Source of the DNA: an uncultured Nitrospirales bacterium
Lineage (GTDB): Bacteria > Nitrospirota > Nitrospiria > Nitrospirales > UBA8639
Assembly: GCA_951812745.1 (NCBI GenBank)
Contig: OX638327.1
Location: 620,001 to 684,000 of the forward strand
DNA length: 64,000 nt
Direction: 5' to 3'
Shown here: piece after piece, positions 1 to 64,000 of the stretch
How positions within the stretch are numbered: position 1 is the stretch's first letter
How the letters are laid out: each line of letters begins with the position of its first letter
Notes under the pieces: generated by a model
What the model saw: only the letters and a program-made list of their open reading frames with translations
Told to the model about the DNA's origin: nothing
The model's database searches: none
Made by a program: the position numbers and the translations under genes

Positions 1-986
1 AAAAAGGATTTGTCTTTGCCAAAGATATCAAAGCCCACGGTGCCATGACCGCGTTGTTGAAGGATGCGTTCAATCCCAATTTGGTCCAAACCCTGGAATG
101 GAACCCCGCGTTGGTGCACGGGGGGCCGTTCGGCAATATTGCGCACGGGTGTAATTCGGTCGTGGCCACGAAGGCGGCCTTGAAATTGGCGGACTACGTC
201 GTGACCGAGGCGGGATTTGGGGCCGACCTGGGTGCTGAGAAATTCTTTAACATCAAATGCCGGCGAGCGGGGTTGAGGCCGGACTGCGCCGTGGTAGTGG
301 CCACGGTCAAGGCCTTAAAGCTGCACGGCGGAGCCGATCTCAAAGAACTGACGACGGAAAACCTCGAAGCCCTCAAACGCGGCCTGCCGAATTTAATCCG
401 CCACCTGGACAACGTCAAGAAATTCGGAGTGCCCGTGGTGGTGGCCATTAATGAATTCTCGAGCGATACCAAGGCCGAGTTGGAACTGGTCCATGAGGTC
501 TGCGCCGGTCGTGGAGTGAAAATGGCCTTGGCGAACCATTGGGCAAAAGGAGGGGAAGGAGCCGTTCCGTTGGCGGAGTTGGTGGTGAAGACGATCGAAG
601 ACGAACCCACCGACTTTCGTCCACTCTATGACGACGACCTGTCGCTTGTCGAAAAAGTTCAGGTCGTATCGAAAGAGATTTATGGTGCGGACAATGCGGA
701 TATTCCGTCACCCGTGCTCAAACAATTCGAGGAACTGGAAAACAAGGGATATCGCCGGTTTCCCATCTGCATGGCCAAGACCCAATACAGCTTTTCAACC
801 GACCCCGATAAAAAAGGTGCCCCCACCGGATTTACGGTCCCCATTCGAGAAGTCCGGCTTTCCCTGGGGGCTGAGTTTCTCGTCGTGTTGACCGGCGGGA
901 TCATGACGATGCCCGGGCTGCCGCGGGTGCCGGCTGCCGAAGCCGTGGGACTCGATGCCAAGGGAGACGTCGTCGGTCTGTTTTAA
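1..986 (+). CDS. fhs: Formate-tetrahydrofolate ligase, C-terminal part (cut by window edge)
   Basis: The reading frame is already open at base 3 and runs to a TAA at 984-986, so about 327 residues of a protein normally near 555 residues are visible. The enzyme activates formate with ATP to make 10-formyl-tetrahydrofolate in the cytoplasm. Family motifs are clear: [36 protein letters not shown] and the C-terminal [13 protein letters not shown]. The ATP-binding N-terminal half lies outside the window. An in-frame ATG at 45 is internal, because the sequence before it (AKDIKAHGA) continues the family alignment. The next gene, uvrB, is 180 bases away, so the two need not be cotranscribed. Confidence 0.95.
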
Positions 987-997
987 GTGAGGGCACT

Positions 998-1034
998 GAA
1001 GACGGGTCGAGCGAGCGTGCCGTCTTCGCGCCCT
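998..1034 (+). terminator. Possible terminator after fhs
   Basis: GAAGACGG (998-1005) pairs with CCGTCTTC (1020-1027) across a 14-base loop, 12 bases after the fhs stop. The following T-run is short and interrupted, so this is a weak intrinsic terminator candidate. Confidence 0.4.
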
Positions 1035-1166
1035 TTTCCGCTGTCATCCTCTGCCAAACACCAAATGGTCGTTCTGCACACCAGCCCGGGATGACCAATT
1101 AAAGCTCCCTTAGTCTTATCCCTGGCACCCCGGCGAGTATGCTATGATGACGGATCTTCGTGCGCT

Positions 1167-3173
<2,007 letters not shown>

Positions 3174-3180
3174 CGGGCTG

Positions 3181-3441
3181 CTAGATGTTTTTGTAGAGAT
3201 AGATGCCGAGGAAGATACCCAGGATCGTGAGCAGGTTTATTTTGAAGAGAAAGCCGAAGGTCACTTTGATCAGGATCAGATTGACGGTCAGAGGTGGGTC
3301 TATGCCTGGGGATAGCGATCGGGCAAATATGGTGTGAATCTGTTCTGAGGGGGAAAAAACGGTGAGAATTTCACCTAACATCCCGCCCAGCAAACCTCCG
3401 ATAAGAATAAACCCCAGTAATGTCCAGCCTGATTTTTTCAC
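3181..3441 (-). CDS. DUF4321-type small membrane protein
   Basis: 86 residues with a lysine start (MKKSGW) followed by a hydrophobic segment at about 7-27 rich in glycine (GGLLGGMLGE), and a second hydrophobic region at about 50-84. Length, double-membrane layout and the glycine-rich first helix resemble DUF4321 proteins, whose function is unknown. It is convergent with uvrB and divergent from ffh, sharing the 3442-3623 intergenic region with ffh. The family match was made by eye and is moderately secure; the membrane nature is clear from the sequence. Confidence 0.75.
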   Translation of the reverse strand: MKKSGWTLLGFILIGGLLGGMLGEILTVFSPSEQIHTIFARSLSPGIDPPLTVNLILIKVTFGFLFKINLLTILGIFLGIYLYKNI

Positions 3442-3531
3442 TGGTGTGCTCGCTGAAGCCTGAAATTGAGAAGACGCATTTTACCTAAATAAGGGAAACT
3501 ACTGGGAAACGTACGACAATCTTCCCGGCAA

Positions 3532-3554
3532 GTCAAGAAAACGCTTTTCTTGAC
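3532..3554. promoter_or_regulatory. Perfect 10-bp palindrome upstream of ffh
   Basis: GTCAAGAAAA (3532-3541) is the exact inverse complement of TTTTCTTGAC (3545-3554), separated by CGC. The right arm overlaps the putative -35 box TTGACA, so it could be an operator. It could also be a terminator remnant. Confidence 0.45.
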
Positions 3555-3579
3555 AGGCTTTTGGCGTCTTGACTAGACT
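3550..3579 (+). promoter_or_regulatory. Sigma-70 type promoter for ffh
   Basis: TTGACA at 3550-3555, an 18-base spacer, then TAGACT at 3574-3579. Predicted initiation is near 3586, about 38 bases before the chosen GTG start of ffh. Confidence 0.5.
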
Positions 3580-3623
3580 GTACGGCCTTTTCTTCGTATT
3601 TTCCAATGGTTAGGAGCAGTTTC

Positions 3624-5015
3624 GTGTTTTCATCTCTCACCGACAAAATTGACGGCGTCCTCAAGAAGCTTCGGGCGGCCGGTGTTCTCAAAGAACAGGA
3701 CGTTGTCCAGGCCTTGAAGGAAGTACGCTTGGCTCTGCTTGAGGCCGACGTCAATTTTCGAGTGGTCAAGGACTTCATCGGACGTGTGCAGGAAAAAGCC
3801 ACGGGCGGCAACGTTCTTGAAAGCCTGACGCCCGGGCAGCAAGTCGTCAAAATCGTGTGGGAAGAATTGCGCGACCTGATGGGGCAGGACCATTCCGGCT
3901 TATCGCTTTCTTCTCAACCGCCGACCATCGTGATGATGGTGGGCCTGCAAGGGGCCGGGAAAACCACCACCTGTGGCAAAATCGCCCGCTTGTTTACCGA
4001 TCAGGGCAAGCGCGTGTTGCTCATTGCGGCGGATCCTCGACGCCCGGCTGCCGCGGAACAATTGGCCGCCTTGGGAGCCGGCCTCGACGTTCCCGTGCAT
4101 CGTGCGGACCGGCTGCTGTCGACTCGCCCGGAGGTGGTGCATTTCTGTTCGGAGGGTGTCCGTCGCGGTCGGGATCACGGCTATGACGTCGTGATCCTGG
4201 ATACCGGAGGACGGCTTCATATTGACGACGACTTGATGTTGGAGTTGGAACAGATCAAGGCTGAGGTGACGCCACAGGAAGTGTTGTTGGTTGCCGATGC
4301 GATGACCGGCCAGGAAGCCGTCAACGTGGCGGAACAGTTCGATCAACGCGTGGGGATGACCGGTGTGATTTTGACGAAGATCGAAGGCGACGCACGGGGG
4401 GGAGCCCTGCTTTCGATGCGGGCGGCGATCGGAAAGCCGGTGAAGTATCTGGGCGTGGGTGAAAAATCTGATGCCCTGGAACCCTTTCATCCCGATCGTA
4501 TGGCCTCTCGGATTTTAGGGATGGGCGATGTGTTGTCGCTGATCGAAAAGGCACAACAGTCCTTTTCGCAGGAAGAAGCTCTGGCGCTGCAAAAAAAGGC
4601 TTCGGGCAATACCCTGACCCTTGAAGATTTTCGAGATCAGATCAAACAGGTCAACAAGTTGGGATCCATGGAGCAGATTTTGGGGATGTTGCCCGGAGCC
4701 GGGAAGCTGAAGTCGATGATGAATGCGGGGGCGAGCCAGGATCTGCCGGAAAAGGAAATGAAGCGGGTAGTCGCGATTATTGATTCGATGACGCCGGCAG
4801 AGCGTTCGGATCATGCGATCCTGAACGGGAATCGCAAGAAACGCGTGGCCAAGGGGAGTGGAACCTCCGTACAAGAGGTCAATCGGCTCATCAAGCAATT
4901 TCTGACGGCACGCAATATGTTGAAGTCACTGGCTGGGGGAAAGCCCGGTAAACCGGGGAAGTCGGGGAAACTCAAGAAACGGGGAAAGCTGATTCGTGCC
5001 CTTCAGTCGCCCTAG
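3624..5015 (+). CDS. ffh: Signal recognition particle protein Ffh (SRP54)
   Basis: 463 residues. Ffh binds signal sequences of membrane and exported proteins at the ribosome and delivers them to FtsY. An N-terminal helical bundle precedes the GTPase: G1 GLQGAGKT near residue 107, DTGGR, and TKIEGDARGG. The methionine-rich M domain follows from about residue 300. The C-terminus carries an unusually long basic Gly/Pro/Lys tail (KPGKPGKSGKLKKRGK). I chose GTG 3624 because AGGAG (3612-3616) lies seven bases upstream and the protein then begins MFSSLTDK, as in the family; an ATG at 3606 would add six residues without a ribosome-binding site. It heads the ffh-rpsP-rimM-trmD-rplS block. Confidence 0.97.
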   Translation: MFSSLTDKIDGVLKKLRAAGVLKEQDVVQALKEVRLALLEADVNFRVVKDFIGRVQEKATGGNVLESLTPGQQVVKIVWEELRDLMGQDHSGLSLSSQPPTIVMMVGLQGAGKTTTCGKIARLFTDQGKRVLLIAADPRRPAAAEQLAALGAGLDVPVHRADRLLSTRPEVVHFCSEGVRRGRDHGYDVVILDTGGRLHIDDDLMLELEQIKAEVTPQEVLLVADAMTGQEAVNVAEQFDQRVGMTGVILTKIEGDARGGALLSMRAAIGKPVKYLGVGEKSDALEPFHPDRMASRILGMGDVLSLIEKAQQSFSQEEALALQKKASGNTLTLEDFRDQIKQVNKLGSMEQILGMLPGAGKLKSMMNAGASQDLPEKEMKRVVAIIDSMTPAERSDHAILNGNRKKRVAKGSGTSVQEVNRLIKQFLTARNMLKSLAGGKPGKPGKSGKLKKRGKLIRALQSP

Positions 5016-5077
5016 CTTGGCTAGTCTTAGAATGGACCGAACAACGGCACAGGGTGTATTTCTGGTCGTAAACAACG

Positions 5078-5083
5078 TATAAT
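5078..5083 (+). promoter_or_regulatory. Consensus -10 box upstream of rpsP
   Basis: A perfect TATAAT occurs 45 bases before the rpsP start. The region 17 bases upstream (TGTATT) is a poor -35, so promoter strength is uncertain. Confidence 0.4.
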
Positions 5084-5127
5084 AATCAACTTTTGGAAAA
5101 AACTTATTTCGCAGGAGGTTTAGACTC

Positions 5128-5406
5128 GTGGCAGTACATTTGCGCTTGACCAGAATGGGGCGGCATAAACGGCCTTTTTATCGGGTCGTTGCTGTGGATT
5201 CCAGGGCACGTCGAGATGGAAAGTACCTCGAAATTGTCGGTACACATGATCCTTTACCGGATCCGGCTGTGACCGATCTGAAGGCGGATCGCGTGCTGGA
5301 TTGGCTGCAAAAAGGGGCCCAGCCTTCGGTGACCGTTCGTACGCTCCTTCGGCGATCAGGAATTTGGAAGACGTTCGAAGAATCGAAAAAGAAGACAAAC
5401 GCGTAA
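5128..5406 (+). CDS. rpsP: 30S ribosomal protein S16
   Basis: 92 residues, normal for S16. The N-terminus AVHLRLTRMGRHKRPFYRVV and VDSRARRDGKYLE are diagnostic. S16 binds 16S rRNA and stabilises the 30S subunit. The GTG start at 5128 is fixed by AGGAGG at 5113-5118. The family order rpsP-rimM-trmD-rplS follows. The small KH-domain gene often found between rpsP and rimM in other phyla is absent; a hairpin occupies that gap instead. Confidence 0.97.
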   Translation: MAVHLRLTRMGRHKRPFYRVVAVDSRARRDGKYLEIVGTHDPLPDPAVTDLKADRVLDWLQKGAQPSVTVRTLLRRSGIWKTFEESKKKTNA

Positions 5407-5450
5407 CGCCCGTTGCCCGGTGAAGGGCCATTCCCCGGTGTGGCAGTGGT

Positions 5451-5474
5451 GCCCCGATGAACGGGGCTTCTTTT
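5451..5474 (+). terminator. Terminator-like hairpin between rpsP and rimM
   Basis: GCCCCG (5451-5456), loop ATGAA, CGGGGC (5462-5467), then TTCTTTT. It may terminate part of the transcripts after rpsP and so lower rimM-trmD-rplS expression relative to S16. Confidence 0.5.
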
Positions 5475-5508
5475 CATCCTTGGATCACGTTACCGGAAAT
5501 CACGACGG

Positions 5509-6042
5509 ATGAGAGAGTCGATGGAGAACATGATCACCGTCGGGAAACTGGTGAAACCCTTTGGAGTGAGAGGGCAGGCTCGTGTCCTTTCACTCACGGA
5601 CGTTCCGAATCGATTCGAGACGCTCAAGGAAGTGACCTTGGAGTTGCCCACGGGCGAAACCCTGGCGACTACGGTCACCGACGTCCATGCGGACGGCCGA
5701 TCCTATCTCTTGCGATTCGGGGCCTTCTCGACGCCGGAGGAAGTGGGGGATTTTCGAGGGGCGTGGTTGAAAATTCCCCAAGCGGACGTTCCGCCTGCAC
5801 CCGAAGGGCACCACTATCAGTTTGAATTGATCGGATTAACGGTGAAAGACGAGTCAGGCAACGTATTCGGAACGTTGGAGGAAGTGATGGCCTTGCCGCA
5901 CCAACATCTGTTTGTGGTTCGCGGGGCCCACAAGGAATACCTTTTGCCTGCTTTGCGCAAATGGATCTCTTCGATCGACGTGGACCAAGGGATCATGACC
6001 GTCAAACCGAGTGCCGAATGGGTGGGTGATGATGCAGTGTGA
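5509..6042 (+). CDS. rimM: Ribosome maturation factor RimM
   Basis: 177 residues from the first ATG. RimM assists late assembly of the 30S head and binds S19. The N-terminal RimM domain (ITVGKLVKPFGVRGQARV, then LTDVPNRF) is followed by a PRC-barrel domain with HHYQFELIGLTV and HKEYLLPAL. Three in-frame ATGs (5509, 5521, 5530) are possible and none has a strong ribosome-binding site, so the true N-terminus is uncertain by up to seven residues. The stop codon overlaps the trmD start region, indicating coupled translation. Confidence 0.93.
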   Translation: MRESMENMITVGKLVKPFGVRGQARVLSLTDVPNRFETLKEVTLELPTGETLATTVTDVHADGRSYLLRFGAFSTPEEVGDFRGAWLKIPQADVPPAPEGHHYQFELIGLTVKDESGNVFGTLEEVMALPHQHLFVVRGAHKEYLLPALRKWISSIDVDQGIMTVKPSAEWVGDDAV

Positions 6043-6778
6043 CATTCTAACGTTGTTTCCTGACATGGTGGCGAACGTCGTGTCGCACTCCATCGTGAAG
6101 CGTGCGCAGGACAAAAATCTGGTTTCGATTCGTATCCATGATATTCGTGACTTCAGTGATGATCCGCATCGAGTAGCTGATGATACGCCCTACGGGGGCG
6201 GGGCCGGCATGATTATGAAGGCTGAGCCCATTTTCCGGGCGGTCGAGGCGTTTGGCGAAGAACGAAATCAATATCGGATCATCGTGCCTTCACCGCAGGG
6301 GCGGCCCTTTACGCAACGGCTTGCTGAAGAGTTGAGTCGGGAATCGCGACGGTTGGTGTGGATCTGCGGTCATTATGAAGGCATTGATGAACGGGTGCTG
6401 ATCCGGCTGGAGCCCGAAGAAATGTCTCTTGGGGATTACGTGCTGACGGGAGGGGAACTGCCGGCCTTGGTCATGATCGATGCCGCCGTCCGGTTGGTCC
6501 CCGGGGTGGTAGGTGATCCCACGTCGGTGGAACAGGACTCCTTTGCCGAACCCCTGTTGGATTTTCCTCATTATACCAAGCCGCAGACGGTTCGCGGCTA
6601 CCAAGTCCCCGACGTCTTGCTGTCAGGCAACCATGAGGCCATTCGACGGTGGCGTCGAAAAGAAGCCTTGCGGAACACGTATAGCAAGCGTCCGGATTTG
6701 TTGCAGCAGGAGTCGTTAACCCAAGAAGATCGGCAATTACTGTCGGATATTTTCCAGGAATGTGAATGTAGGGGGTGA
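6032..6778 (+). CDS. trmD: tRNA (guanine-37-N1)-methyltransferase TrmD
   Basis: 248 residues. TrmD methylates G37 next to the anticodon and prevents +1 frameshifting. The SPOUT-knot signatures are present: MQCDILTLFPDM at the start, YGGGAGMIMKAEP, CGHYEGIDERV and SLGDYVLTGGE, followed by the C-terminal tRNA-binding helices. The ATG at 6032 (or the adjacent one at 6029) matches the family N-terminus; both lie inside the rimM gene, whose TGA is at 6040-6042. Earlier in-frame GTG codons would add residues not seen in the family. Confidence 0.96.
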   Translation: MQCDILTLFPDMVANVVSHSIVKRAQDKNLVSIRIHDIRDFSDDPHRVADDTPYGGGAGMIMKAEPIFRAVEAFGEERNQYRIIVPSPQGRPFTQRLAEELSRESRRLVWICGHYEGIDERVLIRLEPEEMSLGDYVLTGGELPALVMIDAAVRLVPGVVGDPTSVEQDSFAEPLLDFPHYTKPQTVRGYQVPDVLLSGNHEAIRRWRRKEALRNTYSKRPDLLQQESLTQEDRQLLSDIFQECECRG

Positions 6779-6787
6779 CCTCTGTGT

Positions 6788-6806
6788 CCCCCCGTGAAGG
6801 GGGAGG
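6788..6806 (+). promoter_or_regulatory. Hairpin covering the rplS ribosome-binding site
   Basis: CCCCCC (6788-6793), loop GTGAA, GGGGG (6799-6803). The 3' arm is part of the Shine-Dalgarno GGGGGAGG that sits nine bases before the rplS ATG, so folding would hide it. Confidence 0.45.
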
Positions 6807-6815
6807 ATAACCATC

Positions 6816-7250
6816 ATGAATCGGCTTCAACGGCTAGAGCAAACGTTCCCGACGAATCCGGTCCCCGTGTTTGAGATCGGGGACACCGTTCGCGTGCACG
6901 TGAAAGTGATCGAAGGTGAGAAAGAACGGGTCCAGGTTTTTGAAGGTGTCGTGATTGCTCGAAAAGGCAGGAGAATCAGTGAGACGTTTACCGTTCGTAA
7001 AATCTCTTATGGGGTGGGGGTCGAGCGGGTGTTTCCCGTGAACTCTCCCAATATCGCGAAAATCGACGTGATCCGAAAAGGGAAGGTGCGGCGGGCAAAG
7101 TTGTACTACTTGCGTGACAAAAAGGGGAAGCAAGCCAAAGTCGCCGAACGGGATTTTTTCCGGGCTACAAGCAAAACAAAGGCTTCGAAGAACGAACCTG
7201 CGGCGGTGACGGCAAGCGCAGAGGCTTCGGCAGGGGACCCTGCCGAATAA
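6816..7250 (+). CDS. rplS: 50S ribosomal protein L19
   Basis: 144 residues. The L19 core covers about residues 1-115, with [30 protein letters not shown] and the [15 protein letters not shown] motif; L19 sits at the 30S-50S interface. The remaining 25-30 residues are a low-complexity Lys/Ala/Glu tail not found in most L19 proteins. The ATG at 6816 follows GGAGG at 6802-6806. It is the last member of the rpsP-rimM-trmD-rplS block; rnhB follows 11 bases later and is probably on the same transcript. Confidence 0.96.
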
Positions 7251-7261
7251 TTCGATGTCTT

Positions 7262-7918
7262 GTGACGTTGACCACTGACACCATAGGGTTGGGAGCGTTT
7301 GGCCCCACGTGCAATCTTGAAGAGGAGGCACGGACCCGCGGGTATCGACGGGTCGCCGGATTGGATGAGGCCGGCCGCGGGCCTCTGGCCGGTCCGGTTG
7401 TCGGGGCGGCGGTGATTATCCCCCGCCGGTTTTCGTTGCGGAATCTTGATGATTCCAAAAAAGTGAGTCCCACAGAACGGGAGGCGCTCTTTTCGGTTAT
7501 TACCGAGTCCGCCACGGCGTGGGGTATCGGCGTCGCATCTGAAGCCGAAATTGATTCGCTGAACGTGTTCCGGGCGACGAAATTGGCGTGGCAGCGGGCG
7601 ATCAACCAGTTGCGTATCCCACCGGATTTTTTGTTGATCGACGGGCACCTGGGTGCTGATGTATTTATTCCTCATCGGTCCGTGATTCACGGCGACCGGC
7701 TTTCGTCTTCCATTGCCGCGGCGTCAATCCTTGCCAAGGTTTTCCGTGACCGGATTATGTGTGAATACCACCAACGCGATCCCCGGTATCGGTTCCATAT
7801 TCATAAAGGGTATCCCACTCCGGAGCACCTCCGCTTACTCAGTCAATTTGGACCGAGTCCAGTCCATCGACACAGTTTTGGTCCGGTACGACGTTGTCTT
7901 CAACGGGAGGATGCGTGA
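7262..7918 (+). CDS. rnhB: Ribonuclease HII
   Basis: 218 residues. RNase HII removes RNA, including single ribonucleotides, from DNA duplexes. The signature GLDEAGRGPLAGPV gives catalytic Asp35 and Glu36; Asp127 (LIDGHL) and Asp163 (AKVFRD) complete the metal site. The start is a GTG at 7262, with a TTG at 7268 as alternative; about 30 residues precede the catalytic core, slightly longer than usual, and no strong ribosome-binding site helps to decide. The stop overlaps the next start (GTGA), so yraN is translationally coupled. Confidence 0.95.
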   Translation: MTLTTDTIGLGAFGPTCNLEEEARTRGYRRVAGLDEAGRGPLAGPVVGAAVIIPRRFSLRNLDDSKKVSPTEREALFSVITESATAWGIGVASEAEIDSLNVFRATKLAWQRAINQLRIPPDFLLIDGHLGADVFIPHRSVIHGDRLSSSIAAASILAKVFRDRIMCEYHQRDPRYRFHIHKGYPTPEHLRLLSQFGPSPVHRHSFGPVRRCLQREDA

Positions 7919-8301
7919 GCTTCACCCGACAACTCCTGGGTCAGGAAGCCGAAGCCGCTGCCGAACGGTTGCTTCGGCAAAAAGGGTACCGGATTCTCGA
8001 TCGCAACGTGCGGGTCGGTCGTGGAGAATTGGATATTGTGGCCCGGGTGGGGGAGACGGTAATTTTTGTCGAAGTCAAAGCTCGCCGAACGGATCGTTAC
8101 GGAGGCGTGGCTCATGCGGTGACGGCACGAAAAGAACGGCAACTCATTCAATTGGCTGCCCAATACCTTGCGCATCACCGCCTGGAACATCAGCCTTGTC
8201 GGTTCGACGTGCTCCTCTACGATGCCGGGGATCCTGTCTCTCCCATACTTGAACACATCGAAAATGCCTTTGAGGTGGCCGGCGATGATCGGCGTTGGTA
8301 A
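7915..8301 (+). CDS. yraN: YraN/UPF0102 family endonuclease-like protein
   Basis: 128 residues. The UPF0102 family has a restriction-endonuclease-like fold; its cellular role is not settled. Visible motifs are GQEAEAAAERLLRQKGY, VGRGELDIVARVGE and FVEVKARR, the last two holding the acidic and lysine residues of the nuclease-like core. GTG 7915 is preferred because GGGAGG (7905-7910) is four bases upstream and the start overlaps the rnhB stop. The pairing rnhB-yraN is common in bacteria. Confidence 0.9.
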   Translation: MSFTRQLLGQEAEAAAERLLRQKGYRILDRNVRVGRGELDIVARVGETVIFVEVKARRTDRYGGVAHAVTARKERQLIQLAAQYLAHHRLEHQPCRFDVLLYDAGDPVSPILEHIENAFEVAGDDRRW

Positions 8302-8361
8302 ACACATGGAAGATCACCATGAGGGCCCGGGAACAAGTCGCCGTGCTGAGTCGTTGCCCTC

Positions 8362-9030
8362 ATGATTCAGTTGTTTCATGTCTCCAAATTCTACGATCGC
8401 TGTGCGGCGCTGGATGATGTCTCGTTTCGGATCGACAAAGGTGAATGTGTCATCCTGACGGGACCGAGTGGTGCGGGCAAGACCACGCTGCTGAAGGTGA
8501 TCTTTGGCGCCGAGATTCCGGATACAGGTCAGATTCTCGTGCAGAACCGCAACGTCGCCAGGTTACGTGGAAGGGCCATTCCCTATCTGCGTCGCACCAT
8601 GGGGATCGTGCTGCAAAACTTTCAGTTGCTTCCGAAGAAAACCGTCTATGAAAACGTGGTCTTGCCGCTCGTGATTCAAGGCGTCAAAAGACGCGAAGCG
8701 CGGAAACGAGTGGTGGACGTGCTGACGGCCGTTGGCATGGACCATAAACAGACGATCCGCACGGGTGTGCTCTCGGCCGGAGAGCAACAACGAATTTGTA
8801 TCGCGCGGGCGATCGTGAACAGCCCCATTCTGTTGTTGGCCGACGAGCCGACGGGAAATTTGGATGCGGCATTAACGGTTGAAATCGTGGAATTGCTTAA
8901 ACGGATTCATGCGCAGGGGACGACGATTCTCCTGGCGACGCATAACCAACGGGTGGTTGAGCAGATGAGTGGTCGGGTTATTCATTTGCAAGCAGGCCAC
9001 GTCGTGATTGATGAAGGGGCGACGTCGTAA
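8362..9030 (+). CDS. ftsE: Cell division ATP-binding protein FtsE
   Basis: 222 residues, a typical FtsE ABC ATPase. FtsE with FtsX forms a divisome complex that transmits ATP hydrolysis to periplasmic murein hydrolase activators. Walker A GPSGAGKT is at 34-41, the signature LSAGEQQR at 137-144 (usually LSGGEQQR) and Walker B ILLLADEP at 156-163. Its TAA overlaps the ftsX ATG (TAATG), and ftsX in turn overlaps envC, so the three are a tight operon. The start lacks an obvious ribosome-binding site. Confidence 0.95.
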   Translation: MIQLFHVSKFYDRCAALDDVSFRIDKGECVILTGPSGAGKTTLLKVIFGAEIPDTGQILVQNRNVARLRGRAIPYLRRTMGIVLQNFQLLPKKTVYENVVLPLVIQGVKRREARKRVVDVLTAVGMDHKQTIRTGVLSAGEQQRICIARAIVNSPILLLADEPTGNLDAALTVEIVELLKRIHAQGTTILLATHNQRVVEQMSGRVIHLQAGHVVIDEGATS

Positions 9031-9926
9031 TGCGGCCGCTGTATCTCCTGCGGGAGGCGATGACCAATCTCCGCGTGCATCGGGGGAACGTGTTGATCGG
9101 CATCGTCACGACGGCCTTTACCCTGGTCTGTTTTGGCGTGTTTGTGTTGCTGTATCTGAATCTGAAAAACCTGACCGGAACGCTTCAGGGCGACATTGAG
9201 GTGGTCGTGTATCTGGATCCCGGGGCCTCGGAACAGGTGATGTCCCTGGTCCAAAAACGTCTCCGGACCGAACCGGCGGCCGTTGCGTTGACCTTCGTGT
9301 CCAAGGAACAAGCCCTTCGAGAGTTTGCCGAACAGTTTCCGGAGGAGTCTCTCTTGTTGGAAGGGATGGACGGCAATCCGTTACCCGCGTCCGTTGTCAT
9401 CAGTTTATCCCCGCGCTTTCTGGATACCGAATCCCTCGGTGCGTTTGCGGAACGCGTCAAGCAGCTTCCCGGTGTGACCCACGTGGCGTACAGCCAGGAC
9501 TGGATTGACACGTTGACGCTGGTGGTCAGTTACTTCGAGTTGGGGGCGGTCGTGATTGGGACGATTCTGGCCGTGTCGACGGTAACGATTATTGCTAATA
9601 CGATCCGTTTGTCGTTATACACCAGAAAGGAGGAAATTGAAATTCTTCGGCTGATTGGCGCCACGGGGGCGTTTATAGCGATACCCTACGTGATCGAAGG
9701 TACGATTCTCGGGGCCGTCGGTGGCGGCCTGTCCCTCGCGGTGTTGAAAGGGATTGTTGAATTCTTTCGATTGGAACTCAGTGCGTCGGGTTGGTTTATG
9801 GGAGTGGAGCATATGCTACCGGTGTTCCCGAAACAGGTCTCGTTTCTTTTGGTGATGACCGGCATGCTGTTAGGATGTGGGAGTAGCGTGCTTTCAGTCT
9901 TTGGCTTGATGAAGGTGAGGAACTGA
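9030..9926 (+). CDS. ftsX: Cell division protein FtsX
   Basis: 298 residues. FtsX is the inner-membrane partner of FtsE. It has a first membrane helix at about 22-44, an extracytoplasmic domain at about 50-165 (GDIEVVVYLDPG, then EQALREFAEQFPEESLL), and three further helices between about 175 and 290, the standard four-helix FtsX topology. The conserved cytoplasmic stretch RKEEIEILRLIGAT is present. The ATG at 9030 overlaps the ftsE stop and its own TGA overlaps the envC ATG. Confidence 0.95.
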   Translation: MRPLYLLREAMTNLRVHRGNVLIGIVTTAFTLVCFGVFVLLYLNLKNLTGTLQGDIEVVVYLDPGASEQVMSLVQKRLRTEPAAVALTFVSKEQALREFAEQFPEESLLLEGMDGNPLPASVVISLSPRFLDTESLGAFAERVKQLPGVTHVAYSQDWIDTLTLVVSYFELGAVVIGTILAVSTVTIIANTIRLSLYTRKEEIEILRLIGATGAFIAIPYVIEGTILGAVGGGLSLAVLKGIVEFFRLELSASGWFMGVEHMLPVFPKQVSFLLVMTGMLLGCGSSVLSVFGLMKVRN

Positions 9927-11125
9927 TGGCCCCCAAACCGTATGTTGCAATATGCCGTTGTTTGCTCACGTTGTGTTTGGCGACGTCCATCGTCGCCGTC
10001 CAGCCGTCGCGGGCGTGGGGAGCTTCACTGCAGGAAAAAATTGAAAAAGAAAAGCAGACCCTTCAACAGCTAAAGCAGGAAATCCGGAAAACCAAGCAAC
10101 AACGGGATCGGGCACGGAAAAAACAAACAGAGGTCTTGCAATCGATTGAGCGTCTCGATCGTCAGTTACACAAGGAACGGCGGGAAGCGGTTTCAATCAA
10201 TCGAGAAATCAAACAAATCGACCGGGAACTGGGCAAAATCAATGTCCAGTTAAGCGGGCTTCGCTCCGAAATGAACGGTAAGCAGATCGTGATAGGAACC
10301 CGTTTGAAACGACTCTATATGGAAGGACGAGCCGGCTGGGTGTCACCCTTGGTGACGGCTGCCTCTTATGCGCAGTTTCAACGCCGTTTGATGTATCTCT
10401 CCTCGCTTGCCACGTGGGAGCGTGATTTGTTCGAGGAATACCGGAAACAGGTGGCTCAAAGCGAGCGACTTCATGCCAAACAGGCAAGAATCCGCGAATC
10501 GTTGGTGACCCAGAAGGGTCGCGTCGATAAAACATTGAGCGTGATTCGAGACGTGAAGTCCCAAAAGCGCGTGGTCTTGGCGGGTTTGAAAAAAACCACA
10601 CGCTCCCATGAACAAATGTTGCTCACGCTCGATCAGGCCGAAGACCGAAAAGAAACCCTGCTCACGAAACTGGAGCGACGCAGTCAAATTGCCGCCGGGA
10701 AAATCAAGAAACGGACGACGAATGCCTTTCGAAGAGGCGCATTGTTGTGGCCGGCTGACGGCGATTTGGTGGGAGTCTTCGGCCGGCAAAAACACCCGAC
10801 GTTTGACACGTATGTCCGGAAAAAAGGCATTGAAATTGCCTCAAAAGAAGGGAGTGCAATCCGGGCCGTTTCAGGCGGGGACGTGGTCTATGCGGATTGG
10901 CTCAGGGGGTATGGACTTGTCGTCATTATGGATCACGGCAATAATTATTTTACGTTCTATGCCCATGCCTCCAAGTTGTTGGTGAAAGAGGGGGACAGGG
11001 TGGCCAAAGGAGCCGTACTGGGGGAAACCGGATCCTCCGGATTGATCAACAGAAGCATTTTATACTTTGAGTTACGGAAAGGAACCAAGCCGGTGAACCC
11101 ATTGGGCTGGTTGGCCAAACGGTGA
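9926..11125 (+). CDS. envC: EnvC-like murein hydrolase activator with degenerate LytM domain
   Basis: 399 residues: signal peptide (about 1-32), a long Lys/Gln/Arg-rich coiled coil (about 35-275), and a C-terminal LytM/M23 fold (about 280-399). The zinc ligands are lost: HxxxD is replaced by KKGIEI and the final HxH by ILYFEL. It should therefore activate amidases rather than cut peptidoglycan, exactly as in EnvC. Position directly after ftsEX (TGATG overlap) supports the role, since EnvC is gated by FtsEX through its coiled coil. No amidase gene is visible in this window. Confidence 0.9.
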   Translation: MAPKPYVAICRCLLTLCLATSIVAVQPSRAWGASLQEKIEKEKQTLQQLKQEIRKTKQQRDRARKKQTEVLQSIERLDRQLHKERREAVSINREIKQIDRELGKINVQLSGLRSEMNGKQIVIGTRLKRLYMEGRAGWVSPLVTAASYAQFQRRLMYLSSLATWERDLFEEYRKQVAQSERLHAKQARIRESLVTQKGRVDKTLSVIRDVKSQKRVVLAGLKKTTRSHEQMLLTLDQAEDRKETLLTKLERRSQIAAGKIKKRTTNAFRRGALLWPADGDLVGVFGRQKHPTFDTYVRKKGIEIASKEGSAIRAVSGGDVVYADWLRGYGLVVIMDHGNNYFTFYAHASKLLVKEGDRVAKGAVLGETGSSGLINRSILYFELRKGTKPVNPLGWLAKR

Positions 11126-11190
11126 CCGGGACGGGATGTCAATGGTCACTTATTCGCCGGCAGAGTAGGGGGTAGGCCATACGATATCTG

Positions 11191-11271
11191 CCATTCCGAG
11201 CGAAGCGAGGAATCTCTCGCTTAATCACCGAACGCCTCAACGACCCGTTGGCTTCGCTCAGGATGACAATG
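11191..11271. repeat. Dispersed repeat A, copy 1
   Basis: About 80 bases running from ATTCCGAGCGAAGCGAGG, through AATCTCTCGCT, to GCTTCGCTCAGGATGACA. A second, diverged copy lies at 20416-20500. The ends are roughly inverse to each other (GAGCGAAGC and GCTTCGCTC), giving a long hairpin. It occupies most of the envC-ctpA gap. Confidence 0.7.
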
Positions 11272-11320
11272 CAAGAGATACATCATGTTCATTATCTTCT
11301 TTAAGAGTTAGGACGTCGCT

Positions 11321-12622
11321 ATGGAAAAGGAACGCTCTTCAATAACGTGGATTTCCGGGCTGATTGTGGTCGGTGCACTCGTCTTGGGGTTGATGATTGG
11401 AAAGGGAGTCGAAAAAACAGGCTATGCCAGTGAATCCTACGAAGAACTCAAAATCTTTGCGGAAGTCCTGACCCAGGTCAAGAAGCACTACGTCGAAGAG
11501 GTTCAGACGAACGATCTTGTGCATGGCGCCGTGCGTGGCATGCTCAAAACATTGGATCCGCATTCCGCGTATATGACCCCGGAGATGTATAAAGAAATGA
11601 AAGTTGAAACCAAGGGGGAATTTGAGGGATTAGGCATACAGATTGGGATCAGGGATCATCAGGTCATCGTCATTGCGCCCATTGAAGGAACACCGGCTCA
11701 CGCGGCGGGCATTGAAACCGGAGACGTGATTGTGAAGGTCGATGAGACGCCAACGAAAGACCTGACGCTCATGGAAGCGGTGCAACGCATGCGAGGCCCC
11801 AAGGGGACCTCGGTGACGCTGACGGTCGAGCGGGAAGGGGCCACGGAAACGCTGACCTTCACCTTGATCCGGGATACGATAAAGATTCAGAGTGTCCGAT
11901 CCCGGCTCCTCGATGATCACATCGGCTACGTTCGGATATCACAGTTCCAGCAATCCACGCCCCAAGACCTTGGCCGGGAATTGGTAAAGTTGCAGGATGA
12001 GGACACTCAAGGCCTCATCTTGGATTTACGCAATAACCCTGGAGGCTTGTTGTCCTCGGCAGTTGGGGTATCGGAGCAGTTTTTGCAATCCGATACGTTA
12101 GTCGTGTCGGTCAAGGGCCGTGATGGTCGGAAGGATGAATATCGTGCCAGTCCGCCGATGGATCCCCAGGAATATCCGATGATCGTGTTGGTCAACCAGG
12201 GCTCTGCCAGTGCGTCGGAAATCGTGGCGGCCGCGATGCAGGATTGGGGGAAAGCTGTCATCCTGGGGAAGACGACGTTTGGAAAGGGCTCCGTTCAGAC
12301 AATTCTCCCGTTGTCGGATGGGTCGGGACTCCGGCTGACGACGGCGAAATATTATACGCCCAGAGGCGAGTCGATCCATTCCGTTGGCGTCAAACCGGAT
12401 ATCGTGGTGGAACCCAAACCAATCACCGTGGATGAGGAACAGAAAGAGGCGACCTCCTCTGAAGAGAACGCCCCCTCTTCCTCTGAACAGGACACTGATT
12501 CGGATACGCCAAAAGATCTTGAAGCGGAGCTCATGAAAAAGGACGTGCAGCTTCAAAAGGCGATCGAGTTGCTCAAAACCTGGAAAGTCTTTAAAGACCT
12601 GCACCCGCTCGAATCGGCATAG
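11321..12622 (+). CDS. ctpA: S41-family C-terminal processing peptidase
   Basis: 433 residues. A signal anchor (about 8-28) leads to a periplasmic protein with a PDZ domain (about 95-180, GLGIQIGIRDHQVIV) and an S41 protease domain with GYVRISQF, LDLRNNPGGLL, the serine motif GSASASE at 294-300 and the lysine motif GKTTFGKG. The acidic Ser/Glu-rich stretch near 375-405 is a linker. Such proteases trim the C-termini of periplasmic proteins and often control cell-wall hydrolases, fitting the ftsEX-envC neighbourhood. It lies 196 bases beyond envC, separated by a repeat, and likely has its own promoter. Confidence 0.93.
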   Translation: MEKERSSITWISGLIVVGALVLGLMIGKGVEKTGYASESYEELKIFAEVLTQVKKHYVEEVQTNDLVHGAVRGMLKTLDPHSAYMTPEMYKEMKVETKGEFEGLGIQIGIRDHQVIVIAPIEGTPAHAAGIETGDVIVKVDETPTKDLTLMEAVQRMRGPKGTSVTLTVEREGATETLTFTLIRDTIKIQSVRSRLLDDHIGYVRISQFQQSTPQDLGRELVKLQDEDTQGLILDLRNNPGGLLSSAVGVSEQFLQSDTLVVSVKGRDGRKDEYRASPPMDPQEYPMIVLVNQGSASASEIVAAAMQDWGKAVILGKTTFGKGSVQTILPLSDGSGLRLTTAKYYTPRGESIHSVGVKPDIVVEPKPITVDEEQKEATSSEENAPSSSEQDTDSDTPKDLEAELMKKDVQLQKAIELLKTWKVFKDLHPLESA

Positions 12623-12627
12623 GCAGG

Positions 12628-12864
12628 TCACAGGTCGAGGATAATGGCGGTACTGGTTTTGATGACGCCGTCCACGCCGCGTATCCGTGAAAGAACCAAT
12701 TCGTTGAGGGCCTCCAACGTTTCCGCTTCAATTTGGACCACGAGATCAAAATTACCGGTGACGGCATCGACTCTCTTCACCAGAGGAATGCGGGTAATGG
12801 TTTTGTACGCACTTTTCGTGTGATCTCCCGCCACGTCAACCATGATAAACGCAGAGACGGCCAT
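12628..12864 (-). CDS. Stand-alone Lrp/AsnC ligand-binding (RAM) domain protein
   Basis: 78 residues matching only the effector-binding half of Lrp/AsnC regulators: AFIMVDVAGDHTKSAYKTI, VTGNFDLVVQIEAE and VDGVIKTSTAIIL. There is no DNA-binding helix-turn-helix. Single-domain proteins of this kind form ring-shaped oligomers and are thought to bind amino acids or modulate full-length Lrp proteins; the ligand here is unknown. It is convergent with ctpA, whose stop lies five bases away. Confidence 0.85.
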   Translation of the reverse strand: MAVSAFIMVDVAGDHTKSAYKTITRIPLVKRVDAVTGNFDLVVQIEAETLEALNELVLSRIRGVDGVIKTSTAIILDL

Positions 12865-12945
12865 GACCGGTTCTTTCCTCTTGGCACGGGGGACTAGGGA
12901 ACAGGCTCTTCCGGACGGGACCTTATCAAAGGCGTTGCCATCCGG

Positions 12946-13428
12946 TCAATCACTCCTCGAATGTTCGCGTAAACGTTGAATGGCCGCGAGCAGTTCGTCT
13001 GCGGTCACGCTGACTCCCGGTCGCGTCCGTAACATATGAGAACGAGCAAGCGTTTCCAGATCGTCCAGCGTCCGGATTCCGAGTCGATAATACAAGTCAT
13101 GCACGATGGGGTCGGAAAGACCGGGAAGAACGATCCATTGACGGATGGCGGGCGGCAGGGGCGTCTTGAGTTCTTCATAAGCTTGGACCGCGCCGGTTTC
13201 CACGAATTCCTGAATTTTTGCCGCGAGGTCTTTCCCGATACCGGGCAGTGTTCGCAGGTCCCCGGCCCGCACAAGCTCGGCGATGGACGACTCCAAGTTA
13301 GCGATCGTGTCGGCTGCCCGTCTATAGGCCCGAATCCGATAGGGATTTTCTCCATGGTTCTTCAGCAACTCGGCCATGGACAGAAAGAGATTGGCGAGTG
13401 CGTTGTTTGAGTCGTGGCCGGTCGGCAT
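12946..13428 (-). CDS. Helix-hairpin-helix protein related to the PolX N-terminal domain
   Basis: 160 residues. The first 80 residues resemble the 8-kDa lyase-like domain of DNA polymerase beta/PolX: ENPYRIRAYRRAADTI, then the helix-hairpin-helix DLRTLPGIGKDLAAKI. A second hairpin-like region follows (LPGLSDPIVHDLYYRLGI, then LDDLETLA). The polymerase palm and PHP domains of full PolX are absent, so it probably binds DNA without polymerising. It could be a repair accessory factor; partner and substrate are not evident. It is followed on the same strand by the RAM-domain gene 82 bases away. Confidence 0.82.
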   Translation of the reverse strand: MPTGHDSNNALANLFLSMAELLKNHGENPYRIRAYRRAADTIANLESSIAELVRAGDLRTLPGIGKDLAAKIQEFVETGAVQAYEELKTPLPPAIRQWIVLPGLSDPIVHDLYYRLGIRTLDDLETLARSHMLRTRPGVSVTADELLAAIQRLREHSRSD

Positions 13429-13533
13429 ATGGTGAGTTCATGTGAGACGATGAGGTGAGGCTATTGTAAAAGATTGTGCCTGGCGATGATAGGGTTTCCG
13501 GCTTTTGCTCGTCGAAACGGCTGCATTCCAAAA

Positions 13534-13563
13534 TTGACAAGGCTTGAGGGGCTCTCGTAGGAT
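13534..13563 (+). promoter_or_regulatory. Sigma-70 type promoter for thiS-thiG-thiE
   Basis: TTGACA (13534-13539), an 18-base spacer and TAGGAT (13558-13563). Initiation near 13570 would give a leader of about 60 bases before thiS. No TPP riboswitch consensus is visible in it. Confidence 0.5.
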
Positions 13564-13628
13564 GCTGGTCAGTGATCGCGACACGTTCGGAGTGCATAGG
13601 CCGTGTCGGAGGGTTTTGAGTTCCACGC

Positions 13629-13844
13629 ATGCATATTCAAGTCAATGGGGAGCCTCGCCAAGTGCGTGAGGAGATAAACGTGACGGGACTGCTTCAGGAT
13701 TTGCAACTGAACGTTGAACGAGTGGCGGTGGAGATCAATCTCGAAATCCTCGATCAACGGGACTTTGATGCCAGAATGTTACAGGAAGGCGACCGCATTG
13801 AAATTATGAGTTTCATCGGAGGGGGCACCTCCCCGTATTTGTAG
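13629..13844 (+). CDS. thiS: Sulfur carrier protein ThiS, with extra residues after the Gly-Gly tail
   Basis: 71 residues of the beta-grasp ThiS family: MHIQVNGEPRQV, VAVEINLEIL and the C-terminal DRIEIMSFIGGG. ThiS carries sulfur as a C-terminal thiocarboxylate for thiazole synthesis by ThiG. Family members normally end at the di-glycine; here the frame continues with TSPYL before TAG. The protein would need trimming before ThiF-type adenylation, or the tail is a sequencing or frame artefact. The ATG at 13629 lies 65 bases after a good -10 box. thiG and thiE follow in order, although a terminator-like hairpin intervenes. Confidence 0.88.
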   Translation: MHIQVNGEPRQVREEINVTGLLQDLQLNVERVAVEINLEILDQRDFDARMLQEGDRIEIMSFIGGGTSPYL

Positions 13845-13846
13845 CT

Positions 13847-13867
13847 GCCGCATCTAATGCGGCTTTT
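13847..13867 (+). terminator. Hairpin terminator between thiS and thiG
   Basis: GCCGCA (13847-13852), loop TCTAA, TGCGGC (13858-13863), TTTT. It starts three bases after the thiS stop and may cause partial termination before thiG. Confidence 0.55.
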
Positions 13868-13924
13868 CCCCCTCCTTTACCTGCCCTGAGGGAGTGAAGG
13901 GTCAGGAGGGGAGCATTAGGCTTG

Positions 13925-13943
13925 CCCCGAACTTGATCCGGGG
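13925..13943. repeat. Short palindromic element before thiG
   Basis: CCCCG-aacttgatc-CGGGG hairpin in the 125-base thiS-thiG gap. It looks like the common dispersed CCCGAACTTGATC-type element of environmental bacteria. I found no second full copy in this window. Confidence 0.35.
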
Positions 13944-13969
13944 TAGAGGCAAAGAGATGGAGAGCGGCC

Positions 13970-14743
13970 ATGCATGACGATCGTTTGACCATAGCCGGGC
14001 GAGAGTTTCGGTCCCGTTTGTGGGTGGGAACAGGCAAGTATAAGGACTTCGTTGAAACGAAGAAAGCCATTGAAACGTCCGGCGCGGACGTCGTCACCGT
14101 CGCCGTACGTCGAGTCAATATCACGGACAGAAATTCCGAGAATCTGCTGGACTATCTCGATCCCAAACAATACACCATTCTTCCCAATACCGCGGGCTGT
14201 TACACGGTGGAAGATGCGGTCCGCTATGCTCGGTTGGCCCGTGCTGCCGGGGTATCGGATTTGGTGAAGCTTGAGGTGATCGGCGACGAGCGGACCTTGT
14301 TCCCCGATACCGCCGGACTCATTGAAGCCGCAAAAATACTGATCAAGGAGGGATTCGTGGTGTTACCGTATACCAACGACGATCCCATCGTGGCGCAAAA
14401 GCTGGTCGATATCGGATGCCCGGCGGTTATGCCTTTGGCGGCCCCTATCGGTTCGGGATTGGGCATACGCAATCCCTACAATTTGAAGATCATTCTGGAA
14501 ACCGTGAAGGTACCGGTGATCGTGGACGCCGGAGTGGGCACCGCCTCGGATGCGGCATTGGCTATGGAATACGGAGCGGATGCGGTATTGATGAATACCG
14601 CGATCGCGGGGGCCCAAGAACCCATTGCTATGGCTGAAGCCATGAAGTATGCGGTGGAGGCCGGTCGGTTGGCGTATAAAGCCGGGCGCATTCCCCGGAA
14701 ACTCTATGCCACCGCGAGTAGTCCGATCGAAGGCATGCTGTAG
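13970..14743 (+). CDS. thiG: Thiazole synthase ThiG
   Basis: 257 residues, normal length. ThiG makes the thiamine thiazole ring from 1-deoxy-D-xylulose 5-phosphate, dehydroglycine and ThiS thiocarboxylate. Visible: [13 protein letters not shown] near the N-terminus, [12 protein letters not shown], the Schiff-base lysine region [15 protein letters not shown] (Lys100), the phosphate-binding GSGLGIRNP and [20 protein letters not shown]. It lies between thiS and thiE, in the common thiSGE order. Confidence 0.95.
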
Positions 14744-14766
14744 GCTGACCTTCAACGTGCTCTTCG

Positions 14767-15420
14767 ATGTCTCATGCTCGCCCACAACACCCTCTCCCGC
14801 CTTTATACGTTGTCACCGACCGGCACCAGACCGGAGAGGACAGATTTCTTCAAATCCTCAGCGACATCATCCCTGAGCAGGGGATGATGGTCCAGATTCG
14901 GGAACGAGACCTTGGCTCCCGCGAACTCCTGCGGTTTGTCGAGGCGGTGCACCGGCTGACGTGGCCCTTCCATGTTCCGTGTTTGATCAATGATCGCGTG
15001 GACCTCGTCCTTGCCACCCGGGCAGCGGGCGTGCATTTGCGCTCGGACAGCATGCCCACCAAAGAAGCCCGGAAATGTCTGGGGGCCGGATATCTCATCG
15101 GGAAGTCGGTCCATTCCTCCGAAGAGGCTCTCCAAAGCGAGCACGAAGGAGCGGACTTCGTGGTGCTCGGGCCGGTATATGAGACCCCGTCAAAACGGCA
15201 GTACGGCCCGCCGTTGGGCATTCGGGTTCTTCGTGAAGCCGGCCGGCACTGTACCATTCCCGTGTATGCCATCGGTGGAATGACGCCTGCCCGTGTGGAG
15301 AACGTGATGGCGGCCGGCGCCGCCGGCATCGCGGTCGTCTCTTCCATTTTCCAAGCTGCGTCTCCACGTGAGGCGGTGACGACGTATGACACGCAATTGC
15401 GCAAATGGGGATCACGGTAG
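14767..15420 (+). CDS. thiE: Thiamine-phosphate synthase family protein
   Basis: 217 residues with a (beta/alpha)8 fold like ThiE, which joins HMP-pyrophosphate and thiazole phosphate. Motifs: LPPLYVVTDRH, MMVQIRERDLGSRELL, CLINDRVDLVLATRAAGVHL, GKSVHSSEEA, ADFVVLGPVYETPSKRQYG and VYAIGGMTPARVENVMAAGA. The GPVYETPSK segment differs from the usual GPxFxTxTK, so it could also be a TenI-like relative, although the thiSG context favours ThiE. It begins 24 bases after thiG without a clear ribosome-binding site. Confidence 0.88.
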   Translation: MSHARPQHPLPPLYVVTDRHQTGEDRFLQILSDIIPEQGMMVQIRERDLGSRELLRFVEAVHRLTWPFHVPCLINDRVDLVLATRAAGVHLRSDSMPTKEARKCLGAGYLIGKSVHSSEEALQSEHEGADFVVLGPVYETPSKRQYGPPLGIRVLREAGRHCTIPVYAIGGMTPARVENVMAAGAAGIAVVSSIFQAASPREAVTTYDTQLRKWGSR

Positions 15421-15436
15421 AACGGTCCCATTTATA

Positions 15437-15466
15437 TTGACCCCTTCCGAAAACCAGTGCTAGAAT
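15437..15466 (+). promoter_or_regulatory. Sigma-70 type promoter for the proteasome cluster
   Basis: TTGACC (15437-15442), 18-base spacer, TAGAAT (15461-15466). The predicted start near 15474 leaves a leader of about 110 bases before arc. Confidence 0.55.
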
Positions 15467-15530
15467 TTATTACCCGATGAGACGGAACGACCGGCTCGTT
15501 TGGATTTAGCCCTATCAATACAAGGGTTTC

Positions 15531-15561
15531 AGCGGCGCAGAAAGCAGGCCGCTTTTGTTTT
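15531..15561 (+). terminator. Terminator-like hairpin in the arc leader
   Basis: AGCGGC (15531-15536) pairs with GCCGCT (15548-15553) and is followed by TTTTGTTTT. It lies between the predicted promoter and the arc ATG, so it may act as an attenuator. Confidence 0.5.
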
Positions 15562-15585
15562 CGTGATCGAGTAGGTGAAGATACC

Positions 15586-17265
15586 ATGGGCTTGAGAAAA
15601 CACGAAGACTACAATCGGGAGATCGAGAAACTTCGTGGCGAACTCCAATCCTTGGAAAACGAAATGCGCCACCTGTACGAAACCCGTATGAAATTACAGC
15701 AATCGCAAAAACAGAACGAACGGTTGACGGCCAGCCTCCAGGAAGCGAAAACCCAAATTGAAACCCTCCGTACGGAAATCGCCAAACTTACGGCTCCGCC
15801 ATCGTCGTATGCGCTGTTCTGCAGTCTGAATGATGATTCCAGCGCCAACGTCTACGTCTCGGGCAAAAAAATGCGCGTTAGCGTGCATGGCTCGGTGGCG
15901 AGTGCGTCCCTGCGAAAGGGGCAGGAAGTGATTCTGAATGAAGCCTTGAACATCATCGAGGCGCGCGCCTTCGATCCCCAGGGACAAGTGGTGAAGTTAA
16001 AGGATCACCTGGATGAGACGCGGGCGCTGATTCAGTTGCACCATGATGAAGAACGCATCGTTGAACTGGGTGAGCCGCTACTTCATGAGCCACTCAGCGT
16101 GGGTGACCATCTGCTCTATGATGCCCGGTCCGGCTACGTCATTGAGAAAGTCCCCAAGGCCGAAATCGAAGAGTTGGTGATCGAAGAAGTGCCGGATGTG
16201 CAATATGAAGACGTCGGGGGATTGACCAAAGAAGTCGAGCAGGTGACGGATGCCGTGGAATTGCCCTTTTTGTACCCCGAACTGTTCAAGGAACATCGTC
16301 TGACTCCGCCCAAGGGCATCCTGTTGTATGGGCCTCCGGGGTGCGGGAAAACGATGATCGCAAAAGCCGTGGCGAATTCCATTTCCCGGAAGATGAGACA
16401 TTTGTCCGGCAAAGAAGTCCGAAGTTATTTCCTGCACGTGAAGGGGCCCGAACTGTTGAATAAATACGTGGGCGAATCGGAACGGTACATCCGGGAGGTG
16501 TTCGCCAAGGCACGGGACAAGGCGGCCACCGGTAATCCGGTCGTGGTGTTTTTTGATGAAATGGACGCGTTGTTCCGTACGCGGGGGTCTGGGATCTCTT
16601 CCGATATCGAATCCACGATCGTCCCGCAGTTTTTGGCTGAAATTGACGGGGTCGAAAGGCTCAAAAACGTGATCGTCATCGGTGCGAGCAACCGGCAGGA
16701 TCTCATCGATCCTGCGGTATTGAGAACGGGGCGTTTGGACGTGAAAGTCAAAATTCCCCGGCCGAATAAACAGGGCGCTCGTGATATTTTTGCGAAATAC
16801 CTGACCGGTGACCTGCCGTTCGCCAAAGAGGAACTTGACCGGCATGGGCAGGACCGGCAGGCGGTGGTTGCACACCTTCTCGACGTCACGGTGGAGGCGA
16901 TGTATGCCACGTCGGAAGACAACAAGTTCCTGGAAGTGACGTATGCCAATGGAGAAAAAGAACTCCTCTATTTCAAAGACTTTTCCAGTGGCGCGCTGAT
17001 CGAAGGCGTGGTTTCACGAGCGAAAAAATCCGCGGTGAAACGAGCCATCAATACGGATGAAAAGGGCCTGAAAGAAGAAGACCTGTTGTCGGCCATTCGG
17101 GATGAATTCAAGGCGCATGAAGATCTGCCCAACACGACAAACCCGGATGACTGGGCCCGCATCGCCGGGAAAAAAGGCGAAAAAATCGTCCACGTTCGGA
17201 CCCTGACCCCCGGTTCGGAAGAAACACGCGAAATTGAAACCGTGAGTGCTGGGCATTACTTTTAA
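15586..17265 (+). CDS. arc: Proteasome-associated AAA+ ATPase (ARC/Mpa)
   Basis: 559 residues. ARC/Mpa rings unfold tagged proteins and feed them into the 20S proteasome. Order: N-terminal coiled coil (about 3-70) that binds the protein tag in actinobacteria, tandem OB folds (about 75-195), AAA+ module with Walker A GPPGCGKT (249-256), Walker B VVFFDEMDALF (about 319-329) and SRH region around NRQDLIDPAVLR. The C-terminus GHYF resembles the short Tyr-containing tail (GQYL in mycobacteria) that docks on the proteasome alpha ring. First gene of the arc-dop-prcB-prcA-pafA cluster. Confidence 0.95.
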   Translation: MGLRKHEDYNREIEKLRGELQSLENEMRHLYETRMKLQQSQKQNERLTASLQEAKTQIETLRTEIAKLTAPPSSYALFCSLNDDSSANVYVSGKKMRVSVHGSVASASLRKGQEVILNEALNIIEARAFDPQGQVVKLKDHLDETRALIQLHHDEERIVELGEPLLHEPLSVGDHLLYDARSGYVIEKVPKAEIEELVIEEVPDVQYEDVGGLTKEVEQVTDAVELPFLYPELFKEHRLTPPKGILLYGPPGCGKTMIAKAVANSISRKMRHLSGKEVRSYFLHVKGPELLNKYVGESERYIREVFAKARDKAATGNPVVVFFDEMDALFRTRGSGISSDIESTIVPQFLAEIDGVERLKNVIVIGASNRQDLIDPAVLRTGRLDVKVKIPRPNKQGARDIFAKYLTGDLPFAKEELDRHGQDRQAVVAHLLDVTVEAMYATSEDNKFLEVTYANGEKELLYFKDFSSGALIEGVVSRAKKSAVKRAINTDEKGLKEEDLLSAIRDEFKAHEDLPNTTNPDDWARIAGKKGEKIVHVRTLTPGSEETREIETVSAGHYF

Positions 17266-17295
17266 TGCTCCTGCTCAAGCAGGAATGAGGAGTCC

Positions 17296-18771
17296 TTGCA
17301 GCGCATTATCGGCACAGAAACGGAATTTGGTGTCGCCTCGCGCCACGTCCACGCATCCGATCCCGTTGAGAATTCCCTCCAACTGATCAGTCAGTACCCT
17401 TCCCTCATCGCCCCACACGCGATTTGGGATTACGAGAACGAAAACCCCCTGCGGGATGCCCGCGGATTTGAAGTCGAGGGCGAACGCGAACGTCCGGGTC
17501 CCGAGTATAACCGGGCGCTCAATAAACTGTTGGCGAACGCCGGTCGCCTGTACGTCGACGGGGCGCATCCCGAGTATTCGACACCGGAATGCAGTACGGC
17601 TCGAGAACTAGTCGCGTATGAACGGGCGGGTGAACTCGTCGCCGCCAAGTGCCTGGAAGCCATGAATCGGACGACGGGGGGAACCGGGTATGTGCTGTAC
17701 AAGAACAACTCCGACGGCAAAGGGAACAGCTACGGGTACCATGAAAACTATTTAATGGACCGTTCGGTGCCGTTCGAGGTGATTCTTCAGGGGTTGTTGC
17801 CGTTCTTCGTGTCGCGTCCCATTGTGGCGGGAGCCGGGAAAGTCGGAGCTGAAAATGGATCTGCGCCCGCGACGTATCAAATCTCTCAACGCGCGGACTT
17901 TTTTGAATGCGTGGCGGATCTCAATACCATGGTCAAACGACCCCTGGTCAATACGCGTGATGAGCCCCATGCGGACGCCGAGAGGTTCCGGCGGCTACAC
18001 GTCATTGTCGGTGACGCCAATATGGCGGAACTGTCCACGTATTTAAAGGTGGGCACCACGGCGATCGTGACGCATATGTTGGACGAGGGCGCCGAGATTC
18101 CGTCGATTGTGCTGGAAAATCCCGTGGAAGCCGTCAAGGTTGTCTCGCGTGATCTCACCATGAAAGCCGACCTGAAGTTGTCCAAGGGAGGCGTGACCAA
18201 CGCGCTTGCCATCCAACGCGCCTATCTCCGGGCCGCGCATGAGTTTTACGCCTGTCGAGATCTGTCACCCGCGACGAAGGACGTGTTGGTGAGATGGGAA
18301 AGCGTCTTGGATAAACTCGAACGGGCCCCCGGGCTGTTGGCTGCGGAACTCGATTGGGTGGCCAAACAACAGATGATCGAGTCGTATATGGAACGGAAAC
18401 GCTGTGGCTGGGATGATCCGCGCGTGGCCTTGATGGACTTGCAATACCATGACGTCCGGCCGGAAAGAGGTCTGTATTTTACGCTTGAGCGGAGCCGGCG
18501 TATTGAGCGGCTGCTGGATGACGAGGAAATCGCCAGGGCGGAATTTCATGCGCCGCGAGGTACGCGCGCCTATTTCCGCGGAGCCTGCCTCCGGAAATTT
18601 CCTCACCAGATCTATGGGGCCAGTTGGACCTCGGTGCTCTTCGACGTAGGAGACGTTTCAGTCAAACGGGTTCCGTTAATCGATCCCTTGAGGGGGACGC
18701 AGGATTTGACCAATGAGTTGTTGGAGGGTGTGGAAACGGCGCAACAACTCCTGGATCGTTTGTCGGCTTGA
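17296..18771 (+). CDS. dop: Depupylase/deamidase Dop
   Basis: 491 residues. Dop is a glutamine-synthetase-fold enzyme that removes Pup-like modifiers from substrates and, where the modifier ends in Gln, deamidates it. The nucleotide-binding motif IGTETEFG, HPEYSTPE, NNSDGKGNSYGYHENYLM, LVNTRDEPHADAERFRRLHV and CGWDDPRVALMDLQYHD are shared with PafA. It is distinguished from PafA by the longer Dop-type segment DYENENPLRDARGFEVEGER near residues 45-64. The start is a TTG at 17296 preceded by GAGGAG. It follows arc by 30 bases. Confidence 0.93.
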   Translation: MQRIIGTETEFGVASRHVHASDPVENSLQLISQYPSLIAPHAIWDYENENPLRDARGFEVEGERERPGPEYNRALNKLLANAGRLYVDGAHPEYSTPECSTARELVAYERAGELVAAKCLEAMNRTTGGTGYVLYKNNSDGKGNSYGYHENYLMDRSVPFEVILQGLLPFFVSRPIVAGAGKVGAENGSAPATYQISQRADFFECVADLNTMVKRPLVNTRDEPHADAERFRRLHVIVGDANMAELSTYLKVGTTAIVTHMLDEGAEIPSIVLENPVEAVKVVSRDLTMKADLKLSKGGVTNALAIQRAYLRAAHEFYACRDLSPATKDVLVRWESVLDKLERAPGLLAAELDWVAKQQMIESYMERKRCGWDDPRVALMDLQYHDVRPERGLYFTLERSRRIERLLDDEEIARAEFHAPRGTRAYFRGACLRKFPHQIYGASWTSVLFDVGDVSVKRVPLIDPLRGTQDLTNELLEGVETAQQLLDRLSA

Positions 18772-18797
18772 ATGAACAACGTTCCTCTTTACAAAAT

Positions 18798-18833
18798 CCT
18801 CTCCCCTGGTGGGAGAGGGAAGGGTGAGGGGGA
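18798..18833. repeat. Dispersed repeat B, copy 1 (GGGAGAGGG palindrome)
   Basis: CCTCTCCCC-tggt-GGGAGAGGG followed by AAGGGTGAGGGGG. An inverted relative lies at 20501-20541, so the two copies flank prcB-prcA. This copy fills most of the 80-base gap between dop and prcB. Confidence 0.65.
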
Positions 18834-18851
18834 GAAGGAGCAAGAACGCCG

Positions 18852-19697
18852 GTGATCAGCATGGATCCAATCTTTTCCAAAATGCCCGTGAGTCAGTGTT
18901 CGAGTTTTTTTGATTTTATCCATCACACGAGACCCGAACTGACACCGGCCGCGCGGTGGGGGAGCGAGGGGAATGTGTCCGCGTCAGTGGACGAGATCCA
19001 ACGGCACGTCCTGTCGCAGCTTGCTCACGGGACGACTGTATTGGCCGTGAAATACGACAAGGGCGTAGTGATCGTCGGTGACCGGCGGGCCATCGAAGGC
19101 TATCAGGTGGCGTCGCGTCGCATGGAGAAGGTCTTCAAAACCGACAGCCATTCCGCCATCGCCATTGCGGGTGCCGCGGGTCCCTGTATGGAAATGGCCA
19201 AGTTGTTCGGGATTGAACTGGAACATTATGAAAAACTCGATGGCGTGTCGTTATCCTGCGAAGGCAAGGCGAACCGGTTGGGGCAAATGGTAAAAGCGAA
19301 TTTGCCCATGGTCATCCAAGGGTTGGTCGTCATCCCGCTGTTCGTGGGGTTTGACGTGAAGCAACAAGAGGGCCGGATTTTCAAATATGACGTCACGGGC
19401 GGAAAATATGAGGAAACGGAATATCACGCGGTCGGATCCGGGGGAAAAGACGCCCGTGTGACCATCAAGGAGCGGTTTCGCAAAAATCTGTCACAGCCTG
19501 AAGTGATCACCCTCGCCCTCCAGGCGCTCTTGAGCGCGGCGGAAGAGGACTTGGGGACCGGCGGTCCCGACCTGTTCCGCGGGATCTATCCCACCATGAA
19601 AATCGTCGATGCCCAAGGCGTGCGGGACGTCGAAGAGTCCGACGTGGCGTCGCAATGCGACCGGTTGGCTCGTTCACGAACCGAACAGGAATCCTGA
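18852..19697 (+). CDS. prcB: 20S proteasome beta subunit
   Basis: 281 residues from GTG 18852. Beta subunits form the proteolytic inner rings. The first 60 residues are a propeptide resembling the mycobacterial one (SSFFDFIHHTRPEL versus SSFTDFLRRQAPEL), removed at the HG|TT site so that Thr61 becomes the catalytic N-terminal threonine. With Thr61 as T1, Asp77 is D17 and Lys93 is K33, both in place, so the enzyme should be active. Alternative starts are ATG 18861 and 18882; AAGGAG at 18835-18840 favours the GTG. The stop overlaps prcA (TGATG). Confidence 0.95.
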   Translation: MISMDPIFSKMPVSQCSSFFDFIHHTRPELTPAARWGSEGNVSASVDEIQRHVLSQLAHGTTVLAVKYDKGVVIVGDRRAIEGYQVASRRMEKVFKTDSHSAIAIAGAAGPCMEMAKLFGIELEHYEKLDGVSLSCEGKANRLGQMVKANLPMVIQGLVVIPLFVGFDVKQQEGRIFKYDVTGGKYEETEYHAVGSGGKDARVTIKERFRKNLSQPEVITLALQALLSAAEEDLGTGGPDLFRGIYPTMKIVDAQGVRDVEESDVASQCDRLARSRTEQES

Positions 19698-20380
19698 TGA
19701 CGCTGCCGTTTTACGTCTCTCCCGAACAACTGATGCAGGATAAGGCGGAGTATGCCAAAAAAGGCATTGCCAAGGGCCGGTCGATTGTGGCCATCGAGTA
19801 CCGGGACGGCGTGCTCTTCGTGGCGGATAATCCCAGCAGCTCATTGTTCAAGATCTCAGAAATTTACGACAGCATCGCCTTTTCCGGAGCAGGGCGATAC
19901 AGCGAATTTGAAAGTCTGCGCAAAGCGGGCATTCAACATGCCGATTTAAAGGGGTTTATGTACAGTCGCGAAGACGTCACGGCTCGTTCCTTGGCCAACG
20001 GGTATTCGCAGACCCTGGGTACGATTTTCAGCCAGGAACTAAAACCCTTCGAAGTGGAAATCCTGTTAGCCCAAATCGGTGAACGGCCTGATCAGACGGA
20101 ATTGTATCGCATCGCGTTTGATGGGACGATTGTGCACGAAAAAGAATTTGTGGCCATCGGAGGACGTGCGGATACTGTGGTCTCCGCCCTGCGCACAACA
20201 GGATCGGAAGAGATCCCGGACTTGAAAGCCGCCCTCACCCATTGCATGAAAGCCCTCGAAACCGCGACGGGCCAGAACGTGTCACTGCACGCGCTGGAAG
20301 TCGCGCTCCTCGACCGAACCCGTACCGGCCGAAAGTTCCGCCGGGTCGGTGCAGAAGAAGCTGGTACCCTCCTTTCATAA
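19697..20380 (+). CDS. prcA: 20S proteasome alpha subunit
   Basis: 227 residues. Alpha subunits form the outer gating rings that ARC contacts. The N-terminus MTLPFYVSPEQLMQDKAEYA followed by KKGIAKGRSIVAIEY matches bacterial alpha subunits; there is no catalytic threonine. ATG 19697 is chosen because it overlaps the prcB stop (TGATG) and gives the family N-terminus; an upstream in-frame codon at 19655 would add 14 residues inside prcB. Coupled translation with prcB would keep the two ring types in equal amounts. Confidence 0.95.
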   Translation: MTLPFYVSPEQLMQDKAEYAKKGIAKGRSIVAIEYRDGVLFVADNPSSSLFKISEIYDSIAFSGAGRYSEFESLRKAGIQHADLKGFMYSREDVTARSLANGYSQTLGTIFSQELKPFEVEILLAQIGERPDQTELYRIAFDGTIVHEKEFVAIGGRADTVVSALRTTGSEEIPDLKAALTHCMKALETATGQNVSLHALEVALLDRTRTGRKFRRVGAEEAGTLLS

Positions 20381-20387
20381 ACTCCGC

Positions 20388-20403
20388 CATTGATACGAAA
20401 ATA
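20388..20403 (-). repeat. Dispersed repeat C, copy 1 (16-base motif)
   Basis: CATTGATACGAAAATA, the inverse complement of TATTTTCGTATCAATG, which occurs identically at 24490-24505 and 26286-26301. Here it sits eight bases after prcA. Confidence 0.75.
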
Positions 20404-20415
20404 CCGCGAATTTAT

Positions 20416-20500
20416 CATTCTGAGCCAGGTGCGAAGAATCTCTCGCTCAACAAACGAGCGCCTCAACTACGAGATCCTTCACTTCGTTCAGGATGACAGA
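20416..20500. repeat. Dispersed repeat A, copy 2
   Basis: CATTCTGAGC through GAAGAATCTCTCGCT to TTCGTTCAGGATGACAGA, diverged but alignable to 11191-11271. The interior GAATCTCTCGCT and GCGCCTCAAC and the end CAGGATGACA are shared. Confidence 0.7.
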
Positions 20501-20541
20501 CCCCCCTCAACCCTAGCCCTCTCCCGCGGTGTGGAGAGGGG
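20501..20541. repeat. Dispersed repeat B, copy 2 (inverted)
   Basis: CCCCCCTCAACCCTAGCCCT then CTCCCGCGGTGTGGAGAGGG. Read on the other strand it aligns with 18798-18833. It joins directly to repeat A, forming a compound repeat island between prcA and pafA. Confidence 0.6.
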
Positions 20542-20600
20542 ATAGGCCAAGCCCGGAGGCGTCTGTTCCGTCCGTGTCGCGTCTATGTTAACATGCGTCT

Positions 20601-21974
20601 ATGAAACGCATTTTCGGACTCGAGTGTGAATACGGGCTTACCTTTTCCCCCAATGGCCGGGTGTATCTGCCCATTGAAAAAATTCTGGGATACATTTTCG
20701 AGGGGTTGATTCCGAACAGTTGGCCGTCCAATGCCTTTCTCACGAATGGGGCCAGGTTTTATCAGGACACCGGATGCCATCCCGAGTATGCCACTCCGGA
20801 GTGCGACGACATTTTCGAGTTGGTGGTGCATGAGAAGGCCGGAGAGCGGATACTCGAGTCCTGTTTGCCCGCGGCGGAAGAACGTCTCCGGGAAGAAGGA
20901 CTCGCCGGTGACATCTATATTTTCAAGAACAACACGGATTCCCTGGGGAATACCTACGGGTGCCATGAAAACTTCCTGATGCAGCGTGACGTTGATTTTT
21001 GGAAGGTGGCTGAACAACTCATCCCGTTCTTCGTGACGCGACAGATTTTTTCAGGCGCCGGGAAAGTGCTCAAGGTCTCGGGCAAACCACATTATTTTAT
21101 TTCCCAGCGGGCCCAGCACATTCACGAGAAAACCTCGTCCTCCACCACGTCGTCCCGAAGCATTATCAACACGCGGGATGAACCGCATGCGGACGCCGAA
21201 CGGTATCGGCGCCTTCATATCATTCTCGGGGACTCCAATATGTCGGAGTTTGCCACGTACCTGAAGGTCGGCACCGCGGATCTGGTGTTGTCCATGATCG
21301 AGGAAGGGTATTTTATCAAGGGCATTGAATTGGAAGATCCCGTCAAGGCCATCAGGGAAATTTCCCGGGATCCCACGTTGAAGAAAAAGGTGAAGTTGGA
21401 TGATGGACGGGAGTTTTCCGCGCTGGAGATCCAGCGAATCTATTTGGAAAAGGCTTCGGAATATCTCCACGACCGGCCCTATGACAAGGTGCTGGCAGAC
21501 GTCCTGACGGAGTGGGAACGCGTGTTGGATGCATTGGAGGACGATCCCATGCAGTTGGTGCGGGAGATCGATTGGGTGACGAAACGCTGGGTGATCCAAT
21601 CGTACATCGACCGAAAGGGGTGCGGATGGGATGATCCGCGAGTGGCGATGATGGACCTGCAATATCACGACGTGAACCGGAAGCGCGGGCTCTATTACAT
21701 CTTGGAGGCGCATGAGCGGACGGTGAAGATGGTGGATGAACGAGCCGTGGAACGCGCCATGTCCCTCCCGCCCCAGTCCACCCGCGCCAAGGTTCGAGGC
21801 GATTTCATTCGATTTGCCCGTGCCAAAAATCGATCCTACACGGTCGATTGGACCTATTTGAAATTAAACGGCTATTGGGAAGAAACGATCTTGTGCATGG
21901 ATCCCTTTTGTGCGTTCAACCGGCGGGTCGATGAACTGCTGGCCCAGGTGTCTCCTGCTTCTCTCCAGACGTGA
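20601..21974 (+). CDS. pafA: Pup-type protein ligase PafA
   Basis: 457 residues. PafA phosphorylates the C-terminal glutamate of the modifier and joins it to substrate lysines. The glutamine-synthetase-like fold shows FGLECEYG, GCHPEYATPECD, FKNNTDSLGNTYGCHENFLM, INTRDEPHADAERYRRLHII and CGWDDPRVAMMDLQYHD. The compact N-terminus, lacking the Dop-type insertion, and the later C-terminal domain identify PafA rather than Dop. It is separated from prcA by a 220-base repeat island and may have a separate promoter. No modifier gene is adjacent on either side. Confidence 0.93.
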   Translation: MKRIFGLECEYGLTFSPNGRVYLPIEKILGYIFEGLIPNSWPSNAFLTNGARFYQDTGCHPEYATPECDDIFELVVHEKAGERILESCLPAAEERLREEGLAGDIYIFKNNTDSLGNTYGCHENFLMQRDVDFWKVAEQLIPFFVTRQIFSGAGKVLKVSGKPHYFISQRAQHIHEKTSSSTTSSRSIINTRDEPHADAERYRRLHIILGDSNMSEFATYLKVGTADLVLSMIEEGYFIKGIELEDPVKAIREISRDPTLKKKVKLDDGREFSALEIQRIYLEKASEYLHDRPYDKVLADVLTEWERVLDALEDDPMQLVREIDWVTKRWVIQSYIDRKGCGWDDPRVAMMDLQYHDVNRKRGLYYILEAHERTVKMVDERAVERAMSLPPQSTRAKVRGDFIRFARAKNRSYTVDWTYLKLNGYWEETILCMDPFCAFNRRVDELLAQVSPASLQT

Positions 21975-21975
21975 C

Positions 21976-22893
21976 ATGCCATTACCTGCCCTTTATTCCC
22001 ACGCGAACGTCGTGATTCGTCCGTGGCTCGCGGCACTGGTGTTGGTGCTGACGAGCGTCTTCCCGGTCAGCCTGTTTTTCATGGAAGCGTATTCCGTGGG
22101 GGGCGATGGCCAGTTCAGTGGCAAGCAAGGGGAAGTGTTGTTGGTGACGGTCCCGGTCTTGGATCGGCCGGACCGGGTCGAAGGGCAATTTCTAGAACGG
22201 ACGCTGACTTTTTTCCCTTTCAAGGATCAAATATATGCAGGATTGTTGGGGTTGGATATGCAGGACCGCCCCGGTCGGCATGAACTCACGATCGAGGTGG
22301 TCTATCCAGAACGGACGGAACGTCGGAGTCTGTCGGTGCTGGTGATGAAGGAGGAATACCCCGTGCAACGGTTGACCTTGCCTTCCCGAATGGTGGATCT
22401 GGACCGGAAGACTCTGACTCGGGTCGAGACTGAATCCAAGGCCGTCCACAAGGCTTTTGCCGGTTTCGTCCCGCATCCCTTGTGGAAGGGCCGGTTTCTT
22501 GAACCGGTCCAGGGAGAAATATCCGGGCGATTCGGGAGTCGCCGGGTCATCAATGGGCAAGCCAGAAAACCCCATAGTGGGGAAGACATCGCGGCGCCAC
22601 AAGGAACTCCCGTGTTGGCCATGAACGACGGAATGGTACGCCTCACCGCCGATCACTTCTTTTCGGGAAAAGGGGTGATCGTGGATCATGGGCTTGGCCT
22701 TTTTTCGATGTACTTTCACTTATCCAGCGTGGACGTGGAGCACGGTCAGGTCGTGAAAAAAGGTCAGGTGATCGGGAAAGTCGGCTCCACGGGACGAGCG
22801 ACCGGCCCGCATCTCCATTGGGGAGTGCGCCTCAACGGATCACGGGTTGATCCCTACTCGTTGCTTGATCTGACGATTGATGTCCAACCGTAA
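21976..22893 (+). CDS. M23 (LytM) family metallopeptidase
   Basis: 305 residues. A signal anchor at about 17-38 exports the protein. A middle beta-rich region (about 45-150) precedes the M23 domain (about 190-300), which retains its zinc ligands: HSGED (HxxxD) and HLHWG (HxH), so it should be an active peptidoglycan endopeptidase, unlike the EnvC-like protein. ATG 21976 follows the pafA stop by one base, implying cotranscription with pafA. A link to the proteasome is not known from the family; the adjacency may be incidental. Confidence 0.92.
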   Translation: MPLPALYSHANVVIRPWLAALVLVLTSVFPVSLFFMEAYSVGGDGQFSGKQGEVLLVTVPVLDRPDRVEGQFLERTLTFFPFKDQIYAGLLGLDMQDRPGRHELTIEVVYPERTERRSLSVLVMKEEYPVQRLTLPSRMVDLDRKTLTRVETESKAVHKAFAGFVPHPLWKGRFLEPVQGEISGRFGSRRVINGQARKPHSGEDIAAPQGTPVLAMNDGMVRLTADHFFSGKGVIVDHGLGLFSMYFHLSSVDVEHGQVVKKGQVIGKVGSTGRATGPHLHWGVRLNGSRVDPYSLLDLTIDVQP

Positions 22894-22914
22894 CTCATTC
22901 TCTGCAATGGATCC

Positions 22915-23454
22915 ATGAATAATGTCTGTGTGTTTTGCGGCTCCAGTACCGGCCTGAAGATTCGTTATGCCGAGATGGCCGGGCTCCTGGGCAAAGAACT
23001 CGCCGCGCGTGGGCTGGGTTTGGTCTATGGTGGCGGCAACATCGGGTTGATGGAGGTTTTGGCGAACGCCTGCCGTGCCGGGGACGGCCGGGTGATCGGC
23101 GTCATCCCGGAATTCATGGTGGCCAATCAATGGGCCCGGCGCGACGTGTCCACGCTCCACGTGGTGGCATCGATGCATGAGCGCAAAGCCCTCATGTCGG
23201 ATTTGGCTGATGCCTTTATCGCGCTCCCTGGGGGATACGGGACCCTGGAAGAATTTTGTGAAACAATCACCTGGCGTCAGCTTCAGTTGCACCATAAACC
23301 CTGTGGGCTGTTGAACGTCGATGGATTTTTCGATGCATTCCTGATGTTTTTGGATCATCAGACACGGGAAGGGTTTTTGGCCCCTGAAAATCGAGCGTTG
23401 ATTTGCGTTGCCTCTGATCCGGCGACGTTGCTGGATCTGCTGAATGAAGCCTGA
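22915..23454 (+). CDS. LOG family protein (Rossmann fold nucleotide hydrolase)
   Basis: 179 residues, TIGR00730/LOG type. Motifs: NNVCVFCGSSTG at the N-terminus, LVYGGGNIGLMEVLANA, MHERKALM and the active-site PGGYGTLEEF. Homologues cleave N6-modified AMP to free base and ribose 5-phosphate and are called LONELY GUY in plants; in bacteria the physiological substrate is often uncertain. It lies 21 bases after the M23 gene and is probably its operon partner. Downstream DNA is repeat and IS remnant. Confidence 0.92.
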   Translation: MNNVCVFCGSSTGLKIRYAEMAGLLGKELAARGLGLVYGGGNIGLMEVLANACRAGDGRVIGVIPEFMVANQWARRDVSTLHVVASMHERKALMSDLADAFIALPGGYGTLEEFCETITWRQLQLHHKPCGLLNVDGFFDAFLMFLDHQTREGFLAPENRALICVASDPATLLDLLNEA

Positions 23455-23552
23455 ATGCGAACTCTGCTCTACCTCTACTTACGTTGGTATAAAAACAACC
23501 TCACTCGGGCCGCCGCTCCGGTTCCCCTCCTGTGTCAGCAATTGTCTGGAAG

Positions 23553-23786
23553 TTAAGGAGTCGCATGCATCTGTTCTTGCCAATACGTTCGATGTTTGAG
23601 CATCGCGTGGAGAATCGTCAAGAATTTGCGCATACAAGCGACCAACGCCACCTTGCGTTTTTTGCCGCGCGCGCCCAGGGTCTGGTATGTGTGCCGGATG
23701 ACCGGATTACCGCGGGGCGCCACCAAGGTCGCCATGCACAGAACCGTGCGCACGGGCGCGCGGCTGCCCACGCGGTGGGGGTGCAT
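23553..23786 (-). pseudogene. IS110-family transposase, C-terminal remnant
   Basis: About 78 codons on the minus strand match the C-terminal Transposase_20 region of IS110 elements: NPVIRHTYQTL, KVALVACMRKFLTILHAML. The catalytic DEDD N-terminal domain and the rest of the helix-hairpin region are missing, and the frame upstream is broken. This is a decayed insertion. Overlapping + strand frames of similar length have arginine/histidine-rich nonsense composition and are not genes. Confidence 0.75.
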
Positions 23787-23864
23787 CCGGCTGGGGCCGG
23801 ACGGGGGGGCGGCACCCGCGCGGCAAACTTTAGATACAAGGAGGGGAGGGAGCGTAGCGAGTCG

Positions 23865-23947
23865 GTCGGATTAGCATCGCGTAATCCGACATGTTCTGGC
23901 CTCGTCAAACAACGAAGAGGTCAGGTTACGCTTCGCTAACCTGACCT
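23865..23947. repeat. Two related tandem palindromes
   Basis: GTCGGATTA-gcatcgcg-TAATCCGAC (23865-23890) and AGGTCAGGTTA-cgcttcgc-TAACCTGACCT (23918-23947). Both have 9-11 bp perfect arms around an 8-base loop of related sequence, as in REP-like extragenic elements. They complete the 520-base stretch between the LOG gene and the next gene, which otherwise holds only the IS110 remnant. Confidence 0.7.
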
Positions 23948-23979
23948 ACGGGGCCCAAACGTTGATAAGGACCCACGCC

Positions 23980-24405
23980 ATGGACGAACTTGTCAAACCC
24001 ATCGTGCAGGCCTTTTTGGTTTGCGATTCGGTGATTCTGGACAGTTTTACCAGAAAGAAAAGCATCATCGGAACGTTCACGCATTTGTGGGCTGCACGAT
24101 TCCCTTGTCAGCATCCACAAATGGGTGTCTATTTTTGTTTGACGGACGCGGAAGGCCAGTATGAGTTTGAGCTTCGTCTCGTGTATTTGGACCAGGATCA
24201 GCTCATTGGGAAAGCCTCGTTGCCGCAGGTTGAAATCAAAGATCGGCTCCAGATTCATGATTTCGGTGTGAATATTCCTTCGTTGGTCTTTCCGGCACCA
24301 GGCCGGTATGAGTTTCGATTGTTTGCGAATGGATATTTCGTCACTCAGAAAGACTTCAACGTGATTCAACAAACACCTCCGCCGCCCAACCCCGAATCCC
24401 TGTAG
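23980..24405 (+). CDS. DUF6941-like protein of unknown function
   Basis: 141 residues, soluble, no signal peptide. The opening DELVKPIVQAFLVCDSVILD, the IIGTF stretch and the repeated use of FPCQHPQMGVYFCLTD and GQYEFELRLVYLD resemble DUF6941 proteins. The C-terminus PGRYEFRLFANG suggests an immunoglobulin-like beta fold. Function unknown. ATG 23980 is chosen over an upstream TTG because AAGGA (23967-23971) lies eight bases before it. Neighbours are repeats and hsp20, so no operon context helps. Confidence 0.75.
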   Translation: MDELVKPIVQAFLVCDSVILDSFTRKKSIIGTFTHLWAARFPCQHPQMGVYFCLTDAEGQYEFELRLVYLDQDQLIGKASLPQVEIKDRLQIHDFGVNIPSLVFPAPGRYEFRLFANGYFVTQKDFNVIQQTPPPPNPESL

Positions 24406-24459
24406 ACGTGACAACGTGAAAGAGGGCCGTCTCTACTGCTCTGGCCTCCCCGACGTTCG

Positions 24460-24513
24460 CCTGCGTGCGCAGGAATGACAGATTCGGGTTATTTTCGTAT
24501 CAATGACAGATTG
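24460..24513 (+). repeat. Dispersed repeat C, extended copy 2
   Basis: CCTGCGTGCGCAGG AATGACAGATT, then TATTTTCGTATCAATG (24490-24505) and GACAGATT. The copy at 26249-26312 has the same two blocks with a different middle. Confidence 0.75.
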
Positions 24514-24649
24514 GTGTTTCGCTTGGGGTGATATGTAAAAGGCTTAGACAGTCTCCGGGCTTGACTTTTTGCCGTCTGGACTTATCTGGAAACGTAGAAG
24601 CGCTTCAATGGAAACTGAAAACGCAAACATGGATAAGAGGAGGTGCAAG

Positions 24650-25090
24650 ATGTTGGTCAAATGGAATCCGTTTCAAGAACTCGAGCGAACATTGGATTGG
24701 TGGGGCACTCAGCCGTTTCGGCGTCCGCAATGGGATGATCCGCAGGCGTCAGCGGTTAATTGGGTTCCACCGGTGAACGTTTATGAAGATACAGAACACC
24801 TGTTTGTGGAAGCACAATTGCCCGGCATTGACATGAAAGACGTAAAGATCTCCGTGACGGACGATTCGTTGCAACTTCACGGAGAACGGAAAGAGGAACG
24901 TTCGGAAGACCGGGACAACTATCATTTCCGTGAAGCCCAGTATGGGGCGTTTGCCCGGAGCTTCCGTCTTCCCAACTACGTCAAACCGGATCAGGCGACG
25001 GCTCGGTATGAGCAAGGCGTGCTGACCGTACAGGTTCCCAAGCGGGAAGAAACCAAGCCCAAATCGATCCCGATCGACGTCAAGGGATAA
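24650..25090 (+). CDS. Small heat-shock protein, Hsp20/alpha-crystallin family
   Basis: 146 residues, standard for bacterial Hsp20. The N-terminal WNPFQELER is followed by the alpha-crystallin domain (about 45-140): VPPVNVYEDTEHLFVEAQLP, GIDMKDVKISV, LQLHGERKEE, ARSFRLPNYV and the signature ATARYEQGVLTVQVPK. It holds unfolding proteins for refolding by ATP-dependent chaperones. ATG 24650 has GAGGAGG at 24637-24643; upstream in-frame codons would add 27 residues without homology. No clear CIRCE or heat-shock operator was recognised. Confidence 0.95.
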   Translation: MLVKWNPFQELERTLDWWGTQPFRRPQWDDPQASAVNWVPPVNVYEDTEHLFVEAQLPGIDMKDVKISVTDDSLQLHGERKEERSEDRDNYHFREAQYGAFARSFRLPNYVKPDQATARYEQGVLTVQVPKREETKPKSIPIDVKG

Positions 25091-25103
25091 GGGTGGACGC
25101 GTT

Positions 25104-25162
25104 GAACGTGCCGGGGCGAGGCCGGGTTTTTTCGAAACCTCCTGCCTCGCCCCGGCGCGTTC
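25104..25162 (+). terminator. Long hairpin after hsp20
   Basis: Nineteen-base arms 25104-25122 and 25144-25162 (core GCCGGGGCGAGGC / GCCTCGCCCCGGC) pair with one G-U, enclosing a 21-base loop that contains TTTTTT. It is probably the transcription end of hsp20 although no T-run follows the stem. Confidence 0.55.
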
Positions 25163-25282
25163 GGGCTTGCCCTTGATCCTCCGCATTCAATCTCTCCCGT
25201 TTCCCCTCACAGTTTCTTGTGAAAAAAGTGGTTCTCGGTTATTCTGCCTCCCCTGACGTGGCTTTCGTATGAGGTCAACGTT

Positions 25283-25720
25283 ATGAGAGAGCAAATGATT
25301 GCCGTCACCTCCCAGTTATCGATTCCTGAACAGGAACTTCGATTTCGCGCGTCACGCAGCAGCGGGCCCGGAGGACAAAACGTCAACAAGGTGAATACGC
25401 GCGTGACGTTGCATTTTGACGTCAGGCATTCTCCCTCGTTGACCGCTGGGCAAAAGTCCCTGATTAGCAAAAAGCTCAAGACCCGGATCAACAAGGAGGG
25501 AGTATTGTATCTGTATGCCCAACGAGCGTCGAGCCAGGCCATGAATCGAGCCGATGTGCTCGAGAAGTTTTGTCGGCTCCTGCACGAAGCCCTGGTTCCC
25601 CGGAAGATCCGAAAAGAACCCCGGATCTCGCAACGTGCCATTGAGAAGCGATTGGATGAAAAAAAACGGTGGGGACGGGTCAAGCAATTGCGCCATCAAC
25701 CGATCCGGGCCGACGACTGA
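25283..25720 (+). CDS. arfB: Alternative ribosome-rescue factor ArfB (YaeJ/ICT1 family)
   Basis: 145 residues. ArfB enters stalled ribosomes lacking a stop codon and hydrolyses peptidyl-tRNA. The catalytic GGQ loop is in SSGPGGQNVNKVNT (about 26-39), and the C-terminal basic tail that fills the mRNA channel is present (RKIRKEPRISQRAIEKRLDE then KKRWGRVKQLR). The length and single GGQ domain distinguish it from RF1/RF2. ATG 25283 has GAGG upstream. It stands alone, with repeats and an IS30 remnant downstream. Confidence 0.93.
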   Translation: MREQMIAVTSQLSIPEQELRFRASRSSGPGGQNVNKVNTRVTLHFDVRHSPSLTAGQKSLISKKLKTRINKEGVLYLYAQRASSQAMNRADVLEKFCRLLHEALVPRKIRKEPRISQRAIEKRLDEKKRWGRVKQLRHQPIRADD

Positions 25721-25757
25721 CCCTTCATAACAATGCCTCCTTCTGTCATTCCCGACC

Positions 25758-25797
25758 CCCGATTAAAAACGTCGCGGGCAGGCTATTTTTAATCGGG
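25758..25797. repeat. Palindromic repeat element
   Basis: CCCGATTAAAAA (25758-25769) and TTTTTAATCGGG (25786-25797) around a 16-base GC-rich loop, inside a TGTCATTCCCGA...GGGAATCC context typical of dispersed palindromes. Confidence 0.6.
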
Positions 25798-25908
25798 AAT
25801 CCAGGGGTTGTTCTTCCAGGGGGTCCGCATGAATGGAAGGGCAGATAAGAACGACCCTGGATTCCCTAAATGCACAAACGAAGTGCAACCCTTTGTTAAG
25901 TGGTTGCC

Positions 25909-26246
25909 ATGGGCCTTTACGACACACCCAGCATCCTTGAGGAACGCGATCAACTGGCCCGTTTACGTGCCGAGGGCTACTCCCTCGCCACATTGCGACC
26001 CCTCTGGACCGGCCGCCCCCCTGGTCACGGGGCGGCCGATCTGATGTTGTGCCCCCCTACGGCCACACCCATCGTCCAAGTCAGTTGGAGCCCTTGCCCC
26101 GCAAGATCGACTTGACGGTCCTCGCGGAGGAGCAGTTTACGCGCCTGGGCCAAGTGTCTCATAATACCCCGCGAAAATGCCTCGGCTACCAGACGCCCGC
26201 CGAGATTTTTCGAAACCATCTGTTGCACTTCAAATATGAATCCACC
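25909..26246 (+). pseudogene. IS30-family transposase remnant with internal deletion
   Basis: Two pieces in different frames. The first (25909-26030) resembles the N-terminal helix-turn-helix: LEERDQLARLRAEGYSLATL. The second (about 26100-26246) resembles the C-terminus: RKIDLTVLAEEQ and HNTPRKCLGYQTPAEIF. The DDE catalytic core between them is gone, so the element cannot move by itself. Together with the flanking repeats it fills the 660-base gap between arfB and the next gene. Confidence 0.7.
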
Positions 26247-26248
26247 TT

Positions 26249-26312
26249 CCTGCGTGTGCAGGAATGACAGTTCGACGTCTCTTGGCTATTTTCGTATCAA
26301 TGACAGATTCGT
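26249..26312 (+). repeat. Dispersed repeat C, extended copy 3
   Basis: CCTGCGTGTGCAGGAATGACAG, a variable 15-base middle, then TATTTTCGTATCAATG (26286-26301) and GACAGATT. Same orientation as 24460-24513. Confidence 0.75.
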
Positions 26313-26382
26313 ATGGGCCGGTTATTTACATGCCGGGGAAACTAAGTTGTCGTGAATTTGCGTCAGAGAAGAGAAATCGGAC

Positions 26383-27018
26383 TTAGAAGAGGGGTTGATA
26401 CCGGCGTGAGTACAGGCCCGTGGCTTTTTCTCCGAATCCCAGAGACGCGTGTTCAGGTTGGTTTTTCTGGTTGAGGTTGACGGCGTAATGTCCTCGAACC
26501 TGTTCCATGGCTATTTCGTACGGGATCGTGCTCTGGTAAAAATCGCCTGGGGCATGCGCCCCAACGGATAAAATTTCAACGGCTTCCGGCACCGCGTATT
26601 TCGGATCGGAAAAAATGTAAATATCGGCGACGGCAAATTCACCTATGTCATTCCCCGGCGTGGTCGCCGGGATCTGTGAGGCTAGCGAGCCATCCTGTCG
26701 AGACCGTTTCAGGTGATTGAGTAAGGCCACGACTTGGCTGTCGGTGGTTTGTTGAGGAACGAGCAGGCTCAACGCGTTCATGCCTTGAACGTGAGCCGTG
26801 ACTTTAATCGAAGGTACGGGTGTCGATTCGGCTTCCTTCAGCAACAGCGTCAGATGTTCCGACCGTGCTTCATTTCCCTGTGGGGGATGAATATCCTTGG
26901 ATTTTGGAATAATCGCCTGGATAAACAGCCACAGTCCGATAATCACCCCAAAAATGACGATCGCCGGATGCAGGCCAACGCGCTTGCCTTGTTCCTGGGG
27001 GTCTGCGTCATTCATCAT
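26383..27018 (-). CDS. Membrane-anchored protein of unknown function
   Basis: 211 residues. After a short charged start (MMNDADPQEQGKR) a single hydrophobic helix at about 17-37 (IVIFGVIIGLWLFIQAII) anchors the rest outside the cytoplasm. The soluble part has a mixed alpha/beta pattern (VPSIKVTAHVQGMNALSLLV, then VADIYIFSDPKYAVPEAVEI) with no motif I recognise. Its ATG lies inside the end of mazG (11-base overlap, ATGATGAATGA), so the two genes are translationally coupled. No function can be assigned. Confidence 0.75.
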   Translation of the reverse strand: MMNDADPQEQGKRVGLHPAIVIFGVIIGLWLFIQAIIPKSKDIHPPQGNEARSEHLTLLLKEAESTPVPSIKVTAHVQGMNALSLLVPQQTTDSQVVALLNHLKRSRQDGSLASQIPATTPGNDIGEFAVADIYIFSDPKYAVPEAVEILSVGAHAPGDFYQSTIPYEIAMEQVRGHYAVNLNQKNQPEHASLGFGEKATGLYSRRYQPLF

Positions 27019-27895
27019 CCTGATCCCGGGTTTCGAGAGTGACGGGCTTTCGGGGAGCTTCGATTGCTTCCTGACGTTTGGCGGCCTTCCACAACGTATC
27101 CCATTCCATGGCTGTCATCTCCCGGAGATCTTTTCCTTCTTGAGCCCCGTGATCCTCCATGTGTCGGAAACGTGCGATGAAACGGTTATTTGTTTTGCGA
27201 AGGGCTTCCTCCGGATTGATTCGTAAAAACCGTGCCACGTTCACGATGGTGAATAACACGTCCCCCAACTCGTGTTCAACGGCCGCGTTCGGTTCGGATT
27301 CCCGTGTGGAGGACTCGGGGGCGGGGAGATCGGAGGCGGCCGCTTGCAGTTCCTCCAGTTCTTCAGCCAGCTTTTCGAACACCTCTAGTGGAGTTTCCCA
27401 GTCAAAACCCACGCGTGACGCTCGTTTCTGAATTTGATGGGCCCGCAACAAAGACGGGAGTGAAGCAGGAATTCCCGCCAGGATCGAGTCGGCTTCGGTC
27501 GAACGCTCGGCGCGTTTGATCGCTTCCCATTGAGTGATGACTTGCTCGGAATCGAGTTTTGGAGTCTCATCGGATGTGGCCGTAAAGACATGGGGATGCC
27601 GCCGGATGAGTTTTTGCGTCAAATCGGTCATCACGTCTTCAATGCCGAACGTCTGCTTCTCGGACTCGATGTGGGCATGAAGTAAAATTTGCAGCAATAG
27701 ATCCCCAAGTTCTTCGCGCAGGTGTCGGGGATCTCGCGTATCGAGAGCTTCGAGTACTTCATACGCTTCTTCCAATAAGAACGGCTTGAGTGAATCGTGG
27801 GTTTGCTTGACGTCCCAAGGGCATCCCTCGGGAGAACGAAGCCGGGCCACCACTTCGACAAGATCGCGAAAAGCTTGAGACATCCCATGCTCCAT
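27008..27895 (-). CDS. mazG: Nucleoside triphosphate pyrophosphohydrolase MazG
   Basis: 295 residues with two MazG domains, as in the E. coli enzyme. It hydrolyses (d)NTPs to monophosphates and can lower (p)ppGpp. Domain one: LRSPEGCPWDVKQTHDSLK, EEAYEVLEALD and REELGDLLLQILLHA, the EExxE/ExxD metal sites. Domain two: EKLAEELEELQAA and AVEHELGDVLFTIVNVARF. ATG 27895 is preferred since AGGAGG lies ten bases upstream; the longer open frame upstream runs through GC-rich non-coding DNA. A membrane protein gene overlaps its 3' end. Confidence 0.94.
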   Translation of the reverse strand: MEHGMSQAFRDLVEVVARLRSPEGCPWDVKQTHDSLKPFLLEEAYEVLEALDTRDPRHLREELGDLLLQILLHAHIESEKQTFGIEDVMTDLTQKLIRRHPHVFTATSDETPKLDSEQVITQWEAIKRAERSTEADSILAGIPASLPSLLRAHQIQKRASRVGFDWETPLEVFEKLAEELEELQAAASDLPAPESSTRESEPNAAVEHELGDVLFTIVNVARFLRINPEEALRKTNNRFIARFRHMEDHGAQEGKDLREMTAMEWDTLWKAAKRQEAIEAPRKPVTLETRDQDDE

Positions 27896-27959
27896 TGCCG
27901 TGTTTCCTCCTGATTCGGTGATTAGAATAACGGGTTTTCCCGACGGCTTCAATCGACAT

Positions 27960-28230
27960 CTTCGACCGTACCCCTTCCTGTCATTTCCGGCGCCTTCGGG
28001 CGTGGCTGCGCCGCAGTCCCAATTTTTATTTTGGTGGCGAGGACTGTTTGAGCGAAGCGAGTTCCGCAGCCCGAGCAATCGGGACTGGGGCAAAGGCACC
28101 CCCTTGGGGCCACGCCCGGGCGCCAAGGGTTTTGGGTTCTTTTGCCGAAACAAAAGGATCTCGTCGTGCGGGGGCGACACCCCGCATGAAACCTGCACCC
28201 CGACTTCTTGCCTTGCGAGGTCGTTGGGAT
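27960..28230. other. GC-rich intergenic stretch without a recognised gene
   Basis: Between mazG and the DUF1844 gene. It contains GCGAAGCGAG/CCGCAGCCC-like blocks, GGGCGCCAAGGG and TTTTGCCGAAACAAAAGG, a composition typical of dispersed extragenic elements. Open frames on both strands are Arg/Pro/Gly-rich without homology signs and were not called. Confidence 0.5.
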
Positions 28231-28265
28231 TGTGCTACGTTTATTTTACTACGTGAGTGAATGCC

Positions 28266-28673
28266 ATGACTGACATTCCAGGATCAGGGTTTGTGGTCCG
28301 CGACAAACGCGGTCAGTCGAGAGAAGAACCGGCTGCCGAGTCCCTCGACACAGCGGCTCCTTCCCCGGCTACGGCTCACCCGCCATCAGACTCAACGCTT
28401 TCCCACGAAGGACCACCGCTTTCCTTTTCGACGTTTATTCTTTCGTTGGGCACATCCGCGCTGATGCTCATGGGAGAGCAATTGTCGCCGGAGAATCCCG
28501 CCCTTCCGGTCAACTTGCCGCAAGCCAAGGAAATCATCGACATTCTTCGTATATTGGAAGAAAAAACCAAGGGTAATCTGACCGAAGAAGAGACGAACGT
28601 GATGCGTGATATGTTGTACACGTTGCAGATGAAATACGTCGAGTTGGCTTCGGGTTCCCCTTCTTCCACGTAA
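28266..28673 (+). CDS. DUF1844 domain protein
   Basis: 135 residues. A disordered Ser/Pro/Ala-rich N-terminal half (to about residue 50) leads to the DUF1844 core: SFSTFILSLGTSALMLMGE, LPQAKEIIDILRILEEKT, LTEEETNVMRDMLYTLQM. DUF1844 proteins are small, conserved in several phyla and of unknown function. ATG 28266 is taken; a GTG at 28257 is possible. Neither has a strong ribosome-binding site. The ntrY-like kinase gene starts 182 bases downstream. Confidence 0.85.
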   Translation: MTDIPGSGFVVRDKRGQSREEPAAESLDTAAPSPATAHPPSDSTLSHEGPPLSFSTFILSLGTSALMLMGEQLSPENPALPVNLPQAKEIIDILRILEEKTKGNLTEEETNVMRDMLYTLQMKYVELASGSPSST

Positions 28674-28854
28674 TTTTCGTTGTTCCTGCCCTTTCTTTCC
28701 CGTACACTTGGGCGTTGGTGAACATCCTTGTTCTTTCAATCCGTGACGCTCCTGCCGGCACAAGACAACATAAGGCGACAGGTCCCTTATGCCTCTGTTT
28801 ATGTATGCATAACGTGTGCTTTCTCCGTTTGAGAGGTAGCCTTCCGGTATCGTT

Positions 28855-31155
28855 ATGGCAACGTCTTCTAAATTGACCCCGCGGTTATTTCCCTCATCCA
28901 AATTGAAGGAACGGCTTATTCTTGAGGATGAGCCCGGCTCCCGAGCCCAGAGCCTTCATTTGAAACCGGTCTGGATCGTCCTGCTCCTCCTGATTCCTTG
29001 TTTACTCTTGACAATGTACTACGCACAGTATGGAGGATTCGGGGGAAGGCCGGCAGACTCGGTTCTTCCAACTCCCAGTTATGCGTTGGTTCTGTTTCTC
29101 GTCTATCTTGACGTCGTCGGGCTGGTCGTCCTGACCCTCTTGTTATCCCGTAATATCATCAAAGCCTACTTCGAACGACGACACCGGCTGTGGGGGTCGG
29201 GGTTTCGCACGAAATTGATCGCCGCATTCATCGGGTTTTCATTGATCCCAACGGTGTTGCTGGCGGTGATGGCCAGTGGAGTGATCAATGAGGTGATGAA
29301 AGTCTGGTTTAATAAGCAGATCGAAGAAGTTCTGAAAGATTCCGAAGAATTATCCAGAATGTATCATGAAGGACATCTGGCTTTGGCCACGCAGAGTGCC
29401 AGGGCCATCAGCAGGGAAATTTTTCGGGAAGATTTTCTGCGGCCGGATTATCGTGAATTACTGACGGCGGTCATGGCCCGGAAACGCGAGGAATTCAACG
29501 TCACGGGCGTGGATGTCTTTTCGTCAAAATTGGAATTGCTCGTCCGCATGACCGCCCCGGAGGCAACCGACAGGATGTTCCGGTTGCCGGCGGGGCAACT
29601 CGTGCGTCAGGTCTTGGATTCACAGGACGAGATCACGTCGGTGCAAGTAGCCCAAGCCGGTCGATTGATCCGTGCAGCGGTGCCAGTCGCATCCAACACC
29701 GAACCCGGAGGGATTGACGGCGTGGTGGTCGTCAATACCTATGTCTCGGAATCGATCTTGTCGAAAATGCAGGGGATTGCCAAACAATATACCGACTTCC
29801 GGCAGATGAAGGCGATGGAAAATCCCATTAAGGCCGGAGCTTATTTGTTCGTTGCGGTCGTGACGGTCTTGTTGTTGTTCAGCGCCACGTGGTTTGGATT
29901 TTACGTGGCGAGAGGCATTACGGTACCCATTCAAAAATTGGCTGAAGGAACCAAAGCCGTAGCCCGTGGGGACCTCAACGTGAGAATTAAGGTCAATGCC
30001 ACCGATGAAATCGGGACATTGATCGATTCGTTTAATCGGATGACCGCAGATTTGTCAAACAGCAAAGTCGAACTTGAAGAAGCCAACCAATCTCTCAAGC
30101 AGTCGAACGCCGAAACCGATCGCCGGCGGGCGTATACGGAAGCCGTCGTGGACACGATTGCTTCAGGCGTGATGTCCATTGATACTCAGCACACGATTAC
30201 CACATTCAACCATTCGGCTGAGCGGATCTTGGGGGTCAGAGGTGATGCCGTCCGCAGGCGCGTGGCGTTTGACGTCTTCAAAGCTCATCAATTCCCGTTG
30301 TTCCAGGAGGCCTATGATTGGATTTTACGCGATCGCCAGGATAGTCTCACCCTCGAAGGGCAAATGGAAGTGCAGGGGAAGCTTCTCACCATGGGGTTAA
30401 ATCTTTCCCGCATGAAAGACGAAGCGGGCAAGGACCTGGGGTTTGTGTTTGTCTTCGAGGATCGGACTGAATTGATTAAGGCGCAGAAAACTGCGGCATG
30501 GCAGGAAGTGGCACAACGGGTGGCGCATGAAATCAAGAATCCCCTGACGCCTATTCAATTGGCGGCCCAGCGGTTGCGAAAAAAATTTTTCGAAGGGTCT
30601 AGTGATTTTAAAGCGATCTTTGATCAATCGACCAACGTCATTGTGAACGAAGTGGGCAGTTTAAAGCGAATGGTCGATGAATTTTCGAAATTTGCCAGGA
30701 TGCCCGCTCCGCACATGGCCAAAGAATCGTTGCACGACATCATTGAAAAGGTGAGTGCCCTGTATCGGGGAGGGCATCACGCCGTCGAATTTATCCCGGA
30801 TTTCGATTTCTCGGTCCCGGATATCAATCTCGACCGAGAGCAGATGCGTCGCGTCTTCGTCAATTTGTTTGACAATGCCATCCAGGCCATGAAGCAGAAA
30901 GGGCGGGTTTGGGTTTCCACGAAAATGGATTGGAAGCAGAAACGGGTCCGAGTCACGGTGGCCGACGAAGGGCCCGGCATTCCGCAAGAAGATCAGGAAA
31001 AGTTGTTTGTGCCCTATTTTTCACGAAAACGAACGGGAACCGGACTCGGTCTGGCGATTGTTCATCGGATCGTGACGGATCACAACGGGACGATCCAAGG
31101 CTCCAATCGTGACCCCCAAGGGGCCGTGTTTATTATCGAACTTCCCGTCGCCTGA
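28855..31155 (+). CDS. ntrY: Sensor histidine kinase, NtrY type
   Basis: 766 residues. Three N-terminal membrane helices (about 37-57, 78-100, 123-145), an extracytoplasmic sensor segment, a fourth helix (about 333-355), HAMP (about 356-410), PAS (about 425-530), HisKA with phospho-acceptor His558 in VAHEIKNPLTPIQLAAQRL, and HATPase with NLFDNAIQAM, VADEGPGIPQ and GTGLGLAIVHRI. This is the NtrY/NtrX architecture; such pairs respond to nitrogen or redox state in proteobacteria. The signal here is unknown. The partner regulator follows 100 bases later, and the nitrogen genes start 5 kb downstream. Confidence 0.9.
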   Translation: MATSSKLTPRLFPSSKLKERLILEDEPGSRAQSLHLKPVWIVLLLLIPCLLLTMYYAQYGGFGGRPADSVLPTPSYALVLFLVYLDVVGLVVLTLLLSRNIIKAYFERRHRLWGSGFRTKLIAAFIGFSLIPTVLLAVMASGVINEVMKVWFNKQIEEVLKDSEELSRMYHEGHLALATQSARAISREIFREDFLRPDYRELLTAVMARKREEFNVTGVDVFSSKLELLVRMTAPEATDRMFRLPAGQLVRQVLDSQDEITSVQVAQAGRLIRAAVPVASNTEPGGIDGVVVVNTYVSESILSKMQGIAKQYTDFRQMKAMENPIKAGAYLFVAVVTVLLLFSATWFGFYVARGITVPIQKLAEGTKAVARGDLNVRIKVNATDEIGTLIDSFNRMTADLSNSKVELEEANQSLKQSNAETDRRRAYTEAVVDTIASGVMSIDTQHTITTFNHSAERILGVRGDAVRRRVAFDVFKAHQFPLFQEAYDWILRDRQDSLTLEGQMEVQGKLLTMGLNLSRMKDEAGKDLGFVFVFEDRTELIKAQKTAAWQEVAQRVAHEIKNPLTPIQLAAQRLRKKFFEGSSDFKAIFDQSTNVIVNEVGSLKRMVDEFSKFARMPAPHMAKESLHDIIEKVSALYRGGHHAVEFIPDFDFSVPDINLDREQMRRVFVNLFDNAIQAMKQKGRVWVSTKMDWKQKRVRVTVADEGPGIPQEDQEKLFVPYFSRKRTGTGLGLAIVHRIVTDHNGTIQGSNRDPQGAVFIIELPVA

Positions 31156-31260
31156 TACCCGAAGACGGTGCATGACGCCACAAGGCCTTGGACGGCGGAT
31201 TCGCCAAAGATCTCTTATGACGTTCCGGCTTACGACTTGGCATAACCTGGAGGAATGAGC

Positions 31261-32622
31261 ATGTCCGGTACCATCTGTATTGTGGATGATGAACCGTCCA
31301 TTTTGAACACATTGAGCAGTATTTTGGAAGACGAGGGGTATCAGGTCACGATTGCGAAAACCGGTGGAGAGGCTCTGAAAGTCATTCAAATGGAGCCTCC
31401 GGACGTCGTGATCCTCGATATTTGGATGCCGGAGATCGATGGCTTGGAGGTCTTAAGACGCGTGCGTGAACAATTTCCGAACATGATGGTCATTATGATG
31501 TCCGGACACGGATCCGTGGAAACTGCGGTGAAGGCCACAAAATTGGGAGCCTATGACTACCTGGAAAAACCCCTGGATCTGGAAAAAGTCACGATCTTGG
31601 TCCGCAATGCCCTGCACCAACGCAAGCTGGAAGAAGAAAATATCAACCTTCGTGTCAAGGTCGAACGGCATTCAAAGCTCGTCGGGTTTTCTTCCGTAAT
31701 GCAGGAACTTCAACAGCAAATTGCGGCTGCGGCGCCGACCCACAGTCGGGTCCTGATTTCCGGGGAAAACGGGACGGGCAAGGAATTGGTGGCACGGGCC
31801 ATCCACGTTCAAAGCCCTCGCCATAATCGTCCTTTTGTCGAAGTCAATTGTGCAGCGATCCCCGAGACGTTAATTGAAACGGAATTGTTCGGGCATGAAC
31901 GCGGTGCGTTTACGGGAGCCGTTTCTCAAAAACGCGGGAAATTTGATTTTGCGGACGGTGGCACCCTGTTCCTCGACGAAATCGGGGATATGAGTTTGGC
32001 CACGCAGGCGAAGGTGCTTCGTGTCCTTGAGGAACAACAGTTCACCCGGGTGGGTGGGGGAAAACTGATCAAGGTCAACGTCCGCGTCATCGCGGCATCC
32101 AATAAGGATTTTCGTCAAGAAATTGAAAAAGGAAATTTTCGCGAGGACCTGTTTTATCGGTTAAACGTGTTGCCGATAGAAATCCCGCCGCTTCGTGCAC
32201 GACGTGAGGACATTCCAGCCCTCACCCAGCATTTTTTAAAGATTCACGCGGAAGAGCAGGGGGTGAAGTTAAAAGAGATCACCCCGGAGGCGTTGACCCT
32301 CCTGGCGCGGCATGAATGGCCGGGAAACATTCGAGAACTGCGCAACCAGGTCGAACGCCTGATGATTATGGTGCCCAAAAATATCATAGAAGTGGATGAC
32401 GTCTTGCCCTTTATGCCCAGGGGGTTTAACCGGATCAATCCCATGGATGCGTACGATTCCCTGCGGGACGCCCGGAACGCGTTTGAACGCGAGTATATTG
32501 CAACCCGTCTGCGGGAAAACAACTGGAACGTCTCGAAGACCGCAGACGACTTGAAAATCGAACGCAGTCACCTGCATCGAAAGATTAAACTGTTGAACGT
32601 GGAACTTCGTTCGGAAACCTGA
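31261..32622 (+). CDS. ntrX: Sigma-54-dependent response regulator, NtrX type
   Basis: 453 residues: receiver domain with phospho-acceptor Asp53 (VILDIWMP), AAA+ sigma-54 activation domain with Walker A GENGTGKE and the sigma-54-contacting GAFTGA loop, and a C-terminal Fis-type helix-turn-helix (WNVSKTADDLKIERSHLHRK). It should activate sigma-54 promoters when phosphorylated by the adjacent NtrY-like kinase. ATG 31261 lies seven bases after GGAGG (31249-31253); the ATG at 31255 is too close to that site. The stop overlaps the rlmD ATG (TGATG). Confidence 0.93.
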   Translation: MSGTICIVDDEPSILNTLSSILEDEGYQVTIAKTGGEALKVIQMEPPDVVILDIWMPEIDGLEVLRRVREQFPNMMVIMMSGHGSVETAVKATKLGAYDYLEKPLDLEKVTILVRNALHQRKLEEENINLRVKVERHSKLVGFSSVMQELQQQIAAAAPTHSRVLISGENGTGKELVARAIHVQSPRHNRPFVEVNCAAIPETLIETELFGHERGAFTGAVSQKRGKFDFADGGTLFLDEIGDMSLATQAKVLRVLEEQQFTRVGGGKLIKVNVRVIAASNKDFRQEIEKGNFREDLFYRLNVLPIEIPPLRARREDIPALTQHFLKIHAEEQGVKLKEITPEALTLLARHEWPGNIRELRNQVERLMIMVPKNIIEVDDVLPFMPRGFNRINPMDAYDSLRDARNAFEREYIATRLRENNWNVSKTADDLKIERSHLHRKIKLLNVELRSET

Positions 32623-33932
32623 TGCCCCAGGCTTTGACCATCGAACGTGTGGTTGCCGGCGGATGGGGGTTATCCCGTTCAGATTCCATGGTGACATTCG
32701 TCCGGGGCGGCCTGCCAGGAGAGGTGGTCACGGTCATTCCCGACAAACGGCATCCTGATTACCAGTTTGCCACCCTCAATGAAGTGCGCGTCGCGTCACC
32801 TCATCGCGTTCAGGCTCCATGTGTCGTCTATGAAGACTGTGGAGGTTGCCAATTTCAGCATGCCCGCTATGAGGCGCAATTGCAGTACAAACAGGACATG
32901 CTGAAAGAAGCGTTTTCACGTATCGGTCGAATCGAGCAGACGATATTCAACGATCCTGTTCCTTCTCCTTTTCCCTATGAATACCGCCGAAGAGTTCGCT
33001 TCAGGGTGTTTCAGCAGCACGGCACGTTTCATCTCGGATTCGTCCGGGAACGATCGCATAGCCCGGTCAGGGGAGTGGGCTGCCTGCTGGTTTCAAAGCC
33101 CCTGGGGAAGGTGATTGAACACATCGAAGAACGGTTGGCCAGCCTGCGGAAACTGCCTGCGTTTCTCTCACACGTGGAAATTCGATCCTCGGACGCGTTC
33201 GGAACGCACCTGATCCTGTGCACGGTGCCCCGTGCTTCACAAAACCAGGCACGAGAACTTTTGGTATTGTTTGAGGGTATTCCCACCGTCGTCGGCTGCG
33301 TCCTGACCGCTTCTTCCGTGACGACGTCTCAAAGAAGGTACGTGCGGCGGGTCGTCCGGGGAGAACCTCATCTGTTTGAACGATTTCAGGATATGGTCAT
33401 TCGAGTCAGCGATCGATCGTTCATGCAGGCGAATTGGTCGGTCTATTCGATTATTTTTCAAACGCTGGTCGATTGGGTGAACGTACCGAACCGGCAGACT
33501 CGCGTGCTTGAATTATTTGCCGGGGTCGGATGCATGGGATTGGGTTTGGCAAAAAACGGAGCACTGGTCACGGAAGTCGAGGAGAATCCTTATGCCGTGG
33601 CTGATGCCAAGAAATCAGCATCTCAAAACCACATCGGGCGTTATCGTCTACGGGCGGCAAAAGTTGAGGACTTTTTGGAAACAGTGGGCGTCGACGAATA
33701 CGACGTGGTGGTCATGGACCCACCTCGGACGGGATTGAGCCGGCGTTGCGTCGAGTCTCTGGAGCGTATCAGGACGCCCCGCATGCTGTATCTTTCGTGT
33801 GACGCCTCCTCCCTGGCCCGTGACCTCAACCGGCTTTGCGCGACACAGTACCACATCCGGCGGGTACAAGCGTTTGACATGTTCCCGCAGACCGCGCATA
33901 TCGAAACCCTGGTGGAACTTGTCCGTGCATAG
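32622..33932 (+). CDS. rlmD: 23S rRNA (uracil-C5)-methyltransferase, RlmD/TrmA superfamily
   Basis: 436 residues. It has an N-terminal TRAM-like region (about 1-60), an iron-sulfur cluster motif with Cys67, Cys73 and Cys76 in CVVYEDCGGCQFQH, and a SAM methyltransferase domain with LELFAGVGCMGL, DPPRTGLS and the catalytic cysteine in LSCDASSLARDL. RlmD methylates U1939 of 23S rRNA; other members act on U747 or tRNA U54, so the exact target is not proven. It is translationally coupled to ntrX, an unusual partner. Confidence 0.88.
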   Translation: MPQALTIERVVAGGWGLSRSDSMVTFVRGGLPGEVVTVIPDKRHPDYQFATLNEVRVASPHRVQAPCVVYEDCGGCQFQHARYEAQLQYKQDMLKEAFSRIGRIEQTIFNDPVPSPFPYEYRRRVRFRVFQQHGTFHLGFVRERSHSPVRGVGCLLVSKPLGKVIEHIEERLASLRKLPAFLSHVEIRSSDAFGTHLILCTVPRASQNQARELLVLFEGIPTVVGCVLTASSVTTSQRRYVRRVVRGEPHLFERFQDMVIRVSDRSFMQANWSVYSIIFQTLVDWVNVPNRQTRVLELFAGVGCMGLGLAKNGALVTEVEENPYAVADAKKSASQNHIGRYRLRAAKVEDFLETVGVDEYDVVVMDPPRTGLSRRCVESLERIRTPRMLYLSCDASSLARDLNRLCATQYHIRRVQAFDMFPQTAHIETLVELVRA

Positions 33933-33977
33933 TTCCGGTTTTCAAATCGAGTATTCGTCGTGCCTGGAGATGGCGCA

Positions 33978-34604
33978 ATGAACATCCTCCGGTTAGGTGT
34001 TCTTGTTTCAGGTCGAGGGTCCAATCTTCAAGCCATTATTAATGAAATTGAATCCGGAACCGTCAAGGCTGAAATTGCGGTCGTGATCAGCAATAAACAT
34101 AAGGCACCGGCTCTGGAGCGCGCAGAGCGCCATGGACTGACCACCGTTTTTCTCGATCCGAAGTCAGTGGCGGGCATGTCTGACCCTCGGCAAGCCTATG
34201 ATCAGAAACTATTGGAGACGTTGCAGCATCACCATGTCCAGTTGGTGGTGCTGGCGGGATACATGAAAATTGTCACTTCGGTGCTCATCGATGCATACAA
34301 ATCGCGAATCATGAACATTCATCCTTCCCTGCTTCCGAGTTTTCCGGGTTTGCATGCCCAACAACAGGCCTTGGATCATGGTGTGAAAGTAGCCGGTTGC
34401 ACCGTTCATTTTGTGACCGAAGGTATGGATACGGGTCCCATCATTCTGCAACGAGCCGTACCCGTGAAAGAAGGTGATACCGCGGATACCCTGTCCGATC
34501 GAATCCTTAAAGAAGAACATGGGCTTTTGCCCAGGGCCATCCAGTTATTTGCGGAGGGGCGATTGAAGGTGGAAGGTCGGGCAGTCCACGTACGCGATGC
34601 CTGA
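33978..34604 (+). CDS. purN: Phosphoribosylglycinamide formyltransferase
   Basis: 208 residues. PurN transfers the formyl group of 10-formyl-THF to GAR in purine synthesis. Motifs: LGVLVSGRGSNLQAII (phosphate binding), VVLAGYMKIV, the catalytic NIHPSLLPSFPGLHA (Asn and His) and GCTVHFVTEGMDTGPII with the catalytic Asp. ATG 33978 has GGAG eight bases upstream; a GTG at 33960 is less likely. It links to the formate-THF ligase at the left edge through the shared cofactor. A tRNA gene follows. Confidence 0.95.
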   Translation: MNILRLGVLVSGRGSNLQAIINEIESGTVKAEIAVVISNKHKAPALERAERHGLTTVFLDPKSVAGMSDPRQAYDQKLLETLQHHHVQLVVLAGYMKIVTSVLIDAYKSRIMNIHPSLLPSFPGLHAQQQALDHGVKVAGCTVHFVTEGMDTGPIILQRAVPVKEGDTADTLSDRILKEEHGLLPRAIQLFAEGRLKVEGRAVHVRDA

Positions 34605-34609
34605 CTTCA

Positions 34610-34638
34610 TTGCAGGACGTTGGTCCTTTTGATAGAGT
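34610..34638 (+). promoter_or_regulatory. Promoter for tRNA-Ala
   Basis: TTGCAG (34610-34615), 17-base spacer, TAGAGT (34633-34638), ten bases before the mature tRNA 5' end. Confidence 0.55.
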
Positions 34639-34647
34639 GCCGGACGT

Positions 34648-34723
34648 GGGGGGCTAGCTCAGTTGGGAGAGCACAACGTTCGCAACGTTGGGGTCGGGGG
34701 TTCAAGTCCCCTGCCCTCCACCA
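34648..34723 (+). tRNA. tRNA-Ala, anticodon CGC
   Basis: 76 bases including an encoded CCA end. The acceptor stem GGGGGGC/GCCCTCC contains the G3-U70 wobble pair that defines alanine tRNAs. D-stem GCTC/GAGC, anticodon stem CAACG/CGTTG with loop TTCGCAA (anticodon CGC, reading GCG), five-base variable region, T-stem GGGGG/CCCCT with loop TTCAAGT. All stems pair. Confidence 0.97.
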
Positions 34724-34725
34724 AC

Positions 34726-34755
34726 CTTCTTCTTGCCGGGGAAGAAAAATTTTTT
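34726..34755 (+). terminator. Weak terminator after tRNA-Ala
   Basis: TTCTTC and GAAGAA arms around TTGCCGGG, then AAATTTTTT. The stem is short and A/T-rich. Confidence 0.35.
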
Positions 34756-34756
34756 A

Positions 34757-34795
34757 CGATAATACTTAACTAATTTGCTAAACATTATTAAGATT
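34757..34795. promoter_or_regulatory. AT-rich region with imperfect dyad before the Rrf2 gene
   Basis: The stretch AATACTTAACTAATTTG followed by CTAAACATTATT has imperfect inverted symmetry (AATA.TTAA.TAA against AATAATGTTTAGCAA on the other strand) immediately upstream of an Rrf2 regulator start. Autoregulatory operators of such proteins are often AT-rich dyads. Confidence 0.35.
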
Positions 34796-35284
34796 ATGAG
34801 GCTTTCCAAAAAAAGCGAGTACGGGTTGCGGGCCTTGATCGAATTGACCAAGGCTTACGACCGGCATGCTGTGCGACGATCCGACATTGCGAAATCCCAA
34901 CAAATTCCCGTGGGCTTTTTGGAAGCCATTCTGCTGGAATTGAAGCGGGCGGGGATCTTGGGGAGTCGCTCCGGTGTTCAGGGTGGCTACCGGTTGATTA
35001 AACCCCCGGAAGACGTGTCACTCGGACAAGTGATTCGTATTCTGGACGGTCCCCTGGCGCCGATTGCCTGTGTGAGCCAGACAGCCTATCAAACGTGTCA
35101 GGATTGTCCGTATGCCGAAGCCCGGGAATGTCCCATTCAAAGCGTCATGTTCGAAGTCAGGAACGCCGTTGCCAACGTGTTGGACCGGTATACGTTGAGA
35201 GCATTTTATGATCGGGGTTCGCAGCGTCGCACACAGAAATCTCCGAAACACGGCAGGGGCAACGCCCTCAACAGGATTCAATAA
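34796..35284 (+). CDS. Rrf2-family transcriptional regulator with four clustered cysteines
   Basis: 162 residues. The winged helix shows MRLSKKSEYGLRALIEL, IAKSQQIPVGFLEAILLELK and GSRSGVQGGYRL. The effector region has cysteines spaced C-x8-C-x2-C-x7-C (ACVSQTAYQTCQDCPYAEAR, then ECP), like but not identical to the three cysteines of IscR/NsrR, so an iron-sulfur or redox sensor is likely. The linked DUF2061 gene, often found near sulfur-assimilation genes, hints at CymR-like control of cysteine metabolism, though no cys gene is in view. ATG 34796 gives the family N-terminus. Confidence 0.9.
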   Translation: MRLSKKSEYGLRALIELTKAYDRHAVRRSDIAKSQQIPVGFLEAILLELKRAGILGSRSGVQGGYRLIKPPEDVSLGQVIRILDGPLAPIACVSQTAYQTCQDCPYAEARECPIQSVMFEVRNAVANVLDRYTLRAFYDRGSQRRTQKSPKHGRGNALNRIQ

Positions 35285-35294
35285 GGAGTAGTCT

Positions 35295-35516
35295 ATGGAT
35301 ACACATCTTCGGAGTGTGGTCAAAGGCATTAGCTGGAGGGTCTTGGCGACCATGGTGACCACGATCGTCGTGTTTCTGTATTCGGGTGAGTTAGCGGCAG
35401 CGGCGATTGTTGGTTCGCTCGATGCCCTGGCCAAAATCGTCCTGTACTGGGGCCATGAGCGGGTCTGGCAATGCGTCACGTGGGGCCGTATCCTGCCCAC
35501 GGTGACTTCGCCTTAG
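35295..35516 (+). CDS. DUF2061 membrane protein
   Basis: 73 residues with two hydrophobic helices (about 15-30 and 35-55). Motifs VVKGISWRVLATMVTTIVVF and GSLDALAKIVLYWGHERVW are diagnostic of DUF2061, a small integral membrane family of unknown function. It follows the Rrf2 regulator by 10 bases with GGAG in front and is surely cotranscribed. In other bacteria the family is often beside sulfate-reduction genes. Confidence 0.9.
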   Translation: MDTHLRSVVKGISWRVLATMVTTIVVFLYSGELAAAAIVGSLDALAKIVLYWGHERVWQCVTWGRILPTVTSP

Positions 35517-35547
35517 TCGTTTCTTTCTCCTTCCCGTCCGCACCGGG

Positions 35548-36384
35548 CTACCGCCCGATCTCTCCCAGGGGTTGCTCCGTGACGATACAGGCTCCTCGCG
35601 GGTTTTCACTAAGCGTATTGCAGGACAGGAGCTGGTCGAGTTCCGGCGTTGTCCGGGAGTCGGGCGTCATGACGAGTCCCCAATGGTAATTGTCGTAACA
35701 TTCGTTCTCCAGGATCAAGGCCTGGGCTCCATGGAACAGGAGCATGCCGCTGAGCATATTGTGACGGCAGGTATTTTTGAGGAAATCCGGTCGCGTGCCA
35801 TCATCACGAACCGCCAAGCCGAAATGGTGATTCTGGAAACACACGTTTCTGGCCAAGTAGGGTTGTGCCCCGGCAAAACAGAAAATGCCTGATTCGCGAT
35901 TCTGACATACCTCGTTTTCTATGAGAGACGGCCGGCAGTTCGGGCCATAAATGACAATTCCCGAGAGCAGGCCTTCGGTTGCCCTGCACTGCGTAACCGT
36001 GCAGGTGGAATCAAAAATATTGATTGCGGAATGCTGGTCGCTTCCGACGTAACGGAACGTGATGCCGGAAATGCGTCCGCTGGGAACCTGTTGCAGATAC
36101 AGGGGGCCGCTCCGGCGGCTGAAGATTTGGACGTGGTCCCGTCCGGCGCCGATTAATTGAATGGGTTGTTGCGCGGTGAATAAACGGTCTTCATAGATGC
36201 CCGGGCGAACAAAAATCTGATCATCGGGTCCGGCATCCTTCAGAGCCGCGCTTGGGCGGGGATAACAGGCAGGATCGGCGTGATCGACAATAAGGGTTTT
36301 GCCGCCATCGGGATTCGGAGGGGGCTCGTTGAGTATGGGAGGGTTCCCCAAGAAATCCGAAGGTGAGGAAGGGTTGTCAGGCAT
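35548..36384 (-). CDS. Right-handed beta-helix repeat protein
   Basis: 278 residues, no signal peptide visible. The start is Pro/Asn-rich and disordered; residues about 55-270 show short repeated rungs (IFVRPGIYEDRLF, SGIVIYGPNCRPSLIENEVC, SGIFCFAGAQPYLARNVC, SGMLLFHGAQALILENECY), the PbH1 pattern of parallel beta-helices. Such folds occur in carbohydrate-active and scaffold proteins; no catalytic residues can be identified. The regular Asn/Cys at rung turns would form internal ladders. It is transcribed away from the nitrogen block. Confidence 0.85.
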   Translation of the reverse strand: MPDNPSSPSDFLGNPPILNEPPPNPDGGKTLIVDHADPACYPRPSAALKDAGPDDQIFVRPGIYEDRLFTAQQPIQLIGAGRDHVQIFSRRSGPLYLQQVPSGRISGITFRYVGSDQHSAINIFDSTCTVTQCRATEGLLSGIVIYGPNCRPSLIENEVCQNRESGIFCFAGAQPYLARNVCFQNHHFGLAVRDDGTRPDFLKNTCRHNMLSGMLLFHGAQALILENECYDNYHWGLVMTPDSRTTPELDQLLSCNTLSENPRGACIVTEQPLGEIGR

Positions 36385-36441
36385 GACGGTGAACTCACAG
36401 TTTGCTTGTCGGGTTCAGTATATAATCCCCACAATTTTGTC

Positions 36442-36470
36442 TTGACTGTTACGTAGAACTGATGTAAAAG
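36442..36470 (+). promoter_or_regulatory. Sigma-70 type promoter at the head of the nitrogen block
   Basis: TTGACT (36442-36447), 17-base spacer, TAAAAG (36465-36470); start near 36477. It drives the structured leader that follows. Confidence 0.5.
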
Positions 36471-36476
36471 AGAAAC

Positions 36477-36570
36477 ACTGCCGGGACATCGGTGTCTCGG
36501 TGTGTATTAGTTATATTCAAAGGACGACGAAGTCCTCAACCACGTCAATGGGGGTTGAGGGCTTTTTTTT
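36477..36570 (+). ncRNA. Structured leader or small RNA upstream of the porin-amt operon
   Basis: About 94 bases between a promoter and an intrinsic terminator. Hairpin 1: 36481-36488 with 36493-36500 (8 bp, one G-U, tetraloop TCGG). Hairpin 2: AGGAC (36521-36525) with GTCCT (36532-36536). Hairpin 3 is the terminator. The right arm of hairpin 2 shares CCT (36534-36536) with the left arm of the terminator, so the two compete, as in attenuators. I do not recognise a known riboswitch class. It may be a free small RNA or a 5' leader read through into the porin gene 110 bases on. Confidence 0.45.
36534..36570 (+). terminator. Intrinsic terminator before the porin gene
   Basis: CCTCAACC (36534-36541) pairs with GGTTGAGG (36553-36560), followed by GC and eight T (36563-36570). 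A strong classical terminator located upstream, not downstream, of the operon. Confidence 0.8.
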
Positions 36571-36681
36571 GGGCGGGGAGGGGTCTTGAAATCAAGGCTC
36601 CTTCATTCACCACGAGGCGTACACAAGGGAGTGTGCCGAATTGACTTCTCAGCAACGAATTTTGACTAAGGAGAACCGAAC

Positions 36682-37866
36682 ATGGTCAAACGAATGATGA
36701 CTCGAATGGTTTTGTTTGTTTTCAGCATTGCGGTTATTGGGTGGTTTCCCATGCCAATATTGAGTTCCATGGCCCTTGCTGAAGACGACACGTTGGCGAA
36801 CAAACTCAACCTTTCGCTGTACGGCTACGTGGAAACGTCGTATACGCAGAATTTCAACAATCCTTCCGACGGCGTGAACAATAACCGGAGTTTCGATGGC
36901 GACGCGAATTCCTTCCGGCCCAACATGGCGCAGCTCGTCCTGGAAAAAGCCGCGAGTCCGGGAGGGGCGTTGACCGACCGGGCGGGATTCCGCCTGAAGC
37001 TGAACTTCGGGGAAGACGCCAAGTTTACCGGTGGGACAGGAGCGGACGATTTCGACTTTCAGGAAGCCTACCTCCAATACATGCCGGTGGATAATCTCAC
37101 GTTACAAGCCGGCCGCATGAACACGCTGATCGGGTATGAAGTGATCGAAAGCCCGCTCAACCCCAATTTCTCCCGTTCGTTCATGTTCGGTATCGGGGAA
37201 CCGTTCACCGTGACGGGGTTCCGCGCCTCGTTCGATTTCTCGGATTCCGCCTCGTTTGCCGTCAGCGCCATCAACTCCTTTGCGGGGCTGCAACAGGATA
37301 ACAATAACAGCAAATCCATCGAAGCGCTCCTGTCTCTCGCGCCCGCGGATAACTTGGGCGTTTCGATATTCGGGTTCTGGGGACCGGAAGGCGATCGAGG
37401 ACAAGAAGGTACGGATCGCATGCAGGTCGGAGGGATTCTCGACGTGCAGGCCACCGATCAACTGGAACTCGTGTTCGAGGGTTATTACGGGAACCAGGCA
37501 CGCCCGGGGATGGCCAACGCCCGGTGGAACGGCGTGGCCGGCTACGCCATTTATGACTTCAACGACCAGTGGGGACTCCACGTCCGGGCCGAAGTCTTTG
37601 AAGATGCGGCCGGTTATTTTTCGTGCGGAGGACGAGACGATGACGGCAATAGCCTGTACAGCAATGCCCAGGTTTGTCCTATCGGAGCCGCAAGCGATCA
37701 AACGTTGTGGGAAACCACGTGGACCCTGCAATACAAGCCGGTTCCCAATCTCATTACCCGGGCGGAATTTCGTTACGACGAATCCGACAGGGCCACGTTT
37801 CAGGATGGCAACGGTGTGAGCAACAGCCAATCAACGTTAGCGGGAGAAATGATCTTCCTCTTTTAG
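36682..37866 (+). CDS. Outer-membrane porin, BBP2/OmpL-like family
   Basis: 394 residues. A signal peptide (about 1-34, cleaved near SSMALA|EDD) precedes a beta-barrel with alternating strands ending in the C-terminal phenylalanine (GEMIFLF) required for outer-membrane insertion. NLSLYGYVETSYTQNFNNPS at the start and FRPNMAQLVLEK, LTLQAGRMNTLIGYEV are typical of putative porin-2 proteins. It presumably lets ammonium, urea or other small solutes into the periplasm, inferred from its place 34 bases ahead of amt, glnK and glnA. GGAG precedes the ATG. Confidence 0.88.
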   Translation: MVKRMMTRMVLFVFSIAVIGWFPMPILSSMALAEDDTLANKLNLSLYGYVETSYTQNFNNPSDGVNNNRSFDGDANSFRPNMAQLVLEKAASPGGALTDRAGFRLKLNFGEDAKFTGGTGADDFDFQEAYLQYMPVDNLTLQAGRMNTLIGYEVIESPLNPNFSRSFMFGIGEPFTVTGFRASFDFSDSASFAVSAINSFAGLQQDNNNSKSIEALLSLAPADNLGVSIFGFWGPEGDRGQEGTDRMQVGGILDVQATDQLELVFEGYYGNQARPGMANARWNGVAGYAIYDFNDQWGLHVRAEVFEDAAGYFSCGGRDDDGNSLYSNAQVCPIGAASDQTLWETTWTLQYKPVPNLITRAEFRYDESDRATFQDGNGVSNSQSTLAGEMIFLF

Positions 37867-37900
37867 GGAAGTCCTGTAACCAGATAACAGGAGGGAGAAA

Positions 37901-39202
37901 ATGGAAAACAGGAACATGATATTCAGATATATAAGTATATTCTTCTCAGTATTACTACTTTATGTCTTTGCAGGGACGGCCCTGGCGGATGAAGGGGGGG
38001 CGGTGATCAGCGCGGGGGACACGGGATGGCTCCTGACGTCTTCCGCGCTGGTGCTCGCCATGATCATTCCGGGCCTGGCTCTTTTTTACGGCGGGATGGT
38101 GCGCGACAAGAACGTGCTGAGCACCATGATGTACAGTTTCATCTCCGTGTGCGTGGTCAGCGTGGTCTGGGTGTTGTGGGGGTATACCATCGCCTTCGGC
38201 ACGGACGTGGGCGGCATCGTCGGCAGTTTCGAATTTCTGTGGTCGAACGGCGTCGGGCCGGAAGCCTTTCCAGGCACGGCCGTCCCGCATCTTGCCTTCA
38301 TGGTGTTTCAGCTCATGTTCGCGGCGATTACGGTGGCGCTGATCAGCGGGGCCATTGCGGAACGCATGAAGTTCATGGGGTACGTGCTGTTTGCGACCCT
38401 GTGGGTCACCCTCATCTATGCGCCGCTGGCCCATTGGGTCTGGGGCGGCGGATGGCTGGGTGAACTGGGCGCCCTGGACTTTGCCGGCGGCACCGTCGTG
38501 CACATCAGTTCGGGTGTGGCGGCTCTGGCCGCGGCGCTGGTCCTGGGAAAACGGCACGGCCATGGATCCGAAAAGATGGCACCCCATAACCTGCCTTTTA
38601 CCGTGGTCGGGGCGGCCCTGCTCTGGGTGGGATGGTTCGGTTTCAACGCGGGGAGCGCCCTGGCGGCCGATGGAATTGCTGCCGGCGCGTTTGTCGCCAC
38701 CCAGGTGGCCACGTCCGCCGGTGTGTTGGGGTGGCTCGTGGTGGAATGGATGAAGAGCGGCAAACCCACGGCCTTGGGCGGGGCCAGCGGCGCCATTGCC
38801 GGTCTGGTGGCGATTACTCCCGCGGCGGGGTTTGTCGGCCCGATTTCCTCGATTCTGATCGGTTTCGGCGCCGGGGTGTTCTGCTATTTAGCCGTGGTAT
38901 GGAAAGCCAAATTCGGCTATGATGACGCTCTCGATGTATTGGCCATTCACGGCATCGGAGGAACGTGGGGGGCGATCGCCACGGGACTCTTCGCCAGCGT
39001 GGGGGCAACCGGTTTGTTTTTCGGAAATCCGGGGCAGGTGTTCATTCAGGCCGTGGGTGTGGGAGCCACTTGGGTGTTTTCGTTTGTCGGAACCTTTATT
39101 ATTTTGAAAGTGTTGGATATGGTGATAGGCCTTCGCGTCGGGAAGGACGAGGAAATCGTCGGACTTGATCTGAGCGAACATAGCGAACGCGCATATACAT
39201 AG
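37901..39202 (+). CDS. amtB: Ammonium transporter (Amt), first copy
   Basis: 433 residues with a cleavable signal peptide (about 1-29, ending ALADEGG) and eleven membrane helices, as in E. coli AmtB. Motifs: DTGWLLTSSALVLAMIIPGL, LALFYGGMVRDKNVLS, PLAHWVWGGGWL, DFAGGTVVHISSGVAALA and the pore histidine region FDDALD-like YDDALDVLAIHGIGG. The cytoplasmic tail is short. A P-II gene follows 107 bases on, so GlnK can block the pore when nitrogen is plentiful. AGGAGGG lies before the ATG. Confidence 0.95.
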   Translation: MENRNMIFRYISIFFSVLLLYVFAGTALADEGGAVISAGDTGWLLTSSALVLAMIIPGLALFYGGMVRDKNVLSTMMYSFISVCVVSVVWVLWGYTIAFGTDVGGIVGSFEFLWSNGVGPEAFPGTAVPHLAFMVFQLMFAAITVALISGAIAERMKFMGYVLFATLWVTLIYAPLAHWVWGGGWLGELGALDFAGGTVVHISSGVAALAAALVLGKRHGHGSEKMAPHNLPFTVVGAALLWVGWFGFNAGSALAADGIAAGAFVATQVATSAGVLGWLVVEWMKSGKPTALGGASGAIAGLVAITPAAGFVGPISSILIGFGAGVFCYLAVVWKAKFGYDDALDVLAIHGIGGTWGAIATGLFASVGATGLFFGNPGQVFIQAVGVGATWVFSFVGTFIILKVLDMVIGLRVGKDEEIVGLDLSEHSERAYT

Positions 39203-39238
39203 AGTTCGGATCGATTCATGAGGTTGGATGACGTCAGC

Positions 39239-39648
<410 letters not shown>

Positions 39649-39827
39649 CCGGTTCTTCAGCAATCATGCGAACACCATGAAAACCCTGTGAAAGATCAGG
39701 AACTGCCGCGGGAACGGCTAGGAGACACTGAGCCTTCAACTTCCCGGCATGGGATCATTTCCGGCTGTTTGCGTATCCGGCCGACCGGATGCGCCGGTTC
39801 ATCTAACCCTTAACCAGAGGTGGAACC

Positions 39828-41126
39828 GTGAAGCACTCGACCTTTTCATTCATGTGGCTGTTGGTTGTAATTTTGAGCGTCTGTGGCGGGCCGGCAACCG
39901 TATGGGCCCAGGACGGGACCCCCGGAGCCATTGATACGGGTGATACGGCGTGGATCCTGGTGTCGTCCGCATTCGTCTTGTGTATGACCTTGCCCGGGTT
40001 GGCGCTCTTTTATGGCGGGCTTGTCCGGAGCAAGAACGTACTCGGGACGCTGATGCATACCGCCATCATTCTGTGCTTGATCAGCATCGTGTGGGTCCTG
40101 CTTGGCTATACATTGGCGTTCGGCACGGACGTGGGCGGAGTGATCGGCAGTCTGGAATTTCTTTTCTCCCTGGGCGTGGGACAGGACGCCTATCCCGGCA
40201 CCGGCATCCCACATTTGGCCTTTATGGTGTTTCAACTCATGTTCGCCGCCATCACCGTGGCGCTGATCACCGGCAGCTTTGCCGAACGGATGAAATTTAC
40301 GGCGTTGCTGCTGTTTGCCGTGCTCTGGTCGGTCCTGATTTATTCGCCTCTGGCCCATTGGGTGTGGGGGGGAGGCTGGCTGGCGGAGATGGGCGCATTG
40401 GACTTTGCCGGAGGGGCCGTCGTGCATATCAGTTCAGGTTTCGCCGCCCTCGTCTGTGCGCTGATGTTGGGACAACGGAAAGGCTACGGGGTTGAGTCCA
40501 TGGTGCCACACAACCTTCCCATGACGGTCCTGGGGACGGGCCTGTTGTGGTTCGGGTGGTTTGGCTTCAACGCGGGAAGCGCCCTGGGCGCCAACGGAGG
40601 CGCGGCTTCAGCCTTTGTCGCCACGCATATTGCGGCTTGCGCCGGCGGGTTCAGTTGGATGGGCGCGGAATGGCTGCGGACCGGCAAACCCACCGTGCTG
40701 GGGTTGGCGAGCGGCATCATCGCGGGCCTGGCCACCATTACTCCCGGAGCCGGGTTCGTTTCACCTTTGGCGGCGTTACTGATCGGCCTCGTGGCCGGCG
40801 TCGTCTGTTACGCCGCGGTTGTCCTGAAAATCAGACTCGGGTACGATGATTCGCTCGACGTGGTGGCCATTCACGGCGTCGGCGGGTTTACCGGGATCCT
40901 GGCTACCGGGATCTTCGCGTCCGTCGGGGCCCAGGGCTTACTGTACGGAAACCCGGGTCAATTCGTGATTCAGTTCGTGCTGGCCGTTTCCACGCTCGTG
41001 TTTGTCGTGGTCGGCACCTTTGTGATTTTGAAAGTCGTCGACCTGGTGGTCGGCCTTCGAGTGTCGTCTGAGGAGGAAGAAATCGGGCTCGATTTGAGTC
41101 AACATAGTGAGCGCGCCTATTCTTGA
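39828..41126 (+). CDS. amtB: Ammonium transporter (Amt), second copy
   Basis: 432 residues, closely parallel to the first copy: signal peptide (about 1-27, ending TVWAQDG), DTAWILVSSAFVLCMTLPGL, LALFYGGLVRSKNVLG, PLAHWVWGGGWLAEMGALDF, HISSGFAAL and YDDSLDVVAIHGVGG. The start is a GTG at 39828 with AGAGGTGG in front. The identical C-terminal DLSQHSERAYS/DLSEHSERAYT of the two copies shows they are duplicates. Having one copy on each side of glnK suggests differential control or different affinity, which sequence cannot decide. Confidence 0.95.
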   Translation: MKHSTFSFMWLLVVILSVCGGPATVWAQDGTPGAIDTGDTAWILVSSAFVLCMTLPGLALFYGGLVRSKNVLGTLMHTAIILCLISIVWVLLGYTLAFGTDVGGVIGSLEFLFSLGVGQDAYPGTGIPHLAFMVFQLMFAAITVALITGSFAERMKFTALLLFAVLWSVLIYSPLAHWVWGGGWLAEMGALDFAGGAVVHISSGFAALVCALMLGQRKGYGVESMVPHNLPMTVLGTGLLWFGWFGFNAGSALGANGGAASAFVATHIAACAGGFSWMGAEWLRTGKPTVLGLASGIIAGLATITPGAGFVSPLAALLIGLVAGVVCYAAVVLKIRLGYDDSLDVVAIHGVGGFTGILATGIFASVGAQGLLYGNPGQFVIQFVLAVSTLVFVVVGTFVILKVVDLVVGLRVSSEEEEIGLDLSQHSERAYS

Positions 41127-41180
41127 GAACGCGTTCGTGTCAGCGTTGTAAATCTTATTTTGTGAAGAAGGAGGTACGGA

Positions 41181-42590
41181 ATGACTCCGCGTGAGGTGTT
41201 GGATTTTGCCAAAAAGAACAAGGTGGAAATAGTCGATCTCAAATTTGTGGACCTGGTCGGGACGTGGCAGCATTTTTCCACCCCGACCTCTGAACTGACA
41301 CTTGATTTATTTAAGGATGGCGCGGGATTTGACGGGTCGTCCATCCGCGGATGGAAAGCGATTCAGAACAGCGACATGCTGGTCTTTCCCGATCCGAACA
41401 CCGCCCGCCTGGATCCGTTTACCGAACTTCCAACTCTCAGCATGGTGTGTAACGTGCAAGATCCGATCACGCGTGCCGTCTACGAGCGCGACCCGCGAGG
41501 CGTGGCGCAACGGGCGGAACAGTACCTGAAGAACACCAGAATCGGCGACCTCTCCTATTGGGGGCCCGAAGCCGAGTTCTTTATTTTTGATCATGCCAGT
41601 TATGACCAAACCAGCAATTCGGGATATTATTTCATCGACTCCGAGGAGGGGATTTGGAATTCAGGCGAAGACGGGCACAATTTGGGATCACGTCCCCGGC
41701 ATAAGGAAGGCTATTTCCCCGTTCCTCCGACGGATACACAACAGGATATCCGCTCCGAAATGATCAGGGAGATGGAAAAAGCCGGGATGCGCGTTGAAAA
41801 ACACCACCACGAAGTGGCCACGGCGGGGCAGGCGGAAATCGATCTTCGTTTTGATACCTTGCTGAGCATGGCCGACAAAATGATGATGTACAAGTATATC
41901 GTCAAAAACGTGGCCCGGCGGCACAACAAGACCGCGACGTTTATGCCGAAACCATTGTTCCAGGACAACGGAACGGGCATGCATACCCATCAGAGCATCT
42001 GGAAGGACGGGAAGCCGACGTTCGCCGGTAAGGAATACGCGGGCGTTTCGAAAAATTGTCTGTATTACATCGGCGGCGTCCTGAAGCATGCTGCGGCCCT
42101 GGCGGCGTTCACGAATCCGACGACCAATTCCTATAAACGGTTGACCCCGGGATTCGAGGCTCCCGTGTTGTTGGCGTATTCCAGCCGGAACCGGTCGGCC
42201 GGGATCCGGATTCCGATGTATTCGCCCAACCCGAAGGCCAAACGGATCGAAGTGCGCTTTCCCGATCCCTCGGCTAATTGCTATCTGGCGTTCAGCGCCA
42301 TGCTGATGGCCGGGCTCGACGGCATTCAGAACAAGATCGACCCGGGCGAAGCCATGGACAAAAATCTCTACGATCTGGCACCGGAAGAAGCCTCGAATAT
42401 TCCAACCGTTCCCGGAAGTTTGGATGAAGCCCTCGATAACCTGGAAAACGACTATCAGTTTCTGTTAAAGGGCGGCGTCTTCAGCGAAGACCTGGTGGAA
42501 GCCTGGCTCAGCTATAAGCGGGAAAACGAAGCCGATGAGGTCCGCATTCGCCCTCATCCGCATGAATTCTTTCTGTACTACGATATTTAA
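41181..42590 (+). CDS. glnA: Glutamine synthetase type I, adenylylation-controlled
   Basis: 469 residues, the type I-beta length. GlnA joins ammonia and glutamate. Motifs: [41 protein letters not shown] (catalytic loop), [10 protein letters not shown] and [20 protein letters not shown]. The adenylylation site NLYDL places the tyrosine at residue 397, the same number as in E. coli, so activity should be shut off by AMP addition from the split GlnE proteins encoded next door. GGAGG precedes the ATG. A strong hairpin ends the operon. Confidence 0.97.
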
Positions 42591-42627
42591 CGCAACCTGG
42601 CCGGACTGTCACGGCCGGTTCCGAACG

Positions 42628-42665
42628 AAGGCGTATTCCCGGCTCAACCGGGAATACGCCTTCTT
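42628..42665. terminator. Strong bidirectional terminator between glnA and the glnE half
   Basis: A perfect 15-bp inverted repeat, AAGGCGTATTCCCGG (42628-42642) and CCGGGAATACGCCTT (42648-42662) with loop CTCAA, flanked by TTCTT on the right and AAG on the left. It separates convergent genes and can serve both. Confidence 0.85.
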
Positions 42666-42712
42666 GTCTATCGCGCCTCCGCGAAAGACGCTCGTCCTTC
42701 TGTTCCCGTTCT

Positions 42713-44995
42713 CTACTTCCGCGTGCTTTTCCCGGATGGCTTTCGGCGAAACAGTTTGACGAATATGGCATGTGTCCGGTTCATTCGTTCGTGCAACTCG
42801 CGTTCAAACGCCCGTGTGCCTTCCTGCCAGACGTCGGTGACATACCCCAATCGCCTGGCCAGATACGTCATGTCGTCGGAGCCGGGTTCCGGCAGCACCA
42901 GGTCCTTGGCGTTTCCCCGGACGATCCGCAATCCGTCGATGACCTTTCTCATGAACAGATAGTCTTCCATCAGGATCGTCGCGTCCCGGCGTGCGAGCAG
43001 CGTTGTCTCTTGAAGGGCCTCGAGCGCTTGCAGGGTGTTGGGTGTCCGGAGTGACGGCTCCCGGTGGCCATGCCGGACTTGCAGGTATTGCGCGGTGTAT
43101 TCGATGTCGATGAGTCCGCCCGGACTGTATTTCACGTGAATCGTTCCGCCGGGAACCAACTCCTGCATCTGCCTGCGGCGCAGGTGCAACGCCTCGTCCA
43201 GCGGCCACGGCGCCCGCCCGTACACGAAGTCGTCGCGGTAGCGTTCGATGCGACGGCCCAGCGCGGCATTCCCCGCGACGTGTCGCAGCTTGATCCACGC
43301 CTGCCTCTCAAACGGCGCGGCGGCTCCTCCCGTCCGGTAATAACGCTTGACGTCTTCAAATGAATTCGCCAGCAGGCCTTTTTCTCCGTGAGGCCGCAGC
43401 CTGATGTCCAGTTGAAAAATTCCTTCCTGTTTCGCCTCGATCCACTGAAGCAATTCCTGTACGAGCCGCTCGTAGTATTCGCCGATCGTGGGATCGGGGA
43501 CACCGGCGGCACCCGTTTCATAGATAAAGACCAACTCGATATCAGAGGCATAGCCCAACTCGCGACCGCCCAATTTGCCCAATCCGCCGATACTGAACGG
43601 TAGAGAACTCTTCTTGAGCGCAGACGGCGGCGGGTGTTTTCGATTGACCACTGACTGGGCCTCGATAAGCGCTTGTGCTAAGATTACTTCGGCCAGGGTC
43701 GTGAGAGATTTGGAGAAGTCGGGGAGAGACGTGTCGTTGAGAATATGATGCATGTCGATACGAAACAGTTCCCGGTCCTTGAACCGGTTCAGGAGCCCCT
43801 TGCGGATTTCGGATTTCCTGCTCTTTCCGAGTCCGGCCTTCAACGCCTTGACGAGCGCGGTTTTTGATGAACGGGTCCGGGATTGGTGAAACGTTTCAAC
43901 CATGGCCAGGAGGTTGACGTGTTGCCGGCGCAGGAAGTCTTCCCACAGGAAGTCGCTCGTGCCGAATAACCGGGCCAGGTTGGCCAACGAATCTTTTTGG
44001 GTGAGCCATTTGATCTGTTTCTTGCTGAGCTGCTGTTCCAGCAACTGGTCGAGGAAATGACTGAAATGGTTCAAGGCCTTGCCGGGGTCCGGGGCCCAGG
44101 TGAGGTAATGGGTAAATTCCTTGATAAGGGCCGCGGCCACGGTCAGTTCCTGTTGCTCCTGTGTCGCCACGATTTTCTGCCCGTGCCGGTCTCTGACGAA
44201 AAATCGGTTGCGGACCCTCAGCCCGTCTCCTTCGATCGTGGCTTTTGATATATAGAGCCCTCTCATGGTCAACGCATTCGTAAAGGCGTACAAAAATGCC
44301 GGTGAATCCGTACCCTTGATGTCTATGACCGTTTCTCGCGGGGAAAGCGCATTGTTGAAGAGAATTTCCACGGGATACACCGGCGCGGCGGCTGTTTTCT
44401 TTTGTCCAAGCGTTTCGACCAATTTCCGGTTGACACGATTCCGGACCTCCTGGATGTTGCGTGACCCGAGCGATCGGATCATGACCGTCAATTCCCGGCC
44501 CAGTTCTTTTTCAACGTCCGCATTGAATGCGACGCCCGGGAGAAGATGAACCTGAAAGACGTCCACGACCTTTTTTCTTGACAGCCCCGGCCGCTCGGGG
44601 CGCCGGCGTTTCGGCCATTTGGATGCCTGCGCCCGACGAAAGGATGTGAAGGCAGGGGAAGGAGCGGGATCGTCCCGGTACGTAAAAACATGCGCTTCGC
44701 GTATATCGAAGCCGTAGGCAGACAGCAGCCCGCACATTGTGGCAAATTCCGCAAAATAGTCGTAGGCGACGACCGTGAACCTGTACCGACCTGCATCGTT
44801 GACCGGTTGCACGTGGAGCGTGCAGGGAGATTCCAGGGTAAGACTGTCGGCCAACCCCACGTGTTTCGCAACGGTCCGCGGTGGGAACTGCGAGAAATAA
44901 TCCGGATCCATGCGATCGAGAAAGTCTTTGATCACCGCCGGGTCGACCTGGGGGGACAGCCTTTCCAATTCCGTCGAGTCGAACGTCTTTTTCAT
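42713..44995 (-). CDS. GlnE C-terminal-type adenylyltransferase fused to tandem ACT domains
   Basis: 760 residues. The first 300 contain two ACT-like domains: RFTVVAYDYFAEFATMCGLL (about 70-125) and ETVIDIKGTDSPAFLYAFTN (about 225-285), resembling the C-terminal glutamine-sensing ACT pair of GlnD. Then follows one complete GlnE-type nucleotidyltransferase module with LGKLGGRELGYASDIELVF, LDIRLRPHGEKGLLANSF and KYSPGGLIDIEYTAQYLQ. These match the C-terminal (adenylylating) half of E. coli GlnE. The last metal-site residue is Glu instead of Asp (SDIEL). It is convergent with glnA and divergent from the other GlnE half. Confidence 0.85.
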   Translation of the reverse strand: MKKTFDSTELERLSPQVDPAVIKDFLDRMDPDYFSQFPPRTVAKHVGLADSLTLESPCTLHVQPVNDAGRYRFTVVAYDYFAEFATMCGLLSAYGFDIREAHVFTYRDDPAPSPAFTSFRRAQASKWPKRRRPERPGLSRKKVVDVFQVHLLPGVAFNADVEKELGRELTVMIRSLGSRNIQEVRNRVNRKLVETLGQKKTAAAPVYPVEILFNNALSPRETVIDIKGTDSPAFLYAFTNALTMRGLYISKATIEGDGLRVRNRFFVRDRHGQKIVATQEQQELTVAAALIKEFTHYLTWAPDPGKALNHFSHFLDQLLEQQLSKKQIKWLTQKDSLANLARLFGTSDFLWEDFLRRQHVNLLAMVETFHQSRTRSSKTALVKALKAGLGKSRKSEIRKGLLNRFKDRELFRIDMHHILNDTSLPDFSKSLTTLAEVILAQALIEAQSVVNRKHPPPSALKKSSLPFSIGGLGKLGGRELGYASDIELVFIYETGAAGVPDPTIGEYYERLVQELLQWIEAKQEGIFQLDIRLRPHGEKGLLANSFEDVKRYYRTGGAAAPFERQAWIKLRHVAGNAALGRRIERYRDDFVYGRAPWPLDEALHLRRRQMQELVPGGTIHVKYSPGGLIDIEYTAQYLQVRHGHREPSLRTPNTLQALEALQETTLLARRDATILMEDYLFMRKVIDGLRIVRGNAKDLVLPEPGSDDMTYLARRLGYVTDVWQEGTRAFERELHERMNRTHAIFVKLFRRKPSGKSTRK

Positions 44996-45070
44996 GGCAG
45001 GGCGGTATCCCGTAACGTGTTAACCTTGTAAGGGCCATGTAGCCTCACACGTTTGTCAAAGGTAGTCTCG

Positions 45071-46672
45071 ATGTCCATCATCAGCAACCCATCCTCAGGC
45101 TATGACCCTCGTCCTTTGTTGCTTTCCCCGGACTTGGGACCAGCGGAAGTCCGCCGGCTCTTGGCTCCGTACGGGTTCCATGACTGGAAACAAGCCGATG
45201 CCAACCTTCAACTCATGGCCGGTGATCCTCGAAGCCGGAAACTACTGGCCGGCATCCTTCCCGATCTCCTGCACGCGGTTTCGGTCACCGCCGACCCGGA
45301 CCAGGCGTTGCGCGAATGGGAACGATATCTCGACGCCGGTCACGCACGAGCCCAAGTGTTTGGTTTTTTAGCGCAAGTACCCCACGTCATGCAATTGCTT
45401 TGCGTCCTGTTCGGGAATAGTCCCGCGATGGCGGAAACGCTCATTCGAGATCCCATGCTGGTTTACTGGATCGAGGGAGAGCGCGTTCTCAAGAGCCCTC
45501 CCACTCCCAGACGCCTCCAGGCGGCGTTGGACAAGAGCCTCAATCTCGTCCGAACCTACGAACGCAAGCTTGATGCCCTTCGACGCTTTCATCGCCGTGA
45601 AATGCTCCGTATCGGTGCGAGGGACCTCTTCCATGTTTCGCCGGTCGAGGAGACCGTTCGATCCCTGTCTCGACTCGCGGAAGTCGTGATCCACGCCGCG
45701 TACCGCCTCGTGAACGACAAACTGTGCAGGCAATACGGAATTCCCCTTCATCGCGATACCGGATTGAGAAAACATGAAACGGGATTCGTGGTATTGGGCA
45801 TGGGAAAACTGGGTGGCGGTGAACTGAATTACAGCTCCGATGTGGATCTCATCTATTTGTACTCGCCGGGCGACAGGCGGACCAGGTCCGCAAAAAGGCC
45901 GATCAGCAATGAAGCGTTCTTTCAGATCATTGCGGTTGAACTCACGCGAGTCCTGTCGGCTTCCACTTCGGAAGGATGCCTGTTCCGGGTGGATTTGCGC
46001 CTGCGGCCCGAGGGATCAATCGGACCATTGGTCTGGTCGAACCGTGAAGCCGTAAAATACTACCCGACGCGCGGCAGGACCTGGGAACGGCTGGCTCTGT
46101 TGAAAGCTCGCCCGGTTGCGGGGCAACGGTCCCTGGGGCACGCATTTCTCAGGAACATCCGGCCGTTTGTCGTGGGGCCGGAAGAACCGGACGAGCGACA
46201 CGTCATCGACACGGTTCTCGAACTCAGGGCGCGGATTCATGACACCCTCCGGCGCAAAAAGGAGCATGAGCGCAACGTCAAACTCAGTCCGGGAGGAATT
46301 CGCGACATTGAATTCATCGTCCAGACGCTTCAACTACTGCACGCTGCCACGCACCCGCAACTGCTCGAGGCGAATACGGTCGCGGGCCTGCAACGTCTCC
46401 GCACCCTGAAGCTCCTGTCTGATGGTGACGGTCGATTCCTGGAGGAAGCCTACGTGTTTTTGCGTGACGTCGAACATAAACTGCAAATGGTCCATGAACT
46501 CCAGACCCATACCCTGCCGGTCAGGCCTTCCCAATTGACCAGATGCGCCATCCGCATGGGCTACACGGAACAACCGCGTTCGTCCGCGACCACGAGATTT
46601 CTCACCCGCTATGAATCAGTCAGGGCCCGTGTTCAAGCCATCTGTGAACGGATGCTGTCTTCATCCATCTGA
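45071..46672 (+). CDS. GlnE N-terminal-type adenylyl-removing half
   Basis: 533 residues, one nucleotidyltransferase module. LGMGKLGGGELNYSSDVDLI, RVDLRLRPEGSIGPLVWSN, RGRTWERLALLKARPVAG and KLSPGGIRDIEFIVQTLQ correspond to the N-terminal (deadenylylating) half of E. coli GlnE. It lacks ACT domains. Together with the divergent gene 75 bases away it replaces the usual single 940-residue GlnE. ATG 45071 has AAGG eight bases upstream; a TTG at 45053 is possible. Both proteins would act on Tyr397 of GlnA, one adding and one removing AMP, if the homology holds. Confidence 0.88.
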   Translation: MSIISNPSSGYDPRPLLLSPDLGPAEVRRLLAPYGFHDWKQADANLQLMAGDPRSRKLLAGILPDLLHAVSVTADPDQALREWERYLDAGHARAQVFGFLAQVPHVMQLLCVLFGNSPAMAETLIRDPMLVYWIEGERVLKSPPTPRRLQAALDKSLNLVRTYERKLDALRRFHRREMLRIGARDLFHVSPVEETVRSLSRLAEVVIHAAYRLVNDKLCRQYGIPLHRDTGLRKHETGFVVLGMGKLGGGELNYSSDVDLIYLYSPGDRRTRSAKRPISNEAFFQIIAVELTRVLSASTSEGCLFRVDLRLRPEGSIGPLVWSNREAVKYYPTRGRTWERLALLKARPVAGQRSLGHAFLRNIRPFVVGPEEPDERHVIDTVLELRARIHDTLRRKKEHERNVKLSPGGIRDIEFIVQTLQLLHAATHPQLLEANTVAGLQRLRTLKLLSDGDGRFLEEAYVFLRDVEHKLQMVHELQTHTLPVRPSQLTRCAIRMGYTEQPRSSATTRFLTRYESVRARVQAICERMLSSSI

Positions 46673-46790
46673 TTATTGTCAGCCGGGAATAACGATCCTT
46701 GTTCCCGACGGCTTGATCTTTCCGTGAACGTGGTTATCTGGTGAGGACATGAGATTGACCTGAGAACGTGAGAAAAGAGGAGCGGCCATC

Positions 46791-49379
46791 ATGGATATGA
46801 ACCGTATGACGTTGAAAGTACAGGAGGCGCTGCAAGCCGCATCTGCCCTCGCCATGCACCGGAATCACCAGGGCATCGACGTCGAGCACCTGCTGGCGAC
46901 ATTGCTGGATCAACCCGACGGCTTCGCCGGTCCGATCCTGGAACAGACCGGGGTATCCAGCTCCGCCGCCAAAGCCAGGGCCGAACAACGTCTCGCCAAA
47001 ATTCCGCAGGTCCGCGGAACGGGAGCGGCGCCGGGACAGCTACATTTGACTCAACGAACGGCCACGCTTCTTTCCCGTGCCGAGGACGAAAAACAGGCGC
47101 TGAAGGATGAGTACGTCAGCGTCGAGCATCTCCTGCTTGCCATGGCGGCCGGGGACGGCGTGTTGAAAGACCTGGGGGTGACGCGAGAGACATTGCTGGA
47201 GGGGTTGCAACGCGTGCGCGGCAATCAACGGGTGACCAGCCAAGACCCCGAGGGCACGTTTCAGGCGCTGGAAAAATATGGCCGGGATTTGACCGGGTTG
47301 GCCGGACAGGGGAAGCTGGATCCGGTGATCGGTCGTGACGAGGAAATCCGGCGGACCATTCAGATTTTATCGAGACGCACAAAGAACAACCCCGTGCTCA
47401 TTGGTGAACCCGGAGTCGGAAAGACTGCCATTGTCGAGGGGTTGGCCCAACGGATCGTCAAAGGGGACGTTCCCGAAGGGTTGAAGCGGAAACGCGTCGT
47501 TGTCCTGGACATGGGCGCCCTGGTGGCGGGGGCCAAATTCCGCGGCGAGTTCGAGGAACGGTTGAAGGCCGTTCTCAAAGAAGTTCAGTCGGCGCAAGGA
47601 GACGTGCTCCTGTTTATCGACGAATTGCACACCGTGGTGGGTACGGGAGCGGCCGAAGGAGCCATGGATGCCGCCAACCTGTTGAAACCGATGCTTGCAA
47701 GAGGGGAACTCCATCTGATCGGGGCCACGACTCTGGATGAGTATCGCAAACACATTGAAAAAGACGCGGCGCTCGAACGTCGCTTCCAGCCCGTGCTCGT
47801 CGAACAACCATCGATCGAGAACACGATTTCAATTCTTCGAGGGCTCAAAGAACGGTATGAGGTTCATCACGGGGTCCGGATCAAGGACTCGGCCCTGGTG
47901 GCGGCGGCGAGGCTTTCCCATCGCTACATTGGCGATCGATTTCTCCCGGACAAGGCCATTGATCTCGTCGATGAATCCGCGGCCCGGCTTCGGACGGAGA
48001 TCGATAGCATGCCCGCGGAATTGGACGAAGTGTCCCGAAAGGTCCTGCAACTCGAAATTGAACGGGAAGCCTTACGAACGGAAGAGGACCCGGCCAGTCG
48101 AACGAGACTCAACACACTGGAAAATGAACTCGAGGGCAAGCGCCGGAAATTCGCTGAATTGACGCAACAATGGGAAGCGGAAAAAGCCGCCGTCGGCCGA
48201 TTGCAGCAGATCCGGCAACATCTCGAAGACTTGAAACACCAGATTGAAAAAGCCGAACGCGAATATGACCTCAACCGCGTGGCGGAACTCCGTTATGGAA
48301 CCATACCCCGTCTGGAGAAAGAGCTTCAGGCTGAAGAGGCGCATCTGGACCAGGGCGAATCGCGTCTTTTGAAAGAGGAGGTCGATGAAGAAGACATTGC
48401 GGCAGTTGTCAGCCGCTGGACGGGTATCCCGGTCAGCCGGCTCCTCCAGGGAGAAATGGAAAAACTCCTGCGATTGGGAGACTTACTTCATCAGCGCGTG
48501 GTCGGCCAGGATGAAGGAGTTCGAGCCGTCGCCGACGCCGTGCTTCGGGCACGGTCAGGCATTAAGGACCCCAATCGGCCGATCGGATCGTTTTTATTTC
48601 TTGGCCCGACCGGAGTCGGAAAAACGGAACTGGCTCGAGCCCTGGCGCATACGCTCTTTGACGACGAAGCCAATCTCATACGGATTGATCTGTCGGAATA
48701 TATGGAAAAACATTCCGTGGCGCGACTCATCGGCGCCCCGCCGGGCTACGTCGGCTATGAAGAAGGTGGGCAATTGACCGAAGCCGTCCGGCGTCGTCCC
48801 TTCTGCGTGATTTTATTGGACGAAATCGAGAAGGCGCATCATGACGTGTTTAATGTTCTGCTTCAGGTCCTTGATGACGGTCGATTGACCGATTCTCAGG
48901 GACGGACCGTCGATTTCAAGAATACGGTATTGATTATGACGTCGAACATCGGCAGCCAGGAAATTTTGGAGGCACAACAACGTGAACGAACGTATGAAGA
49001 ATTGCAGACCCTTGTCTTGAATACCGTCAAACAGCATTTCCGTCCGGAATTTTTGAATCGTATCGATGAAACCGTCGTCTTCCATCCGTTGAGCACGGAT
49101 GAAGTCGGTCGAATTGCGGAAATTCAACTGGGTCGATTGAAAGGCCGATTGGAGGAGCGGAGAATCCGTTTAGAGGTTACGGCCGAGGCATTGTCGAATT
49201 TGGGAGCGCGAGGCTACAGTCCTACGTATGGTGCTCGGCCGTTGAAACGACTGATCCAACATGACGTGGAAACACCCTTGTCGAAGCTGCTGGTCAAAGG
49301 AGAGGTGAAAGACGGCGATGCGGTGACCGTCGATTGCAAAGACGGGCAGGTGGCTATCGTTCCCATGATTCGGGGATGA
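46791..49379 (+). CDS. clpB: ATP-dependent disaggregase ClpB
   Basis: 862 residues. ClpB pulls polypeptides from aggregates with DnaK. N-terminal Clp repeats (about 1-145), AAA-1 with Walker A GEPGVGKT at 205-212, the coiled-coil M-domain (about 405-525) that distinguishes ClpB from ClpA/ClpC, and AAA-2 with Walker A GPTGVGKT at 605-612 and pore loop [13 protein letters not shown]. No ClpP-binding loop, as expected. No CIRCE element or sigma-32 promoter was recognised upstream. It is flanked by the GlnE half and a convergent SYLF gene. Confidence 0.97.
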
Positions 49380-49436
49380 ACGCGCCATTATCCCCAGGCC
49401 CAGGGTTTATTCTTGCATAAGGATCGGCGTTGCGGC

Positions 49437-50153
49437 TTATTTGGTCGCCTTCATAACGGATTGGCGAAGAGCGGCCGAATGCTCATTCTTGGCGGTTTTG
49501 GTGACGAGAATATCCACGGGCCGAACTTTTTTCCCGTAATAGGCTTCATTGGACGCATCGTTTGCGTAGATGATCGATCCTTCCAACGAGACACCCGCAT
49601 AGACCCCTTTTGAACGCGAAAACGAAAGAAAATCAGCGTTCAAATTTGCCGAGGTGGCGCCCTCGACTCCGGCTCCATAGGGTCCGGCTGCAACGGAGGC
49701 ATCTCCGCCGAGTTTAAAGGATGAGGAATAGAGCTTTTCTACTGCTCCCGTGGTCATGGCCAAGATGATGACTTCCGAAGCTTCCCCGCCGAATTGAAAT
49801 CCAAAGCTGATTCCGCCCAATATGTAAAAGGCCGGTTCGCCCCACTCGCCCGTCTGTTTATCGCGGGCAATCAAAACCCCGCTTCCTCCATCCGCACCAA
49901 AGAAGAAGGCAGCCTTCAATTGTTGCGGGATAATCAAAAGGGCTTTGGCCTCCTTGACGTGATCCTGAAACCACGCAAGGTTTGGATCGTCCATAAAACT
50001 TTCAACGGTGTGTTTTGCTTTTTCCACGAGTTGTTGCTCATCCAGGCCATCAGCCCAGGCAGGGGTCAAACAAAAACAAGAGAAAAGAAGTGCCGTCATC
50101 CATAGGGACAAAAGTGTCTTTCTTGCGTTGTCGAGCCGGCTTGTTTGTGTCAT
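49437..50153 (-). CDS. SYLF/Ysc84-domain lipid-binding protein, exported
   Basis: 238 residues with a signal peptide (about 1-33, ending PAWADG). The SYLF core is complete: FQDHVKEAKALLIIPQQLKA, GGSGVLIARD, YILGGISFGFQFGGEASEVI and LGGDASVAAGPYGAGVEGAT. SYLF proteins bind phosphoinositides or other lipids; bacterial members are periplasmic and of unknown role. ATG 50153 has GGAGG upstream on the minus strand; a start nine codons earlier lacks support. It is transcribed convergently with clpB. Confidence 0.9.
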   Translation of the reverse strand: MTQTSRLDNARKTLLSLWMTALLFSCFCLTPAWADGLDEQQLVEKAKHTVESFMDDPNLAWFQDHVKEAKALLIIPQQLKAAFFFGADGGSGVLIARDKQTGEWGEPAFYILGGISFGFQFGGEASEVIILAMTTGAVEKLYSSSFKLGGDASVAAGPYGAGVEGATSANLNADFLSFSRSKGVYAGVSLEGSIIYANDASNEAYYGKKVRPVDILVTKTAKNEHSAALRQSVMKATK

Positions 50154-50378
50154 GGATTTCCCCCCTCCGTGAAACCGCAATGGACTGGACAGTATGATCT
50201 ATTGTCCTCTATTTTTGAAAAAAAGCAAGATAGATCAATCGGCCTAGGTGCGGATGAGGATCTCTTACTTCAGAACAGAATGCTCACAACACAAGTAAAG
50301 ACCAAGATAAATAATGATAGCAAGTCTTTAAACCGGGAAAAAGTCGGTTTGTCGTCCTGAACAGACTCTCCGTCAGGC

Positions 50379-50801
50379 TCACTCGCCCATGACTTGAACG
50401 ACGATGTCTCGAGAGCGCGCCCGCGTATCGAAATCGAGAACGACAATTTCCTGCCAAGTCCCCAAAAGCAATTGGTTGTCGGCAAAAGGAATGGTGAGCG
50501 ATTGCCCCTGGATCTGGCCTCGCAAGTGACTGTGGGCGTTATTTTCCCCGGGGTTTCTGGTGTTATGCTGCCAGGTGGAGTCTGCCGGAATCAGACGGTC
50601 CCAGACGGTTTTGGTATCGGCGCGCAAGCCGGGCTCATCCTCGATGATCAGGACCGACGCGGTGGTATGTTTCACGAATATCGTGACAATGCCGGCTTGT
50701 ATGGACGTGGAGGCAAGAAACCGCCGGACGGGTTCGGAGATGTTTCCAATCTGCGAATGGCCCTGCATCGTGACCGAAAATGTGTGTGTGAGGACGGGCA
50801 T
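50379..50801 (-). CDS. yjbQ: YjbQ/UPF0047 family protein
   Basis: 140 residues. Family hallmarks GIVTIFVKHTTASVLIIEDE, WQHNTRNPGENNAHSHLRGQ and LLLGTWQEIVVLDFD are intact, including the histidines that bind a metal in solved members. The family has weak thiamine-phosphate synthase activity; the physiological role is unclear. It lies 22 bases downstream of the HD-domain gene on the same strand, likely one transcript. The 200 bases between its end and the SYLF gene hold no gene. Confidence 0.92.
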   Translation of the reverse strand: MPVLTHTFSVTMQGHSQIGNISEPVRRFLASTSIQAGIVTIFVKHTTASVLIIEDEPGLRADTKTVWDRLIPADSTWQHNTRNPGENNAHSHLRGQIQGQSLTIPFADNQLLLGTWQEIVVLDFDTRARSRDIVVQVMGE

Positions 50802-50823
50802 CGGGTCTTGCCTGGAGTTGTGT

Positions 50824-51747
50824 TTATTTCAGAGATCGAAGAAATTGTTGTTCGCGTCGTGATAATCTTCCCCCCCGGGCGGTTTTGAGGATGGAATCGA
50901 AAATCCCGGAGGCTGTCAATTGTCGAATGGTCTTGACCACCCTTGTCTGGACTCGGCCTTGCCGTGTTAATGTGTCAAGGTAGCGAAAGGCCTCACGAAA
51001 GCTTTCTTGGGAGCGTGCATAATAGTCTGCTCCTCGTCGACGATTGCTGTAGGCTTCCAACTGTTCGCAAGCCACGAGAATTTCCCCGAGTTCTCTGACC
51101 CATTCCGGAGATTGTGCCAGTTTTTCAGGGTAATAATAATACAACGTCACCTGCTCCATCCACGGCAACCAACGAATGCCCAGACTTTCCAACAGGGGCC
51201 TCACCCTCTTGAGTTGCCGACGATGGCGACGTGCAAATCCCAATCGCATCTCGACTTGTTCGCACGCCCACTTGGTGAGCGGCACGCCTTCTTCGGCCAA
51301 TGCCTGTCCGTACGTTTTTACAAACGCTTCGGTCTCTTTGCCGTAAGTCGACTGTGGATGTCGCAATCGCCATTCTGCCGGTCTCGTCGGAATCTTTCGG
51401 TTGCGTGCCCAGGACCATATTTTGCCGAAAAGCCGCCGGTCAAGCCCGGCTCTTCCCAAATCATGAAGCAGACAGGCAATTTGAAATTGACGGACTCGTG
51501 AGGATTCATACGAAAAGTGCTGGGCAACGACCGCGCACATCTTCGCCGTTCGAAAAGCATGAGCCTTGTCATATCCCTTGATCATAGCCTGAGGTTTCAG
51601 CGGGTGGGGGTAGTCATAACATTTGAGGAGGGAACTGGCTATGGATGGCGGCACGAGCAGATACGTGTATGAAGATCGCACAGGAGAGGTTGTACGAGAG
51701 GTCGATCGCATGGCCGAGAAACAGTCGATAGAATAACCAGGCAACAT
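50824..51747 (-). CDS. HD-domain protein, putative phosphohydrolase
   Basis: 307 residues from the first ATG. The HD motif is seen as HAFRTAKMCAVVAQHF followed by IACLLHDLGRAGLDRRLFGK, near residues 64-107. A central Arg-rich region and a C-terminal helical tail (GRVQTRVVKTIRQLTASGIF) follow. HD proteins hydrolyse nucleotides or cyclic dinucleotides; no GYP or synthetase motif identifies the substrate. The start is uncertain: ATG 51747 and 51711 lack ribosome-binding sites, and the first 40 residues have unremarkable composition. It precedes yjbQ in the same direction. Confidence 0.75.
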   Translation of the reverse strand: MLPGYSIDCFSAMRSTSRTTSPVRSSYTYLLVPPSIASSLLKCYDYPHPLKPQAMIKGYDKAHAFRTAKMCAVVAQHFSYESSRVRQFQIACLLHDLGRAGLDRRLFGKIWSWARNRKIPTRPAEWRLRHPQSTYGKETEAFVKTYGQALAEEGVPLTKWACEQVEMRLGFARRHRRQLKRVRPLLESLGIRWLPWMEQVTLYYYYPEKLAQSPEWVRELGEILVACEQLEAYSNRRRGADYYARSQESFREAFRYLDTLTRQGRVQTRVVKTIRQLTASGIFDSILKTARGGRLSRREQQFLRSLK

Positions 51748-51898
51748 TCGTTAGAATGGGGCAAGACCATAACGGTGAAATCCCCGGACTGTCAAGATAA
51801 CGCTTAGGTGGCGATGTTTAAACCAAAGCGACGTCATTGCGAGAACGCCATTGGTGCGCCCTCTCAGGATCGGTGAACGAACAATCGGAAATGAACAC

Positions 51899-54800
51899 AT
51901 GGCTTCCAATCGCAAACGCCTGATCTTCAGCCTGTTTCTCGTCATGATTCTCTGCGTCGCGGCTGTCGTATACGTTGCGACGTTCCACATGGAGGATCTG
52001 CAGCGTATGGTTCGAGATCTTGTTGCGCGGTCTTTTGGAGAACATGTCGTGATCGAACACATGCAGGTAAGCTTTTTCCCGTATCCTCACGTGGTATTGA
52101 TGGACGTCAGTCTCATGGATCCCAGGCAAGACACGCCGATTTTTCAGGCCTCGCAAATCCAACTGGATTTAAGTTTTTTGTCATTAATGCAGGATAGGCC
52201 CATGCCGAATGCCTTGATCATCGAGAATGCTTTTCTTGATCTTGAACGAAATGAACAGGGGCAGTGGAACTACCGGAACATTTTTCAACAAGAAGCAGCC
52301 GGCCAAGCAGGCATAGGGACGTGGCTCTGGGGTCGTTCGTTAAAATTAGCCAACGGATCAGTCCATTTGGAGGATCGATATCGGCGCGAATCCGCGTTCA
52401 TCCTCCATGCGGAAAAAGTGGAATTGCAGGTGGAACGACTCGTACTGGATGGTCCAACGGAAATGTTTCTTTCCGCACGCCTGTCAGAGCGGGACACGGG
52501 TTCCGTTATCTCATCCTACGGGACCCTCCAGAATATCGGCGGGTGGGTCGGAGCAACGGCACAGCCTAACGCTGCTCCTCAACTCGATCTCCATGCCCGC
52601 ATGGACCTTGATCGGAAAACTCTTCTGCAGTTGTCTGACCTCCTTGAGATAGGAGAGGTGCCGGTCGGGTGGCAAGGTCGCACCAAGGCCCAAGGGCAAG
52701 TCCATTTTGCTCCGGGTCTTGAGGGATATGATTTGAGCTTATCCGATCTGGTGGTTCTGACGGACAGCATTGACCTCAATGCCCAAGTGAGCGTAACGGG
52801 TTTATTGCGGCCTGAGCCTCCAACCTTCTCTGGTCAATGGACGAGTGCCCCTGTAGCCATTCAGCATCTGCCGCAGTTGCTTCCTGCAGGATTCGTTTCA
52901 GCAGAACTTTATGACGCCATCCATCGTCAAACCATCAGTGGAAAAATCCAGGCTATTTCAGCGACGTTTACTGGTTCTGCTCGCAAAGAAGTCAGGTATT
53001 CTCTAACAGGAAAGTTTCAATTTTCAGAAGGTACAATGCGCTTTGGACCTAAGTGGGGAAAAATCGAAGAGATAGCATGTACCATTCATGTTCAGCCCGA
53101 TCAGATTCGGTTGTCGGATTTCCGTGGCCAATATGAGCAAATTCCCGTGACCCAGGGCGTGGGGACGGTCGTCTTTACCGAACAAGGACCTTGGTTGACG
53201 ACGGAATTCGGAGGGACGGTGTCCTCAAAAAGAATGGTCGGCTTCATGCAAACCATTCTTGAGTGGGACGCTTCACAGGGTTCCGTAGAATCTTTGCAAG
53301 GCAAGGCGGGCAGTGGATTGCTGACCATACGATTTGCCGGACCGCTCAAAAACTCTCACGCTATAACCTTTCAAGGCGCTGAATATCATGCTGAACAGAT
53401 AACCCTACAACTCCCAGGAGTCCAAGGCCCGCTGACCCAAGTCGAAGGACTCCTTGCTTTTTCCCCCAAACATCTTCGCCTTGAGAACGTCAGAGGGTTT
53501 TATGGACAAAGCAATTTTCAAATCAAAGGGAAGCTGAAATTTGAAGAACAACTGTACCTTGAGGAAGTGAGCATTCTGGGTCGTTTCAATGACCCTGATC
53601 TGTTCAAGCTCTTTTCCTACCAAGCTCCTTCAGCGCAAAAGATTATTTCCGGCAAAACGGATTACCGCGTCATAGTCAACGGCAAACTGCGCAATCCTAC
53701 GATGCGAGGCAGAGTGGCACTGCAAGGATTGGAAATTCTTCTCCCGGGTATCTTGTACAAAGGCCCGACCCTTGCCGGCGCTCTGGATTTTCACGTTCAG
53801 GTGGGCAAAAATCGTCGATTCACGTTTGAACGTATGATTCTGACCCTTCCCTCTGTGCGTTTAGCGGGGCGTGGGGAATTTCATTTCAATCGAACGTCGA
53901 CTTTCAATGTCTCGCTGAGGGCTGAACCGATACACTTCGAGTCGTTGCCGCCTGAACTCGAGTTATTTGACAAAACGATTTCCTCCGGGACCCTGGAGGG
54001 GCTGATCAAGCTTCGAGGAAGGGGGAGTGATTGGAAGGCATGGAACAAATCAGGATGGGTGGCAGTCACGAATGGAGTCGTCAAAGTCGAAGGCATGAGG
54101 TCGCCGGTTTCTCGGTTGGCGCTTCAGGTGAAACTGGACGGACATGCTGCTGAATTGAAACGACTTCAATGGAATGTCGAGAACAGTCAAGCTCAGGCCA
54201 CCGGCATTATCCGAACGTGGGACAGTAAGCCGAACATGAACCTGGCACTGACTTCACCTCAATTCAATATCGATCTTCTGCTGCCCCAAGACCAACCATC
54301 TCCTCTCCGAGAGTTTTTGGAAAAAATCGCCCAAATAGTCAAAGTCGCAGGGAAGTTGCGGTTCGATCGTGCGACATACCACAACTTGAATATTCAGGAC
54401 TTGACCGGTCAATTGCGAATCGAGAACGGTATCATCAGCGTCGAGCGCATTCGAGGGAAAGCCGACAACGGGACCATCCAAGGACGCCTGTTGGTCCATC
54501 TGCCCGTTCGACAGCCTGCCACGATGAAAACGTGGTTTAAGGTAACCTCGCTTCCCATGTTAACTCTGCAACGAACTTTTTTTGATGACGAAACACTCAA
54601 GAAACGTCAACGATTGATCACGGGCCTGATGTCCGTGGATGGCACACTGGAAGGACATGGCAAGGATCCTCGTGGTGTGCTTCCGACCCTCAACGGAACA
54701 CTGAAATTCTCAATCGTCGATGGCCGCATCAAAAGAGGTACCGTGATTCCCAAAATATTGGCTCTCATGAACCTGCCGGGTATATTGCAGGGGACGGTCG

Positions 54801-55285
54801 ACCTTGAGAAAGACGGCTATCCTTTTGATCGACAAACCGGAACCTTGGCCGTAGCCGACGGCCGGATCGTCTCAAAAGACATGGTCATGGATGGTCCGAT
54901 CTTGAAAATGACGGCTGCGGGGCAGTACGACCTGGTGAACGATGAGTTGGACGTCGTGACCGCAGCCAGCCCTTTAGGACCGTATTTTGAGCTTCTTCAA
55001 AAAATTCCGCTCGTGCATCTGTTGCTTGACGGTGAAGAAGAGGGATTCGACTTGGCCATGTTTTCAGTCAAAGGCTCGCTTCAGGCTCCGACGATCGAAC
55101 CGCTGGCCGCGGAATCCGTGGTGTCCGGACTAACGGGATTTGCCAGATTGGCATTAACGATTCTGAAAAATACGCTCACGTTACCGCAGAAAATGTTGTT
55201 TCCGGATGAAAATACAGACCCCGATTCCCAATTGAATGCTCCCACAGAGCAAGAGTCCGAAGATACATCCATGGACAGTTACTGA
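51899..55285 (+). CDS. AsmA-family envelope protein
   Basis: 1128 residues. A single N-terminal anchor (about 7-29, LIFSLFLVMILCVAAVVYVA) leads into a long periplasmic beta-rich protein. The N-terminal AsmA signature includes VRDLVARSFGEHVVIEHMQV and VVLMDVSLMDP; the C-terminal AsmA-like region is NDELDVVTAASPLGPYFELL with QAPTIEPL. AsmA/TamB/YhdP proteins form lipid-transporting grooves between the two membranes. Asp/Asn before Val is coded with T more often than in neighbouring genes, a mild compositional difference. ATG 51899 gives a normal anchor; an upstream in-frame start at 51851 is less likely. Confidence 0.85.
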   Translation: MASNRKRLIFSLFLVMILCVAAVVYVATFHMEDLQRMVRDLVARSFGEHVVIEHMQVSFFPYPHVVLMDVSLMDPRQDTPIFQASQIQLDLSFLSLMQDRPMPNALIIENAFLDLERNEQGQWNYRNIFQQEAAGQAGIGTWLWGRSLKLANGSVHLEDRYRRESAFILHAEKVELQVERLVLDGPTEMFLSARLSERDTGSVISSYGTLQNIGGWVGATAQPNAAPQLDLHARMDLDRKTLLQLSDLLEIGEVPVGWQGRTKAQGQVHFAPGLEGYDLSLSDLVVLTDSIDLNAQVSVTGLLRPEPPTFSGQWTSAPVAIQHLPQLLPAGFVSAELYDAIHRQTISGKIQAISATFTGSARKEVRYSLTGKFQFSEGTMRFGPKWGKIEEIACTIHVQPDQIRLSDFRGQYEQIPVTQGVGTVVFTEQGPWLTTEFGGTVSSKRMVGFMQTILEWDASQGSVESLQGKAGSGLLTIRFAGPLKNSHAITFQGAEYHAEQITLQLPGVQGPLTQVEGLLAFSPKHLRLENVRGFYGQSNFQIKGKLKFEEQLYLEEVSILGRFNDPDLFKLFSYQAPSAQKIISGKTDYRVIVNGKLRNPTMRGRVALQGLEILLPGILYKGPTLAGALDFHVQVGKNRRFTFERMILTLPSVRLAGRGEFHFNRTSTFNVSLRAEPIHFESLPPELELFDKTISSGTLEGLIKLRGRGSDWKAWNKSGWVAVTNGVVKVEGMRSPVSRLALQVKLDGHAAELKRLQWNVENSQAQATGIIRTWDSKPNMNLALTSPQFNIDLLLPQDQPSPLREFLEKIAQIVKVAGKLRFDRATYHNLNIQDLTGQLRIENGIISVERIRGKADNGTIQGRLLVHLPVRQPATMKTWFKVTSLPMLTLQRTFFDDETLKKRQRLITGLMSVDGTLEGHGKDPRGVLPTLNGTLKFSIVDGRIKRGTVIPKILALMNLPGILQGTVDLEKDGYPFDRQTGTLAVADGRIVSKDMVMDGPILKMTAAGQYDLVNDELDVVTAASPLGPYFELLQKIPLVHLLLDGEEEGFDLAMFSVKGSLQAPTIEPLAAESVVSGLTGFARLALTILKNTLTLPQKMLFPDENTDPDSQLNAPTEQESEDTSMDSY

Positions 55286-55367
55286 GCGTTTGAATCGTCG
55301 TTGCATGACAGTCCTTTCCGGTCCTCCAGGCTTTCCAGCGTTTCTCTGATTTCCATTGGCAGACGAT

Positions 55368-55808
55368 ATGGGAAAATCATACCGGTTTCGTGAGGAGATT
55401 GTCCTCGGAGATCTTGCTTTCGAAGTTACCGGCGATACGGTGTCCGAGTTGTGTACGGCTGCGGCACTGGCCGTGATCGAAGCGATGGTTGACCCCCTGA
55501 GCGTGGAGACGAATTGGACGAAAGAGGTTCGGCTTTCTGAAGCCAACATAGAAGATTTGTTCTTCGAATGGTTGAATGCCATCGTGTATGTCAAGGATAC
55601 GGACGGGGTGGTGTTTCATGACGTCCGTGTCGCGGTAAGCCGTGATTCGGAGAAAAACCTGTGGCATCTCGATGGCACACTCATCGGTGATCGGGTTGAT
55701 GTAACCCGACAGGCTCTACGAACCGACGTCAAGGCGGTGACTAAACATTTGTATGAGGTCAGACAAAAAGAAGCGGGTTGGTATGCTCACGTGGTTCTGG
55801 ACGTGTGA
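55368..55808 (+). CDS. Archease, RtcB cofactor
   Basis: 146 residues. Archease speeds GMP transfer and multiple turnover of RtcB RNA ligase. YRFREEIVLGDLAFEVTGDT, LFFEWLNAIVYVKD and the C-terminal DVKAVTKHLYEVRQKEAGWY match the family, including the metal-binding acidic residues near both ends (C-terminal HVVLDV). rtcB starts 83 bases downstream, the classical pairing. ATG 55368 is preferred over a TTG at 55356. Confidence 0.92.
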   Translation: MGKSYRFREEIVLGDLAFEVTGDTVSELCTAAALAVIEAMVDPLSVETNWTKEVRLSEANIEDLFFEWLNAIVYVKDTDGVVFHDVRVAVSRDSEKNLWHLDGTLIGDRVDVTRQALRTDVKAVTKHLYEVRQKEAGWYAHVVLDV

Positions 55809-55891
55809 CACGACTCAATGAGTTTGTTAGACTCGACTCTTTCCTGAATTGGCCGATAATAATCTAAGGAAAAACTTGAATTTTTGGGTTC

Positions 55892-57343
55892 ATGAAACTC
55901 GCCACAACCATGACAGTCAATCGGCTCACCGACGTCGTATGGGAAATTCCCAAGACGGAAAAGCCTGGCATGCTGGTCCCTGCCAGAATTTATGGAACGG
56001 AGACGATTCTCGGGGCAATGGATGCCGGCGTGTTTGAGCAAGTGACGAACGTGGCGTGTTTGCCCGGCATTCAACGGTATGCCCTGTGTATGCCTGATGG
56101 ACATTGGGGCTATGGATTTCCCATCGGAGGCGTTGCGGCGTTCGACGTGGGAAACGGCATTATTTCTCCGGGTGGCGTGGGCTATGATATCAATTGCGGC
56201 ATGCGGCTAATCCGTACGGATTTGACGCTGGCCGACGTGAAGTCGCGACTAGATGCCCTGATGACGGAGTTGTTCCGTACGGTCCCTGCCGGGGTCGGGT
56301 CGAAAGGCTTCGTGCATCTGTCCCGTCGGGCCTTTCAGGACGTGATGCGGAACGGAGCAAGATGGAGCGTGGAACAGGGCTATGGATGGGACAGTGATCT
56401 CACCCATACGGAAGAGGAGGGATGTCTCGGGGGAGCCGATCCCGAACACGTTTCCGAACAGGCTTGCCAGCGGGGAATAGGACAATTGGGCACGTTGGGT
56501 TCAGGAAATCATTACCTCGAAGTCCAGGTGGCCAAGAATGACCGTGTATACGATCGGCACGTGGCCGAACAATTCGGCATTCATGGAGATGACCAAATTG
56601 TCATCATGGTTCATTGTGGATCTCGAGGTCTCGGACACCAGGTCGGCACCGATTACGTACGGATCTTTGAAAAGGCCATGAAACGCTATGGTATCACCGT
56701 TAAGGATCAACAATTGGCCTGTGCTCCTTATCGATCACCGGAGGGGCAGAACTATTTCGCGGCGATGAACTGTGCGGCCAATATGGCCTTTGCCAACCGG
56801 CAGGTGATTGCCCATCAAATTCGTGAAGCCTTTCGTCGGGTATTCCGGCAATCCCCCGAGAAGCTCGGCATGCGCCAAGTCTATGACGTGGCCCACAATA
56901 TCGCCAAAGTGGAACGTTACGAAGAAAAGCAATTTCTGGTCCATCGGAAAGGCGCGACCCGGGCGTTTGGGCCGGGGAGCCCCGATGTGCCGGAACCTTT
57001 CCGAACGATCGGTCAACCGGTGATCTGCGGCGGGTCCATGGAGACCGGTTCGTACCTGCTGGTGGGGACGGCACAGGCCAATGCGGAATCCTTTGGATCG
57101 ACGATGCATGGCGCCGGCCGGACCATGTCTCGGGCTCAGGCCAAGCGAACGATCCGCGGGGCGACACTTCAGCAAACCATGGCCGAACGGGGTATCCTGG
57201 TGAAAGCGGTTTCGATGTCGGGATTGGCCGAAGAAGCAGGAATCGCGTATAAAAACATTGCCGACGTCGTGGAGTCGGTGGATACTGCCGGGATTACCAG
57301 AAAAGTGGCTGAATTATTACCAATAGGTAACATCAAAGGGTAA
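55892..57343 (+). CDS. rtcB: RNA-splicing ligase RtcB
   Basis: 483 residues. RtcB joins 2',3'-cyclic phosphate or 3'-phosphate RNA ends to 5'-OH ends using GTP and Mn2+. The metal site shows YDINCGMRL with Asp99 and Cys102, then GTLGSGNHYLE, IMVHCGSRGLGHQV, and the guanylylated histidine region PGSMETGSY-like ICGGSMETGSYLLVGT. Near the end HGAGRTMSRAQAK is conserved. In bacteria it repairs RNA cut by toxins or stress nucleases. It forms an operon with archease; no RtcR regulator is nearby. Confidence 0.95.
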   Translation: MKLATTMTVNRLTDVVWEIPKTEKPGMLVPARIYGTETILGAMDAGVFEQVTNVACLPGIQRYALCMPDGHWGYGFPIGGVAAFDVGNGIISPGGVGYDINCGMRLIRTDLTLADVKSRLDALMTELFRTVPAGVGSKGFVHLSRRAFQDVMRNGARWSVEQGYGWDSDLTHTEEEGCLGGADPEHVSEQACQRGIGQLGTLGSGNHYLEVQVAKNDRVYDRHVAEQFGIHGDDQIVIMVHCGSRGLGHQVGTDYVRIFEKAMKRYGITVKDQQLACAPYRSPEGQNYFAAMNCAANMAFANRQVIAHQIREAFRRVFRQSPEKLGMRQVYDVAHNIAKVERYEEKQFLVHRKGATRAFGPGSPDVPEPFRTIGQPVICGGSMETGSYLLVGTAQANAESFGSTMHGAGRTMSRAQAKRTIRGATLQQTMAERGILVKAVSMSGLAEEAGIAYKNIADVVESVDTAGITRKVAELLPIGNIKG

Positions 57344-57379
57344 ACAACTCGACGTGTCTCGATCAATCAGGTGTTGGGC

Positions 57380-58411
57380 ATGATTCCCACTGTGGAATGG
57401 AAAGAAGGAGTTGTACGACTCCTCGACCAAAGTCAGTTGCCCGGTCGCGCCGAACTGCTCGAGTGCAAAGACGTTGAAGCCGTGGCATCCGCCATTCAAG
57501 GGCTGAAGGTGCGAGGGGCTCCTGCCATTGGCGTGACCGCAGCCATGGGGGTTGCGTTGGGAGCGCAATCCGTCTTCGAGACTGATGTCTCGGCGTTTGA
57601 ACAAAAGGTCCTGGCCATGTGCGATCAATTGGCTGCGACTCGACCGACGGCCGTGAATCTTTTCTGGGCGATTGCGCGCATGAAGGTCGTTGTACGGGAA
57701 AATCGTGATTACCCGGTGTCTGAGATCCAAGCTCGACTCGTCCAGGAAGCCTTAGCGATTCAACGGGAAGACGTTGCGATGTGCAAAGCTATGGGCCAAC
57801 ACGGAGCTCTCCTCATCAAGGATGGGCACAACGTTTTAACGCACTGTAATGCAGGGGCCTTGGCAACCGCCGGCTATGGTACGGCTTTAGGCGTGGTCAG
57901 GGCGGCATCGGAGCAGGGGAAAGCGGTGCACGTCTTTGTGAATGAGACCCGGCCCGTCCTTCAAGGTGCCCGGTTGACGGCTTGGGAGCTGATGGAAGAC
58001 GGCATTCCCGTCACCCTGATCACGGACAGCATGGCCGGAGCCGTCATGCAGCAAGGGAAAATCGATCTGTGCGTGGTCGGGGCCGACCGGATTGCCGCCA
58101 ACGGAGACGTGGCGAATAAAATCGGGACGTATGCCGTTGCGGTCCTCGCCAAGGCCCATCACATCCCCTTTTACGTTGCGGCGCCTTCTTCTACTATCGA
58201 CGTTTCAACTCCATCCGGTTCCGCCATTCCGATTGAAGAACGCCCCGGTCACGAAGTGACTACCATTAACGGGGAGGTATGGATTGCCCCACAAGGCGTG
58301 GCCGTCTTTAACCCGGCCTTTGACGTGACGCCCGCCGAGTACGTCACCGGGATCATTACGGAGCAGGGGGTCGTAACTCCGGACCGGATTGCAGAAACGT
58401 TTCAAAGGTGA
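57380..58411 (+). CDS. mtnA: S-methyl-5-thioribose-1-phosphate isomerase
   Basis: 343 residues. MtnA converts methylthioribose 1-phosphate to the ribulose form in methionine salvage. [35 protein letters not shown], the catalytic Cys156 in [18 protein letters not shown] and Asp236 in [19 protein letters not shown] are present. ATG 57380 gives the family start; GTG 57371 is an alternative. No riboswitch fits in the 36-base gap after rtcB. Other salvage genes are not in view. Confidence 0.95.
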
Positions 58412-58842
58412 AGCACGATCCGGCTTTGCCAGACAATCTGTACGGAACGGGATGGAACATGGGAAACGACGTTCTCGACAAGACACGGTCCGGATGCCTG
58501 ATCTATGACTCCCACTGCCGTCTTTGCGTGGCAGTGAAGCGAACATTAGAGCAGCGTTCCGCGCATATTCAATTTGTCCCCTATGAAAGCCGAAAGGCTG
58601 CCGAATGTCTGGGGAAACATTATCAGGTCGACCGTCGACCTCCCATGGCCTACTGGGTCGATGAAAGGGGAACGGTTGTTGGGGGGCTGGAAGCGTTTTT
58701 TCCGTTTCTACACGGCCTGAGAAGCTGGAAAATCTTCATGTTTTTCTGGAAATTTCAGTTGTGTCGCCACATCATGATTGGCCTTTATGAATTTGTGGCC
58801 AAGCATCGCTATCGCTGGTTTGGCGCAACCGAGAAATGCTAG
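58408..58842 (+). CDS. DUF393 (DCC-type) thioredoxin-like protein
   Basis: 144 residues from a GTG that overlaps the mtnA stop (GTGA); an ATG at 58459 would give 127 residues starting just before the domain. The DxxCxxC motif is YDSHCRLC, and the rest ([35 protein letters not shown]) follows the DUF393 pattern of short thioredoxin-fold proteins. A redox role is presumed. Position directly after mtnA suggests cotranscription. Confidence 0.82.
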
Positions 58843-58876
58843 TCAACGGTCCAAACCCATATGGCCCGGGCCAATT

Positions 58877-59500
58877 TCAAGAGGATCCTTCAGGAAGACG
58901 AAACTTGAGCACCTGTCCCTGGACTTCGGTCTTTTCCAGAAACTCCTCGAAGCCCTCCGCGAGCACTTCTCCGATGAGTTGCTCCATGTCCTCTTTAGTG
59001 AAGAATACCTGATTGTCCGTTTCGCCAACCCCAATCGCGACCCGTACGGTACTTTCGTCCGCGGCATTGTGGACCGTAAAGGCCATGATCGTGTCAACTT
59101 CGAGGAGGGTGGAAAGAGGTTCATCGGTAGCCTGCACCGCAAATTTTTGGATGGTAGCCTCAACTCTGACATTAGGGGATTCGGTGCCATTGGCCGGTGA
59201 GGCAGCAAATCCGGCTTGATTCAAGAAGTCGACAAAAGAATTCGTGACACGTTGACGGAGAGTGCCGTCCATCACGTCAAAATACGTTTGACCTCCTCCA
59301 CCACGTGTCCGCATACCCAGGTGCTCGGATGACGGTCGTCGATCATCGAATGGAGAAACCGCAACGGTAAGAGGAGAGCCTTTGGAATCGATTGCGGACT
59401 CGACGTGCTGGATACGTAATTTGACAATCTCTCCGGTCCCTTGACATCCGGAAATGAACAGAACGGCCAAGAGAAATCCTGCGAGACACAGTGGCTTCAT
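58877..59500 (-). CDS. Lipoprotein of unknown function, YajG-like
   Basis: 207 residues. Signal peptide II with lipobox ending at Cys19 (LFISGC). After the acylated cysteine there is a beta-strand-rich domain with LTVAVSPFDDRRP, VTNSFVDFLNQAGF and VRVEATIQKFAVQA, a layout resembling YajG-type lipoproteins. The Gly run RGGGGQTYFD near residue 65 is a flexible loop. Anchoring to the outer membrane is likely since no Asp follows the Cys (Gln at +2). It is convergent with the DUF393 gene. Confidence 0.8.
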   Translation of the reverse strand: MKPLCLAGFLLAVLFISGCQGTGEIVKLRIQHVESAIDSKGSPLTVAVSPFDDRRPSSEHLGMRTRGGGGQTYFDVMDGTLRQRVTNSFVDFLNQAGFAASPANGTESPNVRVEATIQKFAVQATDEPLSTLLEVDTIMAFTVHNAADESTVRVAIGVGETDNQVFFTKEDMEQLIGEVLAEGFEEFLEKTEVQGQVLKFRLPEGSS

Positions 59501-59738
59501 AAGGCGACACTCCTTTTTTGGGGGGGCAATACGTGGTGATGTCCATCTATGAGCGCCTTCTTCATAACGGCCTCGGCACTCAATTTTCCACGAGACGTTT
59601 ATCTAATAACACTATGACAAGCCAACAAGAAAATACAAGCGTAATCTTGCGGAATAGAGTATACACTGTAATATTTGACTTTCACGACGGCTCCTTGTCA
59701 CTATGCGGTGACGTTCTTTTATCCCTTTCTGTTACCTC

Positions 59739-60110
59739 ATGTGGAATCGAAATTTTCTCTTTCGGGCTCATGAAGCCGTCCCGCTACCTGAAACGGAGAA
59801 TGACGTGTTTCACGAAACGGATCCGGCGCTGGACAGTTCGGGCTTGATCATGGAAAAGTATATTTCGGTCTGGCTCCAGGGGGAGGGAGAAAACGATGAA
59901 CCCCTGGCCTATACCAACGTCTACGTCCGGACCGCGACGCTCGACCCTGTCAAAAAGGTCGGGTTTCTACAACCCTTGCAGGGTCGTTCCCACCAAATCA
60001 GGCAAATGCTCTCCTCAGAGCAGAAAGCATTTTTAAAAGATTGGCTCAAAAACACGAATTCCACGGCATGGGACGAAGCCGACGAGCATTTTCAAAAAAT
60101 CTTTGACTAG
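59739..60110 (+). CDS. Hypothetical protein
   Basis: 123 residues, soluble and acidic, no recognised domain. Phrases such as EKYISVWLQGEGENDEPLAY and LQGRSHQIRQMLSSEQKAFL show a normal globular composition, and the three Asp/Asn/Tyr-Val junctions use the GAC/AAC/TAC-GTN codons typical of this genome, supporting real coding. The start is uncertain (ATG 59739 or ATG 59850), as there is no ribosome-binding site. The 240 bases upstream to the lipoprotein gene contain nothing recognisable. Confidence 0.55.
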   Translation: MWNRNFLFRAHEAVPLPETENDVFHETDPALDSSGLIMEKYISVWLQGEGENDEPLAYTNVYVRTATLDPVKKVGFLQPLQGRSHQIRQMLSSEQKAFLKDWLKNTNSTAWDEADEHFQKIFD

Positions 60111-60171
60111 GCGTTTTGGCCAGGGATCTGTGCCCTGAGCCGTTCGTTTTGCTCCTTTCCCCTCGTTTCCC

Positions 60172-61443
60172 ATGGATATTCACGTTGACGTCGTTGTGAT
60201 TGGTGCCGGAGGCGGAGGAGCGATCCTGGGGCTTTTACTCGCCAAGAAAGGGATTCGGACCCTCGTCCTCGAACAAGCTTCAGGCCCTCCTCATGGCATA
60301 CGAGGAGAAATTCTCCAGCCGAACGGGCAAAAAATTTTGGACGATCTGAGTCTGCTGGATCAATTGCCACAAAACGCGGTACAGCCCGTTCGACATTTTC
60401 ATTTTCGCCAAATTGGCGGGAAACGGTTGTGTTCGATCGACTACGCTGAACTGTCTCCTCCCTATAATCGTGCCCTCGTCACCTTACCGCATGTTGCTCA
60501 TCGGACGGTGCTGGAAGCCTTGGAGAAACAGAATCCAGGAGGGTTGTGGTACAACGCGTCTTTTACCAACGTCTTGAAAAAAGGCAGAAAAATCATAGGA
60601 GTGGAAGCAGACGTTCAAGGCAAGCCCGTACGCATCTCCGCCAACTTAGTCGTCGGGGCCGATGGGCCGGCCTCCAAAGTTCGTGAATCGCTCAAAATTC
60701 CAACCAAGCTGTACCGGTATCCCGAAAGCTATCTTGTCGCCATCTTGGATTGCCCCGAGAAATTGGATGAAGCGCAATATTTTCTCGGAAAAAAGGAAAT
60801 TCTGGGTTTATTCCCGGCCGCAAAAGGAAAAATTTATCTCGTCTATTTGATCGACGCCGAATCCCAAAACGCCATACATGCAGCTGGTGTCGAACCCCTT
60901 CAAAAACGTTGGTCCGCCATGTATCCCGAGCTGTCGGCCACGTTTCAAGGCTTCACGAACTGGGAGCAATCAACGGTCATGCCTACGGGTCGAACCCGAG
61001 CGCGAACGTGGGTCACCGATGGGGCCGTGCTGATCGGGGATGCCGCCCATGGGATGAATCCCCATGCCTCTCAAGGGCGCATGCAGGCCATGGTCGATGC
61101 CACGGTATTGGCGGATTTGATTCCTTCGTGTTTGGCAGAAGACAATTTTGAGGAATCCCGCCTGAAGGTGTATGAAAAACAGCGTCGCCCTAAAGTCGAA
61201 ATGCTGCAGCGGCTTGCCGATGAAGAGGCTTTTTTTTGGAATACGGGGAACCCCGTGCTCGCGTGGTTGCGCAACCGGGTCTTTTCCACCATCGACGAAA
61301 ACCGGCGGCTTAAATATCAAGTGTTGACTGCAACTGCCGGACTTCGTGAGACTCCGCCCTTCGGGCTACTGGATCGCTTCCTGGCCCTGGGACTGGTTCC
61401 TGATCCCCGTGCCGATCAACGACCACCGCATGCTCTTTCGTAG
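60172..61443 (+). CDS. FAD-dependent monooxygenase-like oxidoreductase
   Basis: 423 residues of the PHBH/UbiH fold. FAD-binding GxGxxG is VVVIGAGGGGAILGLLLAKK; the DG motif appears as VVGADGPASKVRESL near residue 165, and the GD motif as LIGDAAHGMNPHASQGRMQA near 285. These proteins hydroxylate aromatic compounds or reduce prenyl/quinone precursors. The ligand is not evident; ubiquinone or menaquinone metabolism, carotenoid or geranylgeranyl reduction are all possible. It starts 62 bases after the hypothetical gene. Confidence 0.88.
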   Translation: MDIHVDVVVIGAGGGGAILGLLLAKKGIRTLVLEQASGPPHGIRGEILQPNGQKILDDLSLLDQLPQNAVQPVRHFHFRQIGGKRLCSIDYAELSPPYNRALVTLPHVAHRTVLEALEKQNPGGLWYNASFTNVLKKGRKIIGVEADVQGKPVRISANLVVGADGPASKVRESLKIPTKLYRYPESYLVAILDCPEKLDEAQYFLGKKEILGLFPAAKGKIYLVYLIDAESQNAIHAAGVEPLQKRWSAMYPELSATFQGFTNWEQSTVMPTGRTRARTWVTDGAVLIGDAAHGMNPHASQGRMQAMVDATVLADLIPSCLAEDNFEESRLKVYEKQRRPKVEMLQRLADEEAFFWNTGNPVLAWLRNRVFSTIDENRRLKYQVLTATAGLRETPPFGLLDRFLALGLVPDPRADQRPPHALS

Positions 61444-61482
61444 GACCAATTCCCACGATACGTTAGGGGCACGGTCGTAAGT

Positions 61483-62247
61483 ATGACTACCAATCCGCCC
61501 TGGTCCCAACTCCAGGAAGAGACGCATGCCCCGCTACGCGGCTTTCTCCGTTCCGTAAAAAAACAAAAAGACCTCGCATCTCAAGCCATCCTCGTCTATG
61601 GAAGTGTGGCACGTGGTGAGTTCCTGCAAGGATACTCCAACATCAACGTCTTGATCCTGCTTGAACAGATCACACAGCCCGTTCTTCAACAATGGAGCGC
61701 CATTCACAAACAGTGGGCCAGGGAAAAAGTCGTGGCCCCGTTGTTTCTCACCCACTCGGATCTTCAACAATCCTCAGACGTGTTTCCGTTGGAATATCTG
61801 GACATCAAGGAATGCCACGTCCTGCTTGAAGGACATGATCCGTTCCCTGAATTGCACGTCGATGCCACGCATCTATTTCGCCAATGCCGGCAGGAAGTCC
61901 ATGCAAACCTTCTGCGAGTACGTCAATGCTACGTCGAAGGGTTGGGGAAGGTGGAAGCAATCCAAACTCTGTTGCCCCTCTCATTAACCGCGCTGCTGCC
62001 CTGTCTCCGCGGACTGTATCGCCTGCTGGATCGTCCATCGAACATGAAATCTCCGGAAGTGTTGGATGAGCTGAACGCCACGTTAGACGTTGATCCTTCA
62101 GTGTTCCTCGAAGCCTGGCGCTTGAAACGCGGCCTCAGTACCCCGGGGAAGCATGAACTGCCCAAGCTGTTGGAACGATATCTTACAGGCTTGGGGCAAC
62201 TGGTGGGCAAGGTAGACTCGATGAAACATGAGGAACGGGTTCAATAA
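61483..62247 (+). CDS. Nucleotidyltransferase-fold protein with both catalytic Asp replaced by Asn
   Basis: 254 residues. The N-terminal 110 residues follow the MNT/KNTase minimal fold: AILVYGSVARGEFLQGYSN then INVLILL. The expected SDID metal-binding pair is SNIN, with both codons AAC, so catalysis should be lost. The C-terminal half is helical (VHANLLRVRQCYVEGLGKVE), as in substrate-binding HEPN-like or KNTase C domains. It could be a pseudoenzyme regulator or toxin-related binding protein. It uses the host-type AC|GT codon habit (6 of 6 sites), so it is a resident gene, not recent import. Confidence 0.75.
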   Translation: MTTNPPWSQLQEETHAPLRGFLRSVKKQKDLASQAILVYGSVARGEFLQGYSNINVLILLEQITQPVLQQWSAIHKQWAREKVVAPLFLTHSDLQQSSDVFPLEYLDIKECHVLLEGHDPFPELHVDATHLFRQCRQEVHANLLRVRQCYVEGLGKVEAIQTLLPLSLTALLPCLRGLYRLLDRPSNMKSPEVLDELNATLDVDPSVFLEAWRLKRGLSTPGKHELPKLLERYLTGLGQLVGKVDSMKHEERVQ

Positions 62248-62319
62248 CCACGATCCAGCATCCTATAGTTAGGCAGAACTGCTTCTTAAGCAATGGTTGG
62301 GTAAAGAAGGAGAGCAACC

Positions 62320-62955
62320 ATGAGGTTTAGAACAGTTGAAATAGTATCATTCTTGATTCTCGCAACGCTGTTGCCAGGTCTAGCTGGAGGGGCTGCTCCC
62401 AGTAACTACGATGAGTGCATATTGGAGTCGATGAAAGGAGTTAAAAGCGATCTGGCGGCAAAGTCTATCATGAGGTCGTGTCGCAATATATATCCAGAAG
62501 GATCAAACAGGAAACCCAATGAGAACTTTTCGACCCCGAAAGGGCACCAAAGGGAACTAAAGCCGGCGATGGACTCCTATCATGATTGGATGGTCGAAGC
62601 TAAGAAGCTTAATCCCGACGCTACCGACGCCGACCTGACGGCCTACTATGAGCGCAAATATGGGAGTAAAAACGCTCGAGCACTCACAGATAAAGAAGTG
62701 AGCCAACTGACAGGAAGGGGTGGATTTTACAGAGGCAACTTCTCAGGCAGAATTCACAATGGAAATGCAAATGTCACGATATCTAAAGTCACAATACAGA
62801 TAACTACAATAATAGGTGGGAAGGAAGTCACGAAGCTGTATAGAGATGATGTCACTATAGAACCACAAACAACGGAATTTTTTATGTTCGAAGCCTTGCG
62901 GGGCGATAAAGACGCAGATTATTCATGGGCTATTAACAGCGCAATAGGCTATTAG
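62320..62955 (+). CDS. Exported hypothetical protein on probable foreign DNA
   Basis: 211 residues. Signal peptide (about 1-25, ending AGGAAP). The next stretch, NYDECILESMKGVKSDLAAK then SIMRSCRNIY, has two cysteines and resembles the short cysteine motif of small exported proteins from vibrios and phages (VF_A0006-like). The C-terminal half is beta-rich (NGNANVTISKVTIQITTIIG). AAGGAGAG lies before the ATG. Codon use differs from all upstream genes: Asp/Asn before Val is GAT/AAT. Function unknown. Confidence 0.7.
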   Translation: MRFRTVEIVSFLILATLLPGLAGGAAPSNYDECILESMKGVKSDLAAKSIMRSCRNIYPEGSNRKPNENFSTPKGHQRELKPAMDSYHDWMVEAKKLNPDATDADLTAYYERKYGSKNARALTDKEVSQLTGRGGFYRGNFSGRIHNGNANVTISKVTIQITTIIGGKEVTKLYRDDVTIEPQTTEFFMFEALRGDKDADYSWAINSAIGY

Positions 62956-62999
62956 CTTTAACAAGTTGAAGAAAAGTAATCCCTAATCTCTTGAAAAAA

Positions 63000-63578
63000 A
63001 TGCAGGAACAATTCTCAAGATTACTGCGCTACCGTTTCGACGAAAGGAACCGCCGAATGCACGAGCGGTTTCTTCAGGAGAAGCAACGATACAATGCGCG
63101 TGGGATTCTCTATTCATCAGAGACGGTCAAGGCGATGCATAAAGTGCTTGAAACGGAATTCAAAGAGAGTGTGGATGTCGTGGTAACAACAGCGCTAGAT
63201 GTCGTTGGCAAGAATGGCTTGCTGCCTGTCGAGAAGAAACTTCAAACGTTGTGCTTGGAAGCACTCTCACAGAGAAAAAATGAAGCTGAAGGGCTGTTTC
63301 TGGGAGCCATTCGCCCAATCGAAGAAGGACTGTTAAATACGACACTGCTTAAACCATATATGTCATTAGGAGACTTCTACCTCTTGCAGCGAGAAGAAAT
63401 GCTTATTAGCCTATCTCATGCGTATGCCAAACACAAAGGAGATAGGGGCGTCAACTTAGCGGAAGCAATTAAGAATAGATTTCTCAATCACCCGATAGTG
63501 GCTTGGCCTGCCGTTGCGATAACAGCGATTATTGTTATTGCCTCGTTGATTGGCGCGATCAATTTATTGCTAAGTTGA
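63000..63578 (+). CDS. Hypothetical membrane-anchored protein on probable foreign DNA
   Basis: 192 residues. The first 165 are charged and helical (FSRLLRYRFDERNRRMHERF, YNARGILYSSETVKAMHKVL), followed by a C-terminal membrane helix at about 172-192 (WPAVAITAIIVIASLIGAIN), so the protein faces the cytoplasm as a tail-anchored type. No domain recognised. ATG 63000 is used; a TTG nine bases earlier is also open. Both Asp-Val sites are GAT|GTC, unlike the core genes. Confidence 0.65.
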   Translation: MQEQFSRLLRYRFDERNRRMHERFLQEKQRYNARGILYSSETVKAMHKVLETEFKESVDVVVTTALDVVGKNGLLPVEKKLQTLCLEALSQRKNEAEGLFLGAIRPIEEGLLNTTLLKPYMSLGDFYLLQREEMLISLSHAYAKHKGDRGVNLAEAIKNRFLNHPIVAWPAVAITAIIVIASLIGAINLLLS

Positions 63579-63615
63579 AATGTCGGCGTAGATACTAATG
63601 TGAAGATCGAAACCC

Positions 63616-63783
63616 ATGAAAACTGATTCCAATTCTAGAATCTACTTGCAAAACGAATTGACCCAGCAAAGCTTGCGCGAATCGGCCGATCTGTATGCCG
63701 AAACTTACGAGAAGGATGACGAAACGCAAGAATGGACCGATGCGGCTCTGTCGGATTGGACTTTGAGATCCAGGAGTAACTGA
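63616..63783 (+). CDS. Small antitoxin-like protein
   Basis: 55 residues: MKTDSNSRIYLQNELTQQSL, RESADLYAETYEKDDETQEW, TDAALSDWTLRSRSN. The central SLRESADLYAETYE and the acidic DDETQEWTDAALSDW resemble the short antitoxins that precede PemK/MazF-type toxins. No toxin gene follows in the next 170 bases, and none precedes it, so it may be an orphan or the toxin may be lost. There is no strong ribosome-binding site, so expression is uncertain. Confidence 0.5.
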   Translation: MKTDSNSRIYLQNELTQQSLRESADLYAETYEKDDETQEWTDAALSDWTLRSRSN

Positions 63784-63957
63784 GATCAGATCCTGAGGCA
63801 TCGGATGTTTTGTAAAGCATCGCACATGACGGATCAGGCCCAATACCGTATAATGAAGCGGATTTGCTGCTTAATTAATGGTTATATGATCTGATAGCGT
63901 GATGATGGGCAAACCATCTGATTTCAGGATCGAACTATAATCAGGAGGATCAGACTG

Positions 63958-64000
63958 ATGGATGATCTCCTAACTATAGCCCAAATCGAAGCACAGTTTT
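63958..64000 (+). CDS. Start of a gene cut by the window edge
   Basis: ATG 63958 with AGGAGG at 63943-63948, nine bases upstream, an excellent ribosome-binding site. Only 14 residues are visible (MDDLLTIAQIEAQF). The beginning resembles small proteins with an EIEARF-type start that accompany aspartyl-protease-like genes, but this is too short to identify. Confidence 0.5.
   Translation, partial: MDDLLTIAQIEAQF

Follow-up and report, generated by a model that had tools for sequence, protein, structure and literature searches.

In the genome of an uncultured Nitrospirales bacterium, the two halves of the glutamine synthetase adenylyltransferase GlnE are found in two separate genes, here called P1 and P2, and P1 begins with a region that is clearly homologous to the sensor region of GlnD, a different nitrogen regulator. 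In its textbook form, GlnE is a single two-headed chain that keeps its opposing activities in balance through contact between its halves. With moderate confidence, we suggest that the pair is a fissioned GlnE in which P1 performs the sensor-gated adenylylation of GlnA on Tyr397 and P2 the removal. In this model, (i) the GlnD sensor (linker, ACT1, ACT2) would take the place at the P1 N terminus at which ordinary GlnE has its first half, (ii) with ample glutamine, the ACT pair would, by itself or together with unmodified P-II, release P1 so that it adenylylates Tyr397 of the adjacent GlnA, and (iii) under nitrogen shortage, P2 would remove AMP from GlnA, presumably on stimulation by uridylylated P-II that would be made by a separate full-length GlnD. 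The catalytic direction of each half, GlnA as the substrate, glutamine as the ligand of the ACT pair and the P-II inputs are all parts of the model that we infer. According to the title of Jiang et al. 2007, in the reference list of PMC5448240, E. coli GlnE is controlled by P-II, P-II-UMP, glutamine and 2-oxoglutarate; since E. coli GlnE already takes these effectors, P1 and P2 may receive the same inputs through different hardware. By the same title, the idea in the first-pass annotation that glutamine acts directly on an adenylylating enzyme is not new in itself.

The features of the locus are listed in Table 1 by their positions in the window, i.e. the whole stretch of 64,000 nucleotides that was analysed. 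The first-pass annotation had described two GlnE halves in divergent genes 75 bases apart, and this description holds: the coordinates were correct on rechecking, and each protein has one PF03710 domain (E 4e-71 in P2) followed by a helical PF08335 domain, all far above the cut-off of the domain search. The start codon of P1 is ATG; for P2, a TTG 18 bases upstream of the ATG is a possible alternative start. The domain search of P1 found neither the nucleotidyltransferase domain of GlnD nor an HD domain. Compared with GlnE (PRK11072 / NF008292), P1 and P2 share the pairs of nucleotidyltransferase and helical domains, an N-type half and, on the best reading, a C-type half, and a GlnA with Tyr397, but they are two genes and not one chain, P1 has the ACT domains of GlnD and a D-x-E motif, and the two window proteins, at 191 and 342 bits, fall far short of the 487-bit equivalog cut-off of GlnE. 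An AlphaFold2 model of the enzyme part of P1 has pLDDT values mostly of 80-98, and in a fold search this part aligned with the structures of the two halves of E. coli GlnE, 1v4a (Z 39.4, rmsd 2.8, 418 residues aligned) and 3k7d (Z 38.1, rmsd 4.1, 462 residues aligned).

Table 1. Positions of the split GlnE pair, its domains and neighbouring nitrogen genes in the window
Feature	Position	Strand	Description and basis
Ammonium transporter gene (amtB-type), first copy	37901..39202	+	Sequence; synteny
glnK/glnB-type P-II gene	39310..39648	+	PF00543 E 8e-32; T-loop tyrosine (GTEYQIDF)
Ammonium transporter gene (amtB-type), second copy	39828..41126	+	Sequence; synteny
glnA	41181..42590	+	Type I glutamine synthetase; Tyr397 (NLYDLAPEE); sole GlnA of the genome
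P1	42713..44995	-	760 aa; GlnD-type sensor tail (linker-ACT-ACT) and probable C-type GlnE half; putative GlnA adenylyltransferase
P1 helical GlnD_UR_UTase domain	42749..43138	-	Residues 620-749; PF08335 E 7e-14
P1 GlnE nucleotidyltransferase domain	43244..43984	-	Residues 338-584; PF03710 E 5e-38
P1 complete GlnD C-terminal sensor region (post-HD linker, ACT1, ACT2)	44141..44971	-	Residues 9-285; TIGR01693 and hhalign
P1 ACT2	44141..44377	-	Residues 207-285; PF24931 below cut-off; alignment; loop motif DSPAFLY
P1 ACT1	44546..44785	-	Residues 71-150; alignment, loop counts, low-confidence model
Intergenic region	44996..45070		75 bp between the diverging starts of P1 and P2
P2	45071..46672	+	533 aa from ATG; N-type GlnE half; putative adenylyl-removing enzyme; D-D-D triad

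The assignment of each protein to a GlnE half was addressed with a tree of 108 half-domains, among them D1 and D2, the two halves of a single-chain relative described below. The best tree separates N halves, P2 and D2 from C halves, P1 and D1 (support 100/96), with P1 and D1 forming one clade (100/100) and P1 lying on a long branch on the C side. At eight sites that discriminate N from C halves, P2 has on average 6.3 N-type and 0.3 C-type residues, and P1 3.7 C-type and 2.1 N-type residues; at one such site, all P1 proteins have Arg and all N halves Gln. P2 is thereby clearly assigned by sequence to the N-half, adenylyl-removing type, in agreement with the first-pass annotation. For P1, the best tree and the site residues lead us to take it as the C-half, adenylylating type, which is the best reading but not proven: a deeper position is also compatible, as placing P1 (with D1) outside the C group, either with the N halves or at a point intermediate to the N and C halves, is only 1.9 log units worse and is not rejected (AU p 0.21), and the phylogeny therefore does not fix the direction of the P1 reaction. 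The first-pass call of P1 as C-terminal-like thus keeps the best tree and the excess of C-type residues on its side and carries this reservation. A tree that held P1, D1 and P2 as one clade was rejected (AU p 0.024), so that P1 and P2 do not both belong with one GlnE half. P2 and D2 are separated in the best tree; since their union is not rejected (p 0.27), the whole pair may have a single origin.

The GlnD-type ACT pair that the first-pass annotation had recognized in P1 is borne out by two comparisons: residues 9-285 align with positions 607-842 of TIGR01693, a model of GlnD (E 5e-17), and hhalign of a profile built from eight P1 N-terminal parts with nine GlnD tails gave a probability of 99.8% and an E of 4e-29 over 249 columns. 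PRK05092 matches part of the same residues (E 3e-24). In the alignment, the last GlnD helix passes straight into the GlnE helix that precedes the APDP motif, and the join between GlnD and GlnE in P1 is therefore clean. In the AlphaFold2 model, each of the two ACT domains has the correct order of strands and helices, with pLDDT mostly below 60; this low confidence arises because the alignment rows for P1 were GlnE C-halves from the loci and only two GlnD tails. The fold search was therefore limited to the enzyme part of P1, where ACT hits could not have appeared, and querying the PDB sequences directly with the ACT region gave no matches.

P1 thus has in common with GlnD (TIGR01693 / NF003467) the full C-terminal linker-ACT-ACT, but it differs in lacking the nucleotidyltransferase and HD domains of GlnD, in an extra insert in ACT1 at about residues 107-143 that has no counterpart in the GlnD alignment, in its loop glycines and in forming a clade of its own: in the ACT tree, P1-type ACT parts stand apart from 20 GlnD tails (100/100). 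The glycine of the beta1-alpha1 loop, a position that corresponds to the serine site of PGDH (PMC3173338), is present in 19-20 of 20 GlnD tails; in P1, the ACT1 position is Ser or Ala in 26 of 28 proteins and the ACT2 position is Ala in 22, Gly in 5 and Phe in 1 of 28, the window protein having Ala at both and an ACT1 loop motif of DYFAEF where GlnD has DxPGLF. With the loop glycines mostly lost, the ligand and its mode of action may differ from those in GlnD. It is conceivable, if somewhat unlikely, that P1 is an adenylyltransferase whose ACT pair responds to a different amino acid, is a binding site for P-II or P2, or serves for dimerisation alone, with the glutamine input arriving via GlnD and P-II alone; besides the loop residues, the retention of a complete GlnD in the genome speaks for this. 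However, from the linker to the last helix, the GlnD sensor region is preserved in full and in register, in two phyla and under purifying selection. We keep glutamine as the presumed ligand; of the first-pass proposal that glutamine acts on the adenylylating enzyme through these domains, the ACT pair itself stands and the ligand is the conditional part.

The active site sets P1 and D1 apart from the other halves. The metal triad of P1 is D485-E487-D530, a D-x-E plus D arrangement found in 27/27 P1 and 10/10 D1 proteins, and the D-x-D plus D triad of GlnE, seen in 29/29 N halves, 29/29 C halves, P2 and D2, is within the pair confined to P2. This difference would fit a P1 in which catalysis has been lost or changed and which acts as a regulatory partner while P2 alone does both reactions. 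We consider this quite unlikely, as the three carboxylates and their surrounding motifs are invariant in 27 P1 proteins and D-x-E also occurs in active ANT(4'), the Glu52 site of which we take to be a D-x-E site of active aminoglycoside AMP-transferases. Aminoglycoside nucleotidyltransferases, including the E52D mutant of ANT(4'), were among the fold hits of P1. D-x-E being within the known range of active nucleotidyltransferases, we read the P1 site as changed rather than dead.

The neighbourhood and the gene content of the host point to GlnA as the probable target. P1 is convergent to glnA, upstream of which lie an amt gene, glnK and a further amt gene, and Tyr397 of the adjacent GlnA, which the first-pass annotation had named as the target, is indeed present. 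The host genome (2.35 Mb, one contig) has one GlnA and keeps one complete, separate GlnD (a 962-aa frame at 1.54 Mb). A single-chain GlnE is absent from this 2.35-Mb contig, the only GlnE-type enzymes of the closed genome being P1 and P2, besides GlnD and an AlkB-like fusion. The distinct active-site signature and the long branch could also be accommodated if P1 modified another target, P-II or some other protein, or used another nucleotide, with P2 handling GlnA; P-II is, after all, modified by nucleotidyltransferases of the GlnD family. The tight linkage to glnA in two phyla, the separate full-length GlnD and the lack of any other GlnE make this very unlikely.

The split pair is present in nearly all well-covered genomes of the class to which the window belongs. 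A phylum-wide search found a strong P1 match in 117 genomes of the class and a weak match or none in at least 15. Several of the latter genomes are small or less complete; small class genomes without P1 fit the reported absence of glnE from streamlined Great Lakes Nitrospira (PMC9239080). P2 adjoins P1 in all 28 class loci that were read. The two genes diverge in families f1-f4, f7 and f10 and converge in f5, f6, f8 and f9; as both orientations occur, it is the pairing that is kept and not a shared promoter region. The glnA gene adjoins P1 in several relatives, with the equivalent of Tyr397 present in all. In other classes of the phylum, the paired GlnE domains lie in one open frame in 20/20 sampled genomes. 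In a plasmid collection searched by tblastn with P1, no place reached 80% query coverage. Among close relatives, both genes have a dN/dS of 0.18-0.21 and the ACT part taken by itself one of 0.21-0.27, i.e. P1 and P2 are under purifying selection. Frameshifted copies occur in a few relatives (L059, G020) and there is nothing of the kind in the window; a broken gene or an assembly artefact has a negligible probability, being ruled out, as is chance, by the closed genome, the class-wide pair in either orientation and a dN/dS of about 0.2.

A relative of P1 in which the halves are joined in the opposite order occurs in a second phylum. In a P1-profile search of 395 genomes of the phylum that, as we take it, contains the Geobacteraceae, 10 genomes have one open frame of 1269-1319 aa (L230-L239) that matches P1 end to end and continues into a second GlnE half. 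One of the ten belongs to a class in which 9 of 56 genomes have the protein. The second half, D2, is N-type in the tree, so that the domain order of this protein of about 1280 aa is ACT-ACT-C-N, the reverse of that in GlnE. The protein shares with P1 the ACT-ACT-C module with D-x-E and differs from the P1/P2 pair in having the N-type half in the same chain and in that 5/10 loci have glnA, with a tyrosine at the 397 position, as the immediate upstream gene on the same strand. Ordinary GlnE and no ACT fusion was found in Methylomirabilota (95 genomes) and Nitrospinota (77 genomes).

P1 and the single-chain proteins form one clade in the ACT part too (100/100), and the simplest explanation of these shared clades in the enzyme and the ACT parts is that the ACT-C module of the two phyla arose once. 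The module occurs in two settings, with the N half in a separate gene or moved behind it. In both settings, the N terminus of the C half is available to a sensor. A broader proposal, which we regard as unlikely, is that ACT-ACT-(D-x-E) would be a distinct enzyme type of the GlnE/GlnD superfamily, a one-way, effector-gated nucleotidyltransferase of single origin and spread between two phyla, that works only when freed from the N-type half, whether by separation or by reversal of the halves; its reaction, partner or nucleotide may differ from those of the C half of E. coli GlnE.

In Nitrospira moscoviensis, the adjacent genes NITMOv2_1289 and NITMOv2_1290 are both called GlnE (PMC6131200) and, judged by annotation, are most likely the same pair as P1 and P2; no mention of the split, the ACT domains or the change in the active site was found for them. 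In the open-access literature, to which the search was confined, we found no account beyond annotation of a split GlnE, an ACT-bearing GlnE or the reversed form. The reversed-order ACT-ACT-C-N protein of the second phylum is new here. It is, like the D-x-E signature and the class-wide conservation, an addition to what the first-pass annotation contained.

In the model that we favor, the same glutamine synthetase switch would be run with its halves in separate genes and with the adenylylating-type half bearing the sensor of another regulator. The split pair makes it possible to test directly whether the two activities have to be covalently joined for glutamine synthetase to be controlled, and P1 allows a test of what GlnD-type ACT domains sense outside GlnD. 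The class of the host, presumably Nitrospiria, contains the main nitrite oxidisers and the complete ammonia oxidisers, and the system bears on how these organisms set ammonium assimilation against the use of ammonia as an energy source.

The genome from which the window derives (G000) also encodes, elsewhere on its contig, an 830-aa protein in which a membrane fatty-acid desaturase/AlkB-type hydroxylase domain (PF00487, E 3e-11) is fused with two further domains: a GlnE nucleotidyltransferase domain (E 1e-10) that is degenerate and has a changed metal motif, ELDVVF, and a PF08335 domain (E 5e-4). The relatives are G001:C28 and G012:C25. That a lipid- or alkane-oxidising enzyme bears a GlnE-like domain is an unexpected pairing.

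The arrangement of P1, the ACT-ACT sensor with the probably C-type GlnE half, and P2, the N-type half, varies within the class. The two genes are convergent, not divergent, in four families (loci L081, L083, L084 and L086), and in L084 the 3' ends of the two open frames overlap. P1 is broken by a frameshift or deletion in L059 (genome G041) and on G020:C18, and in L059 P2 is interrupted as well; in these draft genomes the interruptions reflect either a pair that has decayed or sequencing error. In the second phylum, the ACT-C-N gene, the single-chain relative of P1, lies in two pieces in genome G926 with the break at P1 position 568/569, a pattern such as an inversion or a faulty assembly would leave.

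Coordinates of the fusion protein and of the divided ACT-C-N gene
Feature	Position	Strand	Remark
830-aa fusion protein	L261:1142-3634; G000 C1, about 2189.6-2192.1 kb	+	
ACT-C-N piece	G926 C1:1966412-1968103		opposite strand to other piece; 2.08 Mb between them
ACT-C-N piece	G926 C1:4049355-4049894		

Two other lineages (L241 in G326 and L240 in G337) carry a complete glnD and a single-chain glnE in the same orientation, with glnD either immediately upstream of glnE or overlapping it; an adjacency of this kind could give rise to a GlnD-tail/GlnE fusion.
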